Source: Sphagnum magellanicum (taxonomy: Eukaryota > Streptophyta > Sphagnopsida > Sphagnales > Sphagnaceae). Taken from it: DNA of 64,000 nt. The stretch lies in NCBI GenBank assembly GCA_021904315.1, contig CM038911.1, forward strand, positions 19,565,390-19,629,389, given 5' to 3'. This document shows, piece after piece, positions 1 to 64,000 of the stretch. A program made the translations under genes and the position numbers. The notes below the pieces were generated by a model, which was not told the DNA's origin, did no database searches, and saw nothing but the letters and a program-made list of their open reading frames with translations. Numbering within the stretch: the first letter of the stretch is position 1; every line of letters begins with the position of its first letter.

Positions 1-2117
1 CAAACACATCACAATGGCTTGGGGTCTAGGGTTTAGGAATGCCCATCAGCTGTTCAAAGAAAGTGGGATTTGAAGTTTACACTCAGAGAGGAAGGTGGGG
101 ATGTTGAACATACAGTATTTGGAGGAGCCTGAGATGTGTCGCCTGCATGAGCACAAACAAGTGGTGGATGGTTCAACCATTCACACTCCTGTCTTTTCCC
201 CTGCAAATTGCCATAAAACCAAAAACCTATTGAAGTGATTGTATAATCCATTTTGCATATCATGGCTAGAATGGATAGCAGAATCCCATCTCCTGCTGAT
301 GGTTCTTCTTCAATTGATGTTGGAAGAACTTTTCATGACCTGAAGCAGCTTCAACATACTTACACATGTGTCAAGTTTCTCGTTGTCTTGTTCTCATGCA
401 GATGCTGACAGATGCAATGTTTGAATCTTGTCCATCTCTGAGGCAAGCAAACTAGAGAAACTGTTTGGCAAATTTCCATCACATCGGAGCAGCAACATGC
501 TGCAATGCCATCAAGCTAGGGGTTTTTCCTACATTCTTCCAAACTCTAGTGTTTGGAGAAAACATGTCCACATAAGATTTGTTGCAACTGGAATTTTCTC
601 AGAAGAACTTCCTCTCAATGCATCATGATATGCTTCAAGAACAAGAGAAAAGCTTTGCAATGGTGGGATTCTGCCATTCTATTTAAAGCAGTTTACACGG
701 GTGGTGTGAGCATCGATCGGTGTGCAACATTACTTGAGAAAGAAGCAGTTTGGTGTAGAAGTAAAGCTGGGGAGAGATGACCAGCAGCACAAGAAGCAAC
801 AACACGAGCCATACGAAAGTCCGAAAGGAAAGCAGACGAGTCGGCGAGCGTCGTGGCAACCGCGGCCGTCGCAGCGTCGATGATGATGATGATGATCTCC
901 GTGACTGCATCTTGTTGCAACCCTCGTTGTTCTCAAAGGTACTGCCGCCTCCGCCTCCTCTTTCTTCACATCCTCTTTCCCAGCGCAAGTCTCCCGCTCT
1001 TGTTCCGAGCTCGCGTACAATCTCTCAAGCTACGCGACAATCTCTCCGCGTTTTGTTTGGCTTTGTGAACTGTTTTTCTTCTGATTGGCGTCATGGCGGA
1101 GGGAGAACCTCGAGGGAATAGTGGCGCCCGGCTTTTGGTTCCGAATCTCGATCCCGTAGGTAGGTGCGCATTTTCCTCAACGGCGTGAACAAACACAGCG
1201 CCTTCTCCGATGGGGAGATGGAGTAGCTCCCTGAGCAACAAGCTGAAAAGCTCATGGTGCTAGAGTTTGGAGAAACAGAGTGAAGCGGCAGAATCAGTGC
1301 AATGAGGCAAACAACTTCTCCCATTCTTTGCAATGTCCATCTATAAGAAGCAGCAAACCCTAGAGGATGACGCTACAACCTCTACAGGTATGTGAGTACA
1401 TCCTGAACCACATTAAAACTAGGTACCTGTGATCCCCAGTACACCAAAACATCAAAATCATGCTATAACATACAATCCTTTCTGCAACCAAATGAACAAA
1501 GGATGCAGAAACACCATCCTACATGGTCATCAAGAAACAACAAGAATCATGTCATTGAATTTGGGTACCATCACTGCGATGGCACCTAATGTTCTGCTTC
1601 TTCAAAAGGGATCCAACCAAGTCAGTTCTGAAAGCTATGAGATGCTTGCCTGCCTGACACAAGAGTTGGAGGGCCTCCCAGAAAACACTTTTCAACGATA
1701 ATGAAGTGTTCCAAAAAAGAGTTTTTATGATTCAAATGAATAACTGCTGCTTCCAGATATGATACAGATGGCAGAGTGTACAGTATTCAAAGGCAATTGA
1801 GCCTGCAATCTTCATCTTGGTTTAGGGTTTTTGGAACTCTACAGGGCCATCCAGCGCAGTGGCATCAGAACATGCAACTGTGGCATGACCTTTCAAGATC
1901 CTGTGGTTTGTTTGGGTGATGGCACACCTGCAAGTGAGTGACTATTGACCCTACCCTTAAAATGCTTTTGTTACAAGAAATAGTATACTGACTGTACACC
2001 AAAAGAAAAAAATTCATTCCCGAACTCCAAGTCCTCGGCAACATCTATGTCCACTGATCATGCCTTCTCCACAATGCACACCACCGCACAGTAGAAGTCC
2101 ATTGCCTGGAATAGTCA
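1..2117. other. intergenic region 3' of RBX1, with GC-rich block
   Basis: I recognise no gene here. Positions about 780-1160 are rich in CpG and contain a short GAT run near 879-894. A plus-strand ATG at 1093 opens a 22-residue reading frame beginning MAEGEPRGNS that ends at a plausible GT donor (1159), so a first exon is conceivable. The following 1170-1270 carries another short frame interrupted by TAG. I could not connect either to a protein family or to a downstream exon. The rest (1-770 and 1400-2117) shows no supported coding signal. The stretch next to 2118 will include the RBX1 3' UTR. Confidence 0.3.
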
Positions 2118-3652
<1,535 letters not shown>

Positions 3653-3819
3653 CTCTTCTTCTTCTCCTCCTTCCTCCCCGCCCTCTCTCCCCCCAGTTCT
3701 CCTCGCCCCTTTCTTCGTCTACACTGCCTCCTCCTACACTCGGAAGTCCTCCCGTGAACACCACCACCGACAGAGTCAGGAAAAAAACACTCTCTGGGAT
3801 GAAATTCAGCCAAGCGCAA

Positions 3820-3846
3820 CTTCTTCTTCTTCTTCTTCTTCTTCTC
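3820..3846. repeat. (CTT)n microsatellite upstream of RBX1
   Basis: A run of about nine TTC/CTT triplets lies roughly 170-195 bp upstream of the RBX1 start codon, in the presumed 5' UTR or proximal promoter. On the RBX1 strand it reads as a GAA run. GAA-rich tracts are common in plant 5' UTRs; any role here is inference. Confidence 0.8.
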
Positions 3847-3919
3847 AAGCACCTCTGCAACTTCCCCACACTCCTCCTACCCCTCTCCAAGGAGCAAAGG
3901 AAGGAATCGCATGATCTCC

Positions 3920-3947
3920 AAACCCTAGTTTTTGCTCCAAACCCTAG
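3920..3947 (-). promoter_or_regulatory. paired telo-box motifs upstream of RBX1
   Basis: Two copies of AAACCCTAG (3920-3928 and 3939-3947) lie 270-295 bp upstream of the RBX1 ATG. Telo-boxes are established promoter elements of plant growth and ribosome-biogenesis genes and can act in either orientation. TFB4 and IMP4 in this window also have them. Assignment to RBX1 rests on position only. Confidence 0.5.
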
Positions 3948-4141
3948 TGTTGGGATTACTTTCGTTCTCCACGCTCACTTGCCACCCTACTCCCTGGTAC
4001 TTCCTTGCAACGATGAAGTCAGCCAAGTTTAAGGTGCAAATTCCTTCATCTGCATTACCAAAAGCGAAGTGCTCTATTCTTCACAGAAATTCCTATTATT
4101 CAGTTTGCTGAATGTGAACATTCTGTTGTGACATGAAATCA

Positions 4142-4622
4142 TGGTGTCTTATTTTTAATCTCCAGCTGAGGAGGGATTCTAGAGTCTGTGATGACTGATC
4201 AGGCCTTAATTTCTCTACTGCAGCGATGCATAGCAAATGAGGGACAGATCTGATTTTGCATGGTGGCGATCTAATGGATAGAAGGGAATGTTTTGTTTAA
4301 AGTCGTAAATGCAGCCTAAGGTAACTGTTGCTTCTGGAAGCTGGATCTAGAAGGTCTTGGGTACTGATTTAGTGAAGGAAGGCAAGGAGCTCAGTGGGTG
4401 GACTAAGGCTTTGAGATTTGGTTTTGCAAAATTTTACGAGGATGTACGTATTTTTTAAATGCATGGAGACCTGATTCAATTTTGGGGAATAGAGATCTAA
4501 ATTGGATCCGCTTTTCCTTTCGCTGCATGTTGATCTGCTCGGACGTATTCTACAGTTGAGTTGGGCTGGTGTGAAGGATTAGCTGAAGGATCTGAATGTC
4601 AAAGGGCGGCTACCTAGTTCAG
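4142..4622 (+). repeat. 5' LTR of the gypsy element
   Basis: It aligns along its length with 7093-7570. Shared anchors include GGCCTTAATTT, GTCTAGAAGGTCTTG, TTTAGTGAAGGAAG, TGGGTGGACTA and AATGTCAAAGGG. This copy keeps many CpG sites that are TpG or CpA in the 3' copy. It begins within 500 bp of the RBX1 start codon. The exact ends are uncertain by some 10 bp. Confidence 0.7.
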
Positions 4623-5342
4623 GGTAGCCTCAAGTTGAACGTGAAGGACAAAGCAAAGGAGTGATTTCGACAATTGAACCCTGCTCCTCCAGATTAGGCC
4701 ACGCTTAGGGACCTAGATGATTGCAACGTTTCCAGGCATAATTGACGAAAACGAAATATGTAATGTATGAAACTCAAAGCAATCCACCAGGAGGCGCATT
4801 GCCAAAGGGTTACAAGCTACGTAGTTCAACTTGAGAAATATTTTCTTAAAGATCATATAGCTGAGGCTGAGCACAGGAGACTTTTTTTTCCAAGACTTCA
4901 ACTACAGATAAAATAAAAGTTGTGCGTCGGTTGAAGTTATGTTGGATTAATGGAAGTGGTAGTGAAAGTTGTTGAAGAAGTGGAGAGAGTGTTATAGGAG
5001 ATGGGGGGGGGGGGGGGGAACCCCATTTGAATCCTTGAAAGAGAGGAGGACGACAAGGTAGAAACCTTTGAGACTGCCGCAGAAAGGCAAGTTAACACCT
5101 TAAAAGCAACTCTGATCAACTTTTTCAGTAAAGAAGCCGAAGCTCGATATGTAGCTCTTGCTTCTGAAGCTTCGGGAGCTACTTTATCTGTGACTTGTTT
5201 TTCATGCAAGCAGACTGAGTACGATGTTAAGCAATTCTTCAAAGAATGGAGAGAACCAGCAAAATAGAATGAACAAATGTGGAACGTGATGCACCTTTTG
5301 TGGAATGTGGGTGCACTTGGAAGAAAATGCATAGTTGCAGCA

Positions 5343-5752
5343 TGAGCTTTCACCTGCTAGTTGATACAGGCACCTGGATGTCCATCATGTTCATGGAAGC
5401 AGTCAAGGAGTTAGGGTTGATCTGCACATGGTTACAGGATCAAAAAGCTACAAAACAACAACCTCTGGCATTACAACTCAGGCTATGGGAAGGATTGAGA
5501 ACTTGGTGAGGGTGGGTGGAATCAAATGCTACATGACTTTCATGATTGTGGATACCAATGGGTACAACATGCTCATGGGTCTTGATTTCTTGCTCAAAAT
5601 AGGCGCAGACGTCGATGTGGAGAGAGATGGCTTGAACCAGGTTTTGTAATGGACTTGGGCTCGATGTTCAACAAGTTATTAAGCTCAATATGATCAATGT
5701 TATAGTAGTGACTCCTTTGAATGCCATTGAGGCTAGAGTAACAAAGAGCTCC
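5343..5752 (+). pseudogene. retropepsin-like protease fragment of gypsy element
   Basis: The reading frame from 5279 contains the aspartic-protease motif LLVDTG (Asp-Thr-Gly codons at 5363-5371) followed by VKELGL. A frameshift near 5430 moves the reading to a second frame, which carries TTQAMGRIENL, the conserved MTFMIVDTNGYN segment and the family hallmark LMGLDFLLKIGADVDVE before a stop at 5647. Reading on past that stop gives a linker resembling the DVQV-LPLNMVN region that follows the protease in this gypsy group. This is a broken copy with no functional protein. Confidence 0.7.
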
Positions 5753-5859
5753 TAGGTGGAGCACTGGTGCATAAGTGAGAATGAGATATGCATGGGAGAA
5801 GAAGAAGCACTATTGAAAGATGATCATTTGTGAGGGCAAGGGTGTGAAAAGCTAGGGCT

Positions 5860-6115
5860 TGTCTAAGGCACATCAAGGAATTATCACTCCATGGAGGGTG
5901 AATGCTATGCATTGATTTGGGGAATTGTGCATTTTCATCAATAGCTACATACAAGCCCTTTTATTCTTCGTATGGATCACAAGTTGCTAAAGTGACTAGC
6001 TAGTATTTGTGATGTGCATGGGAAAAGGGGTAGGTGGGTGGGCATGTTGCAAGATTTCAACTTTGCAATATAGTCCATCACCAAGCCATTAAGCACACAA
6101 ATGTCGAGGAACTCA
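5860..6115 (+). pseudogene. gypsy RNase H fragment
   Basis: Pieces in shifting frames read NYHSMEGECYALIWGIVHF, then a segment like L-R-DHK-LKWL, then HGKRGRWVGMLQDFNFAI and IVHHQAIKHTNVEELN. These match in order the RNase H that follows reverse transcriptase in Ty3/gypsy polyproteins, including the EGEC-AV-WG start and the K/R-H-NVDALSR end. At least two frame changes break it. The missing reverse transcriptase upstream points to an internal deletion between about 5750 and 5850. Confidence 0.65.
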
Positions 6116-7092
6116 ACAAAAATCTTGCATGAGATTAAGAAGAAGAGGATGATTTCCAAAGCAAAGTCCAGGATATTGTTATGATGTCAATCTTTGCTAT
6201 TGGGTTGCCCATAGAATGGAAAGGAATTAGGTGTAGATCCTAGAATTTGGAATTGCGTAGTAAAAACAAATGGCTACATGTGCATTGTTGCTTTGACATC
6301 AATCATGACAAATTGTGCAGTTTAAGGAAAAGGGAAACTTGTCATGTTTTTACTCTAAATAGGGAGGAAGATGTTGAAGATGACTTGATTATAAAACCCT
6401 TGGAATTAAAAAGGTTGAAATGTAAATGTAATCTAAAACTTCACATTTGGGGATGGAAGAAGACATGGTAGTCTATATGGATGGGCGGATAAGAACAATG
6501 GTAGTTGATGCACATGGTTCAAAAGGAAGTGGATGCATTAAGGAGCCTTCACATGCAAGTATTTGTAACAAGGGGACAAAGAGGACAATTGCCTTAACAT
6601 CTAGGATGGTGTTGGGTGCTTAGGTATACATTTTGCAGCACGGGGAGGTACTAGTAGGTGTCTCTCCCAATGAAAAAGAAAGGATTTCCAAGAAAATGTA
6701 ATAGTATTAATGGCAAGGTGAACATTTGTATTTCTAAGGTTTGATGGCTTCCAAACCAAAGCAAAGATGAAAGTTGATCCAAGAATTACACATGGAGTTG
6801 GGATTAATGTTTGCTAAGTTAGTAGGAGCTTGGTGAAGATGAGGAAACATGGCAAGAAAAAAGGACTAGAAGCAAACTAAAAAGGACCTTACAAGTTTGT
6901 TAGGTACAGAGATCACATTTGGACTCAAGATTTAGATGATGAAACATGCATATGTGTGTTGCAAGATACCAATGAATAAGTTTGGGAGAAACCTCGGCCT
7001 AAACTACAACTTCCATCTTAATGGATGAATTGTTGTTGTTGTTTGTGTAACACAAACAAATTGAAAGGTGAATGGTCACATATGCAATGTGA

Positions 7093-7570
7093 AATGGTAT
7101 TTAAAAAAAAATCTCCAATCCAATTGAAGAGGGATTTTAAAATATGTGATTTTTTATTAGGCCTTAATTTTGTACTACATCCATGCATAGTAAATGAAGG
7201 CTAGATCTAATTGTGCATGGTGATGATCTAACGACAAGGGAAAAAAATTTGTTTAAGTTTTAAATGTGACATATAACTTATTTTTGGAACTTGGGTCTAG
7301 AAGGTCTTGAATACTAATTTAGTGAAGGAAGACACAGAGTTCAATGGGTGGACTATGGCTCTAAGATTTGGTTTTGAAAATTTTACAAAGATGTATTAAC
7401 ACAAATTTTTTGAATGCATGGAAACTTGAATCAATTTTTGGGAATACATATATAAATTGGATCTCTTTTTCCTTTTGGTGTATGTTGATTTGTTATTCTA
7501 TGTAGTTGAATTGGGTTCATGTGAAGGATTAGTGAAATGAACTAAATGTCAAAGGGTGTGGTGTGGTAGG
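7093..7570 (+). repeat. 3' LTR of the gypsy element
   Basis: Direct repeat of 4142-4622, more AT-rich. Where the 5' copy has CpG (for example GCGATG, GTCGTAAATG, TTACGAGGATG, AAGGGCGGC) this copy usually has TG or CA, or has lost the site. That is the signature of deamination of methylated cytosine. The exact ends are uncertain. Confidence 0.7.
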
Positions 7571-10500
7571 TTTGAATTAGAATCATGAATGTATGGGTAT
7601 GTTTGTTTTTCTCTGATTATGAAATGGTTTTCACTATTAAAAGATGCAAGGTATTTCATGTTTGATAGTTACTCAACTAGATAGGATTAGAAAAAGGGCA
7701 ATTTGTGGCCAAGTTTTGATCACACCATAATTTTATTAATTTTACATTTAAGATGTTTGTGCATGTTTTTAAAGTTTGAAAATATGTTGTATTTTGTCAT
7801 ATTTTATAACATGTGACAACTTTGGCACAAAATGTTTGATATTTGTGGAGATAACTTAACATTAATTAAAATGATTGTCATATCCACTAAATTCATTGGG
7901 AACATAGGCATAATTTTCATTTCTTTTTGTTCTTTTTCATGTGGTACCCACCAATGGGTATCATAGGGGAGAAAAAAACAAGGCGTTTCGAAAAATGAAA
8001 TGCCATTTGGAACATGCGTTTCATTTTTTGAAATGCCCCAATGTTTGTGGGGGTTAAATTTTGCATGGTAACTTGTCATCCAAATACACCAAAAAAAATT
8101 TAAAATTTTTTTTTTTTAGAATTTTTGAAAAAAAATGCCAATGTTTTGCATGTAGGTTAGAACTTTAGAACGAGGGCATTCCCAAAATAAAAGGCCTAGG
8201 ATAAGGTGGTGGTAGGCACTATAATCTAACCTCATAATTTGGGAATGTCCCCCACCTAGGGTTTTAGTCATCTTATAAAACCAACTGAATATTATCATAA
8301 ACATAAACAAATATAAATCATGAAGTGTGTGAAGGGGAAGGTTTTTACAATGTGGGTGATTTTTCAAAACTTAATATTTAAAGGTTCCAAGTAAAAATTA
8401 AATTGAACTGGACCTAACCATTGACTCAAAAAAAGACCTAAACCCTAATTTAAGATTCACCTATTTACAAGATTCAAATTTAAACCATTATTGGATGGTT
8501 CTTTTTCTTTTTGAAAATTGGTCAATTTTAGTTTTTGTACACATTTATGAAAACTAAATCGGTTTATTTTTTTGAAACAAAATTGGGTTAATAAATATTG
8601 ATTTTTATTTTTTTCATACTTAGCCGATTCTCAAAGATATTGGTTTTCATAAATCCAACAAAAAACAATTTTCACATTCAATTTTCACAACTCAATTATC
8701 AAATTTTCATTTATTAAAATAAAAATTTTTTATAGTTAAAAAACTAAAAATATGTTAAAGTTTGATTACAAAGTTTGTAACAATTTTTTTTATTCAAATT
8801 TTTTATTTTCATGACTTCATCTTTTTCAAAAGTTCTTTAAATTTTAAAAAAAAATTCTTTAAAATCTATATCAATTTAAATTACATGTACCAAGCTAGAT
8901 GAAGACTTGCAACTAACCCTAAGGTCATTTGGCCATTTATTGTTTACAAAAATCAAATTGATTAAATTATCTATTACAAATTACATGTTCTTATATTAAT
9001 TAATATTCAATTTAAAAACACAATTATTTTCATTTCAATTTGTTATTCAACAATCCCAACAATAGAAAACATAGTCTCATGTTTCCCCCACCTTTGAAAA
9101 GGGCATTTGATGTCTTTGAACATCAACTTGATATTGCCTAAAAATCAAAAGTTTTTTTATTCACGAGCTCCTTTACTAGTTTATTTGTGTTGATTGTGAT
9201 TTCAAAAAATCCAAACTATAGTTTTCATCTTTAACTCCTTAATTTGCAATGTCACTTTCAAATTTAACCAACGGGTGCAAATGATGATAACATTTCATAA
9301 ACATCTAAGATATAAGGACATTGTATCATATTTTCTCAAGAATGCATTCCTTTGTTCATGACCAATAAATGAGGACACTAAATAAAGATGCTTTTAAATC
9401 TAATGTCCAACATTTTAAAAAACATATTATGAACTACATTTTTTTCATATTTTTTCTTTTAAAAAAAATAAAAATCCAAAGGTCACCATTAAAGTACGAT
9501 TTAAGTTTAAACTTTGACAATTATTTTAAAATAAGAATCCTATGATTTTTCATGTTTTGCCACACCTTGAGAACCACCCTTTAATTCATATTGTCCATCT
9601 CAATGTTGCATAATGAAATTTTCATCAAAGCATCCAAAGTATCCAATTTCAAGGAAGCTCACAAGTGACTTTTGATGGCATTTTGCTTGGAAAAGCCCCT
9701 TTCACAAATAATAATATTTGTAAGAATAACAAGTACTTTCTACCAAAGTTGCATGAGTTGTGGCCAATTAACAAACCATCCATTCATACTTTCACAACAC
9801 CTCCAAGTTTCAAATAGTGACTTATTCTCACATTCATGCCTTAAGTTCTTCACAAATTCTAGCAATTCACCTTTGCTTGCATCCCTTTAGTTAAGTCTTT
9901 AATAACTTGAATTTTGATGTCAACTTTTCCAACCACTACTCCCACGTATTGAAACATGCATTTTCTTAAATTGGATAATACTTGGAACTAAACAATTCGG
10001 ATGCATTAAACACAAGGTCGTGAAATTTTTCATTGAAATTATCCACAATTGCTTGCACATATAGTTTGCTTTCATGCTCATGTTTTTTTTTCTAGTTGGT
10101 TGTTTCTATAAAAAATAAATCCTTCCATAGTGCATGGGGGGTGATTTTTGAAGGCCATTTAAGGCAAGTTTTCTATTAGTTTGCTATTGGTACGACAATT
10201 TTATGAAAACTTATCACCTTCAAAGCTAAATCTTTTGTGAAATGATCACCACCCATGTTACATTTCAAAAATGAAAAAAAAAAAAAAAACATTGCATAGA
10301 TGAAAGGAGAAGAAAGCTTAAGTGATATGAAAATACATGTTCCTCTATATCATCAAGTTGAGCATTAAACTTTCTAAACTTTGCCCATTAAACAAAGAGA
10401 ACAAAGTATTTTGTTGTGAGTCTTTCTCCTTGCTTGGTCTTTTCAACTTATAGGAACCCAACATTCTAGACGAGCTTGAAGCTATGATAATCAGTATACA

Positions 10501-11040
10501 AGTTATTAGACCACACTTTTAAATACAACGTGTTTTTGATACTCTCAAATACACGAACCAAGAGCCAAAGAAAGGCAAGTTCAAAAGAACAATCTTCGAA
10601 TTCTCAAGACAATTTAAGGTGGACATTGCATGGGTTGGAGTGAGTGGATTGAAATCGTATAAGTAAGATTCAACCACTTCACCAAAGCTTTTAGGGTTAT
10701 GCATTCTAGTAATAAATAACCATCATCGAAGTTAACCCAATTGACAATGGCCATTCTCCCTTAATGGAAGGCCCTAATACCTAATCTTTTCTTAGCAACC
10801 AATCCTATTGGTGAAAGGCACTTTCTTTTTTTTTATTTTTCATTTGATAGCCTTTTTTTTCTTTTTTTTAAAACTTTCAATGGGACAAGCAATTTTTTCA
10901 ATTTTTCATTCTTTTTTGGATAGAAAATTTTTTTAATTTTTTTTTCAAAATAATTTTTAGGGCTTTTCATTTGCTTTGTAACATGTCCAAAAATCAACCT
11001 TGGGAAAAAAAAATTTGTTGTTGAGTAGGAAAAATGAAGT
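7571..11040. other. AT-rich gene-free stretch
   Basis: I see no gene here. The sequence is very AT-rich with many A and T runs and few CpG sites. The longest open frames (up to about 90 codons) have no recognisable motif and no splice-linked partners. It may be decayed transposon sequence, but I found no diagnostic protein remnant. Confidence 0.5.
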
Positions 11041-11134
11041 CCCTATACCCTCCCTATACCCTGGGAGCTGCCCTCGTATCGGGGACCCGTCCCCACCCTT
11101 CAAAACGCAGGGCGAGGTGACTGGAGAAGACTGG

Positions 11135-11164
11135 AAACCCTAAGGCTGTGCGCTGAAACCCTAG
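11135..11164 (+). promoter_or_regulatory. telo-box pair upstream of TFB4
   Basis: AAACCCTAA (11135-11143) and AAACCCTAG (11156-11164) lie 59-88 bp before the TFB4 ATG, inside a local CpG-rich patch (about 11040-11260) within AT-rich surroundings. Position and motif fit a core promoter or 5' UTR element of a housekeeping gene. Function is inferred from the known plant telo-box. Confidence 0.55.
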
Positions 11165-11222
11165 GACCGAAGAGTGAAGGAGACGGTTTCAGAGCTGCAG
11201 TGCTCGTCGTCGTCGAACCACC

Positions 11223-14200
11223 ATGTCTTCGGCGATGTCCACTCCTCGCTCTGGTACGCTTTCCACTCTCCCATCTTGTTGCAAATCTTCCCAGCTTTAC
11301 TGAAATTTGTGGTGGCCCCAAAGAAAAAAAAAAGGCCTTGCTTAAATCAATTGAAAGGCCGTGACATCTTTAGGTCCTTCGGCTTTGTGTCTGGTTTGAG
11401 GAAATGTGGGAGTGAAAACTTGGGGAGATATTTTGTGTCGGCTGGGGGGATGTGTGCGCAGATGATGTGAGTGCGGTTGTGATATTGCTTGATGTTAATC
11501 CCTACTTTTGGGGTACAAAAACCAGCACCGGTTTCACTTTCGAGCAATTTTTCCAGCATGTAAAAGTTTTCTCTTCCATTTCTTACAGCAGTTTCATTGG
11601 AAACTTCAGACGAGATTTTTTGTGATTCTGAACTGAAGAAGAAGGCATTGCGTGCTGGTTTGAGTGATTTCACTAATCAACTCGACACTTTTACATTCTA
11701 GGGCAAATTCAGGACTGACCATCCCCTCCCTGCCCCTTGTCTAGAGGCAAAAGAAGTTTGATCAAAGTATATTCTAGCTTTCAGCGAAAAACATTTTTCC
11801 TGAGATGACCGCTGGTTGCACAGAGTGCAAGATTTGAAGAATTCAAGGTTCTAGGGTTTAGAGTTTTAGGGCTTGAAGCTGTTTAAGCCATGCCCCCTTG
11901 TGTAGAGGCAAAGAAGTTGGACCAAAGTTTTGTATATTCTAGCTTTCAGCAAAAAAAAATTTTGTCCTGAGATGCTTGCCTGGTTACACAGAGTGCAAGA
12001 TTTGAAAAATTGAAGGTTTTAGGGTTTTGGTTGTTTAAGACTGAATCTCATTTTTTCTTTCAGAGTGCCTGGGAACCCTAAGATCATTGAAGCAGTGTCA
12101 TTGACATGGTTCAGAGTTGTAGGGCAGAAAATTGTTCCTCAATAGAGAAATCTTTTATCTGAAGAACTGTTTGTCCTGAAATGCTCACCCAGTTACACAG
12201 AATGCAAGAGTCAAAGAATTGAAGGTTTTCAGGTTTCAGGGTTTCAGGATTTTAGGTTGTTTTAAGACTGAATCACATCTTTGCTTTCAGAGTGTCTGGA
12301 AACCCTAAGATCATTGAAGTGGTTTAACTGACATGGTTCAGAGTTTTAGGGCAGAAATTTTTCCTCAAGTGAGAAATTGTTGATCAAGGTATTAATTGTT
12401 ATGTGCAATGCATTCCTTTAATTCAAAGCTTTGTTTTGTAATGTAGCAGGTTCTTGTATTTATCAATTGTATCCTGTTGCTCAGTCATCTCAACCAAGTT
12501 ACAGTGATTGCCATGGGCGCAAGTGCATGGTATATAAGCCTGGATCTCTAATGTTTCACTCATGCTTTAGTCACTGAACAATATTCCTCTTTAATTTCTA
12601 CCCCCAAAACCTATGAACTCATGCTGCAAGGTGGGTGGGTTGCAATAGTATGAATCTGGCTTACTTGCTGTTTGATTGCTGTTGTGGTGGGTTTCAGCAC
12701 ATTTTTGTATGACTCAGCAGCAATTGACGGTACTGCAAGTGGGCGATCAAAACGGGACAAACAGCCTGAATCTCGATCAACTACAATTACTCAGAAATTG
12801 CAAGAGTTTGTGAAAAAGGATGGGGCGGCTGAAACAAACCTGGGACCTGTGGAGAACCAGTTCTCAAACCTGTCTGGGTCCCTTTCTATGGCACTTTGCT
12901 GTATCCAATGCTAGCATTGTTCTTGTCATAATAGAAGGGTTCCCTAGAGGTCTGGAAGCTTTGTTTTTAAGCTCTCTGAAATGCACCACCCGTGACAGCG
13001 ATTGGTCTTGGAAGTAGATTTTTTTTTCTTGAATTTTTTTCTAGATTGAGTTTCTGTCCATCCCAGCAGAGGGAGGAGGGTTTAGGGTCTGAGGTTCAAG
13101 GTTCAGAAATCAGGTTCACTATATGTAATTGCACTTTGAATTTTTATTTATCACTGTTGGCAGTTTAAGCAGAAGCTTTTATGTGGTCAATACTTTGAGA
13201 CCTTTTCCATCATCTTGTTGATATGAGGGACTTCATTTTGCTCTGGTCTTCCTGTTGGTTTCTCCTCCATATGAGTCTTTTGCTTGACTCCCAATGTGTT
13301 TCAGACATTCAGAGAATTTTGAGAAAGCCTACTGCACCCCCTCAACCTCGGGTGAGTTGATGTATGTGGATTCCTCACTTGATCCTTGTTGTCAGAACAG
13401 AGCATTTGAAGGGCTGTTGAAAAATTCTTGGGAACTGTTCTTTGGGCTTTTGTCAGGCAATTTACTTGTCATCTTTTCATTCTTTAGTAATTTTAAATTT
13501 GCTTCAAAAGTCACCATTTCTTATCCTGCTCCTTCTCGTTTTTTACAAACAAGGTCTGTTTGCTATGGCCAAACTTGAGCATTGAATCAAAAGAACCTAA
13601 CCCAGTGCAGTTTTAACAGATTCTGTGTGTGCAAGGCTTCCCTGATGCTCCTCAACAGTAAGTGAATGATCAAGACCTTCCCTTGGAAGGTGTTTCTCTG
13701 CTGAACCTGATTTGGTTGTGTCTGCCAACACACAGGGCTGAGTTGGTGATTTTCCATTCACTGTGTGTGTCTATGCTTAGCTGTATATTGGTTTTCTGAT
13801 TTGTTGGTCATTTTATGTTGCTATTTTGGCAGATACATTGCTGTAATGAACTCCATTTTTTCTGCCCAGCGGTGCTCAGTAAGTATCTTCTTGTCCATTC
13901 CAAGTGGAAAGTTATCAAGGACACATGAATGATGAAAACTCACCAGGCTTGAAGTCAGCTCTGATCCTTTTTTGAAACCACCAATCTGTCTTTGCACCCT
14001 TAGGGTGACTGCATGCCTTAACACTCAAGCTCTAATCAAGGAGATGTTGTCTCACGATGGGGATTGTACTCACCATTTCTTTAGCCTTTTTCTGTACATA
14101 ATGGGTTAATGTTCAAAGGACTGCAGGTTCCAATTGATGCCTGTATTGTTGGAAGCCAGCACTCAGCTTTTCTGCAGCAGGTATGGATGGACACATCATA

Positions 14201-15645
14201 TCCGGACTGAGCTAAACATTTTCACTGTAATGAAAGTATCAGCATACTGTGTTGTACTGACTAGGATTTAGAATTTCATGGATATTGCATTTCTTTTCCT
14301 AAACTCATCAGGTTACTTTCACCTACTTACTGTTGGGTGGTAAACTCTCTTGACTATGCTTTGGTGGGCCAGGCTTCCCATATAACAGGTGGGATTTATA
14401 TGAAGCCTCCTCAACCAGAAGGTCTCTTTCAGTATCTGACGGTAGGGCATATGCAGGCCTTTGTGCTGAGTATTAAGTTCTATTGATATTCTAAATGCAG
14501 AACTTTTTTAGCACATTCAGCAATTTTTAGTTTGATGGGTTCTTTTGCCAAAAAGGGCAGAACGTAATGTGGGAAGGGTGCAGATGGTGTTTGCAACAGA
14601 TCTCTATTCTCGTCAGTTCTTACAGCTTCCACGGTCAGCTGGTGTTGATTTTCGAGCTTCGTAAGCCTCCCTTTCCTTTCTGTACATGTAGGGAAATCAG
14701 ATTAACCTTTCTTGAATTGCTGGATTGCCCAACTAGTAAGCTGGTATATTCTACGATTTGCTGCAGTTCCCCTGGTTTAGAGAGTATTGCTCAGGCATGT
14801 GCATTTTGGCTTTCAGGTTTGCCATTTGCTGTCAGGGGTTTTGAGAGTGAGCAATTCTAATGTGCGTATGTTTTGCTACAATATTGTTAGTTTTGCTTTG
14901 CTTTTTGGATTTGTTCCATAAGCTTTTTCAGGTTTAAGAGTGTGCAGGCACAGGGTTTTCTGGTTTCTGTTGACAGGTTTAAGTCATGTCATTCTCACAT
15001 AAGGACTCTCATTCAGTCTGTAGGTCTGTTGTTGACATTAATTTGTTCCTTTGAATCAGCTAGAGATATTGAGAACATCTCAGGGATATGCTCAGCCCAT
15101 TTTGCATAATTGTTGTCTTGTGGGAAGACAGGTGCTTTTGTCACAAGAGGACAATTGACATGGGCTTTGTTTGCTCAGTATGTCTCTCAATTTTCTGCAA
15201 GCATCACAAAGCATGCTCTACTTGCGGGTATGCAATTTCTTTCTGCTATCTTTGTGATTAGTTTGTGGAAGTCATCACACTTCAAGAACTCTAGCTCCCA
15301 AGACAGTCTTTTTGCTCCCAGATGAAACTTTCGTTGGGAAGTGACAGGCATCAAACAAAAGGGCCTTACAATCTGGATCTCAATGGGAAGTTGCCAATTT
15401 GAAGAGTATATTGATATTTTCTGACACAACTTGCACTAATGCCTTAATTCATGCCAACTTAGATAGGATACAACTTTAGATTGTGCTAATCTACCATACA
15501 ATACAGAATGACTTGCAAGGTTTAGGGTTTACGGTCTTTGTAAGGTTTGCTGTGACATCACTCTTCTGCACCCTGCTTGTTTTGTGGCAGAGCAAATTTC
15601 AATGTTAAGAAAGGAGGTCAAAAGAGAAAACACCCCTCAAGCTGA
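11223..15645 (+). CDS. TFB4: TFIIH core subunit 3 (TFB4/p34)
   Basis: TFB4 (GTF2H3, p34) is a structural subunit of the TFIIH core, which opens DNA in transcription initiation and nucleotide-excision repair. Twelve exons: 11223-11253, 11462-11559, 12450-12529, 12698-12900, 13305-13351, 13620-13657, 13833-13878, 14127-14180, 14373-14441, 14584-14660, 15132-15227, 15591-15645. All junctions are GT-AG with agreeing phases, giving 297 aa against about 300 in the family. Motifs in order: DDVSAVVILLDVNPYFWG (start of the vWA-like fold), QVTVIAMG, SLSMALCYIQRIL, YIAVMNSIFSAQR, VPIDACIVGSQHSAFLQQ, ITGG then GLFQYLT, and a C-terminal zinc-finger region with CFCHKRTIDMGFVCSVC and CSTCG. The last exon is short and basic (KRKHPSS). 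Intron 2 contains a tandem repeat. The start is the first ATG after the telo-boxes and joins in phase to the conserved DDVS. The gene appears intact. Confidence 0.95.
11735..12375. repeat. tandem repeat inside TFB4 intron 2
   Basis: About three diverged copies of a unit of roughly 200-240 bp. Recurring blocks are TCTAGCTTTCAGC, CCTGAGATG, ACAGAGTGCAAGA, TTTAGGGTTT-like strings, GGAACCCTAAGATCATTGAAG and ACATGGTTCAGAGTT. The CTTTCAG/AGTG block mimics a splice acceptor plus exon in two copies, but no family residues are encoded there. The repeats make intron 2 by far the longest intron of the gene. Confidence 0.75.
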
Positions 15646-16360
15646 CACTCGTTGATTTGGGTTGACCCAGAAGGAGAGTATGATTCATTTCTACCCCTGG
15701 ATTTCAAGGTGTAGACTGCAGACTGCTGAGATATCAAATATCAGAAGAAAAGTGTATATAGCTGAATGCATGTGAGGTACAATGAATCTTGAAAATAAGC
15801 ATCTTTTCAGTGAAACTCCATTGTGAAGGAAATAGTCCAAGCAGTTAGAGTATCCACCGAAAGGGTTTGGTTTTGATTACTCAGGAGCTTAGATTTCATT
15901 TTGCAGGGCAACCACTGGCATGTTACAGAACAGCATTAACAAATTCTGGAGCATTAAGTGATGTTTAGAATAGACTACTTTTTAGCAGTCTTCAAAGCAA
16001 TTTTGTAGTGACAGTGCAGACCATCTTGGAAGCTTTGGATATGATGAGTTTACAGGTGGGTTCTTACATACTGTTGCAAACAACCTTGTCATCGATTTTA
16101 TCATTAATGAAATATCTGAAATGGATGTACTATAAATGCCATTTTCATACATGAAGAGAGCAATTATGATGTTTTCATACAGAAGCAGTGTGGGTATAGA
16201 AAGATAGGCCCAATGGTTGTTGCTGCGGGTAGGGTAATTGGTCAGTAATAAAAATGCAGGTCACGGGTTATTGCTTTTAACTCATGAATTGATGTCAGTC
16301 AGGTCATTGAGATTCTCACAATGGTAAGTTACGGACTTGGAGAGAGGTCCTTGGGCAGAC
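15646..16360. other. TFB4-IMP4 spacer
   Basis: No gene is visible between the TFB4 stop and the duplicated region upstream of IMP4. The first part must contain the TFB4 3' UTR. Nothing else is supported. Confidence 0.5.
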
Positions 16361-16362
16361 AA

Positions 16363-16762
16363 AAAATAAAAGTCTGAAGTATCAGCCAGCCATTTTGCAG
16401 ATAAATGGTGTGAACAAAACAGTGCTGTCATCCAATTTTGCTGGCCCACACTGCCCCCAAAGAAAAAACCAACAATCTGCCCAAAACCCTAATTCTAATA
16501 ATCTCATTATAGAAGGTTAACAGAGAATGGGAAAGCCCAGGAAGAAGGGTCCTGAATTTTCAGATATTAAATTTTTAGATAGATGCTAGAACAGACAGAA
16601 AATCAAAAAAAAAAGAAAAAGATCTGAAGTATTTATTATTTTTTTATTTACAGCCCTCTTGCAAATTTTGTCTGGGTGTGAGCTAAAGTGCAGTTCATCC
16701 AATTCTGCCCGCACTGCCCGCCTCGAGTAACAACACAACAACCTGCCCAAAACCCTAATTGT
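16363..16762 (+). promoter_or_regulatory. duplicated IMP4 upstream region with telo-boxes
   Basis: Two related blocks, about 16363-16500 and 16612-16762, share in order TCTGAAGTAT, a GCAGAT/GCAAAT-type segment, GGTGTGA, TCATCCAATT, CACTGCCC and CTGCCCAAAACCCTAATT. Each ends in a telo-box (AAACCCTAA at 16484-16492 and 16750-16758), and further AACCCTAA copies follow at about 16787 and 16816. IMP4 begins at 16907. Telo-boxes are typical of plant ribosome-biogenesis promoters, which fits IMP4. The duplication may give two core promoters; that is inference. Confidence 0.6.
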
Positions 16763-16906
16763 AACCTAGTTCTAAGGCTGGTTTGTAACCCTAATTCTAC
16801 TAGCCCTAACTCTAACCCTAATTGGAGAAGCTCGAAAATGGAGAGCTGAGGAAGAAGGAGGGGAATTTGTGCGGGTGCGCAGCGGAGAGCGTCAGAGAAG
16901 TTGATA

Positions 16907-19900
16907 ATGCTTCGAAGAAGTACGCGGCTGCGCCGCGAATATTTGTACAGGAAGAGCCTTGAGGGCAAGGAACGATCTCTGTACGAGAAGAAGAGGAAAA
17001 TTAAGCAAGCTCTTGCAGGTTTGTTTGTTTGTTTGTTTTTTTTCTTTTCTTTTCCGTTTTTGCAGCTGTGCGAGAACAGCATTGTGGTTTCAGAGGGCAA
17101 GCTTGTGTACGCTTCTCTGGAAATCTTGTTTTTTCTTTTTTAACATAAACAGTTGCGTTAGTACAAAACGGATCTCGTCATGGATTGATCTAGGGGAGGG
17201 GAGGTTGTGTTGTCACTTGTAGAGGGAAAACCTATTCCGACGGAGCTAAGGAATGAAGAGGCAGCTTTGCGTCAAGAAATCGATCTCGAGGACGAGATAA
17301 CTGCAGGTGCTATGTTATCAGATTGTGCAGTTTTTTGTTTGTCTGTCTTCCCATTTGGTTTTGTTAAAGGATTTGTTTTAGGGTTTAGGGTTCCCACCCC
17401 CATGTGCCTTTGTCTTAAATGCTTACTTTGTACAGAGGCAGAGGACTAGATAAGATTAGGGTATTAGGTTTTTTTTAGCATAATATGCTCTTGCATTGTC
17501 CAGAGCAGTATGAAGGTGAAATTTGGCCGTTTCCAATGTTCCACATTCAAATGCTTAAGATGGAAATGCCTGGAGCCATTCCAGATAGCTTTCCTGCCGG
17601 TGCTGAAGTCAGTAGGTGAGCCATCATCAATCACATCCCTTGAATCTTGAATATGAAGTGGTGGCACTCATTAGATGGGAATGATTGTCTATTGATCATC
17701 AGAGTTCAAATCCACCATCGATGACGAGTATGCCCTGGCAGGGCAGCAAGACCCCAAGATTCTCATAACGACTTCTCGGGACCCCAGTAGCCGCCTTGTC
17801 CAATTTGTGAAGGTCGTCTCCCCACCCTGACTCTGTGGTATTCTCTCATCTTCATTGTTAAATGACCATAGGGAGGTGACTAAGGAACATGGGCTATATT
17901 TAAGATTTTATCTTTAGGGTGAACTTTGGTGCCAGTTTTATTGTTTTAGGGTCCTTACTGCTAGTTCTATTGTTCTTTTTGTTCTAGTTCTTCCCTTCTG
18001 TGTATTTCTTCTTCCCTGTTCTTCAATCCTTTCTCTGGGATTTTTTTTATATTGATTCAAAAGGAAAATGTTTTTGCCTAGTCCTGATTACCTTAATCCT
18101 GAGTATGGAGATTTCTTGCTACTCATGAGAGTTGTATATTTCATCCTTGGGTTGATTGCATCATGAGTTAAAGCAGTATTTTGCAACATTTTGCTACCAC
18201 ATGGATAACTGCCTCTCTGAATAGCACTGGTTTGGTGGTATTATGTATGCAGGAGTTGAAGATTGTGTTTCCAAATGCCCAGAGGATAAATAGAGGAGGC
18301 CAGGTATGGGACTTTTGGGTTCTCTGCATTTTAATTGCCAATTAAGTGAAGTTGCTAGCAGAGTGTGTTTTCCTCTAATACAACAAGAGTGAACACTTTA
18401 AAGTCACAAGGAAAGATTATATTTTGTACTCCTGTTAGTAATGGCATTTTGTGATTTGACTATCTAGCTGCACTGGAACTCTTAGCAAATTGGATGTGGA
18501 CTTGACAGGTAATATCAGAGATTGTTGAGTCTTGTCGGGCTAGTGACTTTACAGACATAGTCATGGTTCATGAGCACCGCGGGGAGCCTGATGGTCTAAT
18601 TGTGTGCCATCTGCCTTTTGGCCCAACAGCATATTTTGGACTTCTCAATGTGGTAAGTGGAGTACTCTCTTCTCTCCAGAAATACCAAGTAAAACCAATT
18701 AACACTCAAATGCATCTGCATGCATGGAGGCTGATCATACCACTGTTGTGAGAAAGGAAGAATATACACTAGTATACCCACTCTCTAATAGACTATTCAG
18801 GAATGCACTTGTGCCTGTCTTGTCCATATGAGAATAATGTGAGTTTGCTGATATGTGACCAGGTGACAAGGCATGACATTAAGGATAAGAGTGTTCTTGG
18901 TACAATGTCAGAGGCATACCCTCATCTTATACTCAACAATTTCAGTACCAAGGTGTTGACATCTGCCTGCTGTATCCTTAAAAACCATGTGTTTTTCTTT
19001 GTGCCATATCCATGAAAAATTCATAACCTGCTCACCTTTAGACAGCAGTCCGTACTATATGATTCGCTAGATGTAGAGCATGCTAGTGTGTGATGCTCAT
19101 CTGTGTTACCAGATTGGGAGTTAACAATGGTTTGGGTTTTTGTGTGCGGAGGATTCCAACAGCTTGGGCAGAGAACAGCCAACATTTTAAAGCACCTATT
19201 CCCAGTACCTAAGTCAGACTCAAAACGTATCATCACATTTGCCAATGAGTCAGACTACATCTCCTTCAGGTGTGTTACTTTTGTCACGAGTTTCTGAAGG
19301 ACACCAGGGTTTAGGGTTTAGGTGTCTGAGGTCATGATTCCACAGCATTCTTTTCTTTCTGTAAATCTTGCCTTTTTGAAATTGAAAACCTTTATTGTTT
19401 TTTTTAGCTGGATCTTGTTCGTAGCAGCCTTGTAAATGTATCAATGAAGTTGCTCATTTCTTAGAGATGGTGAAGAATTGGGAAACCTTTCGTGTACACT
19501 AGCATGCTGAGTTGCTGATATGTTTGGGTGTGGAAATGACTAGGCACCATGTGTATGAAAAACCAGGTGGTGTGAAGTCAATCGACTTAAAAGAAGTTGG
19601 TCCTAGGTTTGAGCTCCGGCTTTATCAGGTTTGCTACTACCCATCTTGCTGTATTTTCTGAAGGCTCCTGGCTCTTTGCAGGAACAGAGTATACCTTGTA
19701 GTTTTCCACTGTAATTTGTCTTTTCTTAATCATGAGAATGGAGATTTCTTTATTCTTATGAAATACTGTAATTTTGTAGCATTGTAAATGTTTTACTGAA
19801 CTACTACCTCTGGATATGCAGATAAAGCTTGGAACAGTGGACCAAGTGGAAGCCCAAAATGAATGGGTCATGAGGCCTTACATGAATACTGCGCGCAAAC

Positions 19901-19914
19901 GGACAAAACTTTAA
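16907..19914 (+). CDS. IMP4: U3 snoRNP protein IMP4 (Brix domain)
   Basis: IMP4 is a Brix-domain protein of the U3 snoRNP/SSU processome, which works with MPP10 and IMP3 in pre-18S rRNA cleavage in the nucleolus. Nine exons: 16907-17018, 17223-17306, 17703-17812, 18253-18303, 18509-18652, 18863-18952, 19163-19269, 19544-19628, 19822-19914. All are GT-AG with agreeing phases. The product is 291 aa, the usual family length. Landmarks: the basic N-terminus [40 protein letters not shown], then Brix-domain blocks [114 protein letters not shown] and the end [10 protein letters not shown]. The ATG at 16907 aligns with the conserved start. Regulation is probably through the telo-box region upstream. 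Intact. Confidence 0.96.
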
Positions 19915-20051
19915 TTCCAGTTTCCCTGTCAGAATGTTCATTTAGTGTTTAGGTTGGCTAGATGGTAGTTGAAAAAGGATTACTCCAAGGTGGAAACAAA
20001 GAAAGAACTACAGAGTTGCATATGCTTTGCACATCAAAGGATGTATTATTC

Positions 20052-20180
20052 TTGCCAACCTATGTATTTCTTCCTTTCTCACCATCATTGTTCCTACTGC
20101 AGAATTGTGAAGGATGTATAAATTTTTGCCAACCTATATATTTCTTCCTTTCTCAGCATCATTGTTCTTACTGCAGAATT
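20052..20180. repeat. 74-bp tandem duplication, IMP4 3' flank
   Basis: Two near-identical copies with a 74-bp period, starting at 20052 and 20126 with TTGCCAACCTAT. They share TTTCTTCCTTTCTCA, CATCATTGTTC and TACTGCAGAATTGTG. They lie between the convergent IMP4 and HEMC genes. Confidence 0.85.
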
Positions 20181-20349
20181 GTGTTTTGTTACATTTTTGT
20201 AGTCTCTTACATCTCTGATACTGAATATCTACAACAGCCACATAAGGATGTTCAGCTTGTGTGGTAGTGGTATGATTTGTAGTCATGATCCCAAATTTAC
20301 ATTGTGGTGAGACAGTTCAAGAGGTTACTTCAAAGTTGTAACCACCACT

Positions 20350-20592
20350 GGAAGAGTCTTTTGCATCCTGCCTCATGATTGTACATTGCTTACCTTTCAA
20401 AATCATGTGAAATTACATTGATGGTATCCACCTTTGACATGGAAGCTAAATTATACCATGAAATAGGTGTGGAAGAGTCTTTTGCATCCAGCATCATCCT
20501 TGTACATTCCTTACCTTCAAAATCGTGTGAAATTACATGGATGGGCTTACCCACCTTCAACATGGAAGCTAAATTATACCATGAAATGGTTG
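20350..20592. repeat. 121-bp tandem duplication between IMP4 and HEMC
   Basis: Two copies begin at 20350 and 20471 with GGAAGAGTCTTTTGCATCC and run to ATACCATGAAAT. The second has a small insertion (GGGCTTACC region). It sits just past the HEMC stop codon, in what may be shared 3' UTR space of two convergent genes. No coding role is seen. Confidence 0.85.
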
Positions 20593-20707
20593 TAGTACAT
20601 ACCAGCAAGTGCAAAAGATTTGTGTGGTACCCTCTATCAAATACTAAACTTCTGTTGTTATTTTGAATGTGATTGATCACACTGTCTCTTCTTATGTTGT
20701 GGGTCAT

Positions 20708-23005
<2,298 letters not shown>

Positions 23006-23135
23006 TTCCGCAGCAAAGCGATGGTTCTTCCGCTACTGCGGGAGTGCGATGGCGGAGACTTGGGCGAGAGAGAGAGAGAGAGAAAACGCAGCAAATCCTT
23101 CTTTCCCTTTTGCGCCGGGATTTGGTTTTGGATAA
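23006..23135 (-). promoter_or_regulatory. HEMC upstream region with (GA)n
   Basis: The CpG-rich stretch directly upstream of the HEMC start contains a GA dinucleotide run (about 23065-23082, CT on the gene strand). I see no clear TATA box. Assignment as promoter or 5' UTR is from position only. Confidence 0.35.
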
Positions 23136-23139
23136 TCTT

Positions 23140-24160
23140 TCATCCACCGTCCTCATCCATCCTCACGTCGCATATCCATCCATGAGCTTTCTAACTTCAT
23201 CTATAATCAACAAGTGTGTTTTAATCCACCCAGGTATCATGCATCGTCCATCATGACCCATGCATCTCATACATCCATCCATGCATAACCCTAAACCACC
23301 CCTACTACAACATCTAGAGTGTTATTAATTTTCTCTTTTTTCAATTTTCTTCGTAAATCTTTCATCCATGTTCCTTATCCATTGTCATATTACATATCCA
23401 TCCATGAGTTTTCAAACTTCATCCATGATCAACAAATGTGTTTTAATCCACACCAATATCATGCATCATCTATCATGGCCCATTCACCTCATACATCCAT
23501 ACATCATTAACCCTAAACTGCCCCTACTACAACATCTTGAGCATCATTAATTTTCTCTTTTTCCAACTTTTTTCATAAATCCTTCATCCATGTTGCTTAT
23601 CCGTTGTCATGTCACATATCCATCCATGATCAACAAATGTGTTTTAATCCACACCAAATAGCATGCATCATCTATCATGACTCATGCACCTCATACATCC
23701 ATACATAATCCTACTACAACATCAAGAGGGTAATAAAACTTTTCTCTTTTTTATCTTTCACTTTCCATAAATCTTTCATCCACCTTCCTTAACCATCGTC
23801 ACATCACATATCCATTCATGACCTTTCAAACTTCATCCATTATCAACACATGTTCTAATCCACAGCATCATGCATCCATCATGACCAATGATGTTCTTCA
23901 TACATCCATGTACCCTACTACTACATCTACAAGGTTATTAATTTCTCTTTTCAATTTTCATTTTCTATGTATCCTTCATCCATGACCTTTCAAACTTCAT
24001 CCATAATCATGAACATAATTTGTTTTAATCCACAATATCATACATCCATACCCTACTACAACATCTTCAAGGTTATTATTTTCTCTATGAACATTCATTC
24101 TTTGTAATCCTTCATATTTGCCATGTCACATATCCATCCATGACCTTTTAGACTTTATCC
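23140..24160. repeat. decaying tandem array of CATCCATGA units
   Basis: At least five to six copies share CATATCCATCCATGA, TTTCAAACTTCATCCAT, ATCAACA-ATGTGTTTTAATCCAC, ATCATGCATC-TC-ATCATG, TCATACATCCAT, CCTACTACAACATC and TTATTAATTTTCTCTTTT. Unit starts lie at about 23177, 23401, 23620, 23813, 23981 and 24136, so the spacing shrinks from about 224 to about 155 bp through internal deletions. An AACCCTAAAC string occurs in the first units. No coding potential; the open frames in it are low-complexity artefacts. Confidence 0.85.
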
Positions 24161-25121
24161 ATTATCGATGGTCAATTTTTTTTTTCTCCTACCCCCTACC
24201 TCTTGTTTTTTCATGCCTTCCTCTCTCTCCCGTCCTTTTCCAGTTCATAATTTTTCTTTTTATTTTCTTTGGGACCTTTTTCATTAGTTTTTTCTTTGGT
24301 TTTCTTTCATGTATCTTTATTTTTTTTTAATTTTCTATTTTGTGTACCTCTATTCCAGGCCTTTGTGATTATTTTTTTCTTTTTTCATGGTTTTATTATG
24401 TGTCTTTATTTGAGGTTTTTGTGGCCTTTATGTTTTGTGTTGTTTATTTTATCCTTTTATTATAAATCGTTGTTTAATAAATTTGGGGGTTTAAGTTTTT
24501 TTGTAAATTTAATTTAATTTTTTTTTTTGAGATTTTTGTTGTTTATCTGGTTTTCGGTGTTTTTTTATTTTTATCTTTTTTTTTGTTATTTGTAATTTTT
24601 GAAACTCTTATTTTCTTACTTTTTATTGTGGGTTTTTTTTTTGTTTTTAAAAATTTTCTCAATATATAACCTAATTGATCTTTAATGAATGACACTAAAA
24701 GTGGGTAGTTAGGATTTATATTTGAATGATTGTGAACCATTGCTTCGTCAAAAGACCTAAACTAACCTAATTAACAAAACCCTATTTGGGAGGCCATTCT
24801 TTCAACTTTCCCTTCATGAAGAACTCAAATCAAGTTTAATCTTGACCTAAACTACTTGACATGATTCCTTTCCCACCTTTGCGCCTTGATCACAACAATC
24901 AAGCCTAATTAAATGTGTGCCTATCAAGGTACGAGAAAAGACGTTTAGGCTTTGCAAAAACCTAAGTCCCAAGCTACGCGATTATAATACGTGAACGGGG
25001 TCATGACTTCCCGCGTTGGTCATCATTACCAACCAACCCCTTAGGATGCACTTTGGGCATGTGCACATCCCCGCAAGCTCACCTTGCTTGCCTCCTCTTT
25101 TGGGGCCAAGATTTCTCTTAT
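24161..25121. other. T-rich spacer, no gene
   Basis: Positions 24170-24660 are extremely T-rich on the plus strand and give only Phe/Leu-rich artefact frames. From 24770 to 25121 the composition is balanced. This part may belong to the 3' flank or LTR of the neighbouring chromovirus, split by solo LTR A, but I could not show that. Confidence 0.4.
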
Positions 25122-25945
25122 TGTCGCAACCCCACTTTGAAGGAAGTGTGAAGTTGCCATTCACATTCCCGAAAATGGGATTTGGGAGTCCTCCAAGACT
25201 CCCGAAAACTCAGAGCGCAATTTCAGGGGTTAAAACACCTTGCATTGAGGCGTTATTTATACCGTTGGAAAGGTCTCGAAGTGTAAATGTCCAAAATGGC
25301 CTCACATGAGTCATTTAGACATCTGCAGCATAAGTTATGGTCGAAAGAAAGGCCAGGAGTTAAACTGCCAGTTTGACTCCCGACCACTAAAAGTCAGGAA
25401 TCGATCCGATCCCGGTGTGCGTAGGTGGAGTGCAACACACCGTTGAAAAGCTTTCGAGGAGAGCTACAACTTTGGTTTAGACCTTGTCCCGATCCGAGCT
25501 TGGGGTGAGAAGTTATGAACGCCCAAAGTCTTGGGAGTCTAAATCGGGATAGTTTCGGGACTCCACTTTGGGAGTCTCGGGAAAAAAAAGCCATTTGGAT
25601 GTAAGTGCAGTGGAGAGCTACAGAGAATACTATATGGGGGAAGGTGGTGGCTTCCCCCGAGTCCAGGCCGTGGTGAGTCAAGTGAGTCCAAGGTTGCCCG
25701 TGGCTTGTCCCAACACTGAAAATGTGCACAATGGGTTCTAACCAACTTATTGGTTGGATTTGGATGCAGGACCAAATAACTAAGTAGCTTGTCCCTCTTC
25801 CTAGTCTAATCCCGGAACTTTGAGCACGCCCCTCTCACCCCCTTTAATGCTGGAAGCTAGGAACGTGCTCCCAGTCCCCCACATTTCCACAACTTGAGTG
25901 ACTTAGCCCCAACTTGGGGCTAAGTAGGGACTTGGGAATGCATCA
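25122..25945 (+). mobile_element. solo LTR copy A (TGTCGCAACC family)
   Basis: 824 bp, starting TGTCGCAACC and ending ATGCATCA (TG...CA ends). It is flanked by CTTAT and CTTAA, an almost perfect 5-bp target duplication. It aligns throughout with copies B (50589-51406), C (54898-55909, inverted) and D (56102-57012). Shared blocks include TTTGACTCCCGACCACTAAA, AGCCATTTGGATGT, GGCCGTGGTGAGTC and AGCACGCCCCTCT. A GGGGGAAG...CTTCCCCC inverted repeat at about 25636-25658 is conserved in the family. No internal region adjoins it, so it is a solo LTR left by recombination. Confidence 0.85.
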
Positions 25946-26151
25946 CTTAACCCCCACCTAGGAGTCCGATTTTGATTTGGGCTTATGTAAGAGAGTTCCA
26001 TTTGTCCATGCCACTTGACAACCCCTTTATATCATACTCATTATGTTTGTGATGCAATCTCTTAGAAGTCTTTAGCCTTTATTTCACTTGCAACTTGATG
26101 TGGTACATTTGTGTAATTTTCCACCCCACTAAAAGAAAGGTGATGTCCTCA
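25946..26151. other. 3' flank of chromovirus fragment
   Basis: Between solo LTR A and the chromovirus stop. On the minus strand a purine-rich string containing AGTGGGGTGGAAAAT follows the stop and could be the polypurine tract, with the 3' LTR starting after it and interrupted by LTR A. This is inference. Confidence 0.35.
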
Positions 26152-27600
26152 TCACGCTCTATGTTTCCTTTGCCTCTTTGCTGGTCTATTGTGGAATTCT
26201 TTTATGGCTTCTTGGGCATGTTCCATCTCGGACTCATTCACCCAAGATGCTTCTATTGGATGGTATTCTTTCCATTTAACCAAATATTCCCGTTCTCACC
26301 TCCTTAGTTGCCTTGATTTGAACATGGCCTCCACTTCAAATTCCGGTTCATTATGAACCAAGTCTAGAGGGGAACTTGAGTTGTGCTTTCGATTGGGCCT
26401 TGAGGCATCACGAGCGACCGGTTTCAAAAGCGAAACATGAAATATGGGATGAACCTTAAGATTTTCTAATAGTTCTAACTTGTAAGTGTTAGGAAATTTA
26501 TTTTCTAACACTTTAAATGGGCTTGCATATGGGCCCAAGAACTTGTGGCTCAACCCTTCTGGTAATTGGAAATTCTTGATGTTCAACCACACTTCATCCC
26601 TTTCTTCAAAGTTCACCTCTCGTTGGGACTTGTCCGCAAAGTCCTTGTACCTTTTATGTGCTTTTTCAAAATTGGCCTTGGCCATTCCCCACAAGCGCCG
26701 CCTCTCTTCATCAAGTTGTGTGACCATGGGTACTTCCTCACTCGCATCACATGGAGGTTGCCCAACCCAAGTTGTGGGCACAATTGGTGACTTGCCGGTC
26801 ACCATTTGAAAAGGGGTGGCCCTTGTTGTTGAATGCTCTGAATTGTTGTAACAAAACTCGACCAACTCCAAATGGTCTATTCAATCTTGTTGATCCGCCG
26901 CCACATAATTTTTAAAGAATTGTTGGATCACCAAATTAACCCTCTCGGTTTGTCCATCCATTTGGGGTCGTAATGAGGTGCTCATTTTGAGCTCTAACCC
27001 CATGCGCTTCCACAAGGCTTTCCAAAACTTGCTTGTGAATTTTGGGTCTCAGTCCGACATAATGTCCTTTGGGAGGCTATGATGCTTGAACACGTGGGTG
27101 AAGAATAACCTTCCCGTCTCTTGGGTCGTGACATTTTCTTTGGTGGGAATGAAGTGTGTCATCTTGCTAAATCAATCCACCACCACCATGATGGCATCGA
27201 AGCCCCTTGATGGGAGTAAGTTCACCATGAAATCCATGAAGACACTTTCCCACGGCCCTTTCGGAATGGGTAATGGTCACAACAATCCGGCTTATTTCTT
27301 ATTGAGTACTAGGTTTTGTTGGCAAGTCAAGTAAGTCTTCACATATTCCTACGCATCCTCTTTCAAGTTGGGCCAATAGTAGGACTTCTTGAGGAATGTG
27401 GTGGTGCCACCCTGGCCCGCAAGGGGCCCATCATGACATTCCTTCAAAATCACGTCCCTTAACCTCCGTTTTGGAACATAAAGCCAATTTTGCTTATAGC
27501 ACAATAGTCCATTCCGCAAGTGGAAATGGGACTTGATCCCCTTTTGAATGTCTTGCTTCCTTCCCTTGGCAAACACATCACGACGGATTTTGTTGCTTTT
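26152..27600 (-). mobile_element. truncated chromovirus: integrase and chromodomain
   Basis: Minus-strand Ty3/gypsy pol 3' part. Order: the integrase zinc-binding region (RRLRDVILKECHDGPLAGQG, then YYWPNL, then CQQ); the catalytic core with VFMDFM, VVVDRFSKM, a DPKF segment and DGQTERVN; the C-terminal module (26871-26296) with FEERDEVWLNIKNFQLPEGL, FLGPYASPFKVL and HPIFHVSLLKPV; then a chromodomain, REYLVKWKEYHPIEASWV, ending at the stop at 26152. A single TGA, probably from CGA, separates the integrase tail (SRQLRR) from the chromodomain. Other in-frame stops interrupt the core. The copy stops abruptly at about 27600, so reverse transcriptase, protease and gag are absent. The chromodomain identifies it as a chromovirus, a lineage that reads histone marks for integration. 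Confidence 0.85.
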
Positions 27601-27700
27601 ATGTTAATGCACAAGCACTTCCATTCTTGCCATGTTTTATATACATATATATTTTTTCGGCTGTTTTAAGGTGATGAGTCACTTTTTCTGCCTGCCACAG

Positions 27701-30700
27701 GGATGTTTTGTGTGGACCTCTGGGACCAATCAAGTCACTGTCATTGGCAATTGACGTTAAAGTAGCGGGAGTGACCATCCACATGTACCTGGAGGAATTG
27801 GCAGATTTATCAGAGGTACCTGTGCACTGCAATGGGGTGCAGTACATTTCTCTTCCTTGCTTTTGGTCTTTCTGTATTTTCTCAGATCTAAACTCCTAGT
27901 TGCAGAAGGTTCCAGTGTGCAAGTGGGCACAGCTGATGAATCCATCATAACGTCACTGGAAAGTTAAGGACAGAAAGTTTCAAGCTGGTAAAAAAGCAAG
28001 TGGGAAACAGCAAGAGATCGACATTATTCTGTGCGAATCCTGTTATGCAGATTTTGAATCGGTACAGGATTGCTTTCACAGATGGTTTTCTCTCAAGACC
28101 TAGATCCATGGGTGGTGAAGGATCATTTTCGGCTTTCACTGATGAGGATCGCTCTGCACCATCAGAAGTTTGTGAAACGTTGGATAGTGCAAACAGCGAG
28201 ATTGTCCATCGAACTGGAGGGGGAGAGTCTAGTCTTCACATATCTACAGAGAACATGCTACTGGGCTTAGTGTCAATGCTCAACTTGAAGCTTTTCAAGT
28301 TTCATTCGGTGGTCACAGGCAGTTAGAAGAAAAAGATAGCAGCAGCAGCAGCTCTCGAGAAGCGAGTAAGAATGCAGCTCTTGTTGTTAGCAAGGACAGC
28401 TCCTCCACATCAAAACCCGAAGTGGGTAATGGCAGAAATAGGGACAACACCACCCGGGAGATAGCAACGAGTGGGTGGAACATCCAGTTACCTGGTCCAC
28501 GCAAAGGACCAGGAGCGTATCTTGTCACAAAAGTGTTTTCTCTTGATCTACTGTTGGGAGATGGACACGACTCTCATTTGTTTGCAGATCTAGATGGGGC
28601 GACAGTTGAGGTTGTCAGTGATGGGGTGCTGTCACCAGAACCACCCAAAAGAGAGCTGAGAAGTGGCCACCAACTGTCTAGTTTGGATCATAGTAGTGAT
28701 ATGGCCAGTGACAGTATTCAGGAATTCAAACTGCTCATGCAATTGCCAGGCACGACAAACTGTGCCATAGATCGTTGTGTAGTCAAGCTCTGGGGGCCGA
28801 AACTTGTGGGAGAGGGTATATCTGCTGGTGCTGCAGATGAGGAGGTAGCTTCCAGAAATCAAGTGTAGGAGTATAAGGTGCAGCCAGTACAATATGTGGA
28901 TACCAACCAACTCGGATCCAAAAAATCCAATGAGACAAGAACAGCTGTGGTGGTACCGAAATCCCGTCTACTATCACATGTTTCTAGCAGTACTGCTGTT
29001 GACTTGTCACAATTGTTACCTGATGAGTCTGGAACTCCATTGCTTGGCCGATCAAAGTCTCTGAGAAACCTTGCTGTGAAAGAACATGACAACAACGAAT
29101 CAAATCCACACACAAAACCAGTCAATGTCAACAAGCTCAGGGAAAACAACAATACCATGTTTTGGGTATCTGCAACAGCAGAAGTTGGCAGAGTAATGGT
29201 GATGGCTGGTCGAATGGAAGCTATTGTAGCCAAGGTTGTGCTCGTTGCATCAGGTGGCAGTACTCTTCGCATGAATTTGGGCATTACCAAAGACTTGCAA
29301 AGCATCACTTTTGTTACAGAGGCAAGTTCTGGAGACCCATTCTATTTTTCTGTCTTCATCAAGTTTTAGTATTGTGTTTTTGTGTCTTCAGGTGTATTTT
29401 GTTGTTTACTATTTGTCTGCGTTAATGGTCTCACTGAGCTTTTTTGCATCTGTTCTTAATAATGTGCATTGCTTTTTGGCCCTTGTGTTTTTCATTCACA
29501 TAAAACAGGGGGGTATGTTGTTTGTGCAAATGTTAGCTTTATCTATGCTGGTAGAGTATTTTGGCATTTACACAAAGCTTTTTGCCGAAACTGCCACAGC
29601 AGTACCCAATCTGCCTAGCAAAGAGCAATCCAGAAATGCACTTGAGCATCAGTTCAAACCCAGCAGCGATGGAGGTGATCAGGATGGATCGACTCCCTTG
29701 TCAGGGACTATGCAGCAGTCACTGTCGCTTCCTCCTTGGGCACCCACAAGGAGATCTAAGCAGATGATGTGAATATCATCAGCCCCTCGCAGACATCAAG
29801 GAGAAGCAAAGCAGGATGGTCCTCCTCAAGCAGCTGCTGCAGGATTCGAAGGCTTGGTATCCACGAATAAGCAGTTTCTCTTTGGTTCTAGTGCAAGCTG
29901 GTGCTTGCGCTGCAGGTATGCCTGCCTTCCGAATTGGTGATTGGTTTTTCTCAAGATAAGCATCTCACATGCCTAGTGACCTTCGTGTCAATCACTCCAC
30001 TGATCTTCAAGAGGCAATTCAGCTCTAACTCTCATTTTCACTCTACATGGATGGTAGCAGGGCCTGGAGAAGGATTCCTTTTGGAGCTAGATGGCAATGC
30101 TAATTTGCAAGTAGGAGGCAAAGTTCCGAAGGTTGCAATTGCTTTGACTCGTTTCTCCATACTCGGGCTTCAGGCTTGAGCAGTTGGTGATACACGAGCT
30201 TGAGCAGTCATTCAACCATGACATTATATATCAAGGGAGATGGCCCACTATAGCTGCTCACACTGTACAGCTGCTTCAAAGTCATCCATGTTCTGAAAGA
30301 AAATATAGCCACCATAGTTATTCTCTACTGGATATGGTTGGCAGCAGAAGTCTCTCATGCCACAATTGCAGTTGAGAAGCATCACAGATGGCAAGAACAC
30401 CAGAGCAGTGCTTGGAGCAGCTGTATCATGGGAACTCCAGCTGTGCTCACAGGAATCCTGTGAGGAATGCACGTTGTTCTCTGTCCCAGGTACTGTGTGT
30501 GGAGAAGGGGAAAAAAAAAACATTCTTTTGCCTCAATTTCTACTCTGATCAGCAAGAGAGCATCCAGTCAAACATTTTCTGTTTTGCAAGTAGAGATGGA
30601 GACAGACAGATAGACAAATGATGTTTGCTGGGTAGGCCTGCAGAAAATGCCTGGTGGGAAAAAAGTAGAGCAAGTGCTGCAGAGGAGGCAGAAGAAGCAG

Positions 30701-32330
30701 CAGCAGCAGATGACATCCCATCATCCTCCTCTCATGATCACTCTGAGGTATGTTCTTGTTCTTCCCGCTTCTTCTTGTCGTCTTCTGATGATGATGATGA
30801 TGATGATGGGAATTCTGCACTTTGTAATAGCAGCAAGAGCGGGAGGAGGATGTGATTTTGTTTCTGGGGATTTTCATAATGCTCATCTCATGTCTTTGTA
30901 ATGCCAGGGAGATGGTGGCAATCCTCCTCCTGTGGAGAATTTGCACAAAGGAAGGTCATCATCGATAAGCCGTTTTCTTGTGCAATGTCTGGTTAGTCTT
31001 GCGCTTTCAGCAATCAGGCTTGAGCTTTGCGACTGCTCAGTCACAGTGCTTTTGCACCTATACTCTAATTGCAGCAGGAGTTACAGTTGTTCACTGGCTT
31101 TGAACAGACTGGTCCTTGAAGAAGGATGCATAGAGAACAACAACACTGGTGGTGGTGGGAGTGGGTCCTCCTCCACTCCTCGTGCACTGGTTTATTTGGT
31201 GCTACACTCACTGCGGTGCACAGTTCTTGGAAACAGATGGGCACTTGCATGACAAAGCAATGCACTGTACTGCAGTTGACGGTGCAGCTGAAAACCTTGA
31301 ACAGCTCAGATCTCTCTGCTGTGGGCAGTGCTGCCACCAGTAGCGGAGAGAGCAAATCATTTGGCACCGCACATGAGCAGCAGCAACAAGGGGAGGAGGA
31401 TCTTCAAGGTTTTGGGAAGGACTCATCCAATTTGCCATTGGGAAAGCTTGATTCTTTGGTACACAATAGAGACCAGATACTGCTTCTTGAGGATGTCACC
31501 ATAGCAATCAGAATGCAAGATGTAGAGTTTCAGGGTGTGGAAGGTGATATCTTGGAAGCAGTAATCGGGTTGGATGCCAGAGACATTGATGTCTTGTCAG
31601 TGCTTGTTGCACAATTGGAAGGTACGAGCATCCACCTCACCAACAAAGCAGGTGCCATGGCATCAAGAAGCCCTAATGATGACTCAATAGCTGCTGAGGA
31701 TGATCATATGGTGAAGCAGCAATCAGAGAAAGATAGAGAGCAAAACAAGGACAGACTTACCATAGCTGCTGCATCCCAAAATCAAAGGTTTAGCTCTGAA
31801 CACGAATGTTACAAAATCATCAACTCTTTCTACTTCTTCTTCAAGTAATGAGCAAGCTATGACACAGGTGTCTCCCAGCTCTGTGTGCATATCAGCTCAA
31901 AGTCTTTTTGGAGTGTTGGCGTGGAGAATCTGGATGCAGAGTTTTGTGCATGTTATCATTTCTGCAAGGGAGAGATTTCTCCAAGTTGGCCTCAAGTCAT
32001 TTGAGGGTGTACCGAGATCAATGGTAAAACCCTGGACTTGGGTTCTTCGCCTTGCACAAGTCTGTCACATTATGAAGAATACTCTTACTGCAGAAGAGAT
32101 TCATAGTAGTAGCAGCACAGGAACACTAGCAAGTACTACTGAGGCGGCGGAGGAGGAGGAGGAGGAGGAGGAGACCACATCTGCTGACAAAATTGAGGAT
32201 GATGTGCTATTAAGGGTGGCGATGGCAAGAAGATGGGTACCCACTTCTGCACTCTACATCAGCAGTGGATCATTGACATCGAAAATCGAAAAGCTGCAGT
32301 GCAGCCAGCAGTACATTTGACTCTGGACAG
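27701..32330 (+). pseudogene. unrecognised large multi-exon gene, broken
   Basis: Several plus-strand blocks look like true exons of one large protein I do not recognise. 27701-27815 is a tidy exon (acceptor CCACAG, donor GAG|GT) encoding LGPIKSLSLAIDVKVAG. 28000-28868 encodes LNRYRIAFTDGFL and, after a frame change near 28250, AQLEAFQVSFGGH and SWNIQLPGPRKGPGAYLV in Ser/Gly-rich sequence. 28869-29331 continues the same frame past a TAG at 28866. 29511-29770 encodes MLALSMLVEYFGIYTKLF. 30058-30177, 30660-30747, 31080-31848 and 31859-32320 follow, the last with FLQVGLKSFEG and an acidic run. In-frame stops at 28866 (TAG), about 29770 (TGA) and about 31120 (TGA) continue open on both sides. Mixed amphipathic and low-complexity segments suggest a big scaffold or lipid-transfer-like protein, but I assign no function. 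It adjoins the truncated chromovirus. Sequencing error or wrong exon choice could mimic some breaks. Confidence 0.45.
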
Positions 32331-32489
32331 ACTTTCACTTGCTTATGGCAGCAACGAGAGGGCAACTGGATCAAGTGCGGTAGTCTGCAGTTACATCTGC
32401 TGACTATTCTCCGAGCCCAACCAATTCAAGGTCGTGCATGTTCCAACAATGTATCTTTAAGCCTTGGATGAACCAGCACTTACGCTAGT

Positions 32490-32790
32490 ACATCCTAAAC
32501 TTTTTTATATTGGTGAAATTTTGCCAAATTTTTTTGAAATTAAAATGATTTTGGAGGCTTTCAATTGCCAAAAGTGAGAAACATAAAATAAGAATTGCCA
32601 CATTTTTATACTCGATTTTCAATGTGTGGCTAAAATATAGAAGGATAATTAAAAAATTTGTAGTTCGCATTTGTTTTATAACCAAATTTGGCTAAATCTT
32701 CCTAAGGATGATCTTCAAATTTTCTACATCTTCTTCCTATGGATGACAGCTACTTTGGCTTTTTAAAAAAAATTCCTATGGTACACATAG
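32490..32790 (+). repeat. dispersed repeat R1, copy 1 (3' part)
   Basis: It aligns with 42900-43210: TTTTGCCAAA, TTTTCAAT, ATGTGTGGCTAAAA/GTGTGTAGCCAAAA, AAGGATGATTAAA-like, TTTGGC-TAAATC-TCCTAAGGATGAT and CTATGGATGA. It is strongly diverged and more AT-rich than the 42.9-kb copy. No coding signal. Confidence 0.55.
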
Positions 32791-32799
32791 TAAAAAGTC

Positions 32800-34085
32800 A
32801 AAAAAGTAATGTAGTTGCTTTATTTAAAACATATTATAGACGTCATGTGACAACTAATTTAAGACAAGAAAACCTAACGTTAAATTTTATTTGTGCATTT
32901 GTGCAATTTAGTCCATATGCTTGTTGCAATTTTAGGCCATAAACCTTGATCCATGTATTTGAATATGTGACCTACTAGATTAAATATCATTCAACCCTAG
33001 ATAACCCTAAACCAATAAGCTCACCCTAACCCTAAAACCATTTAGCAATGTGTGCAATACCTTAAATCCAGTAAGCCTCCTAGACTGAAAACATGGCATA
33101 AAAACATTTACAAAAAATCAGCAAATGAAAATAATAAGAAACTCAGAAAATATGGCATGTGGAAAAATCCAAATCAATTTTGAACATGACAAGTGGCAAC
33201 ATTAGGGTTATTGAAAAATATGGTCCATATTTATTTCCACCAAATAAAATATAAAAATTGACATTCAACCTTTGTAATGAGGCTGTAGAAAAAGATGGCC
33301 CAAATTTATTAAAACGATTTTTAATTTTATAAATCAAAAGGCCACGTGAAAAGGCCACACGGTAGAATTGGTATTGTTAAAAAACAATGCCCAAATGTTT
33401 TTAAAGAAATTTAAAAAGCTTAAAAATCAATATATGACATTTGAATCTGCCACATGGCAGAATATGCGTTGTTGAAATAGATGGTTCTGATTTACTTTTG
33501 GTTGGTTTTTAATCAGCAAAAACCTTTTAACCCTAGGACACATGGCACCATTGGGGTAGTTTAAAAAGACGGCAAAATTAATTTCCATGAGGATTAAAAT
33601 TTAAGATGTCACTCATCTTTGCACATGACATGTGACAACTTTGGATGGACAGACTACATATAATGTGAAATTTTTTATTCATTAAAGAAATCTATAGTCA
33701 CATGTTTATCACATGCTAGTTGCATAAACCATACAGTTCGCATATGGATGAACATGTATATTTTGATTTTGATTTCATCCGTCATCTACAACTACAAACG
33801 CATGTGACTTGTTCAAAACGACTAATCAATTTTTAGTTGCATGTGAGGTATATGACTAAAAACTAGTTGACATTACCATTCGTAAATTGTCACTTTTTTT
33901 TAGTGTAAAGTTTTAAAATGTGCCTTGAATGGCTTGGTTTTCTTTTCATTCATAACTGAATGTCTCTTTTGATTGAGTTAATTGTGCCTTGAAAATGCTC
34001 TAATTAGTTCAAGCAAATAATCTCATAATAGTTTGAAATTAATTAGAGAGTAAGCTTTGTAATCTATTTATGAAGGAAGGTAGTT
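32800..34085. other. AT-rich spacer, no gene
   Basis: No supported gene. Several short phrases recur within it (GACATGTGGCA/CACATGGCA, GGTTATTGAAAAATATGG and similar around 33140-33560), suggesting an old, degenerate internal repeat. I could not define a unit. Confidence 0.35.
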
Positions 34086-34089
34086 TGTT

Positions 34090-34495
34090 TTATAATTATG
34101 AAATTCACGAAACCAGGATGCTGCAGATCGTGTTCTTGGTGTCTTTTGAAAGTTCTCAATGAGAAGGGGTGCATGGGCTTGGTTCCATGACATTTGGACC
34201 TGCGGTGCAAAAGTTCTTGAATGTTGAATGATTTTTTCACTGAAAATTAAATTAAATTGTAGCTGAAAATTGTGGAGGAATTGGAATGTTCTTTTGGTGT
34301 TCTTGGAAAGATTTTGATGAGCAGGATTTAATGAAATTTATTTGGTAATTCAGAATGTGGGAGATATTGATTTTTAAGTGATTTCTGCTGCAGAAAATTC
34401 CAATAAATTAAAAAAAACCAGGTTTTGGAAAGAAAAGTCAGTTGAGGACACCGTAACACATGGGCCAACGGCACAGACCACACTAGTAACTTATT
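34090..34495 (+). repeat. dispersed repeat R2, copy 1
   Basis: It aligns with 41290-41805, 45785-46020 and, inverted, 42060-42410. Shared blocks: TCTTGGTGTCTTTTGAAAG, GGGTGCATGGGCTTGGTT, TTGAATGATTTTTTCACT, GAGGAATTGGAATG, GGAAAGATTTTGATGAGCAG, AATGTGGGAGATATTGA, CCAGGTTTTGGAAAGAAAA and CCAACGGCACAGACCACACT. No coding signal. It is a diverged family with at least four members in this window. Confidence 0.7.
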
Positions 34496-34939
34496 AAATT
34501 AAGAAACAAGTTGAGTCTCTATGTTCAAACCATTGGTGCTCTGTCACCAGAAAAATAGTTGCTAATCCTTTTATGTATACTCAGATTGGTATTTGGGCCC
34601 ACCTTTAACCCTAAATATGTTATGAACATGAAGAATTATGGTTGGTTAGTTAAGTATATTAAGCCATATATTCCACACTTTAACAGGCAAAATAGGTGTG
34701 CATTTTAAGGTGCTGACAGTTTAAGGATGTCATTTAGCTTTGAAGACCTTTTGTGCCAAAGCAAGGGGCAAACCCCTCAAACCCTAATTCCTCTTTGGAC
34801 CCTTGATTCTTTATGACTTTTGCATGAGATGGTGACATGTGGCACAAAAAAAAGTTACATTCGCAAGACCAAGCGTATGTTGGAATTAGAATTGGCAAAT
34901 TCCTCCTTTGGAAGTACATTCGTCTCCCTTTTTGGATTT

Positions 34940-35100
34940 TTGTTGAACCCATTGTGTTCCCATCATGTTCTCAACATGTTCCCTAAGTTCCCAATGCATT
35001 CCCCCAACATGTTCCTTCAATTTTTAATGTGTTCCTTAACACGTTCCCAATAGCACTTCAATTTATCCCATGTCCTTTGCCTTCAGGTTTACTTAATGAT
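34940..35100. repeat. ATGTTCCC microrepeat region, copy 1
   Basis: Repeated short strings of the form ATGTTCTC/ATGTTCCC/AATGTGTTCC, ending in ACACGTTCCCAATAGCACTT-CA-TTTATCCCATGT-CTTTG. The same arrangement recurs at 40865-40930 and 41036-41240, so this is a dispersed unit with an internal microrepeat. Confidence 0.6.
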
Positions 35101-35249
35101 TCTTTTGGTGATGACGTTTTGCCATTTTGTGAAAAACATTTTGAAAAAAATATCCTGTCACAAATTCCCTGTTTTAAAAAGCAAATTCAACAAACTTTCA
35201 AAAAATTAAAAAGATTTGCCAAAAATTGTCACAATTGCTTATAAGATGA

Positions 35250-38090
35250 AAGGGTGCTTAAGATTTTCTACTTTCATACTTTGAATAGTGCCAAACTTGG
35301 TTAAATATACTTATGGATGATCGTCACTTGAGCAATATTGAAAAATTGGAGAAAAATAAATCTGGTGCTACTCCTTTAACCTACGTACCAGCCCTAAAAG
35401 GAGGAGGCTACAATATACCTATTTTGGGACTGTCCAAACCTTCATTAAATTAATTTGGGATGGGCCAACAAGAGGGAAAAATTTGAACTTTTGGGGTCAC
35501 ATCACAAATGGGAAAAAAAAGGTCTTTTAGGGTCCCCAGGCCCCGCAACAAATTAATATGAGTCATACTATATTATGTCATTTAACAAGGTTTTAAAACA
35601 CTTTAGTAACATTCTAAGGGGTTTAGCTAGAGGTATTCAGATTTTTTGTTTTCTTCATTTTTGTGATGTACCTGAAGTGGCCATCATCCATAAGACAGTT
35701 CAGCCAATTTTTTTTGTTACAAATAGGATTTGAAAGAAAAAAAGTTGAGGCATCTTTCACACTTTTGCTACATGGTAAAACCTACTAGAGAAATCTGGAA
35801 ATTTCTCAAAGAACATTTGGTAACTAGAAAACCAGAAGAATACAAGTTTTTAACCATTTTGAAAAAAAGAACTGGCTAAATTTTGCCAGAGAAAATACCA
35901 AGGATACTAGAGAGAGGATCTCATCCAGGGTTTAGTTGCTTAAAAATCAAGAAATAGATTTTCTACTAGGAGGCCATGACCAAGCACCACCTGCTGGGTC
36001 CCTACAATTGGATTTGTGGAATATTTTCTAAATTTGTGATGGTGAACAGCAATGATAAGAAGGAATCAACAGGGGAGTGTTCTTTTACACTTAAGATGGC
36101 ATAGGTGTCAAGATATGTTGTTGTTACTTTGGGATAATTGTTGTGATGTTGCTTGCCAATTTGTTTGTTAGAATGTTTGACACAATAACTCGAATGTTAT
36201 TTGATACAATTGCTATAACTTATTTCTTCCAAATGACAAAAGACAAATCCAAAGATGACCTTAATAAACTTCTATATAATGCCCAATTAGAATTTAGATT
36301 TGCCAAACTCTGTAAGCATACAAACATCAATGACATGTGAAAAAATGTTAGCAAGGGGAAAGAAAATCAATACACATAGCCACTTTGGCACACTTAAACA
36401 CATGCGATCGCACATGTTGCCTTAAGCTCTGGTGTGCACGATCACCTTGAAAAGTTGTAGTGCATATGGTCTCCTTAGCACCTATAACCCTCACTCTAAT
36501 ATGTTCAAGAGCACACGGTCACTCACTAAAGTTCAATGGCACACCATCGTTCTCTAAAGTTTCACAAATTTCTTGAAATCCATCAAGTTCACAACACTGC
36601 AAGACAATAATTAGTTGTAGATGGTGCAACTTAATGGCATTGCATGAAATTAAGCCAAGTATGTTTCAATGGAAAGAACTCGATGAAAGTGTGCAATTGT
36701 GACATTTGGTGACTGAAAAGTAATAAAAGCATATTAAATTTCCAACTAATTTTTAAAAAATTTGAATGAATCATTTTCAATCCAATGGCCTAGATCTAAA
36801 GATCTAAAGATATTTGTATATACAACATATTCAAAATATTTATAATGTACATATTGGATTCGTTTGGTCCCAAAAATGGGGGACTTTCATTTCAACCTTC
36901 AAGAAACATTATAAAAGGAAAGTGAAATGGAAAAATAAAACCATGCCCACATGTAAAATCTCTTCCACTTTTATGTGGTAGTGGTTTTTCTTTAAAACAA
37001 ACAAATTATTTCACCTTTATTGCTAAAAATAAAGGAAAAATCAAAATTTTAATTAATTTTCAACCAAAAAAACCTTTGAATGGACCTAGATTTAGTTGAA
37101 TTATATCAATATCATTCCCCACAAAAAAAATTTACGAAACTCCACTCATAACTTTAGTTTTGAAATATATTTGCATTTTTCAACATTTATTTTGATACAA
37201 AATACTTTGTATGTCCAAATTCATAAATGTTTGGTTGAGTTTCTTTTTAAATAAACTAGCTTAAGTCTAAAGCTAATACAATATACTTGAAATGAACAAA
37301 AACAATCCACAAAAACAATCCACAATGTGATGTCCATATGTACCCAAAAAAAATGAATGCAAAATTTTTATGTTTGTGACTACAATGTTGAGGGGGTGTA
37401 ATGTGCTTTCATCCACATTTGCTTTAAAATTGTACATAGGATTTAGATTTTTTACTTTAAATGTACCTATTGCTATTTTTTAAAAACTGTTATTGATAAT
37501 AGCAGAAATTCCAAAACTTTGATGAGAATATAGAAAACCTTGTCGACAACCCCAAATACATATTTCACCAAAAACAGCCAAAGACTCGACCAACCTAGTT
37601 TTAGGGTTTGAATATCAGAGTGCATACCAATGTTGCACCTTTAGGATTGCCATTTCCCTTGGTATCAATCTTGTTATGATTATGGGTTCAAGTTGTACCC
37701 ATTTTCTTATTTTCAATTTGCACTTAACCTTTTCATGAGTGATGTTGGCTGCTAACTTGTTGAACCTTCTTGAACATGTCTCTTGTTGCTTCATGTTTTC
37801 CAATGGCTGCAATCTGGTTTTCATATTTAAACCCTAATTGACTTGGTTATGCACAACATAGAGTGGATGAAACTCTAAAAATTCAACCCTAATGAGACAC
37901 TGGATTTATACCAGAATTGAATATTTATACTAGTTGGTATCATATTGGTCATATTGATATTGATACCATTGCATCATGAAATTGGGTACCTTGAATTGTT
38001 GACACCAGAATGGTATATGAGTTTGAGAAATACTCTGGTAATGATACCAGTCTGGTACCTCATTTTACGACAGACCTATATACCAGGACC
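35250..38090. other. AT-rich stretch, no gene recognised
   Basis: I find no supported gene. Around 35690-36100 the plus strand has pieces of open frame in shifting phases (for example KPTREIWKFLKEHL), which might be a decayed transposon, but I cannot name a family. Positions 36380-36560 contain loosely repeated GCACACGATCAC-like phrases. Confidence 0.35.
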
Positions 38091-38109
38091 GGGCTGGTAT
38101 GTCAAACGG

Positions 38110-38300
38110 TCGATACCAGAGCGACACTGCTATAAACCAGCTACTTACCTAGCAGTCACCTATTTTCCTACCTATGTACGTACATAAGACCAATTTCATT
38201 CTAGGTCACCAAGGTGGAACCAGATAGTAACTCAGTTGAGGTTCAGTCACAACTGAGTCATAACTGGCATCCAATGGATTCCGTGCTGGTGGACAACAAG
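38110..38300 (+). repeat. dispersed repeat R3, copy 1
   Basis: It contains ACCTATTTTCCTACCTATGTACG, GGTCACCAAGGTGGAACCAGATAGTAACTCAGTTGAGGTTCA and CACAACTGAGTCATAACTGGCATCCAATGGAT (joined with small gaps). It matches the reverse complement of 47050-47210 and, more loosely, 39310-39590. No coding signal. Confidence 0.7.
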
Positions 38301-38660
38301 CACCTTCTGACCTCAATTTATGTACGAACCATGAACCTGAACCGGGAATTCGGGGAGTAAGGGATGAGTTCAAGAATAGGGAGGAAATGTAGGAGGAATC
38401 TATAAATATTTTTGGTTCAATTGAGTCATCTGAATCAATAGAACAGAAGTGAGAATGTTGCAGGGAACATAATTAGTACTTTCTTTGGCCAACCCAAGGT
38501 GAAAACTGAGTTCGACTGTCTTGAGAATTCCCACGAGCTCCAAAGTTTCCACTGATGCTGAGAAAATCACAGCACAAGATGGGAGTATAATTACTCAGAT
38601 ACAGGCTCCCACAATACAGGGCTTTGTCATGTCTCCTCACTAGCCAATATTAATTTCATT

Positions 38661-38692
38661 GCATGCCAGCATGATAGTTGATGCTGGCATGC
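38661..38692. repeat. perfect 12-bp inverted repeat (hairpin)
   Basis: GCATGCCAGCAT (38661-38672), an 8-base loop GATAGTTG, and ATGCTGGCATGC (38681-38692) form a perfect stem. No T-run follows and no gene is adjacent, so it is not a classical terminator. Its role is unknown. Confidence 0.9.
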
Positions 38693-39309
38693 CACCCCGA
38701 ATGGTCAAGCCCCTGCCCATTATATTGGGTAAGATGCAAGGCCAGCCCATTAGAGCAAGCTAGGTGATGCAGCCAACATAATGAGCAAGGGCGAGGGCAT
38801 TCTATGACATTAAGGTATAGGGTGGCAGATTGAACCATTTAGAACACGATTATGTTCAAGAGTCACATTTTGGTCACTATTGTAGGTGTATGATCATCAT
38901 CCATAGATTGTGTAATGTAAGGTGGTCAAGAAGATGACACGATCTGCCACAACAGACCTTAATGCCTTCGGAGTTGCTGTGAACCCTGACTTGTGAGAGT
39001 CTGGCTCTTGAACTATAAGACCACAGAGTTGTTCCCCCCTCCAAAATTACCCTGAAAATACAGTATCATCGTTAAAGCCTCACTTGTAATGGTCAGTTAC
39101 TCATGTTTAGCTGACATTTCGATTGGGCCCACTACTGTTCTGTCACAAGTACATCCCACGTGCTCTCTCTGTTTTGAGTGGCTCCTCCTCTGAGCGGGAG
39201 ACTACAGAAGCATGGAGAGTTCATTTGGTCTCCCACTTCCAGGAGTATTTCCTATTTGAACAGTCGCTGGTTTGGAATGAACCGCATACAAAGTCGGGGC
39301 TAGAGTGAA

Positions 39310-39590
39310 CCAGCACCCACAGTGCACCACTTAGAATGGATGGTGAGTGGTCAGTACGGTTCCAGTCTCTAGGTAACAGCAGTAGTTAGGCCGCTTTATC
39401 TCCTGTTGTAGGTAGTCACCTACTTTCCTAACTATCTCCCTACACACAGGACCTTCTTCTTATAAAATAGGCTACAAGAAACCAGAAATTAACTAAGTTG
39501 TGTTTCGTCCACAACTGAGACATTACTGGGCATCTAATGGATGGTGCAATAGTGGATGCTGGTTCATTATGGCCCAGAGCCAGCTCGCTG
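39310..39590 (+). repeat. dispersed repeat R3, copy 2
   Basis: It begins with the complement of the TGGGTGCTGGTTCA motif (GTGAACCAGCACCCA) and ends with ATTACTGGGCATCTAATGGATGGTG and GGATGCTGGTTCATTATGGCC. The middle has GTAGTCACCTACTTTCCTAAC and CCACAACTGAGACA. So this copy is bounded by inverted versions of the same motif, which may be the ends of a small non-autonomous element. Confidence 0.6.
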
Positions 39591-40247
39591 GCACCAAAAA
39601 GTCATGTGCTAGGGCAGAGACACCAAGCAATGAGCTACATGTTATTTACAAGTCTTGGAAGCTGTTCTCAATGTACCTAATGTAACTATGGAAGTCATGC
39701 TTTTACAATTACTTTGACTCTTTTGAATGTACCTTTTTTGACTTGTGAGAACTTCCTACATTATAATTTACACTTTATAATAACTAGTGGTAACCCTTGC
39801 CTGCAAGGCACAGACGGTTTTCAAGTGTGGCACATTTCAAGTGGTCGTAAGGTTACTTCAAACTTGGAACACCCACTAAGTCGGAGCTAAAATAAAAGCC
39901 TGGCTAAAATATGGAGGAAGGAGGCATCCATCCATCCATCCACTCATTCATCCATTCATCCCAAAGTTGAGGGACCTTATAAACCTTATAAGAGACCTTA
40001 CAAACCCAAACCCTCCCTTGCTAGTGTGCCTTATCTCCAATTTCTTCATCACTCCTTGAAACAAAGTAACCTAATTGAAAATTAGTTCAAAGCAATCTTC
40101 TTCACTAGAGTAACAGGTTCTGGGCTGAATCTCAACGCCCTTCCGCCTAATTTCAGGGCAAGCAGCCTGGTGAATCTAAATCAGACCCCAGTGCCTACTG
40201 CTTTTTGGCCCCCAATAAGATTTATCCCTTTGGTTTGCCGGGCAGTT

Positions 40248-40683
40248 GTCTTTCCTTCGCCTAGTCAGGACTCACCACTCTGAAATAATGGGGGTACGGC
40301 ATTTCAGGTGGTGCGGGATGTGGTGGGTGGGCACTTGAAGGATTTGTTGACAATGTGTCTTTCCTTTGCCTCATCAGGACTCACCACTCTGAAATAATGG
40401 GGGTACGGCATTGCAGGTGGTGCAGGGATGTGGGGGTGGGCACTTGAAAGATTTGTTGACAATGTGTCTTTCCTTTGCCTCATCAGGACTCACCACTCTG
40501 AAATAATGGGGGTACGGCATTGCAGGTGGTGCAGGGATGTGGTGGGTGGGCACTTGAAGGATTTGTTGACAATGTGTCTTTCCTTCGCCTACTCAGGACT
40601 CACCACTCTGGAATAATGAGGGTACGGCATTGCAGGTGGTGCGGGGATGTGGTGGGTGGGCACTTTAAGGACTTGTTGACAAT
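40248..40683. repeat. four-copy 109-bp tandem repeat
   Basis: Four near-identical copies start at 40248, 40357, 40466 and 40576 (periods 109, 109, 110). Each contains GTCTTTCCTT-GCCT, CAGGACTCACCACTCTG, AATAATG-GGGTACGGCATT, AGGTGGTGC and GGGCACTTGAA-GA-TTGTTGACAA. High identity suggests recent amplification compared with the diverged surroundings. Frames through it are artefacts. Confidence 0.95.
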
Positions 40684-40864
40684 GAGGTGCACCTTCAATG
40701 GTTACAGTCTTTTCCATATGATGAATGTCAAGAAAGAGCGGGCCAGAGGGAATTCACCTTCATATTGGGATCGTCGAAAAAACCAGTGTTGGCGGGTTAC
40801 CGATTTTCTTAGTACTCGGCTAGGTAGGTAATTAAAAGAATTTCTGGTTTCATTTTCCCTTTTG

Positions 40865-41240
40865 TTTCCAATGTGTTCCCAATAGCACCTTACTTTAATC
40901 CAATGTGCTTTGGCAAATGTTGCCCTCCTTTCAGCTGTATGCCTGAGCCAAATGAGAAGGCTCAACATGGCCCCAATGTATTTTTTGGTTTTGCAGGGAG
41001 TGAAGGTGAAGGAGGGATTTTTCATTTTCCTCTTGTTCCCAATGTGTTCTTAGTGAGTTTTCATTGAGTTCTCATCATGTTAACGTTATGTTCTCATCAA
41101 GTTCTCATCATGTTCCCAATGATTTTTCATGATGTTTTCAATATGTTCTTCAAGTTCCCATTGTATTCCCTAACACATTCCCAAGAGCACCTCACTTTTA
41201 TCCCATATGGTTTGACAAATGTTGCCATTCTTTCATCTAT
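40865..41240. repeat. ATGTTCCC microrepeat region, copies 2 and 3
   Basis: The string CCCAATAGCACCTTACTTTAATCC-ATGTGCTTTGGCAAATGTTGCC at 40880-40925 recurs as CCCAAGAGCACCTCACTTTTATCCCATATGGTTTGACAAATGTTGCC at 41178-41228 (each split here by small gaps). Between them lie many ATGTTCTCATC/ATGTTCCCAATG units. It is the same unit as at 34940-35100. Confidence 0.7.
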
Positions 41241-41289
41241 CTATATTATTAAGTAAGGAAGTTTGATTCCCTTTGTGACACTGAGATCT

Positions 41290-41805
41290 TTGAAACCATC
41301 ATGTTTTGAATTGCATTCTTGGTATCTTCGAAAAGCTATTGATGAGTAACGTGAGTTAGCTTGGTTTCCTAGTGCTTGGACTCACAATGTAACAGTTATT
41401 GCATATTGAATGATTTTTTCATTAAACATTAAATTTAAATCAAAACTAAAATTTTTAAAGAAATTAGAATGTGCCTTTGGTTTTGTTGGAAAGCTCTCAA
41501 TGAGCAAGATCTAATTGGAATTTATTTTGTAAGTTTTGAACCTAAGATGCAAGAGATATTGAATTTGAAGCGATTTCCCCCCTCAAAATTAAAATAAAAT
41601 TACAAAAAACCAAGTTATGGAAAGAAAAATTAGTCGACAACATGACCACACTTGCAGGTCTACCAATCAATTCAACGCCAATTTTTTTTCATATTTAACT
41701 CTTCAAAAATTAAATTTGTAACTTGCAAAATTAGGTTCATATTTTGAGTTTGCCCTATTTTGTAATGGGTTCACACTTGTGCCAACAGCACATGCCACAC
41801 TAGAT
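41290..41805 (+). repeat. dispersed repeat R2, copy 2
   Basis: Same family as 34090-34495, aligned over about 400 bp, ending near CACTTGTGCCAACAGCACATGCCACACTAG. It faces the inverted copy at 42060-42410, giving a large imperfect inverted pair around a spacer of about 250 bp. Confidence 0.65.
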
Positions 41806-42059
41806 GTGTGAATTGTGATATATGTTTACACTTTCAATTGAAATATTTGCATTGGAAAACCATGGCATGGCCCTTGTGTATTTTACACTTTATTGATTGA
41901 ACCCTCTGAAGGATTTTGGACTCAAACAACGATTGGAAAGGTTTTCTATGTTACGTTTTTCTTTGTAAAAATATAAAAGAGCTGGGAGTTTTGTGGGTGT
42001 GCAGTAAAAATCTTTTTAATAGGAAGAGAGGGCATGACAGACAGAAGAACTGGTAAGGA

Positions 42060-42410
42060 AGGAGCCAGAAGCAAAAGCAAGTTACACTAGTGTGGCCTGT
42101 GCCGTTGCCCCAAGTGTGAGCCCATGTTACAATATAGTGTGAAATCAACATATGACATTGTTTGCAAGGTATATCCCATTTTTGAAGATTCAAGTATGAA
42201 ACAAAATCATACTTGAATTGAATGGTAGACCTTCAACTGTGAACACGTTTTCAACCCGTTTTTCCTTCCAAAACCTATTTTTTTAAGATTTATTTGAAGT
42301 TGTAGTGACAAAAATCACTGACAATTCCATATCTCTCACATCCTAAGTCTAAAATCTCACAAAATAATGGGTCATTTTTACAAGCATCTCATGTACTGTC
42401 GGAACCATAT
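42060..42410 (-). repeat. dispersed repeat R2, copy 3 (inverted)
   Basis: Read on the minus strand it gives GATTTTAGACTTAGGATGTGAGAGATAT, GTGATTTTTGTC, TAGGTTTTGGAAGGAAAAAC and the end motif GGGGCAACGGCACAGGCCACACTAGTG, in reverse map order. This matches the 3' half of copies 1 and 2 (first and last quotations joined with small gaps). Confidence 0.6.
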
Positions 42411-42689
42411 TTATGCATATTCTGACTAGTCGCATGAGACAAGTTCAACACGTTTTTGCACATAATGGTTGGTACCAACTATGCATGGTCATTAAAGTTC
42501 TCATCAACTACAAAATAAAATCGGTATCACTCATAAGGTTAGTGTGAGATGATTATCACACTACATAGGCTAGTACAAGTCATATAAAGTTTGAAAGTCT
42601 GTTTCAGCATTAAAGAGTAGAGAACATCTCTTGGCAATTAACTTCAGTTGCAAAATTGACATTGGGTGTCTTTCTCTGAAAGGCCAACG

Positions 42690-43210
42690 ACCAACTGTTC
42701 AACTTAATTCAACCAGCACCTATACTGGTATCATGGTAAGAACTGAAAACCCCACATTGTTTTGGGTTGCTTCTAAACATTACAAATATGGGGGTTTAAG
42801 ACTAAAGTTTGGTCTCTATTTCAAATAGAAAATTTTCTTTGTTAAAATATAGGCACTCAGAGGCCCCATTCAAAATGATCAAGGTACCCAGTGGAAAGGT
42901 ACCTGTGAAGGTGATGAATGATCAGACTTTTCTTTATTTGCAAAGTTTTGCCAAAGAGAAAAACTAAAAAATTAATATTTCGAAAATGAAGTGTTTTTGT
43001 AGGTTTTCAATCAAGAGAGAAACAAAGAACATGTGTTTTTCAGTGTGTAGCCAAAAATACACAAGGATGATTAAATATTTCGACTTCATATCTGGTTTAT
43101 GGTCAGATTTGGCCTAAATCATCCTAAGGATGATTGCCAGGTTTCTTACATCTCCGTATGGATGAATCTTAGTATTTGTTTTACTGACGAATTTTTGCCA
43201 AAATTTGACC
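42690..43210 (+). repeat. dispersed repeat R1, copy 2 (longest)
   Basis: The first half (42690-42890) aligns with 60480-60690: ATCATGGTAAGAACTGAAAA versus ACCATGGTAAAAATCCCAAAA, then ACAAATATGGGGGTTTAAGACTAAA versus ACAAATATCCCATGCTTAGACTAAA, and AAGGTACC at the end. The second half aligns with 32490-32790. So this copy bridges the two partial ones. Confidence 0.6.
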
Positions 43211-45780
43211 TATCCAAAGGATTCAAATGCAGGTGTAACCCATCAAAACACACAAATTGGAACCAAGAGTGGCAGTGGATGGTTTCGCACTCCCAGGTTT
43301 CCAAGCCCGGATTTAGAATCTAGAGTAGAATTATGAAAGCTTGGAAAACCATGGTGAAGAGGATTAAAGAGGTCCCATTACATCTTGTGGAGGGATATAG
43401 GTAGGCGCGGAAATATTTGGTGGGCCTCTCAATTTATGGGACCTTTGTGAGTGTGAAACACGGAAAGAGGGCATGTCAGACGAAAGAAGTGGTTAGGAAG
43501 GAGCCATGCGTTCAACTACATATGACAATATTTGCAACAGCTCCGTCCTTACAGGAACCAGTGAGCCACCAACATTTCAGGTTTGCAGAGGGAGTAATTT
43601 GCACAAAATTAATGATGGTACTCCAACCGCAGGCCAGTTTCGGCCGATTTGTTGTACACAGCTTTAGATACCGGACGGGCACAATTATTAATTGAACCCA
43701 CAGTGATAGGTTCTGGGCAATTTCAGGACAAGCAGCCTCGTGAACCTAAACCAGAACCCACTACCAAAAACCTCCTGTCGGAAAACTCAAACACTTCACC
43801 TTTCTGAAAGAATTTTTTTTGGAATTATTGAAGAAAATATTATTGAACTATTGAATTGTTGAAGAAAATTTTAGTTCTCTAGATAAATGGTTATTCTGAA
43901 TAATATTCGTAATAGAGGCATAATTTATGAAATAGGTCTTTTGAATTCCTATAGTAAACAAAGTACCAATGAACTATTTCGCTCCATATATATTTTCCAA
44001 ATTAGGAAAAAACCATACCCATGGAGACCATGAATGATTTTTAAAAATAATAAAAACCATAGGTATGCCCACAATAATTCTGGGCTTTGGTTTTGGATCA
44101 GTGTTGTATGTGAGTATGGATTAGGACTTAGACTTTGTGTAAGTCTAAATGAAATAATGGACTTTTCATATACTTTGTGTAAGGGTATAAGGTCACTGGC
44201 TTACATTAGTGTAAACCTATAAACTGAGACATGTAAGCATAATTGTTAAACCTAATAAGTCTTTTTTATGTTTTGTAAAATTGTGCAGGTGTAAATGTAA
44301 AACTAATACAGTTACACAATTTTACATAGCTGTGTAAAACAATATAAATGCATACAACTTTATTTTGGGGGGAGGGGGTCGGGTGTTGCCTTCTTTTGAA
44401 ATTTATTTTGGTGATGGTCCAATCAAAGTGGCTTATTGCAAAACTAATTAAATAACTAAATCTTTGGGATCTGCAGTGACTAAATGAACTAATTAATATG
44501 AATTGTTATAAGCACTTAAGCTCATGCAAAACGATAGGAATGGAAATTTTGCTCAAGCAATGAGGTGGGGCAACATGCACCCATGATTAATGTTTTTTTA
44601 AAAAAATCCTGATGTAGGTAGGGTGGAAAGAATTCCCATACAGTTTTAGATTGTTCTGGGCATACATTTTCAAAAACCTCTTAAAAGTTGTAATCAAGAG
44701 TTATGAGTGTGAGTGTGGCTACATTTTCCTCAAACAATGGCCGTTTATTGATGAATTGTTTTTCAAAATAAGAAATTTGCAACGAAATATTCCCTTAAAA
44801 AGAAAGTGTTTTCTTTTGGTGATTTTTTTCCAAAAAAACATCACTGCCCATGATGCATCAAAGAATATACACCCAAGATATTCTCGGAGAACACCATTGT
44901 TTGCGCCCATAACCTTTGTCCAAAAGCATGGGCTTGTGTTATATTTAAGTGGGCTAGAGGAAAGCTCTTTTACAGTACTGGAATAATAGTAAAATCTTTT
45001 ATCTAGGGAGCATTACAAGTAATAGAATTTTTAAAAAGAGGGGCCAAATCAAACTGACCCGTTGCAACAAAAAAAACTAAGAGCTTTGAGATGAACCCAT
45101 AAGTAATTAATTTGGATTGCAAATTTAGGTCTGGTTTATAGACACTAAGGGTATATAATATCTAATATGTACAGTTCACACTTATATCCCCCAAAACATT
45201 AATTACAAGTGTTGTGTATCATTTACACTTACATAGGATTTACAGTTACAGGCACAACATTGATTTGGACAAAGACTAAACAAAACTTCAATTGGTTATT
45301 GAGCCCCATTTTTTAGGAAATATTTTTTCCAAAACTTGATGTAGTATTTAATCTATGCTTTAGCTTTCATGTTTCCAAGAAACAATTATCCAAGTCAAAT
45401 TTCCACCACTTGTGTTCATAGGAGATTGGACTCTTCCTTTTTTTGCCTCGTGGAGTTGTTCCAAGGAGATCTTAGGATAAAGTGTTAATATTGGATTTGC
45501 CTTTAATATAATTTAGTGGACTTGTGGGGATTCTAGATCCTTCTAGAATCTCTCTTAGATGGGTTATTTGGTATATTCATATGGCATTTGTTGGACATGG
45601 AGACACATGCATACCATTACAACAAGTCCCATACTTCAACAAATTTTTACAAAACCATCAGGTTACTATTACAAACACAAAGTGTACTTTGCATACTTAT
45701 TCCTCAATTGTTGAAATTTCAGAAAATTAAAATTGAAATTGACAAACCTCATTTTCTAAAATAAATAAATATTGGAAGTG
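43210..45780. other. repeat-derived spacer, no gene
   Basis: No gene recognised. Positions 43450-43510 (AGAGGGCATGTCAGACGAAAGAAG and AAGGAGCCA) match 42028-42070, and AAGCAGCCT-GTGAA-CTAAA-CAGA-CCCA at about 43728 matches 40160. These are fragments of the same dispersed repeats. 43800-45780 is AT-rich and featureless to me. Confidence 0.4.
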
Positions 45781-45784
45781 TCAA

Positions 45785-46020
45785 ACATCAGTTGTAGGTA
45801 CCATACTTTTGAAAAGCTCTCCACAAGTAGGGGTGCACTGGCTTGGTTTTCATAGCATTCAGACTTGCAATGTAAGAATTTTAAAAAATTGAATGATTTT
45901 TTCACTAAAAACTAAATTACATCATAACTAATAATTTCAGAGGAATTGGGATGTGCCTTTGATGTTGTTGGAAAGATCTTGACAAGCAGGATTTAATGGA
46001 ATGTATTTCATAAGTTCAAA
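45785..46020 (+). repeat. dispersed repeat R2, copy 4 (truncated)
   Basis: It aligns with the first roughly 230 bp of copies 1 and 2 (GGGTGCACTGGCTTGGTTTTC, TTGAATGATTTTTTCACT, AGGAATTGGGATGTGCCTTT, GGAAAGATCTTGACAAGCAGG). It stops abruptly at 46020, where GC-rich sequence begins. Confidence 0.65.
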
Positions 46021-46385
46021 AGAAAAAGAAGGGCGCTCAGAGCAGCCGGAGGGCCCAATTTCTTAGTGTGAAAAAAATATGTCTCCACCAACGGACCCCT
46101 CCTCGTCCCCCCCCCAAAGCAACGTCCTTTAGAGTCGGACGGGCTCGACACCGAGCACACGGCAGTATCGTTTATTCTCTGTCCAATGGTCTCTCGTCTC
46201 CTCACCCACCGGTTCCCCCCCCCCAACGGTCCATCCCACCCCATGTGTAACTTCCCAACTCACCACTTTTACCCCAACATGATACTTACCCCTGAAAAAC
46301 ATCATTCCACCCGTCCGATTCCCGATCCAACGCTCCTAACTCACTTTATCACATCTTTATTCCTCTCCCCCCCAGGGTAACTTAA
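46021..46385. other. GC/C-rich block interrupting repeat R2
   Basis: A sharply bounded CpG-containing block with C runs (about 46109-46117 and 46206-46215) that cuts off R2 copy 4. It keeps CpG sites unlike its AT-rich neighbours, so it is probably a younger insertion or a foreign segment. Open frames of 60-78 codons exist but show no known motif. Confidence 0.4.
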
Positions 46386-47762
46386 AGTAAGTTAAAGTAA
46401 GATAAAGACAGACGGACTAATAGATTAAGGGAATTAATAGACGGTGGTGACGACGCAATCGATGGCTGACGTGTGTCTCTCCGCCACCATGACCCGTAGC
46501 ACCAAAATTATACAGAGGCCGGTTCTGCCATAGAATGCTTTTGCAGCAGAATTGTCGTGTCACAGACAGATGTAGTGAATTAATTAAGTAGATGTAGGTA
46601 GTAAGTTGAGGTATATCATAGACAAGTACCAAATGCATGTGCTTTCTATGTAGGAGGTAAGTAGGTGAGGTACTTTGTGGCTACTACATAGAGAGATGCA
46701 CATCAATGGTTAGTACATACTTAACCACCATGGGTACATAGTTAACCACTGTTGCTAGCCTTGCGACAAGGATACAAGGAAAAGGTGTTCCCTGTTCACA
46801 CACCATCTATCATCCTGCTGCCTGCATGGTGCCCTGGAGGCTGGTGGGTGGTGGTTGACTCTGACCTGAAGACAGTGATACAGGAAGTGGGCAAGACATA
46901 ATTGGTGCAGCCCCTGGTAAGGAGATGGATCCCCATCTTTCTACTAAGGTCCAGGACTGATCAGATTATGTCTATTTGATCACAATTCTGACGTGTCTAA
47001 AGTGTGAGATAGGTAGAAAAATGGCATAAACTGCCAGTCGGCTACAGTGAACCAGCTCCCACCAGTGCACCATCCACTGGATGCCCATTATTACTCAGTT
47101 GTGGATGAACCTCAACTGAATTATTATTTGGTTTCACCTTGGTGACCAATTCTGTAGGAAATAGGTCTCGTACATAGGTAGGTAGGAAAATAGGCAACTA
47201 CTAGGTAAGTAGATGGTTTATCCATATGTAAGGGCTGTTTTATTACCTACCTACTAATAACCTGCTTGTGGGTTGTTGGTAGGTAGGTAGTTAAAAAAAC
47301 AATTGAGCTAACCACCATGGTTATCAGACCATTTATCATTCATCCATCATGGTGCACTGGTGGGTGCTGGTTCAATAAATCTTTGGTTTCACCTTGCTAA
47401 CCAATTATGTAGGAAACAGGTCTCATATATAAGTAGATTGGAAGGAAAATAGGTAACTACTAGGTAAATAGATGGTTTATACATAGGTAAGGATTTTTTT
47501 ATTACATACCTACTAACAACTTACTTGTGGGTTTTCAGTAGGTAGGTAGAAAAAAAACAATTGAGTTAACCACCATGGTTAGCTAAGGAATTGTGTTGTG
47601 ATGTGTAGTGTCATGATGTTCGGTGTTGTAAAGGCGTAAATCCATAATAAACTCTACTGAACAAAAATACTAAAACTAGTCAAAGGTAGAAACTAATCAA
47701 CCAAAAAAAGATGCACGCACGTATATATAGAATGCACAAGAAGAGGTTGAGATGAAATTTTC
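46386..47762. repeat. R3-rich region, possible 3' LTR of the DNMT element
   Basis: It contains GTAGGTAGGTAG-type strings throughout. 47050-47210 is R3 inverted relative to 38110-38300. A diverged tandem duplication of about 245 bp covers 47140-47330 and 47390-47580, sharing ACCAATT-TGTAGGAAA, ACTACTAGGTAA-TAGATGGTTTAT, CTACTAA-AAC and AACAATTGAG-TAACCACCATGGTTA. Because it lies directly 3' of the minus-strand gypsy element, part should be its 3' LTR, but I could not match it to the 5' side. Confidence 0.5.
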
Positions 47763-47818
47763 ATGTACCCCCCCCCCAGACTTGAGTCGGGAAAAGCGTG
47801 GCATGGTTCAAATAGAAG

Positions 47819-48214
47819 TCAAGGTGCTGCAGGAGAACATAATGAACAGTACCAAATGCTGGCGGGAATTTGAGTGAGCTTTGACTTGAGGCAGAATAGA
47901 TGGTATTCACCATTACAATTATCGCAAAGCATCATTTGATCAGTATCGTCCGTCCTTTAACATACTTGACATGGATAATCAAGTGGAGGAATCCAAGTTG
48001 ACGTGATGATGGTAGGATCCAGGTTTGGCAGGTGGTAGGGTGCACAATTTTTGAAATGATCCTGAATAGTGCGTTTGTCAGTTCCTTGCAACTCCAACAC
48101 ACTTAAAGGCCTAATTACTTCAATCCTCAAGAAAGTGCGATCGGAAGAAGTGACTAGAGTATCATTAGGTTGTCGTTGGAGATACACAAAGTCACCAACA
48201 TCAAATTGTCTCAT
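47819..48214 (-). pseudogene. C-terminal tail with PHD finger (gypsy polyprotein)
   Basis: The integrase tail continues as FDVGDFVYLQRQPNDTL, then a linker ending in STWIPPLDYP, then a Cys4-His-Cys3 PHD finger. Cys pairs: C-QV-C (codons at 47971-47969 and 47962-47960), CDNC, then H-LF-C after four residues (CNGEYHLFC), and WYCSLC before the final stop at 47819. A TAA at 47959-47957, from CAA by one transition, sits just after the second Cys. PHD fingers usually read histone H3 tail states, so in life this could have steered integration or the methyltransferase to particular chromatin. Chromoviruses use a chromodomain in the equivalent place. Confidence 0.8.
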
Positions 48215-49260
48215 TTTAGGTTTGTAACTGTCACCTCGTGTGTGTGCATACTGTAAGGTGTTTCGATGTGTGAAATGGACAAGTTTTCCATGGCCATGCG
48301 CATAACCCTCCAGAATAGAATAGCCCTCTTTGCGATGACCCTAGCCACTTGGGCTAGGGAGTCCAAATTCACAACCTGGTCCATTTGAACAGTAATGGAA
48401 GAGGGTGGAATGGGATGTCTCCCAAAAAGTAGAAAGTAAAAAATGAAATGAGATAAAGAGGCGTGTTTGGACATCTTGTAACCCATGGCGATGTAAGTTA
48501 GGGCCAGGTCCCAATCTTCTTTGTTCCTAGTGAGGCAAATTTTCCAAAGTTTTTTTTTGGATGTCTGAACCATCCTCTCTACAAGGCCATCAGCTTGGGG
48601 ATGATCCCTTGAAATCTAGCGATGGTCAATGAGAACATGATTAAATAGGTTTTGGAATTTTCCTCTAAAATCTGATCCTTGATGAATAAGGCACTTAGCA
48701 TAAGCCCCAAACCTATTTAGGACTTGTTGTAAAAAAGCCTGGTTAGTGCTGTGTGATGATTTGTCCAGCAGTGTAACAAGTTCAACCCACTTTGAAAAAT
48801 GCTCAATCATAATCATGATGTAGACATTACCCTTGGAGGTCTGTGGTAACTCTCTAGTTAAATCACATGACTAACCATAGAACATGCCCTGAATAGGGAG
48901 TGGAAAAAGCATGAGCTGTCGAGAGGAGAAAGAAGTTTTCATTCTATCACATTGTTCACACCTAACAATGACCTTTTGGACTTGAGCATACATACCTCTC
49001 CAATGGTAATGAAAAGTGAGAAGGCTATAAGTATGCTTAATTCCAAAGTGTCCAAGCTCCGAGTTTACCTTTTGAATAAGACCAAGCCGTTCATGTGGTG
49101 GAGGAACCACTCTGTTGCCTTGTTGTAAGCATCGAATGAAGTGATTGTCCCTCCATGAGTAACGTTTAGACCACTATTATATGCGATCTTGATGTAACTT
49201 GGGGAGGGTATCCCCCATGCTGAAAAAACCTTAGAATGTCCAAGTCCTCCCATATATTCA
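48215..49260 (-). pseudogene. gypsy integrase
   Basis: The zinc-binding N-terminus reads SELGHFGIKHTYSLL, then HWRGMYAQVQ and RCEQCDRMKTSF (HHCC pattern). The catalytic core has VYIMIMIEHFSKWVEL (first acidic position Glu instead of Asp in MIEHFSKW), an IHQGSDFRG segment (second Asp) and HPQADGLVERMVQ (catalytic Glu). It is interrupted by TAA and TAG codons at about 48615 and 48870. A change near 48240-48300 disrupts the tail before FDVGDFVYL. Confidence 0.75.
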
Positions 49261-49329
49261 TAATAGGATGCTCAACCAAGTTACATTGTAGTAGTGCAAG
49301 ATAACCAAATGCATAAAATACATGTACTA

Positions 49330-50583
49330 ATGGAATCTGGTCAAAGTCTTGCTTGACTTCTAAGAAATCTTCAAAAGTAATGAAGGGTTTCCACGACATG
49401 GTATCCGCGTTTTGATGTGTAATACCAAGTCAGTGAATAACCTTGAACTCATATTCTTAAAGTATAAGTGCCCAACAAGTTAACTTACCAGTAAGCTTGT
49501 CATTGGTCATCAACCATTTGATAGGCTGGTGGTCGGTATACAAAGTGAATTTGGTGCCATAAAAATAAGGCTTGAAATGTATGATGGCCCATACAACAAC
49601 AAAACACTCCCCCTTGTATGAAAAGTAGTTGTTCTTAGCCTTGTTGTTTCGGGATGCATAAACGATAACATATTCCTTGCCTTTCTCATCAAGTTGGCCA
49701 AGAATAACACCAATACCAAGAACACTCTAGTTAGTGTGTAAAATGAAAACCTTGCTGAAATTAGGTCTTTTTAGAATGGGGAACTCTGAAAGTTTTTCCT
49801 TGAGTGTGTTGAAAGCTTCTTGAGCCTCTTCATTCCATGTCCAAACAACATCATTTTTTAACAATGCATAGAGAGGATGAGCAATAGTACTAAAGTCTTG
49901 AACATAAATCCTATAGTAATTACATAGTCCAATGAAGCTCCTCAAAATGTGAACATCAGTAGGATTGGGCATTTCCAAAATGGCTATTACTTTGGTCTAA
50001 TGAGGCTTAATACCATTTGGCAAAATTTTATGTCCAAGGTAAACTACTGAGGTGATAACAAATTCACACTTTTTAGGATGGGTCTTCATATTGACTTCGT
50101 GGAAACTCTTGAATAACTCTTCAAAATGAACCAAGTGTTGCAGGAGTCCTTTGTTATACACTAGGATGTCATCTATGTAGCACTTCAGGAAATCTACCCC
50201 TTCAAAAACTTGGTCCATGACTCATTGAAAGAAGACATGCGCATTCCTCAATCCAAAAGGCATCACAAGCCATTCCCACAACTTGTTGCTTCCATGGAAT
50301 GTTGTTTTCCTGTGATCCTTTGTAGCGAGCATATTCTTGTTAAAGCCTTGTATTAGATCCACAATTGTGAAGATGTTTAAGTTTCCAATGCTATCAAACA
50401 GTTCTTCAAGGATGAGCATGGGGTACTTATCTTGAGGTGTAACTAGGTCAAAGGCTTATAATCCCCGCACATCCTTTTCTTAGTCCTTAATCTAGCTGAA
50501 TCTTTCTTTGTTGGCATTACCGTAGTGGTTGTGAAATTAGAACTTGATGGTTGAATGAGACTAGCCTCATGGAGCTCTTTACA
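49330..50583 (-). pseudogene. reverse transcriptase C-part and RNase H
   Basis: It continues the RT downstream of solo LTR B: IFTIVDLIQGFNK, then WLVMPFGLRNA, then the catalytic motif KCYIDDILVY (about 50167-50178), HPKKCEF, VYLGH, and the connection domain LRSFIGLCNYYR. RNase H follows with FSKVFILHT, GVILGQLDEKGKEYVIVYASR, a YKGECFVVVWA block, YTDHQPIKWLMTN and GITHQNADTMS. Stops interrupt it (for example about 50219, 49994, 49724). Confidence 0.8.
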
Positions 50584-50588
50584 TCTTT

Positions 50589-51406
50589 TGTCACAACCCT
50601 ACTTAGAGGAAATGTGAGGATGAAACTCACACTTCCGAAATTGGGACTTGGGAGTCTTCCGGGACTCCCAAAATTTCAAAGTTCGATTGCAGGAATCAAA
50701 ACACCTCGCATTGGGGTGTTTTTTATAACATTGGAAAACTATCAAAGTGTAGATGTCTAAAATGGGATCGCATGGGCCATTTGGACATTTGCAACATAAG
50801 TTATGGCAAAAATAATGGTCGAAAGTCAAACTGGCAGTTTGACTCCCAACCACTAAAAGCCGGGAATCGGCTTGACCCCGATGCGTGCAGGTGGAGTGCA
50901 ATACACTGTTGGAAAGCTCTTGAAGAGAGCTATAACTTTGCTTCAGACCTCATCACAATTGGAGGTTTGAGCAAAGAATTATGATCCTGCAAAGTTCTGG
51001 GAGGCCAAACTGGGACAATTTCGGGACTCCTTCTTGCGAGTCTTGGGACAAAAAGCCATTTGGATGTGGGTGCCGCGGAGAGGCATAGAGTATACTGTAT
51101 GGGGGAAGGTGGTGGCTTCCCCTAAGTCCGGGCCGTGGTGAGTCAAGTGAATCCAGGGTTGCCCGTGGCTTATCCTAACACCAAGGGTGCTCCAAAAAGT
51201 GAACTAACCAATTTGTTGGTTGGTTTGATGTAGGTTCGAGTAAGTGAATAACTTGTCACTCTTCCTAGTCCATCCCGGAGCTTCAGCACGCCCCTCTACC
51301 CTTTCTAGTGTTGAGAGTTGGGAGTGTGCCCCAAGTTTTTCACAATTCCACTGTGTGAGTAACCTAGACCCAACTTGGATTTAATTAGGAACTTGGGAGT
51401 GCATCA
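50589..51406 (+). mobile_element. solo LTR copy B inserted in the RT domain
   Basis: 818 bp, TGTCACAACC to GTGCATCA. It is flanked by a perfect 5-bp target duplication TCTTT (50584-50588 and 51407-51411). It interrupts the reverse transcriptase of the DNMT element between KHEWELVDER and the CKELHE-like continuation, in the opposite orientation. Same family as copies A, C and D. The family hairpin GGGGGAAG...CTTCCCC lies at about 51098-51120. Confidence 0.92.
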
Positions 51407-51411
51407 TCTTT

Positions 51412-51835
51412 CATCTACCAATTCCCACTCATGTTTGCTCAACCTATGCCTCCTCCAATAAATGGGTGTCTCATTTGTAAGGTCTATAAAGAACTGCATG
51501 GTCTTACACCTACCTAAGTTTTTCATTGAGAATGCGAACACATTCTTGTACTTAATTAGCAAGTTTGTGACTTGGTTTCTCTCCTTTTTGGTGAGTTGGT
51601 TCCCCATAACGAAAGGGTAGTTGGAAACACATGGAATGGAGTTGGAAAGTGTGTTTGAAGAACCTGGTGTATTGGGTTCTCCACTATCCAACTGTGTAAA
51701 TTCGTAGAAGGTTATAATTGGATTTCCAAGAGTTGATGTACCTCTAAGTGTATCAAAAACAACTTGAGTTAAATTACATGGTACTTCCTCATCCCTAACA
51801 CTAAGAGTGAAGTGTAGAATGTTAAAGATATGCAA
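51412..51835 (-). pseudogene. reverse transcriptase N-terminal part
   Basis: A 143-codon open frame containing QLTKKERNQVTNLLIKYKN, VFAFSMKNLGRCKTM, FFIDLTNETPIYWRRHRLSK and EWELVDER. This is the segment that opens gypsy RT (VFA...DL, a-i-d-t-pi-qrpRRl). The following residues are split off by solo LTR B. The protein lies directly C-terminal of the methyltransferase domain. Confidence 0.8.
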
Positions 51836-51884
51836 ATGTACTTAGTTGGGGTGCCATGTAATCGCATCATTAGAACTATAAGCT

Positions 51885-52895
51885 GATTAAATTAGTGTTC
51901 GCGTTATGTACATTTCAAAGAGTACGTAAGTTACTAATAACCATGTAAAGGAGTTTAGGTCCATGCCTTTCCCTAGTAGAGCGTTATGCTCCAATCTAGT
52001 CACCTTGGTGTGATTAGTAGTGCCAATTTGGAACCCCATAGTCCTTTCTCTTTTTTTTGGGCTTAATTCATCCCAAGTGGTTGAAGCATGACGATATACT
52101 AGGCCTGGTCCATCTCCTTAAAAAGCATGTGCTCCTAGGAAGGAGACAAAGGTGGGCTAATCACTTTTTGGTTTTCCTATTGTGTTTACAAGAAACCAAG
52201 GAGGCTTCTCTTGCCTTATAACTAGTTGGTAAAAGCTCTGATCATCCAATATGTGAGAAACCTACAAGTTAGGGTCTCTAATGGTGTATCTCAGGGCCAA
52301 TTGCAGAATTGAAAGTGGTGCAAGGTTGGTCCACCAGTTACGTAGCCGGTGCACATAAAAACTGCATTGTGCCACATCAAGTAGGAGTGGCTCTCCAAGG
52401 TAATGCTTGAACATTGTGTAGTGCTCCTGGACCTTTTCCCTCTGGTCAAAATGAGAAGGGGTGTTTTCGATGACATAACCAAGCGTAGAAGAAATGGATT
52501 GAGCCTAGGTGATTAATCGTACCATGTCCATGAAAAGACCGAATCTTATGTCATTCAAGCCTTCTCCAAATCTAGTCGTTGAAAATCCTTAACACTCTCA
52601 ACCTGAAATGATGAGGTTCACGGGGCCAAGTAATTCCATATGTTTCTTTTGAATTAGTTATATGTCAAAGGGTAATAAAGTGAAACTTGCCTTCCATGCG
52701 GTGGTTGCAAACTGTTGTGGAAATTTGGTTGTGAGTTCGATCATTTTCAATGCCACCACTTGCCTTGCAATAGGATCAATGTTTACTTAAAAATACCTTT
52801 GAACCACCATCCCTAACTTTAGTAGGACTTCAAGACTTGTACCAATACCACCAAAGAGTTTTAGTAATGTAATCCCCTCTAGTTTAGGTGGTGTC
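51885..52895 (-). pseudogene. C5-cytosine DNA methyltransferase domain in gypsy polyprotein
   Basis: One continuous frame of about 335 codons with nine in-frame stops and no frameshift. Motif I: LLKLFGGIGTSLEVLLKLG (about 52868-52812), followed by NIDPIARQVVAL. Motif IV: E-C-(stop/Q)-G-F-S, catalytic Cys codon at 52594-52592. Motif VI: LGYVIENTPS (about 52483-52454). Motif VIII: AQCSFYVHRLRNWW (about 52372-52331). Motif IX/X region: SPKKREGTMGFQ (about 52062) and NALLGKGMDLNS (about 51987). The order I-IV-VI-VIII-X is the unpermuted one of DNMT1/2/3 and CMT, not the rearranged order of plant DRM; LG-VV-RY after motif I resembles DNMT3. The domain would transfer methyl groups from S-adenosylmethionine to cytosine in DNA. 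It lies between protease and RT. This copy cannot be active. Confidence 0.85.
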
Positions 52896-53362
52896 TAGGT
52901 GATTAGCTGACGAAGTACTAGTTTAATTGGTTCGCCATGGCTCTCCATGTTCTCAAAACTAGGCAGAGTTTCGACCAAGGGTTCGTGGGTTGCTTTGAAC
53001 CTCTGTAAAGCCTTTAGTCCGTGTTGAATGTCTGTAGGAACCACCTTCAAGCTTTCAATAGCTTAGGCATAAGTTGTCTCCTCTTCATTTCCCTTTATCC
53101 ACTCATGGTTAGCTTGTTGGATGTAGGAAATTGTGTGTGCTTCCTTGAGCATACAATGGTGAGCCATAGGATTACGGTTCCCATGTAAATCAAGGGGTAT
53201 GTATCCCAAGTGGTGGCCATTAGTCTCCTAATCCACTTGGTAGTACACATGCTCAAACTAATTGTCAATTAAGAAACCTAGTGGAAACAAGGCCTCTTGC
53301 CTAATGAATACATTATAATTGGTGGCATTGGTGACTAAACATTTGACCTGTAGGCAAAACTC
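52896..53362 (-). pseudogene. linker between protease and methyltransferase
   Basis: Polyprotein region in one main frame. It contains readable phrases HHLGYIPLDLHGNRNPMAHH, MLKEAHTISYIQQANHEW and VPTDIQHGLKALQRF. I recognise no catalytic domain. It probably completes the protease and forms a spacer before the methyltransferase. Confidence 0.55.
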
Positions 53363-53703
53363 CTAATCTATACCTTCATTGAAATTAAATGTAATCAAAT
53401 TCGAGCTCTCCTTAAGTACCTCCTTTACATTCCCACTAGCAATGCGAATTTGCCACATAGATTTTTGTAGTTTGGAGTCGATCATGCCCATTTTCTTAGT
53501 GAATTGAACTCCAAGAATCACAGGTTGGGCACTTGTATCAATAAGTACCACTCTAGGTGTATGTCCTCCCACTTGGATTGTTGATTCAGTATTGTCGACA
53601 ATGGCAACTCCGGTGGTGATGGAAGTTCTTTCATTAGGCACCACCTTCGAAAATGAGTGAGAGATTTTGTGAAGAGAACGCCTTTGCTGAGTAACAAATC
53701 CAC
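53363..53703 (-). pseudogene. gypsy aspartic protease
   Basis: The frame carries TIQVGGHTPRVVLIDTSAQP, with the catalytic triad Asp-Thr-Gly read as Asp-Thr-Ser (53539-53531; GGT to AGT is a single G-to-A change), followed by FTKKMGM and LQKSMWQIRIASG. The length and order fit a retropepsin that cuts the polyprotein. The Gly-to-Ser change would kill or weaken it. Confidence 0.7.
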
Positions 53704-54549
53704 AAGTGAGGTGTAATTAACTCCTTTCTAATATGTGAATGTAGAATCAAAGGTAGGAGAGCCCACTAATTTAGCCATGCTAAAACTAGTGACCAGATTA
53801 CGAACACCATTAACAACACGTGAGCCAATCGAGTGTCTCTCCAAGGTGTTGGATGGGACCCTTGTAGCATGTGGATCAAGGATTGGTAAAGGACCTGATG
53901 TAATGTTCAAGGTATCCCTTAATACTACAATTATGTCCCTGATGCTTAGCTTCAAATCTTAAAAACTAAACAACAATGTGTTCACAAGTTTTTGTGCCAC
54001 TTCACGCATTTGAAGTTGGCATTCCATAAGCTGATCAATGGAAAATTATGTGTTTTCCTAATGTACATGTACTCTTGGGACACGAGAATTTGATGCCCTA
54101 GCAACTTGTGATGTAGTAGTCTCCTCCCCCCTCGCCAATAAGGTGTGTTCTTCTTCTGTGTTGAGAGGACAAAAAGATTGTGGCATGATTGCTCGAGCTC
54201 CTATAGCCCTGGTAATAGGACTTGAACTAGATGTGAGTCCATCAGTCTGAATTACCTACCTAGTGATAGAAACTATAGGTGCCACACTAACCTCTTGTGC
54301 CGCGAAGTAGGAAGGGCAAAAAGAAGTGGCAAATTCTGGTGTGAGAGTAGAATTGTGTGCACTAGAAAAAACATACTCTCCAACCATGGCATCGTGTGAA
54401 AGGCCATAAAACAACCTAGGAGGTCCCTCTTGTGCTCTTGAACCCTGTACAAGTTGGGCATGACTAGCTGGTTGGGAAGATTTGTTTTTTAGATTAGTAA
54501 GTTGGGCTTTCAATGATTCGAGTTCATTTTATAGAGTTTGAACTTGAAC

Positions 54550-54892
54550 AACGTGGGTTGGAAGCACCTCCCTCTTGTGCTCCTTCTTCTTAGTATTTTT
54601 TCTGGAATTGCCCTTGGTGTAGAAAGCCTGAATGGAAGGTTGAGGTGCCTTGGCTTTTAGTTGAGGCGCAGCAAAAAATGCTAGGAAATTTTGTCCTAGT
54701 AATCGGAATTATTTCTGTTTTAGGAACTTGGTAAAATAAACAACTTCCTGATGTCCCTTTTTCCCACAATAATCACAAAAGAGATCCTCAAAAGGAATGT
54801 TACACTCATTAGCTTTGTGGGCAGGATTGCCATAGTAATTACAAAAAGTAGGATGGGTGAAGCTGAGTGCATCGCTTTAGCCTTTGAAGAAA
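54550..54892 (-). pseudogene. gag zinc-knuckle region
   Basis: Two CCHC-type knuckles in tandem: C-NYYGNPA-H-KANE-C (54843-54802; the second Cys is now Tyr) and CDYCGKKGHQEVVY (54776-54735; the last Cys is now Tyr). Each loss is a single G-to-A change on the coding strand. Basic sequence follows (KGNSRKNTKKKEHKRE). These domains bind the RNA genome. Solo LTR C separates them from the upstream gag. Confidence 0.7.
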
Positions 54893-54897
54893 AATGT

Positions 54898-55909
54898 TGA
54901 CGCACCCCCAACTCCTCAAGGGACTCAAATGTGAGCCCAAGTATAAAGCAGCAGAATAAGGAGGAGTTGGAGCACGCTCCCTAGCTCACAACCCTTTGAG
55001 GGGTAGAGGGGCGGGTTGGAGCTCCGGGATGGGACTAGGAAGAGTTGACAAGCTTTAGTCACTCACACGGGTCTGCACACAACCCACACAAAGTGGTTAG
55101 TGCAAAGTTGGAGCACCCTTGGTGCTAGGACGAGCCACGGGCAACACGAACACACAAGACTCACCACGGCCCGGACTTGGGGGAAGCCACCACCTTCCCC
55201 CTTATAGTATGCTCTGTGACTCTCCACGGAGCCCACATCCAAATGGCTATTTTTCCCGGGACTCCCGCGTGGGAGTCCCGAAATCGCGCCAAATGGGACT
55301 CCTGGGACTTTGGAGCCCCATAACTTTGCGAGCAGACCTCGGATCGCAATGTGGTCTGAAGCAAAGTTGTAGGTCTCGTCGAGACCTTTCCAACGGTATG
55401 TCGCACGTTCTCTACAGCCAAGTATTTTGGGTCGATTTCCGACTTTTAGTGGTCGGGAGTCAAAACTGGCAAACTCCCGGGAATTCGACTCCCGACCCTT
55501 CTTTTGGCCATAACTTGTGTTTTAGATGTCCAAATGAGCAATGCGAGCCCATTTTAGATATTTACGCTTCAAGAGCTTTCTCATGATATAAAGAACGCCA
55601 CAATCCATCGAGGTTTGACCCCTGCAATCGCTCTCTGAAGTTTTGGGAGTCCACCGGGACTCCCCTTCCCAAAGTGGGAGTTGCCTTGGGAGTGTGAGGG
55701 TTCACTCCCTCACACTTTCTAACACTTTCTCACACTCCCGGGAGTATGTGATGTGACTCCCGGGTTTCCTCTTGCCTTAACTCCCGGGCATCCTCTTGGC
55801 CCGCACTCTTACAATGCCTTTGCCTTGACTCCCGGGCTTCCTTCCTCTTGGCCCGCAACCTTGCAACCCCCTTAGCCTTGGTCGCGAGCCCAAAGTTAGG
55901 GTTGTGACA
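54898..55909 (-). mobile_element. solo LTR copy C inserted in gag
   Basis: 1012 bp on the minus strand, TGTCACAACC (right end) to GTGCGTCA (left end). Perfect 5-bp target duplication AATGT at 54893-54897 and 55910-55914. Longest and most CpG-rich member of the family, with an extra GC-rich segment rich in ACTCCCGGG after its start that A and B lack. The family hairpin is at about 55177-55202. Confidence 0.92.
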
Positions 55910-56101
55910 AATGTGATGATTTGGTTGGCGCGACTAGTGGAGGTTGAGGCCTTAAATGTGATGGAGGCTTCTTAGTATTGGCCTTATAGTGTGCATGAAC
56001 CAGTTCCAACTTTTCAAAAATGTTGTACACATCCAACAAAATGTACAAGTCTCCAAATTCTGTAAAAACTCGTTATAAAACCTACACATGGAATGTTGGA
56101 G
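55910..56101 (-). pseudogene. gag fragment between two solo LTRs
   Basis: A 192-bp island of the host element. In one frame it reads FGDLYILLDVYNIFEKLELV and HAHYKANTKKPPSHLRP, a natural continuation of gag. It is bounded by the target duplications of LTR C and LTR D, which proves that C and D are two separate insertions into the same gag gene. Confidence 0.75.
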
Positions 56102-57012
56102 TGACGCAACCCTAGCCTTGGGCTCGTGACCAAGGCAAGGGCTTGTAAGGTTGCAAGTCAAGAGTGAGCATGGGAGTCACATTTCATGATCCCGAGAGTG
56201 CAGAAGAGTGTGAGGGAATGAACCCTCACACTCCCAAGTGAACTCCCACTTTGGAAGTTGGAGTCCCAATGGACTCCTGGATCTTCAGAAAGCTATTGCA
56301 GGGGCCAATCAAATTGGATTGAAACATTCCTTATATCATTGGAAATATCTTGGAACTTAAATGTCTAAAATGGGCTCGCATAGCTCATTTGGACATCTAA
56401 TACACAAGTTATGGCCAAAAGAAGGGCCTAGAGTCAAATTGCCAATTTGACTCCCGACCACTAAAAGTCGGGAATCACCTCGATTTCCTTGCGTATAGGT
56501 GGCGTGCCACATACCGTTGGAAAGCTCTTGATGAGAGCTATAACTTTGCTTTAGACTACATCTCAATCCGATGTCTAATCGCAAAGTTATGGGGCTCTAA
56601 AGTTGCAAGACTCTCAACTTTAGTAATTTCGAGACTCCCACTTGGGAGTCCCGGGACAAAAAGCCATTTGGATGTGGGCCCCGTGGAGAGGCACAGAGTA
56701 TACCATAAGGGGGAGGGTGATGGCTTCCCCCAAGTCCAGGCCGTGGTGAGTCTAGTGTGTCCGTGTTGCCTATGATTTGTCCTAGCACCAAGGGTGCTCC
56801 AATTATGCACTAACCATTTTGTGTGGGTTGTGTGTAGGCCCGTGTGAGTGAGTGAAGCTTGTCAACTTTTCCTAGTCTCATCTCGGAACTCCAACCGGAG
56901 TCTCTACCCCTCAAAGTCTTGTGAGCTAAGGAGCGTGCCCCGATTCCGCCTTCTTTCATTATCTTCTACTTGGACTCACATTTGAGTCCTTCAAGGGGTT
57001 GGGAGTGTGTCA
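56102..57012 (+). mobile_element. solo LTR copy D inserted in gag
   Basis: 911 bp, TGACGCAACC to GTGTGTCA. The flanks are TGGAG (56097-56101) and CAGAG (57013-57017). These differ by two transitions and both derive from CGGAG by loss of one CpG, C-to-T on one side and G-to-A on the other. Same family as A-C. It shares with C the GGCTCGTGACCAAGGC-type start region. Hairpin GGGGGAGG...CTTCCCCC at about 56709-56731. Confidence 0.88.
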
Positions 57013-57017
57013 CAGAG

Positions 57018-57954
57018 TACCTTCCAACAAATAAAAATACCGATGGGCAGCTTCCAGGTCTATGATGCTCTAAGTATCCTCTTTAACCTTGAGAAGTTTC
57101 ATGTATAGCATCTTGAGGGTTTCATCCTTTTGCCGAAAGGGTTTAGGTGGCGAGTTACAAAATTCTTTCAAAACTTTTAACCGAAAATTCCAACTCAAGA
57201 ACTAGAAAAAATTCCCCCACTGGATTAGCAAAAGTTGCTGCATCAATGATGGGAGGAATGTTTGTGATAGTAGCAATGAGTTGTTGAGAAGAAAGGTTTA
57301 GTGAAGTAAGTACCAGATTTAAATTATTGGGCATAATCTCATGATGTGTAACGGTAGCTTATAGTGCAGCTTGAGAGGCGATAATGATGACTATGGCATA
57401 AGCTAGATTGGGGATTTGGGTGACACAAAAATCCTTGGAGATTGTTGTTCATAGACATCCAATGCCTCATAATGCACATAACGAGCTAATTGTTTGAATG
57501 CGAACACCTTGGTGTAATTAACGCCATACTTGACTTCCAATTCACAAACCATAGTTGAGAAAGTTGTTTTGAACTCCCTCAAAGAAATGGTACCTAGCCT
57601 TCCACTAAACTTTTTAATTATCCCAAAGGAACTATTGACCTCCATGGTGTATATGGGTGTAGAGGTAATGGCTTGCAACGGAATATATAGTGATGGTGTG
57701 AAAGTTGGTGCGACGGCAGGTGTACCCCATTGATTAACCCTTCCAAATGGACTTTGATGTACCATTGATGTAATGTATCCTAAACTTGAATTCTTGGTAG
57801 GAGTTGTACTGGATGATGGTGGTGTTGTAGACACTTGATGGTACCGTTATGAAGATCGTGAGTTCAAAGAAATCAGCTCAAATGATTGTGTGTTACTTTG
57901 TACTTGATACCTTAGCTCTAACTAAATAATAATGCTATCATCATTTGAGGACAT
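57018..57954 (-). pseudogene. gag N-terminal part of the DNMT element
   Basis: It starts at ATG 57954 (MSSNDDS). Two stops (TAG at about 57924 and TAA at about 57850) are followed by the frame TTPPSSSTTPTKNSSLGYIT, IKKFSGRLGTISLREFKTTF and FKQLARYVHYEALDVYE, typical of a gypsy gag with its predicted helical retrotransposon_gag region. Further down comes KPFRQKDETLKMLYMKLLKV and IIDLEAAHRYFYLLEG, which meets LTR D. A TAG lies just before IIDLEA. Confidence 0.7.
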
Positions 57955-57959
57955 GGTGT

Positions 57960-58480
57960 TGTCCCATGCCCCAAAATTTTGTAGCAATATAGAGCACTAG
58001 CTGTAAAGTTCTAACACAACCTATGCAATTAAATACAACCGTAATGGAAACTGAAATGTGAAATGCTTAAAAAAACGTACCTTAAGCAGCTTTCAATTTT
58101 TGTAATCACCAATGTTAAATGACAAAGTAGAGAAAGAAAGAATTATATATTTATGTATTAATAAAATTACATAAATGTATGTATTAGTACAAAAATAATG
58201 TAGATATACGTATTAATATGAAATACATAGATGTATGTATTAATTTTAAAAACCTATATATGATCTTGAAGAATATATACATATTGTTTGAAGAATACGA
58301 TATTGGATAGGTATGTACGTAATACTTATAATCGGAGAATGTGGCACGTCAATAGGGATGAATGGCAATGGATGGATGTCAGTGGACAAAAGGGGTTGAA
58401 TGGACGAAACTGAACAAATGGACATTGATGGACGTAAAATGGAAGTTGACGAACATTAAATGGAACTGTGATGGACAACA
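57960..58480. other. 5' flank of the DNMT element, AT-rich with short repeats
   Basis: This should hold the primer-binding site and 5' LTR of the minus-strand element, but I could not identify either. 58100-58260 has repeated TATGTATTAAT/ATAC(A)TA units with a period of about 40 bp. No gene. Confidence 0.4.
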
Positions 58481-58489
58481 AAAAAAATG

Positions 58490-58722
58490 GTAATGTTGAT
58501 GAAACTGCGACCAGACAGTGATGAATGGCAACGTTGATGAAACTACAACAAACGGTAACGTTGACAGAACTATAACAAACAACAAGATTGATGGAACTAT
58601 GACGAACGACAATGTTGACGGAACTACAATGAACGGCAACATTGACGAAACTATGACAAACAACAACATTGACGAAACTACGATGAATAACAACATTGAC
58701 GAAACTACAACCAGATGGCAAC
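58490..58722. repeat. 27-bp minisatellite, about eight units
   Basis: Units of the form CGTTGATGAAACTACAACA then AACGGTAA repeat every 27 bp from about 58494 to 58722. Because 27 is a multiple of three, frames in several phases stay open on both strands; on the plus strand it reads as a 9-residue repeat like NVDETTTNG. I regard these frames as by-products. Units differ mostly by C/T and A/G exchanges. Confidence 0.9.
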
Positions 58723-58766
58723 GGTGATAGTGATTGCAACGAACGGTAACTGCGACGAACGACAAG

Positions 58767-58990
58767 AACGATGAATGGCGACGGCGATTGTAATAGCTAA
58801 CAATGGACAACGACTCCGACAAACTACAATTATAACAAACAACGATGAATGGCGATGGCGATTGCAATGGCTAACAATGGACAACGACTCCGATAGACTA
58901 CAACTATAACAAACAACGACGAACGGCGATTGAGATTGTGATGGATGGCGACTATGATGGATAACAACCACGACGGACGGCGACTATAAT
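58767..58990. repeat. 74-bp tandem repeat next to the minisatellite
   Basis: Copies start at 58767, 58841 and 58915 (AACGATGAATGGCGA...). They share ATGGACAACGACTCCGA and ACTACAA-TATAACAAAC; the third is partial. They are built from the same ACGA/GGCGA vocabulary as the 27-bp array, so they likely arose from it. Confidence 0.85.
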
Positions 58991-60480
58991 GGATGATAAC
59001 TGCGACGGCGATGGTGCTACAAAGCGATGCACATCTGCGAGCTTTGCATTGATGGCATGCACAAAAGAAAAGAGAATTTTTTTTCTTTTACTTCATGTTT
59101 TTTTTAAAAAAATTATCTTCTTCGTTTCTTCAACAAATCTTGAAGCTTGTTGCTTTGATCATTCGTGTAGAGAGTCGGTAGAGATGGAAATAAATAAATG
59201 ATCTTTGAAAAAATGAAGAAAACCAAATGTTTACTGATCTGAAGTTCCTCTGGCAAATTTGCACGAGGAACTAGAGCAACAAAGAAGTTAAAGCACAAAA
59301 AAAGAAAAGGAGGAAAACTAATCTGGATGTAAATCAATGTGTAGATGCTCAATGGGTACTCAACATGCATGTGAGTGAAATCAAAAGCTTAGACTTGCAA
59401 AAGCTTGCAGTAGCAGCCACCATGGGTTTTTTCGGTGTCCCCTCTCCTTCGCTTACATTATTGCTAGTTATGGTTGTTGTTGTTCCTATTGTAGGTGTTG
59501 TATAAGAGCAAAAAAAAAAGAAGTAACAACAACTCAAGAACATAAGAAACCAATAAGCAAAAGAAACCTAAAAAACTCAAAATTAGGAAAAATCTATCAC
59601 TTTCAACATTAAGTGACAAAAAGAAGTTTTTCTAGAATTAAATTGAGTTGAAAAAAAGGAAAAAAAACATAATGTATGTAAATAGTGGTCATGTAATAGC
59701 CACCATGAACATCTAGAAATCCAATCTAACTATGAAATAAACTTTCCCTAACAAAAGAATTTTAAAAAAACTGCTAAGAGAAGGGAAGAGCTTGACCTTT
59801 TATACAACCGTCAACAAAACTAAAACCCTAAACAAGCCATAACCCTAAAACACCAAATAACGTACAGTAATCTAGTAATCTAATAACGTACATTAACTTT
59901 AAGAGGGTACATTAACTCTAGAGGCATAATTAACATGCCCCTAACCGACCGTCATGTATGAGATCATGCATATGGGCATGACAACTGGAACCCAACATAA
60001 ATTTGTTTCCTAACCGCTTACCATTCATTCTTCATGGTGCGCGCTGGTGGGTGCTGGTTCACTGTGGCCTTGCCGATCCTGCCTATCAGTGATCATGAGA
60101 TTGCCTATCTTTTAATATTTGTTGTACCGTCTTCTGCACCCACTGTTTAGACTTTTTTTTTTGTTCTTAATTCTGCAAAACCTGCCCCCTTTACCGATAG
60201 TGCGCCAGGTAGATTCTGCGACGTTCTCAAGGGTTCCCTCCTGTATTTTCAACGGTTCCCTATCAATTAACGCCATGGAGCGGGCCATTAGTGGCGCATT
60301 CTGCCGGGAGAGAAAAATATCTTAAAGACCCAAATTACTTAAAAGCTTTATCAGTACCAGGTTGAACCCACTCTCTTTCTCTGATTTCTGGAATCGTCAC
60401 ATTGACTTTGACCGTGCAATAAGTTACTGTTTCACAGCAGAAGGACACATTGTATTCAGCGGATGGAGCACGGCACCTTG
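58991..60480. other. spacer with R3 fragment, no gene
   Basis: No gene recognised. A fragment at 59999-60065 (ACCATTCATTCTTCATGGTGC, CTGGTGGGTGCTGGTTCACTGTGGCC) matches R3 ends at 47340-47372 and 39540-39590. Two teloboxes-like AAACCCTAAA strings occur near 59821-59850 without an adjacent gene. Confidence 0.4.
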
Positions 60481-60690
60481 GGCGAGTCAGCAAGTCAGCA
60501 CCCACGTTGGCACCATGGTAAAAATCCCAAAATCCATTTAAATTATTTCTAAATTGTACAAATATCCCATGCTTAGACTAAAATTTCAGGGTCTCTGAGT
60601 TCAAATCTAACATTTTCTGGGCTTAAATATGGCCACTAAGAGGCTTCGATCATCACTCAAAGAGGTGAAGGTACCAACATGGGTGCTGGT
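60480..60690 (+). repeat. dispersed repeat R1, copy 3 (5' part)
   Basis: It aligns with 42690-42890, ending at the shared AAGGTACC. The copy keeps more CpG than the 42.7-kb one. It runs into a GGGTGCTGGTTCACC-GGCC motif (about 60680-60702) that also marks R3 ends. Confidence 0.55.
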
Positions 60691-61109
60691 TCACCCTGGC
60701 CCAAGCACTGCAATCAGAGAGGAGTGTTTCCCAGTGATTGTCCAGATGGAGGAGTGCAATCATCGTTACAAAAGGACGACTGCACATCCATATTATTTCT
60801 ATGAAATGAAGGTAGTTGGTTTCGTGGAAATCTCCAAATAGCTTCAAGTTTCCTTATCGACAAACCGCGTGCACCATTGCACAACACGAGGAAACACATC
60901 TGCCTCCCTCTTCAGTCAAGTTAGAATCTAGATTGGAGACTGCACTCACACCCAAATTGTCATCCGTTCTCATGTTTATAGATCTGGGCTTGCCCTCAAG
61001 CTGCTCGCTGGTGTAACGGTTTTGCACATGCCAAATCGTATTCTGGACTGGCTTGCTGATGATCGCTTTCACTTTACACGAATTTTTTGTATGTGCAATT
61101 CAGCCTGCT

Positions 61110-61290
61110 TTAATGGCAAGGTCGGTCCACTTCCTACTGTTAGCAAGAAGTAAACGTTAGTCGAGAAAGCTGGTTCAAGGAGGCGAAAGGAAGAACCAAC
61201 GAAACTCTCCCAGGTATCTGTTTCCCACCGGCATGCCTTTTAATCCCCAAACTCGGTCGGTCCACTTCCTATTGTTGCCAAGAACCAGTG
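61110..61290. repeat. short duplicated GGTCGGTCCACTTCCTA block
   Basis: GGTCGGTCCACTTCCTACTGTT at about 61121 (in two parts) and GGTCGGTCCACTTCCTATTGTT at about 61254 are near-identical, followed by GCAAGAA in both. Roughly 133 bp apart. Meaning unknown. Confidence 0.7.
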
Positions 61291-61450
61291 CTCACTATGA
61301 AATCTGTTGCCCGTGATTGTTTGCAGAAGCTTCTTTTCATGAAAACGTTTCGTGACCTCTACTGTGTTGAGCAGAGGCAGCTTATGCATGGTGTGATGTT
61401 GTAGAGCAATATCATTGTGATATTATTTTTTTTGCAGCAGTTGTTGGAAA

Positions 61451-61741
61451 ATGGAACCGGACCCTAGGGATGAAGAGCTGGGCATGAAGAGCCTGCCTTC
61501 TAGCTGCAAGGACGCTTGGGGGAAACAGATTCCACCAGAGCCTCCCCCATTCAACATGATCAGCTGGATTGGCGAAAGATCTCATCAGTCAGAGATAACC
61601 ATGGTCGAACAAGAACCGAAAGGAGGGGAGAACGTCAATGATCCCTCGACAATCCTTGATAACCCGAGTTCTATTGAGGCACCCATCTCTTCGGAGCAAG
61701 AGCATCAGCTGATATTGCTTGAACCTGACCCAATACGAGAG
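61451..61741 (+). CDS. unrecognised exon-like block 1 (SEITM module)
   Basis: An open block from a possible start ATG at 61451 to a clean donor GAG|GTAACC at 61741. The acceptor TTTTTTTTGCAG lies just upstream (about 61427-61438). It encodes an acidic, Pro/Ser-rich sequence: MEPDPRDEELGMKSLPSSCK, then FNMISWIGERSHQSEITMVE, then LLEPDPIRE. It shares the module SHQSEITM...EPDPIRE with the block at 63256-63521. I do not recognise a family. The gene may continue past the right edge of the window. Confidence 0.4.
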
Positions 61742-61889
61742 GTAACCTTTGATCGCCTTTTAGTGCTGTCTTCTCTTGCTAAGACCTCCTTGTTTGGTTC
61801 ATTTCGGTGTTTCCTGCACTTTGTGTCCCCCCTTTCTTCGTGGCTTCGTCTGTAACTTCCATCGTTTTCGTGAGGTTCTTGTTACTGTG

Positions 61890-62300
61890 TTGTCTGTCTG
61901 GTAGAAAGTAGAAACCAGCATTGCACGGTTGGCGGTAGGAATCGCCAGTTCCCCTTAGAAAGAACCGAACTGGAATCTGGTCTGATTTTCAGAACTGAAA
62001 CCGGCGCTTAGTTACAGGACCTGGAATCGGGTTCTCTGTTCTATTTATGTATGGAGCCAGAACCGGGATCAGAACAGAGACACAAGTTTCTGAAGAAACG
62101 AGGGGGGTTACTCGGAGTTTAACCAGCAATCACCCCTCAGTTCCAGTTCGGGCTACTAAGAACCAAACCGGAATTGGATCTGATATTCAAAACCAAAATC
62201 AAATTTCATTAAGAACCAGAATCCTGATTCTATTTATGTCTGAAACCAGAACTGTGACAGTTCTACTTTATTTTTGAGAGCGGGAATCAGATGTTCTTCA
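61890..62300. repeat. AGAACCGGAA-type degenerate repeat
   Basis: Phrases such as GAACCGAACTGGAATCTGGT-CTGATTTTCA, AACCAAACCGGAATTGGATCTGATATTCA, AGAACC-GAATC and TTCTATTTATGT recur two to three times with a spacing of about 175 bp. It lies in a putative intron between the two exon-like blocks. Confidence 0.6.
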
Positions 62301-62364
62301 TAAGAGTAAAGAAACTTGTACACTGGTAGAAACCACTGTTGGGCAGTTCTTTTGATTTTGTGAA

Positions 62365-62545
62365 GAATTGTGTTCTGGGTTTTTTAACTATACGAAATCA
62401 AAGAACCTTCAGTTCTGGGTTCTTTAACTGTTAGAAATCAAAGAACCTTTAGTTCTGGGTTCTTGAAATTTTTTAGAATCACGGAACCTCCGGTTCTAGT
62501 TCTTCAATACTTCCAGCATCACAGACCCTTTTGGTTCCAGGTTTT
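62365..62545. repeat. 51-bp tandem repeat with inverted halves
   Basis: Three to four units of TGTTCTGGGTT-TTTAACT, then GAAATCAAAGAACCTT. Within each unit GGTTCTTTAA and AAAGAACC are inverted, so single units could fold. Copies at about 62369, 62414, 62455 and 62501, later ones diverged. Confidence 0.7.
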
Positions 62546-63255
62546 TTTTTAATAAAAAAAAACTGTTGGTTTTCATGAAAGAACTGGTAACAAACCAAAC
62601 AGTTTAGTAAGTTCTTTGATTTTGAGAGCCATCAATCGAGGGCACACATATATCTTATCCTTGTCAATCCCAGCTTTCAAAACATGAGAACTATCCGATG
62701 CTGGTAGAAATCAGTGAAGGGTGGGTATCACCAAACCCCCCTCGGTTTCAGGTTTTCAATTTCAGGATTGTGATTCTCAAAAATTGAAGAACGTGTTCAG
62801 ATATATAACCATGGTTCTTAAGCAATCAAAGACTCAAAGCTGATATATATGTGTGAGTTTCAATAAAATTAAAAACTGATCAAATAACGTTCTACAAAAT
62901 GACTGGGATTAACTGGTTGTTTCATTAAAATTGCAAGTTCTTTCAGGGGTTTAAAAAAACCAGAATAGGATGTTCTTTGATTTCTAAAATTAAAGAAATC
63001 AGAACAGAAGTTCATCAACAAAATCAAATAACTGCCCAAGGGGGCCAACACTGATAAAAACTCGGCAACTGAAGTGGTGAATATCCCACTTTTTGGAATT
63101 GATAAAATTGGTGGGGAGGTAGTGGGTATCTACTTAGTACTAAGTAAGTTAGTACCGCTGTTATTTAACATAAACATGTAGTGATTGAAAATGTGAGAGA
63201 GATTTACTACTGATCACACTGATCCTTGAGTCTTCTTCTGTCTTCTAGTTTGGGA

Positions 63256-63521
63256 TTTTCGGCCGTTTTGTGCGTCGGTGGATCTGCTGTCGGACAATAG
63301 AGCCCCAAGGTTCCAGAGAAGTCGATCAAGTCTTATGGAAGTGGCCATCCTGGAAGTGGCCAGTCAAGAAGATGCCCTTCCAAGGCACCCGAGATGCCAG
63401 TGACATAATGGTAAAACATGTTCCCCAAGAACCTTCTTTACCAGGGACAAAAACAAGTGGCAAGCCATCTCATCATCAATCGGAAATAACTATGGAACCT
63501 GAACCTGACCACATACAAGAG
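63256..63521 (+). CDS. unrecognised exon-like block 2 (SEITM module)
   Basis: It opens at a good acceptor (CTTCTGTCTTCTAG, about 63242-63255) and closes at GAG|GTCAGT (63521). It encodes FGIFGRFVRRWICCRTIEPQ, a basic/Trp-rich stretch, KMPFQGTRDASDIMVKH, then PSHHQSEITMEPEPDHIQE. The end matches block 1 (SHQSEITM... EPDPIRE) and the donors are in the same codon phase, which suggests duplicated exons of one gene on the plus strand. No family recognised. Confidence 0.45.
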
Positions 63522-64000
63522 GTCAGTTTTGATGACCTTGTTGCACCTTCAAATTCCACTTACTTTGGTTTCACTTTTCCTTCTCCCTTTTGTTACAATA
63601 AAATAATTCAATATATATCCAATACATAAATGGCTTTGGTCATTATTAAAATCATGTTGAAAACAATTGAATGTGTGAACTTCTTCCTTGAGTCATTTAG
63701 CTCTTAATTTTAATTTTCCATCTTTCATTATTATTTTCAATTTTTTAAAGTTTTTAGTGATGTCTTTTTTTCCCCTTGTGTTTGGATTCAAGTTGAACTC
63801 AATTTGTTAACCTTTTTTAATAATATGAAATTTCTTGAATGAAAATGTTTCATTTGGAAAACCCAAAGGTAATTATTTTGGACCCTTTATGACCTTAAAT
63901 TTTTTAGGATGTTTGCAAGATTTATTTCTTTCTAAATTTCTTCTTATGATGCTTTTAATTATGCCGATGAGTTTTTATGAACATGAAAATGTATCATATG
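63522..64000. other. AT-rich end of window
   Basis: After the donor at 63522 the sequence becomes AT-rich and shows no further exon before the window ends. It is probably an intron of the unknown gene or intergenic DNA. Confidence 0.4.

Follow-up and report, generated by a model that had tools for sequence, protein, structure and literature searches.

Structure of the element in the window

The window, by which we mean the whole 64,000-nucleotide stretch of Sphagnum magellanicum DNA that was analysed (contig CM038911.1), contains an old, broken member of a multi-copy peat-moss retrotransposon family of the Ty3/gypsy type. Its features are given below in the direction in which the element reads.

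59673..59983, minus strand: left terminal repeat A1, decayed, starting TGTCATG (68% identity to repeat A of a young copy)
53659..57645, minus strand: gag in three pieces (57645-57016, 56102-55905 and 54843-53659) with inserted LTRs between them (tblastn with P0150)
53230..53677, minus strand: aspartic protease of a retroelement (PF13975, E 0.005, below cut-off; matches to P0150 and P0123)
51905..52876, minus strand: DNMT3-like C5-methyltransferase domain of 324 codons with 8 stops, motif IV of the EC type (Pfam, PDB and protein searches)
51407..51904, minus strand: spacer and start of the reverse transcriptase (RT), in the methyltransferase frame (P0121 match 52810-51407, 79%)
50589..51406, minus strand: inserted solo LTR of another element, 818 bp, inside RT, with a 5-bp duplication (AAAGA)
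49205..50595, minus strand: RT and RNase H (P0121 80%, P0153 45%)
48241..49170, minus strand: integrase, H2C2 zinc finger and core region (PF17921, E 6e-14; matches to P0153 and P0082)
47837..47971, minus strand: PHD finger at the end of the integrase (PF00628, E 2.8e-10, 40.5 bits against a cut-off of 24; PDB PHD matches)
47768..47777, minus strand: poly-G tract, likely the polypurine tract (from sequence; at the same place in four of four sampled copies)
47594..47767, minus strand: repeat B1, right end of the window copy (80% identity to the corresponding stretch of young copies)

The protease, a linker, the methyltransferase and the region ahead of RT lie in one minus-strand frame (53719 to 51407) that contains stops and no frameshift, while the frame of the window copy changes at three borders (gag/protease, RNase H/integrase and integrase/PHD). 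An earlier note, made from the letters alone, had placed a C5-methyltransferase domain inside a Ty3/gypsy polyprotein, between protease and RT in a single minus-strand frame, and this placement is borne out, as is its span of 51885 to 52895, within which the methyltransferase proper runs from 52876 to 51905. The succession protease, methyltransferase, RT that it described stands as well, and what it missed is the PHD finger, the EC motif, a second family and the permuted repeats, all taken up below. In the family as a whole the order in pol is protease, DNMT3-like C5-methyltransferase, RT, RNase H, integrase and PHD finger, and the order of protease, RT, RNase H and a DDE-type integrase is that of Ty3/gypsy elements (Pfam matches of P0121 and P0153, and the matches in the window). 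The gag of the window copy has no Pfam gag match, and its name rests on position and a CCHC-like pattern. The 64-kb window yielded no ordinary pair of LTRs for the element, whose repeats were recognised from young copies.

Arrays of 27-bp and 74-bp units occupy 58529-58938 (minus strand), between the left repeat and gag, and the 5' untranslated part of a young copy also has internal repeats. Elsewhere in the window, a 194-codon open frame at 26296-26880 (minus strand) resembles, by reading, the integrase end of another gypsy element, a fragment at 5879-6070 (plus strand) with 41% identity to the RNase H part of P0153 is a remnant of a further gypsy element, and tandem repeats occur at 40247-40684 (four copies of a 109-bp unit) and 23134-23629 (2.2 copies of a 222-bp unit).

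Identity of the methyltransferase and the PHD finger

With X written at its stops, the window methyltransferase has DNMT3A as its top PDB match (E 1e-7), together with a second, weak piece that corresponds to the C-terminal end, and it matches PF00145 at E 9e-4, below the curated cut-off of that family. A Pfam search against PF00145 had been proposed as the check on the domain, with the lack of any C5-methyltransferase match as the result that would count against it, and a match was found. Intact relatives are clearer: PF00145 was matched at E <= 0.01 in all 18 that were scanned (alignment A1; best 4.6e-9), and the top database relative, P0001, shares 75% identity across the entire methyltransferase domain (E 1.4e-159). 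When the predicted model of P0001 (22 aligned sequences, mean pLDDT 81.5) was submitted to Foldseek, DNMT3A and DNMT3B came out on top and the best 50 PDB matches listed were all DNMT3 structures, the first being 6f57_D (E 3.8e-15, TM-score 0.84 by target length and 0.58 by query length). The sequence is likewise closest to DNMT3A/B/C in the PDB search, and motifs I to X are linear, not rearranged as in DRM.

Likeness to host DNMT3A/3B thus extends to the fold, the order of motifs, the C-terminal end and the combination of a chromatin reader with a methyltransferase. The element differs in its overall identity (19% in the structural match), in having EC for PC in motif IV, and in carrying the reader after the integrase and not beside the methyltransferase. 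The domain is labelled DNMT3-like and was not filed as DNMT3 because the catalytic Pro-Cys of motif IV is absent from this family, hereafter the EC family. Motifs I, IV, VI, VIII and the IX/X region are present in the order in which they had been read; motif IV departs from the canonical form in having glutamate, not proline, before the catalytic cysteine.

That residue is glutamate in all 45 genome copies compared, which also retain the catalytic cysteine (44 of 45), the motif VI glutamate (44 of 45) and the two motif VIII arginines (40 and 38 of 45). Database searches gave 164 matched stretches from 161 proteins, 65 of which leave motif IV uncovered; among the 99 that cover it, glutamate precedes in 88, proline in 6 and other residues in 5, and the cysteine is present in 98. 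The PC pair is, to our knowledge, near-universal across C5-methyltransferases. As a yardstick, a divergent alignment (A4) was run against viral contigs, where 80 C5-methyltransferase-like loci were kept and proline was found in 79 of 79 motif matches, with one of the patterns used allowing either P or E. The EC motif requires two changes on both trees that were built, and a single change in 16% and 21% of the bootstrap trees.

The C-terminal piece of the window element matches PHD models and has no chromodomain match at E 0.01. The best 60 of its 134 PDB matches include KMT2D, KDM5D, WSTF, KDM5A, BAZ2B, DPF3, KAT6A and UHRF1, and several PHD fingers of this set recognise the H3 tail or H3K4 in its unmodified state. 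PHD sequence also lies downstream in each of four sampled EC copies, as a whole finger in one and as its end only in three, where the sampled piece starts inside the finger.

Copies and relatives

A search of the S. magellanicum genome (439 Mb, 31 contigs) with P0003, a 574-residue query spanning the linker, the methyltransferase and the start of RT, returned 77 matches at no fewer than 76 places besides the window copy. This is a lower bound, with 76 scored out of 1343 candidates at first look, and the window copy is not among the 76. At 7 of the 76 places the matched stretch has no stop, and open frames around the matches are up to 2379 codons long. Among proteins, P0123 and P0150 carry the protease followed by the methyltransferase (P0150 with a gag-like part ahead of the protease that has no Pfam gag match), P0121 has methyltransferase, RT and RNase H in one frame, P0153 has these and the integrase, and P0082 from S. 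magellanicum joins the integrase region to a PHD finger.

Two protein searches gave 196 and 756 database matches, and the named sources among the best 120 of the 196 were Sphagnum compactum, S. magellanicum and S. balticum. In the liverwort Calypogeia fissa, P0124 has the protease and the methyltransferase in one frame, with 62% identity to P0003 across 57% of its length. The Sphagnum-type sequences group in one clade with P0150, the Calypogeia sequence and P0122, and this clade includes the window copy (support 100/100, and 100/99 in the second tree), in trees whose sole DNMT3 row is human DNMT3A, used as a far row. No Klebsormidium sequence appeared among the matches listed (best 120 of 196 and best 120 of 756) or in a further protein search, and no relative was found in the viral contigs scanned with P0003, alignment A2 and P0150, or in the bacterial and archaeal contigs scanned with alignment A2. 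A search of the host genome with RT for sister elements lacking the methyltransferase scored 150 of 3473 candidates.

Two observations on the database side may be recorded here. P0152, a methyltransferase of this element kind, is filed as bacterial (a Candidatus Obscuribacterales metagenome bin) and is probably stray eukaryotic DNA. P0156, P0157 and P0158 make up a third, well separated branch (99/99, 100/100) of retroelement-like methyltransferases with FPCQ, and P0156 has zinc knuckles too.

Because the window copy is broken and scores below the Pfam cut-off, its domain might be supposed to be a chance insertion or a pseudogene fragment confined to this copy. That explanation was rejected and has practically no probability left: the at least 76 further genome places already refute it, and the 196 and 756 database matches, the occurrence in three Sphagnum species and a liverwort, and the purifying selection described below all stand against it. 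The earlier note had looked to relatives with the same placement of protease, methyltransferase and RT for support, and these exist in P0123, P0150, P0121, P0153 and the genome places; its opposite case, that all relatives would lack the domain, was not what emerged, the same stretch being encoded at all of those places, without a stop in seven.

A second family was reached with a DNMT3A query of the host genome, which found 10 places. Three have a canonical PC, four belong to the EC family, and three, with motifs I to IV alone, are DRM-like by reading. The three PC places (L140, L143 and L146) have 34-43% identity to P0121 in the matched pieces. In L146 the methyltransferase (PF00145, E 2.2e-12) lies in an 840-codon frame with a protease-like stretch ahead of it, so named by reading and with no Pfam match, and RT follows in another frame (PF00078, E 8e-26). 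Searching the genome with the L146 methyltransferase (124 of 1114 candidates scored) gave four places at 93-100% identity; other PC-type places follow at 58-65% and lower, and numerous EC copies at 36-42%. In both PC copies examined an integrase-like stretch precedes a PHD finger (by Pfam in one copy, E 5.4e-10); next come a poly-G tract and then split repeats, of which B1 and B2 measure 107-108 bp (100% and 99% identity). The methyltransferase, the PHD finger and the repeat layout are therefore common to the two families. No true host DNMT3 gene was found at E 0.001 in a six-frame genome search, a search made without introns that can miss one.

Selection and decay

Selection was estimated from 48 of the 76 places, taken with about 1.5 kb on each side, and three of these (L088, L102 and L111) were dropped from the methyltransferase count for want of an ungapped methyltransferase frame, leaving 45 copies. 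Among stop-free copies the Nei-Gojobori dN/dS of the methyltransferase is 0.26 (9 of the 45 usable copies, 36 pairs; codon bootstrap 0.18-0.39), alongside 0.33 for the protease (20 copies), 0.27 for the linker (39) and 0.28 for RT with RNase H (12). The ratios in any copies are 0.44 for the protease (43), 0.28 for the linker (47), 0.36 for the methyltransferase (45) and 0.46 for RT (34), and in copies with at least three stops 0.57 (5), 0.43 (18) and 0.64 (6) for the protease, methyltransferase and RT, respectively. Neutral simulations under twelve mutation settings, with 60 pairs each, gave 0.61-1.02; the simulation is simple, the pairs are non-independent, and picking stop-free copies biases toward low ratios. 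The methyltransferase is constrained much like the protease and RT, and purifying selection acted on it during the time in which the family was transposing; it therefore serves the element.

The window copy itself is old and dead. Its methyltransferase has 79% identity to one stop-free copy and 8 stops in 324 codons, seven of which replace a residue that is Q or W in most copies, and across the 45 copies 89 of 97 methyltransferase stops fall at Q, W or R sites, as expected from C-to-T decay. Three LTRs of one other family have landed inside the element, one in RT with its 5-bp duplication and two in gag (about 54898-57015), the latter facing opposite ways and separated by about 200 bp of gag. 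In one sampled copy of the family, on the other hand, the two A repeats differ at just one of 313 bp, so that the family has moved recently.

Terminal repeats and integration

In young copies the left end is a 313-bp repeat A, and the right end consists of B (178 bp, immediately after the poly-G tract), a gc dinucleotide, A and B again. This A-ORF-B-gc-A-B layout is present in two of four sampled EC copies, whereas the remaining two, like the window copy, show A-ORF-B alone. A1 and A2 share 99.7% identity over 313 bp in one copy and 97.8% over a 324-bp match in the other, and B1 and B2 share 100% and 98.3%. The element ends in TG...CA, A beginning TGTCATG and B finishing CACGACA, and exact 4-bp target duplications flank all four sampled copies; the window copy, with CAAT at its right end and CAGT at its left, agrees at three of four bases.

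These ends fit neither of the familiar plans. Ty3/gypsy elements have the same complete LTR at both ends, and here A stands on the left and B or B-gc-A-B on the right. DIRS elements have a tyrosine recombinase and make no target duplication, and here PF17921 and PF00665 are found in P0153 and the duplications are of 4 bp. The element thus combines a DIRS-like permuted repeat layout with a DDE integrase.

The junction of B, gc and A (CACGACAGCTGTCATG, at most 1 mismatch) has 106 matches in the genome, some of them one place read on both strands, and its reversed pattern has none. Placement used 100 of the 106 matches (93 places). Among the matches listed, the junction lies downstream on the same strand at 25 of the 76 methyltransferase places (within 2-8 kb; 2643-3871 bp away) and upstream at 0 of 76; it lies downstream on the opposite strand at 2 of the 76, both with a self-complementary motif. 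In the PC family the junction is downstream at 8 of 21 places and upstream at 0 of 21, again among the matches listed, the 21 being drawn from 23 places at >=58% identity after two short ones (C21:188140 and C18:5.88 Mb), with no junction listed nearby, were left out. On C4, at 3308682 and 3309170, two B-gc-A junctions lie 488 bp apart on one strand, roughly one A+B unit, as if tandemly stacked.

Viewed from reverse transcription, B-gc-A sits between the polypurine tract and the primer-binding site like an LTR, and the chromosomal ends fall in the middle of it. The leading idea is that a circle opened at B|gc|A is the intermediate from which the layout arises. A simple two-LTR circle opened at random at either junction predicts equal numbers upstream and downstream, and it is disfavoured because the junction was found downstream at 25 and upstream at none of the 76 places, among the matches listed. 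For the shorter A-ORF-B form, recombination between B1 and B2 would be as good an explanation as one-LTR circles.

Known systems and possible functions

Retrotransposons of this kind have been described from dinoflagellates and a charophyte (PMC5890265, in part), in agreement with the earlier note, which pointed to reports of methyltransferase capture in charophyte and dinoflagellate algae, and PMC12344493, in the part used here, names streptophytes and dinoflagellates, citing the same work. The closest known element, compared by its published description, is KnitGypsy-Dnmt3 of Klebsormidium nitens, in which a DNMT3-related domain likewise lies in a gypsy Pol frame and is likewise under purifying selection, with Ka/Ks below 0.2 (PMC5890265, in part); according to a figure legend there, it too combines DIRS-type repeats with gypsy domains. 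The moss element differs in its land-plant host, in the PHD finger after the integrase and in the EC motif of one family; a PHD finger receives no mention in the main text of PMC5890265. SymbioDIRS-Dnmt3 and SymbioLINE-Dnmt are also retrotransposons with a C5-methyltransferase, but the former is a DIRS element with a tyrosine recombinase and the latter a LINE, whereas the moss element is a gypsy element with an integrase (PMC5890265, in part). Chromodomains and Tudor domains are known at the integrase end of gypsy polyproteins, and relative to chromoviruses and those chromodomain or Tudor elements the moss element is set apart by its PHD finger and by the methyltransferase inside pol (PMC12477816, in part); PMC9033089 yielded nothing on domains of gypsy polyproteins. 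The main text of PMC6317226 has no mention of a methyltransferase, a PHD finger or Sphagnum, and the open-access literature (subscription journals and preprints mostly lying outside that scope) gave no report either of a PHD finger on a gypsy integrase or of a moss or liverwort element of this kind.

A likely role for the methyltransferase is to methylate the DNA of the element itself ahead of integration; the earlier note had suggested that such an enzyme could mark or defend the element's copies. Produced within one polyprotein together with RT and integrase, the methyltransferase would, after reverse transcription, methylate cytosines of the new double-stranded DNA, and the PHD finger, judged by its likeness to known fingers, may anchor the integrase on chromatin, probably of a silent kind in which H3K4 is unmodified. 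In that case each new copy would arrive already marked as a silent repeat, which could lower its cost to the host or avoid the sensing of naked DNA, and the element would unite the reader and writer functions of host DNMT3. The SymbioDIRS-Dnmt3 domains of dinoflagellates do produce CG methylation in yeast (PMC5890265, in part). KnitGypsy-Dnmt3 and SymbioLINE-Dnmt produced none, a result that the authors called inconclusive, human DNMT3B failing too (PMC5890265, in part). Our confidence in self-methylation was lowered to an even chance because of the KnitGypsy-Dnmt3 result, and the EC motif is a further ground for doubt. We therefore put at about even chances the full reading, in which the window holds a decayed member of a gypsy-type family whose pol includes a selected methyltransferase and a PHD finger, the one marking the element's own new DNA and the other tying integrase to chromatin.

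The same two grounds lend some weight to a domain kept for binding and not for methyl transfer, as a SAM- and DNA-binding part of the reverse transcription or integration complex, much as DNMT3L aids DNMT3A. Glutamate in 45 of 45 genome copies and 88 of 99 database stretches would suit such a role, as would, inconclusively, the lack of methylation by KnitGypsy-Dnmt3 in the yeast assay where human DNMT3B also failed (PMC5890265, in part); yet a mere binder would have no need of the cysteine and the motif VI glutamate, each kept in 44 of 45 copies, and the sister family has the canonical PC, so that we consider this explanation rather improbable, if deserving of serious thought. An enzyme acting on the host, whose methylation of chromatin, whether around the target or at other sites, would shift host silencing in favour of the element, is unlikely: the PHD finger at the integrase end and the production of methyltransferase and integrase from one polyprotein (the 2379-codon open frame) are compatible with it, but Klebsormidium, which bears such elements, has a plant-like methylome (PMC5890265, in part). 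Very unlikely indeed is work on RNA or in defence against DNA viruses, which has been proposed generally for accessory methylases of retrotransposons (PMC6338049) and, as an RNA role, for LINEs (PMC5890265, in part); against the RNA role, both fold and sequence match DNMT3 and not DNMT2.

Returning to self-methylation and chromatin reading, a broader picture can be offered, tentatively and at less than even confidence, of an old bryophyte retrotransposon clade that writes and reads chromatin marks through its methyltransferase and PHD finger and that integrates with a DDE integrase from circles that open mid-LTR at a conserved, near-palindromic junction. In one family the glutamate beside the catalytic cysteine might then represent a re-tuned active site, selected since before the element lineages of Sphagnum and Calypogeia parted.

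According to a published review, land plants lack methylase-encoding transposons. Such elements do occur there, in a moss in many copies and under selection, and in a liverwort at least as a protease-methyltransferase frame. With methyl-writer and chromatin-reader domains in one element, the self-marking of new copies becomes testable in a sequenced plant. The EC motif raises the question of how fixed the PC motif of C5-methyltransferases is, and permuted repeats together with target duplications raise that of the route by which such an element enters a chromosome.
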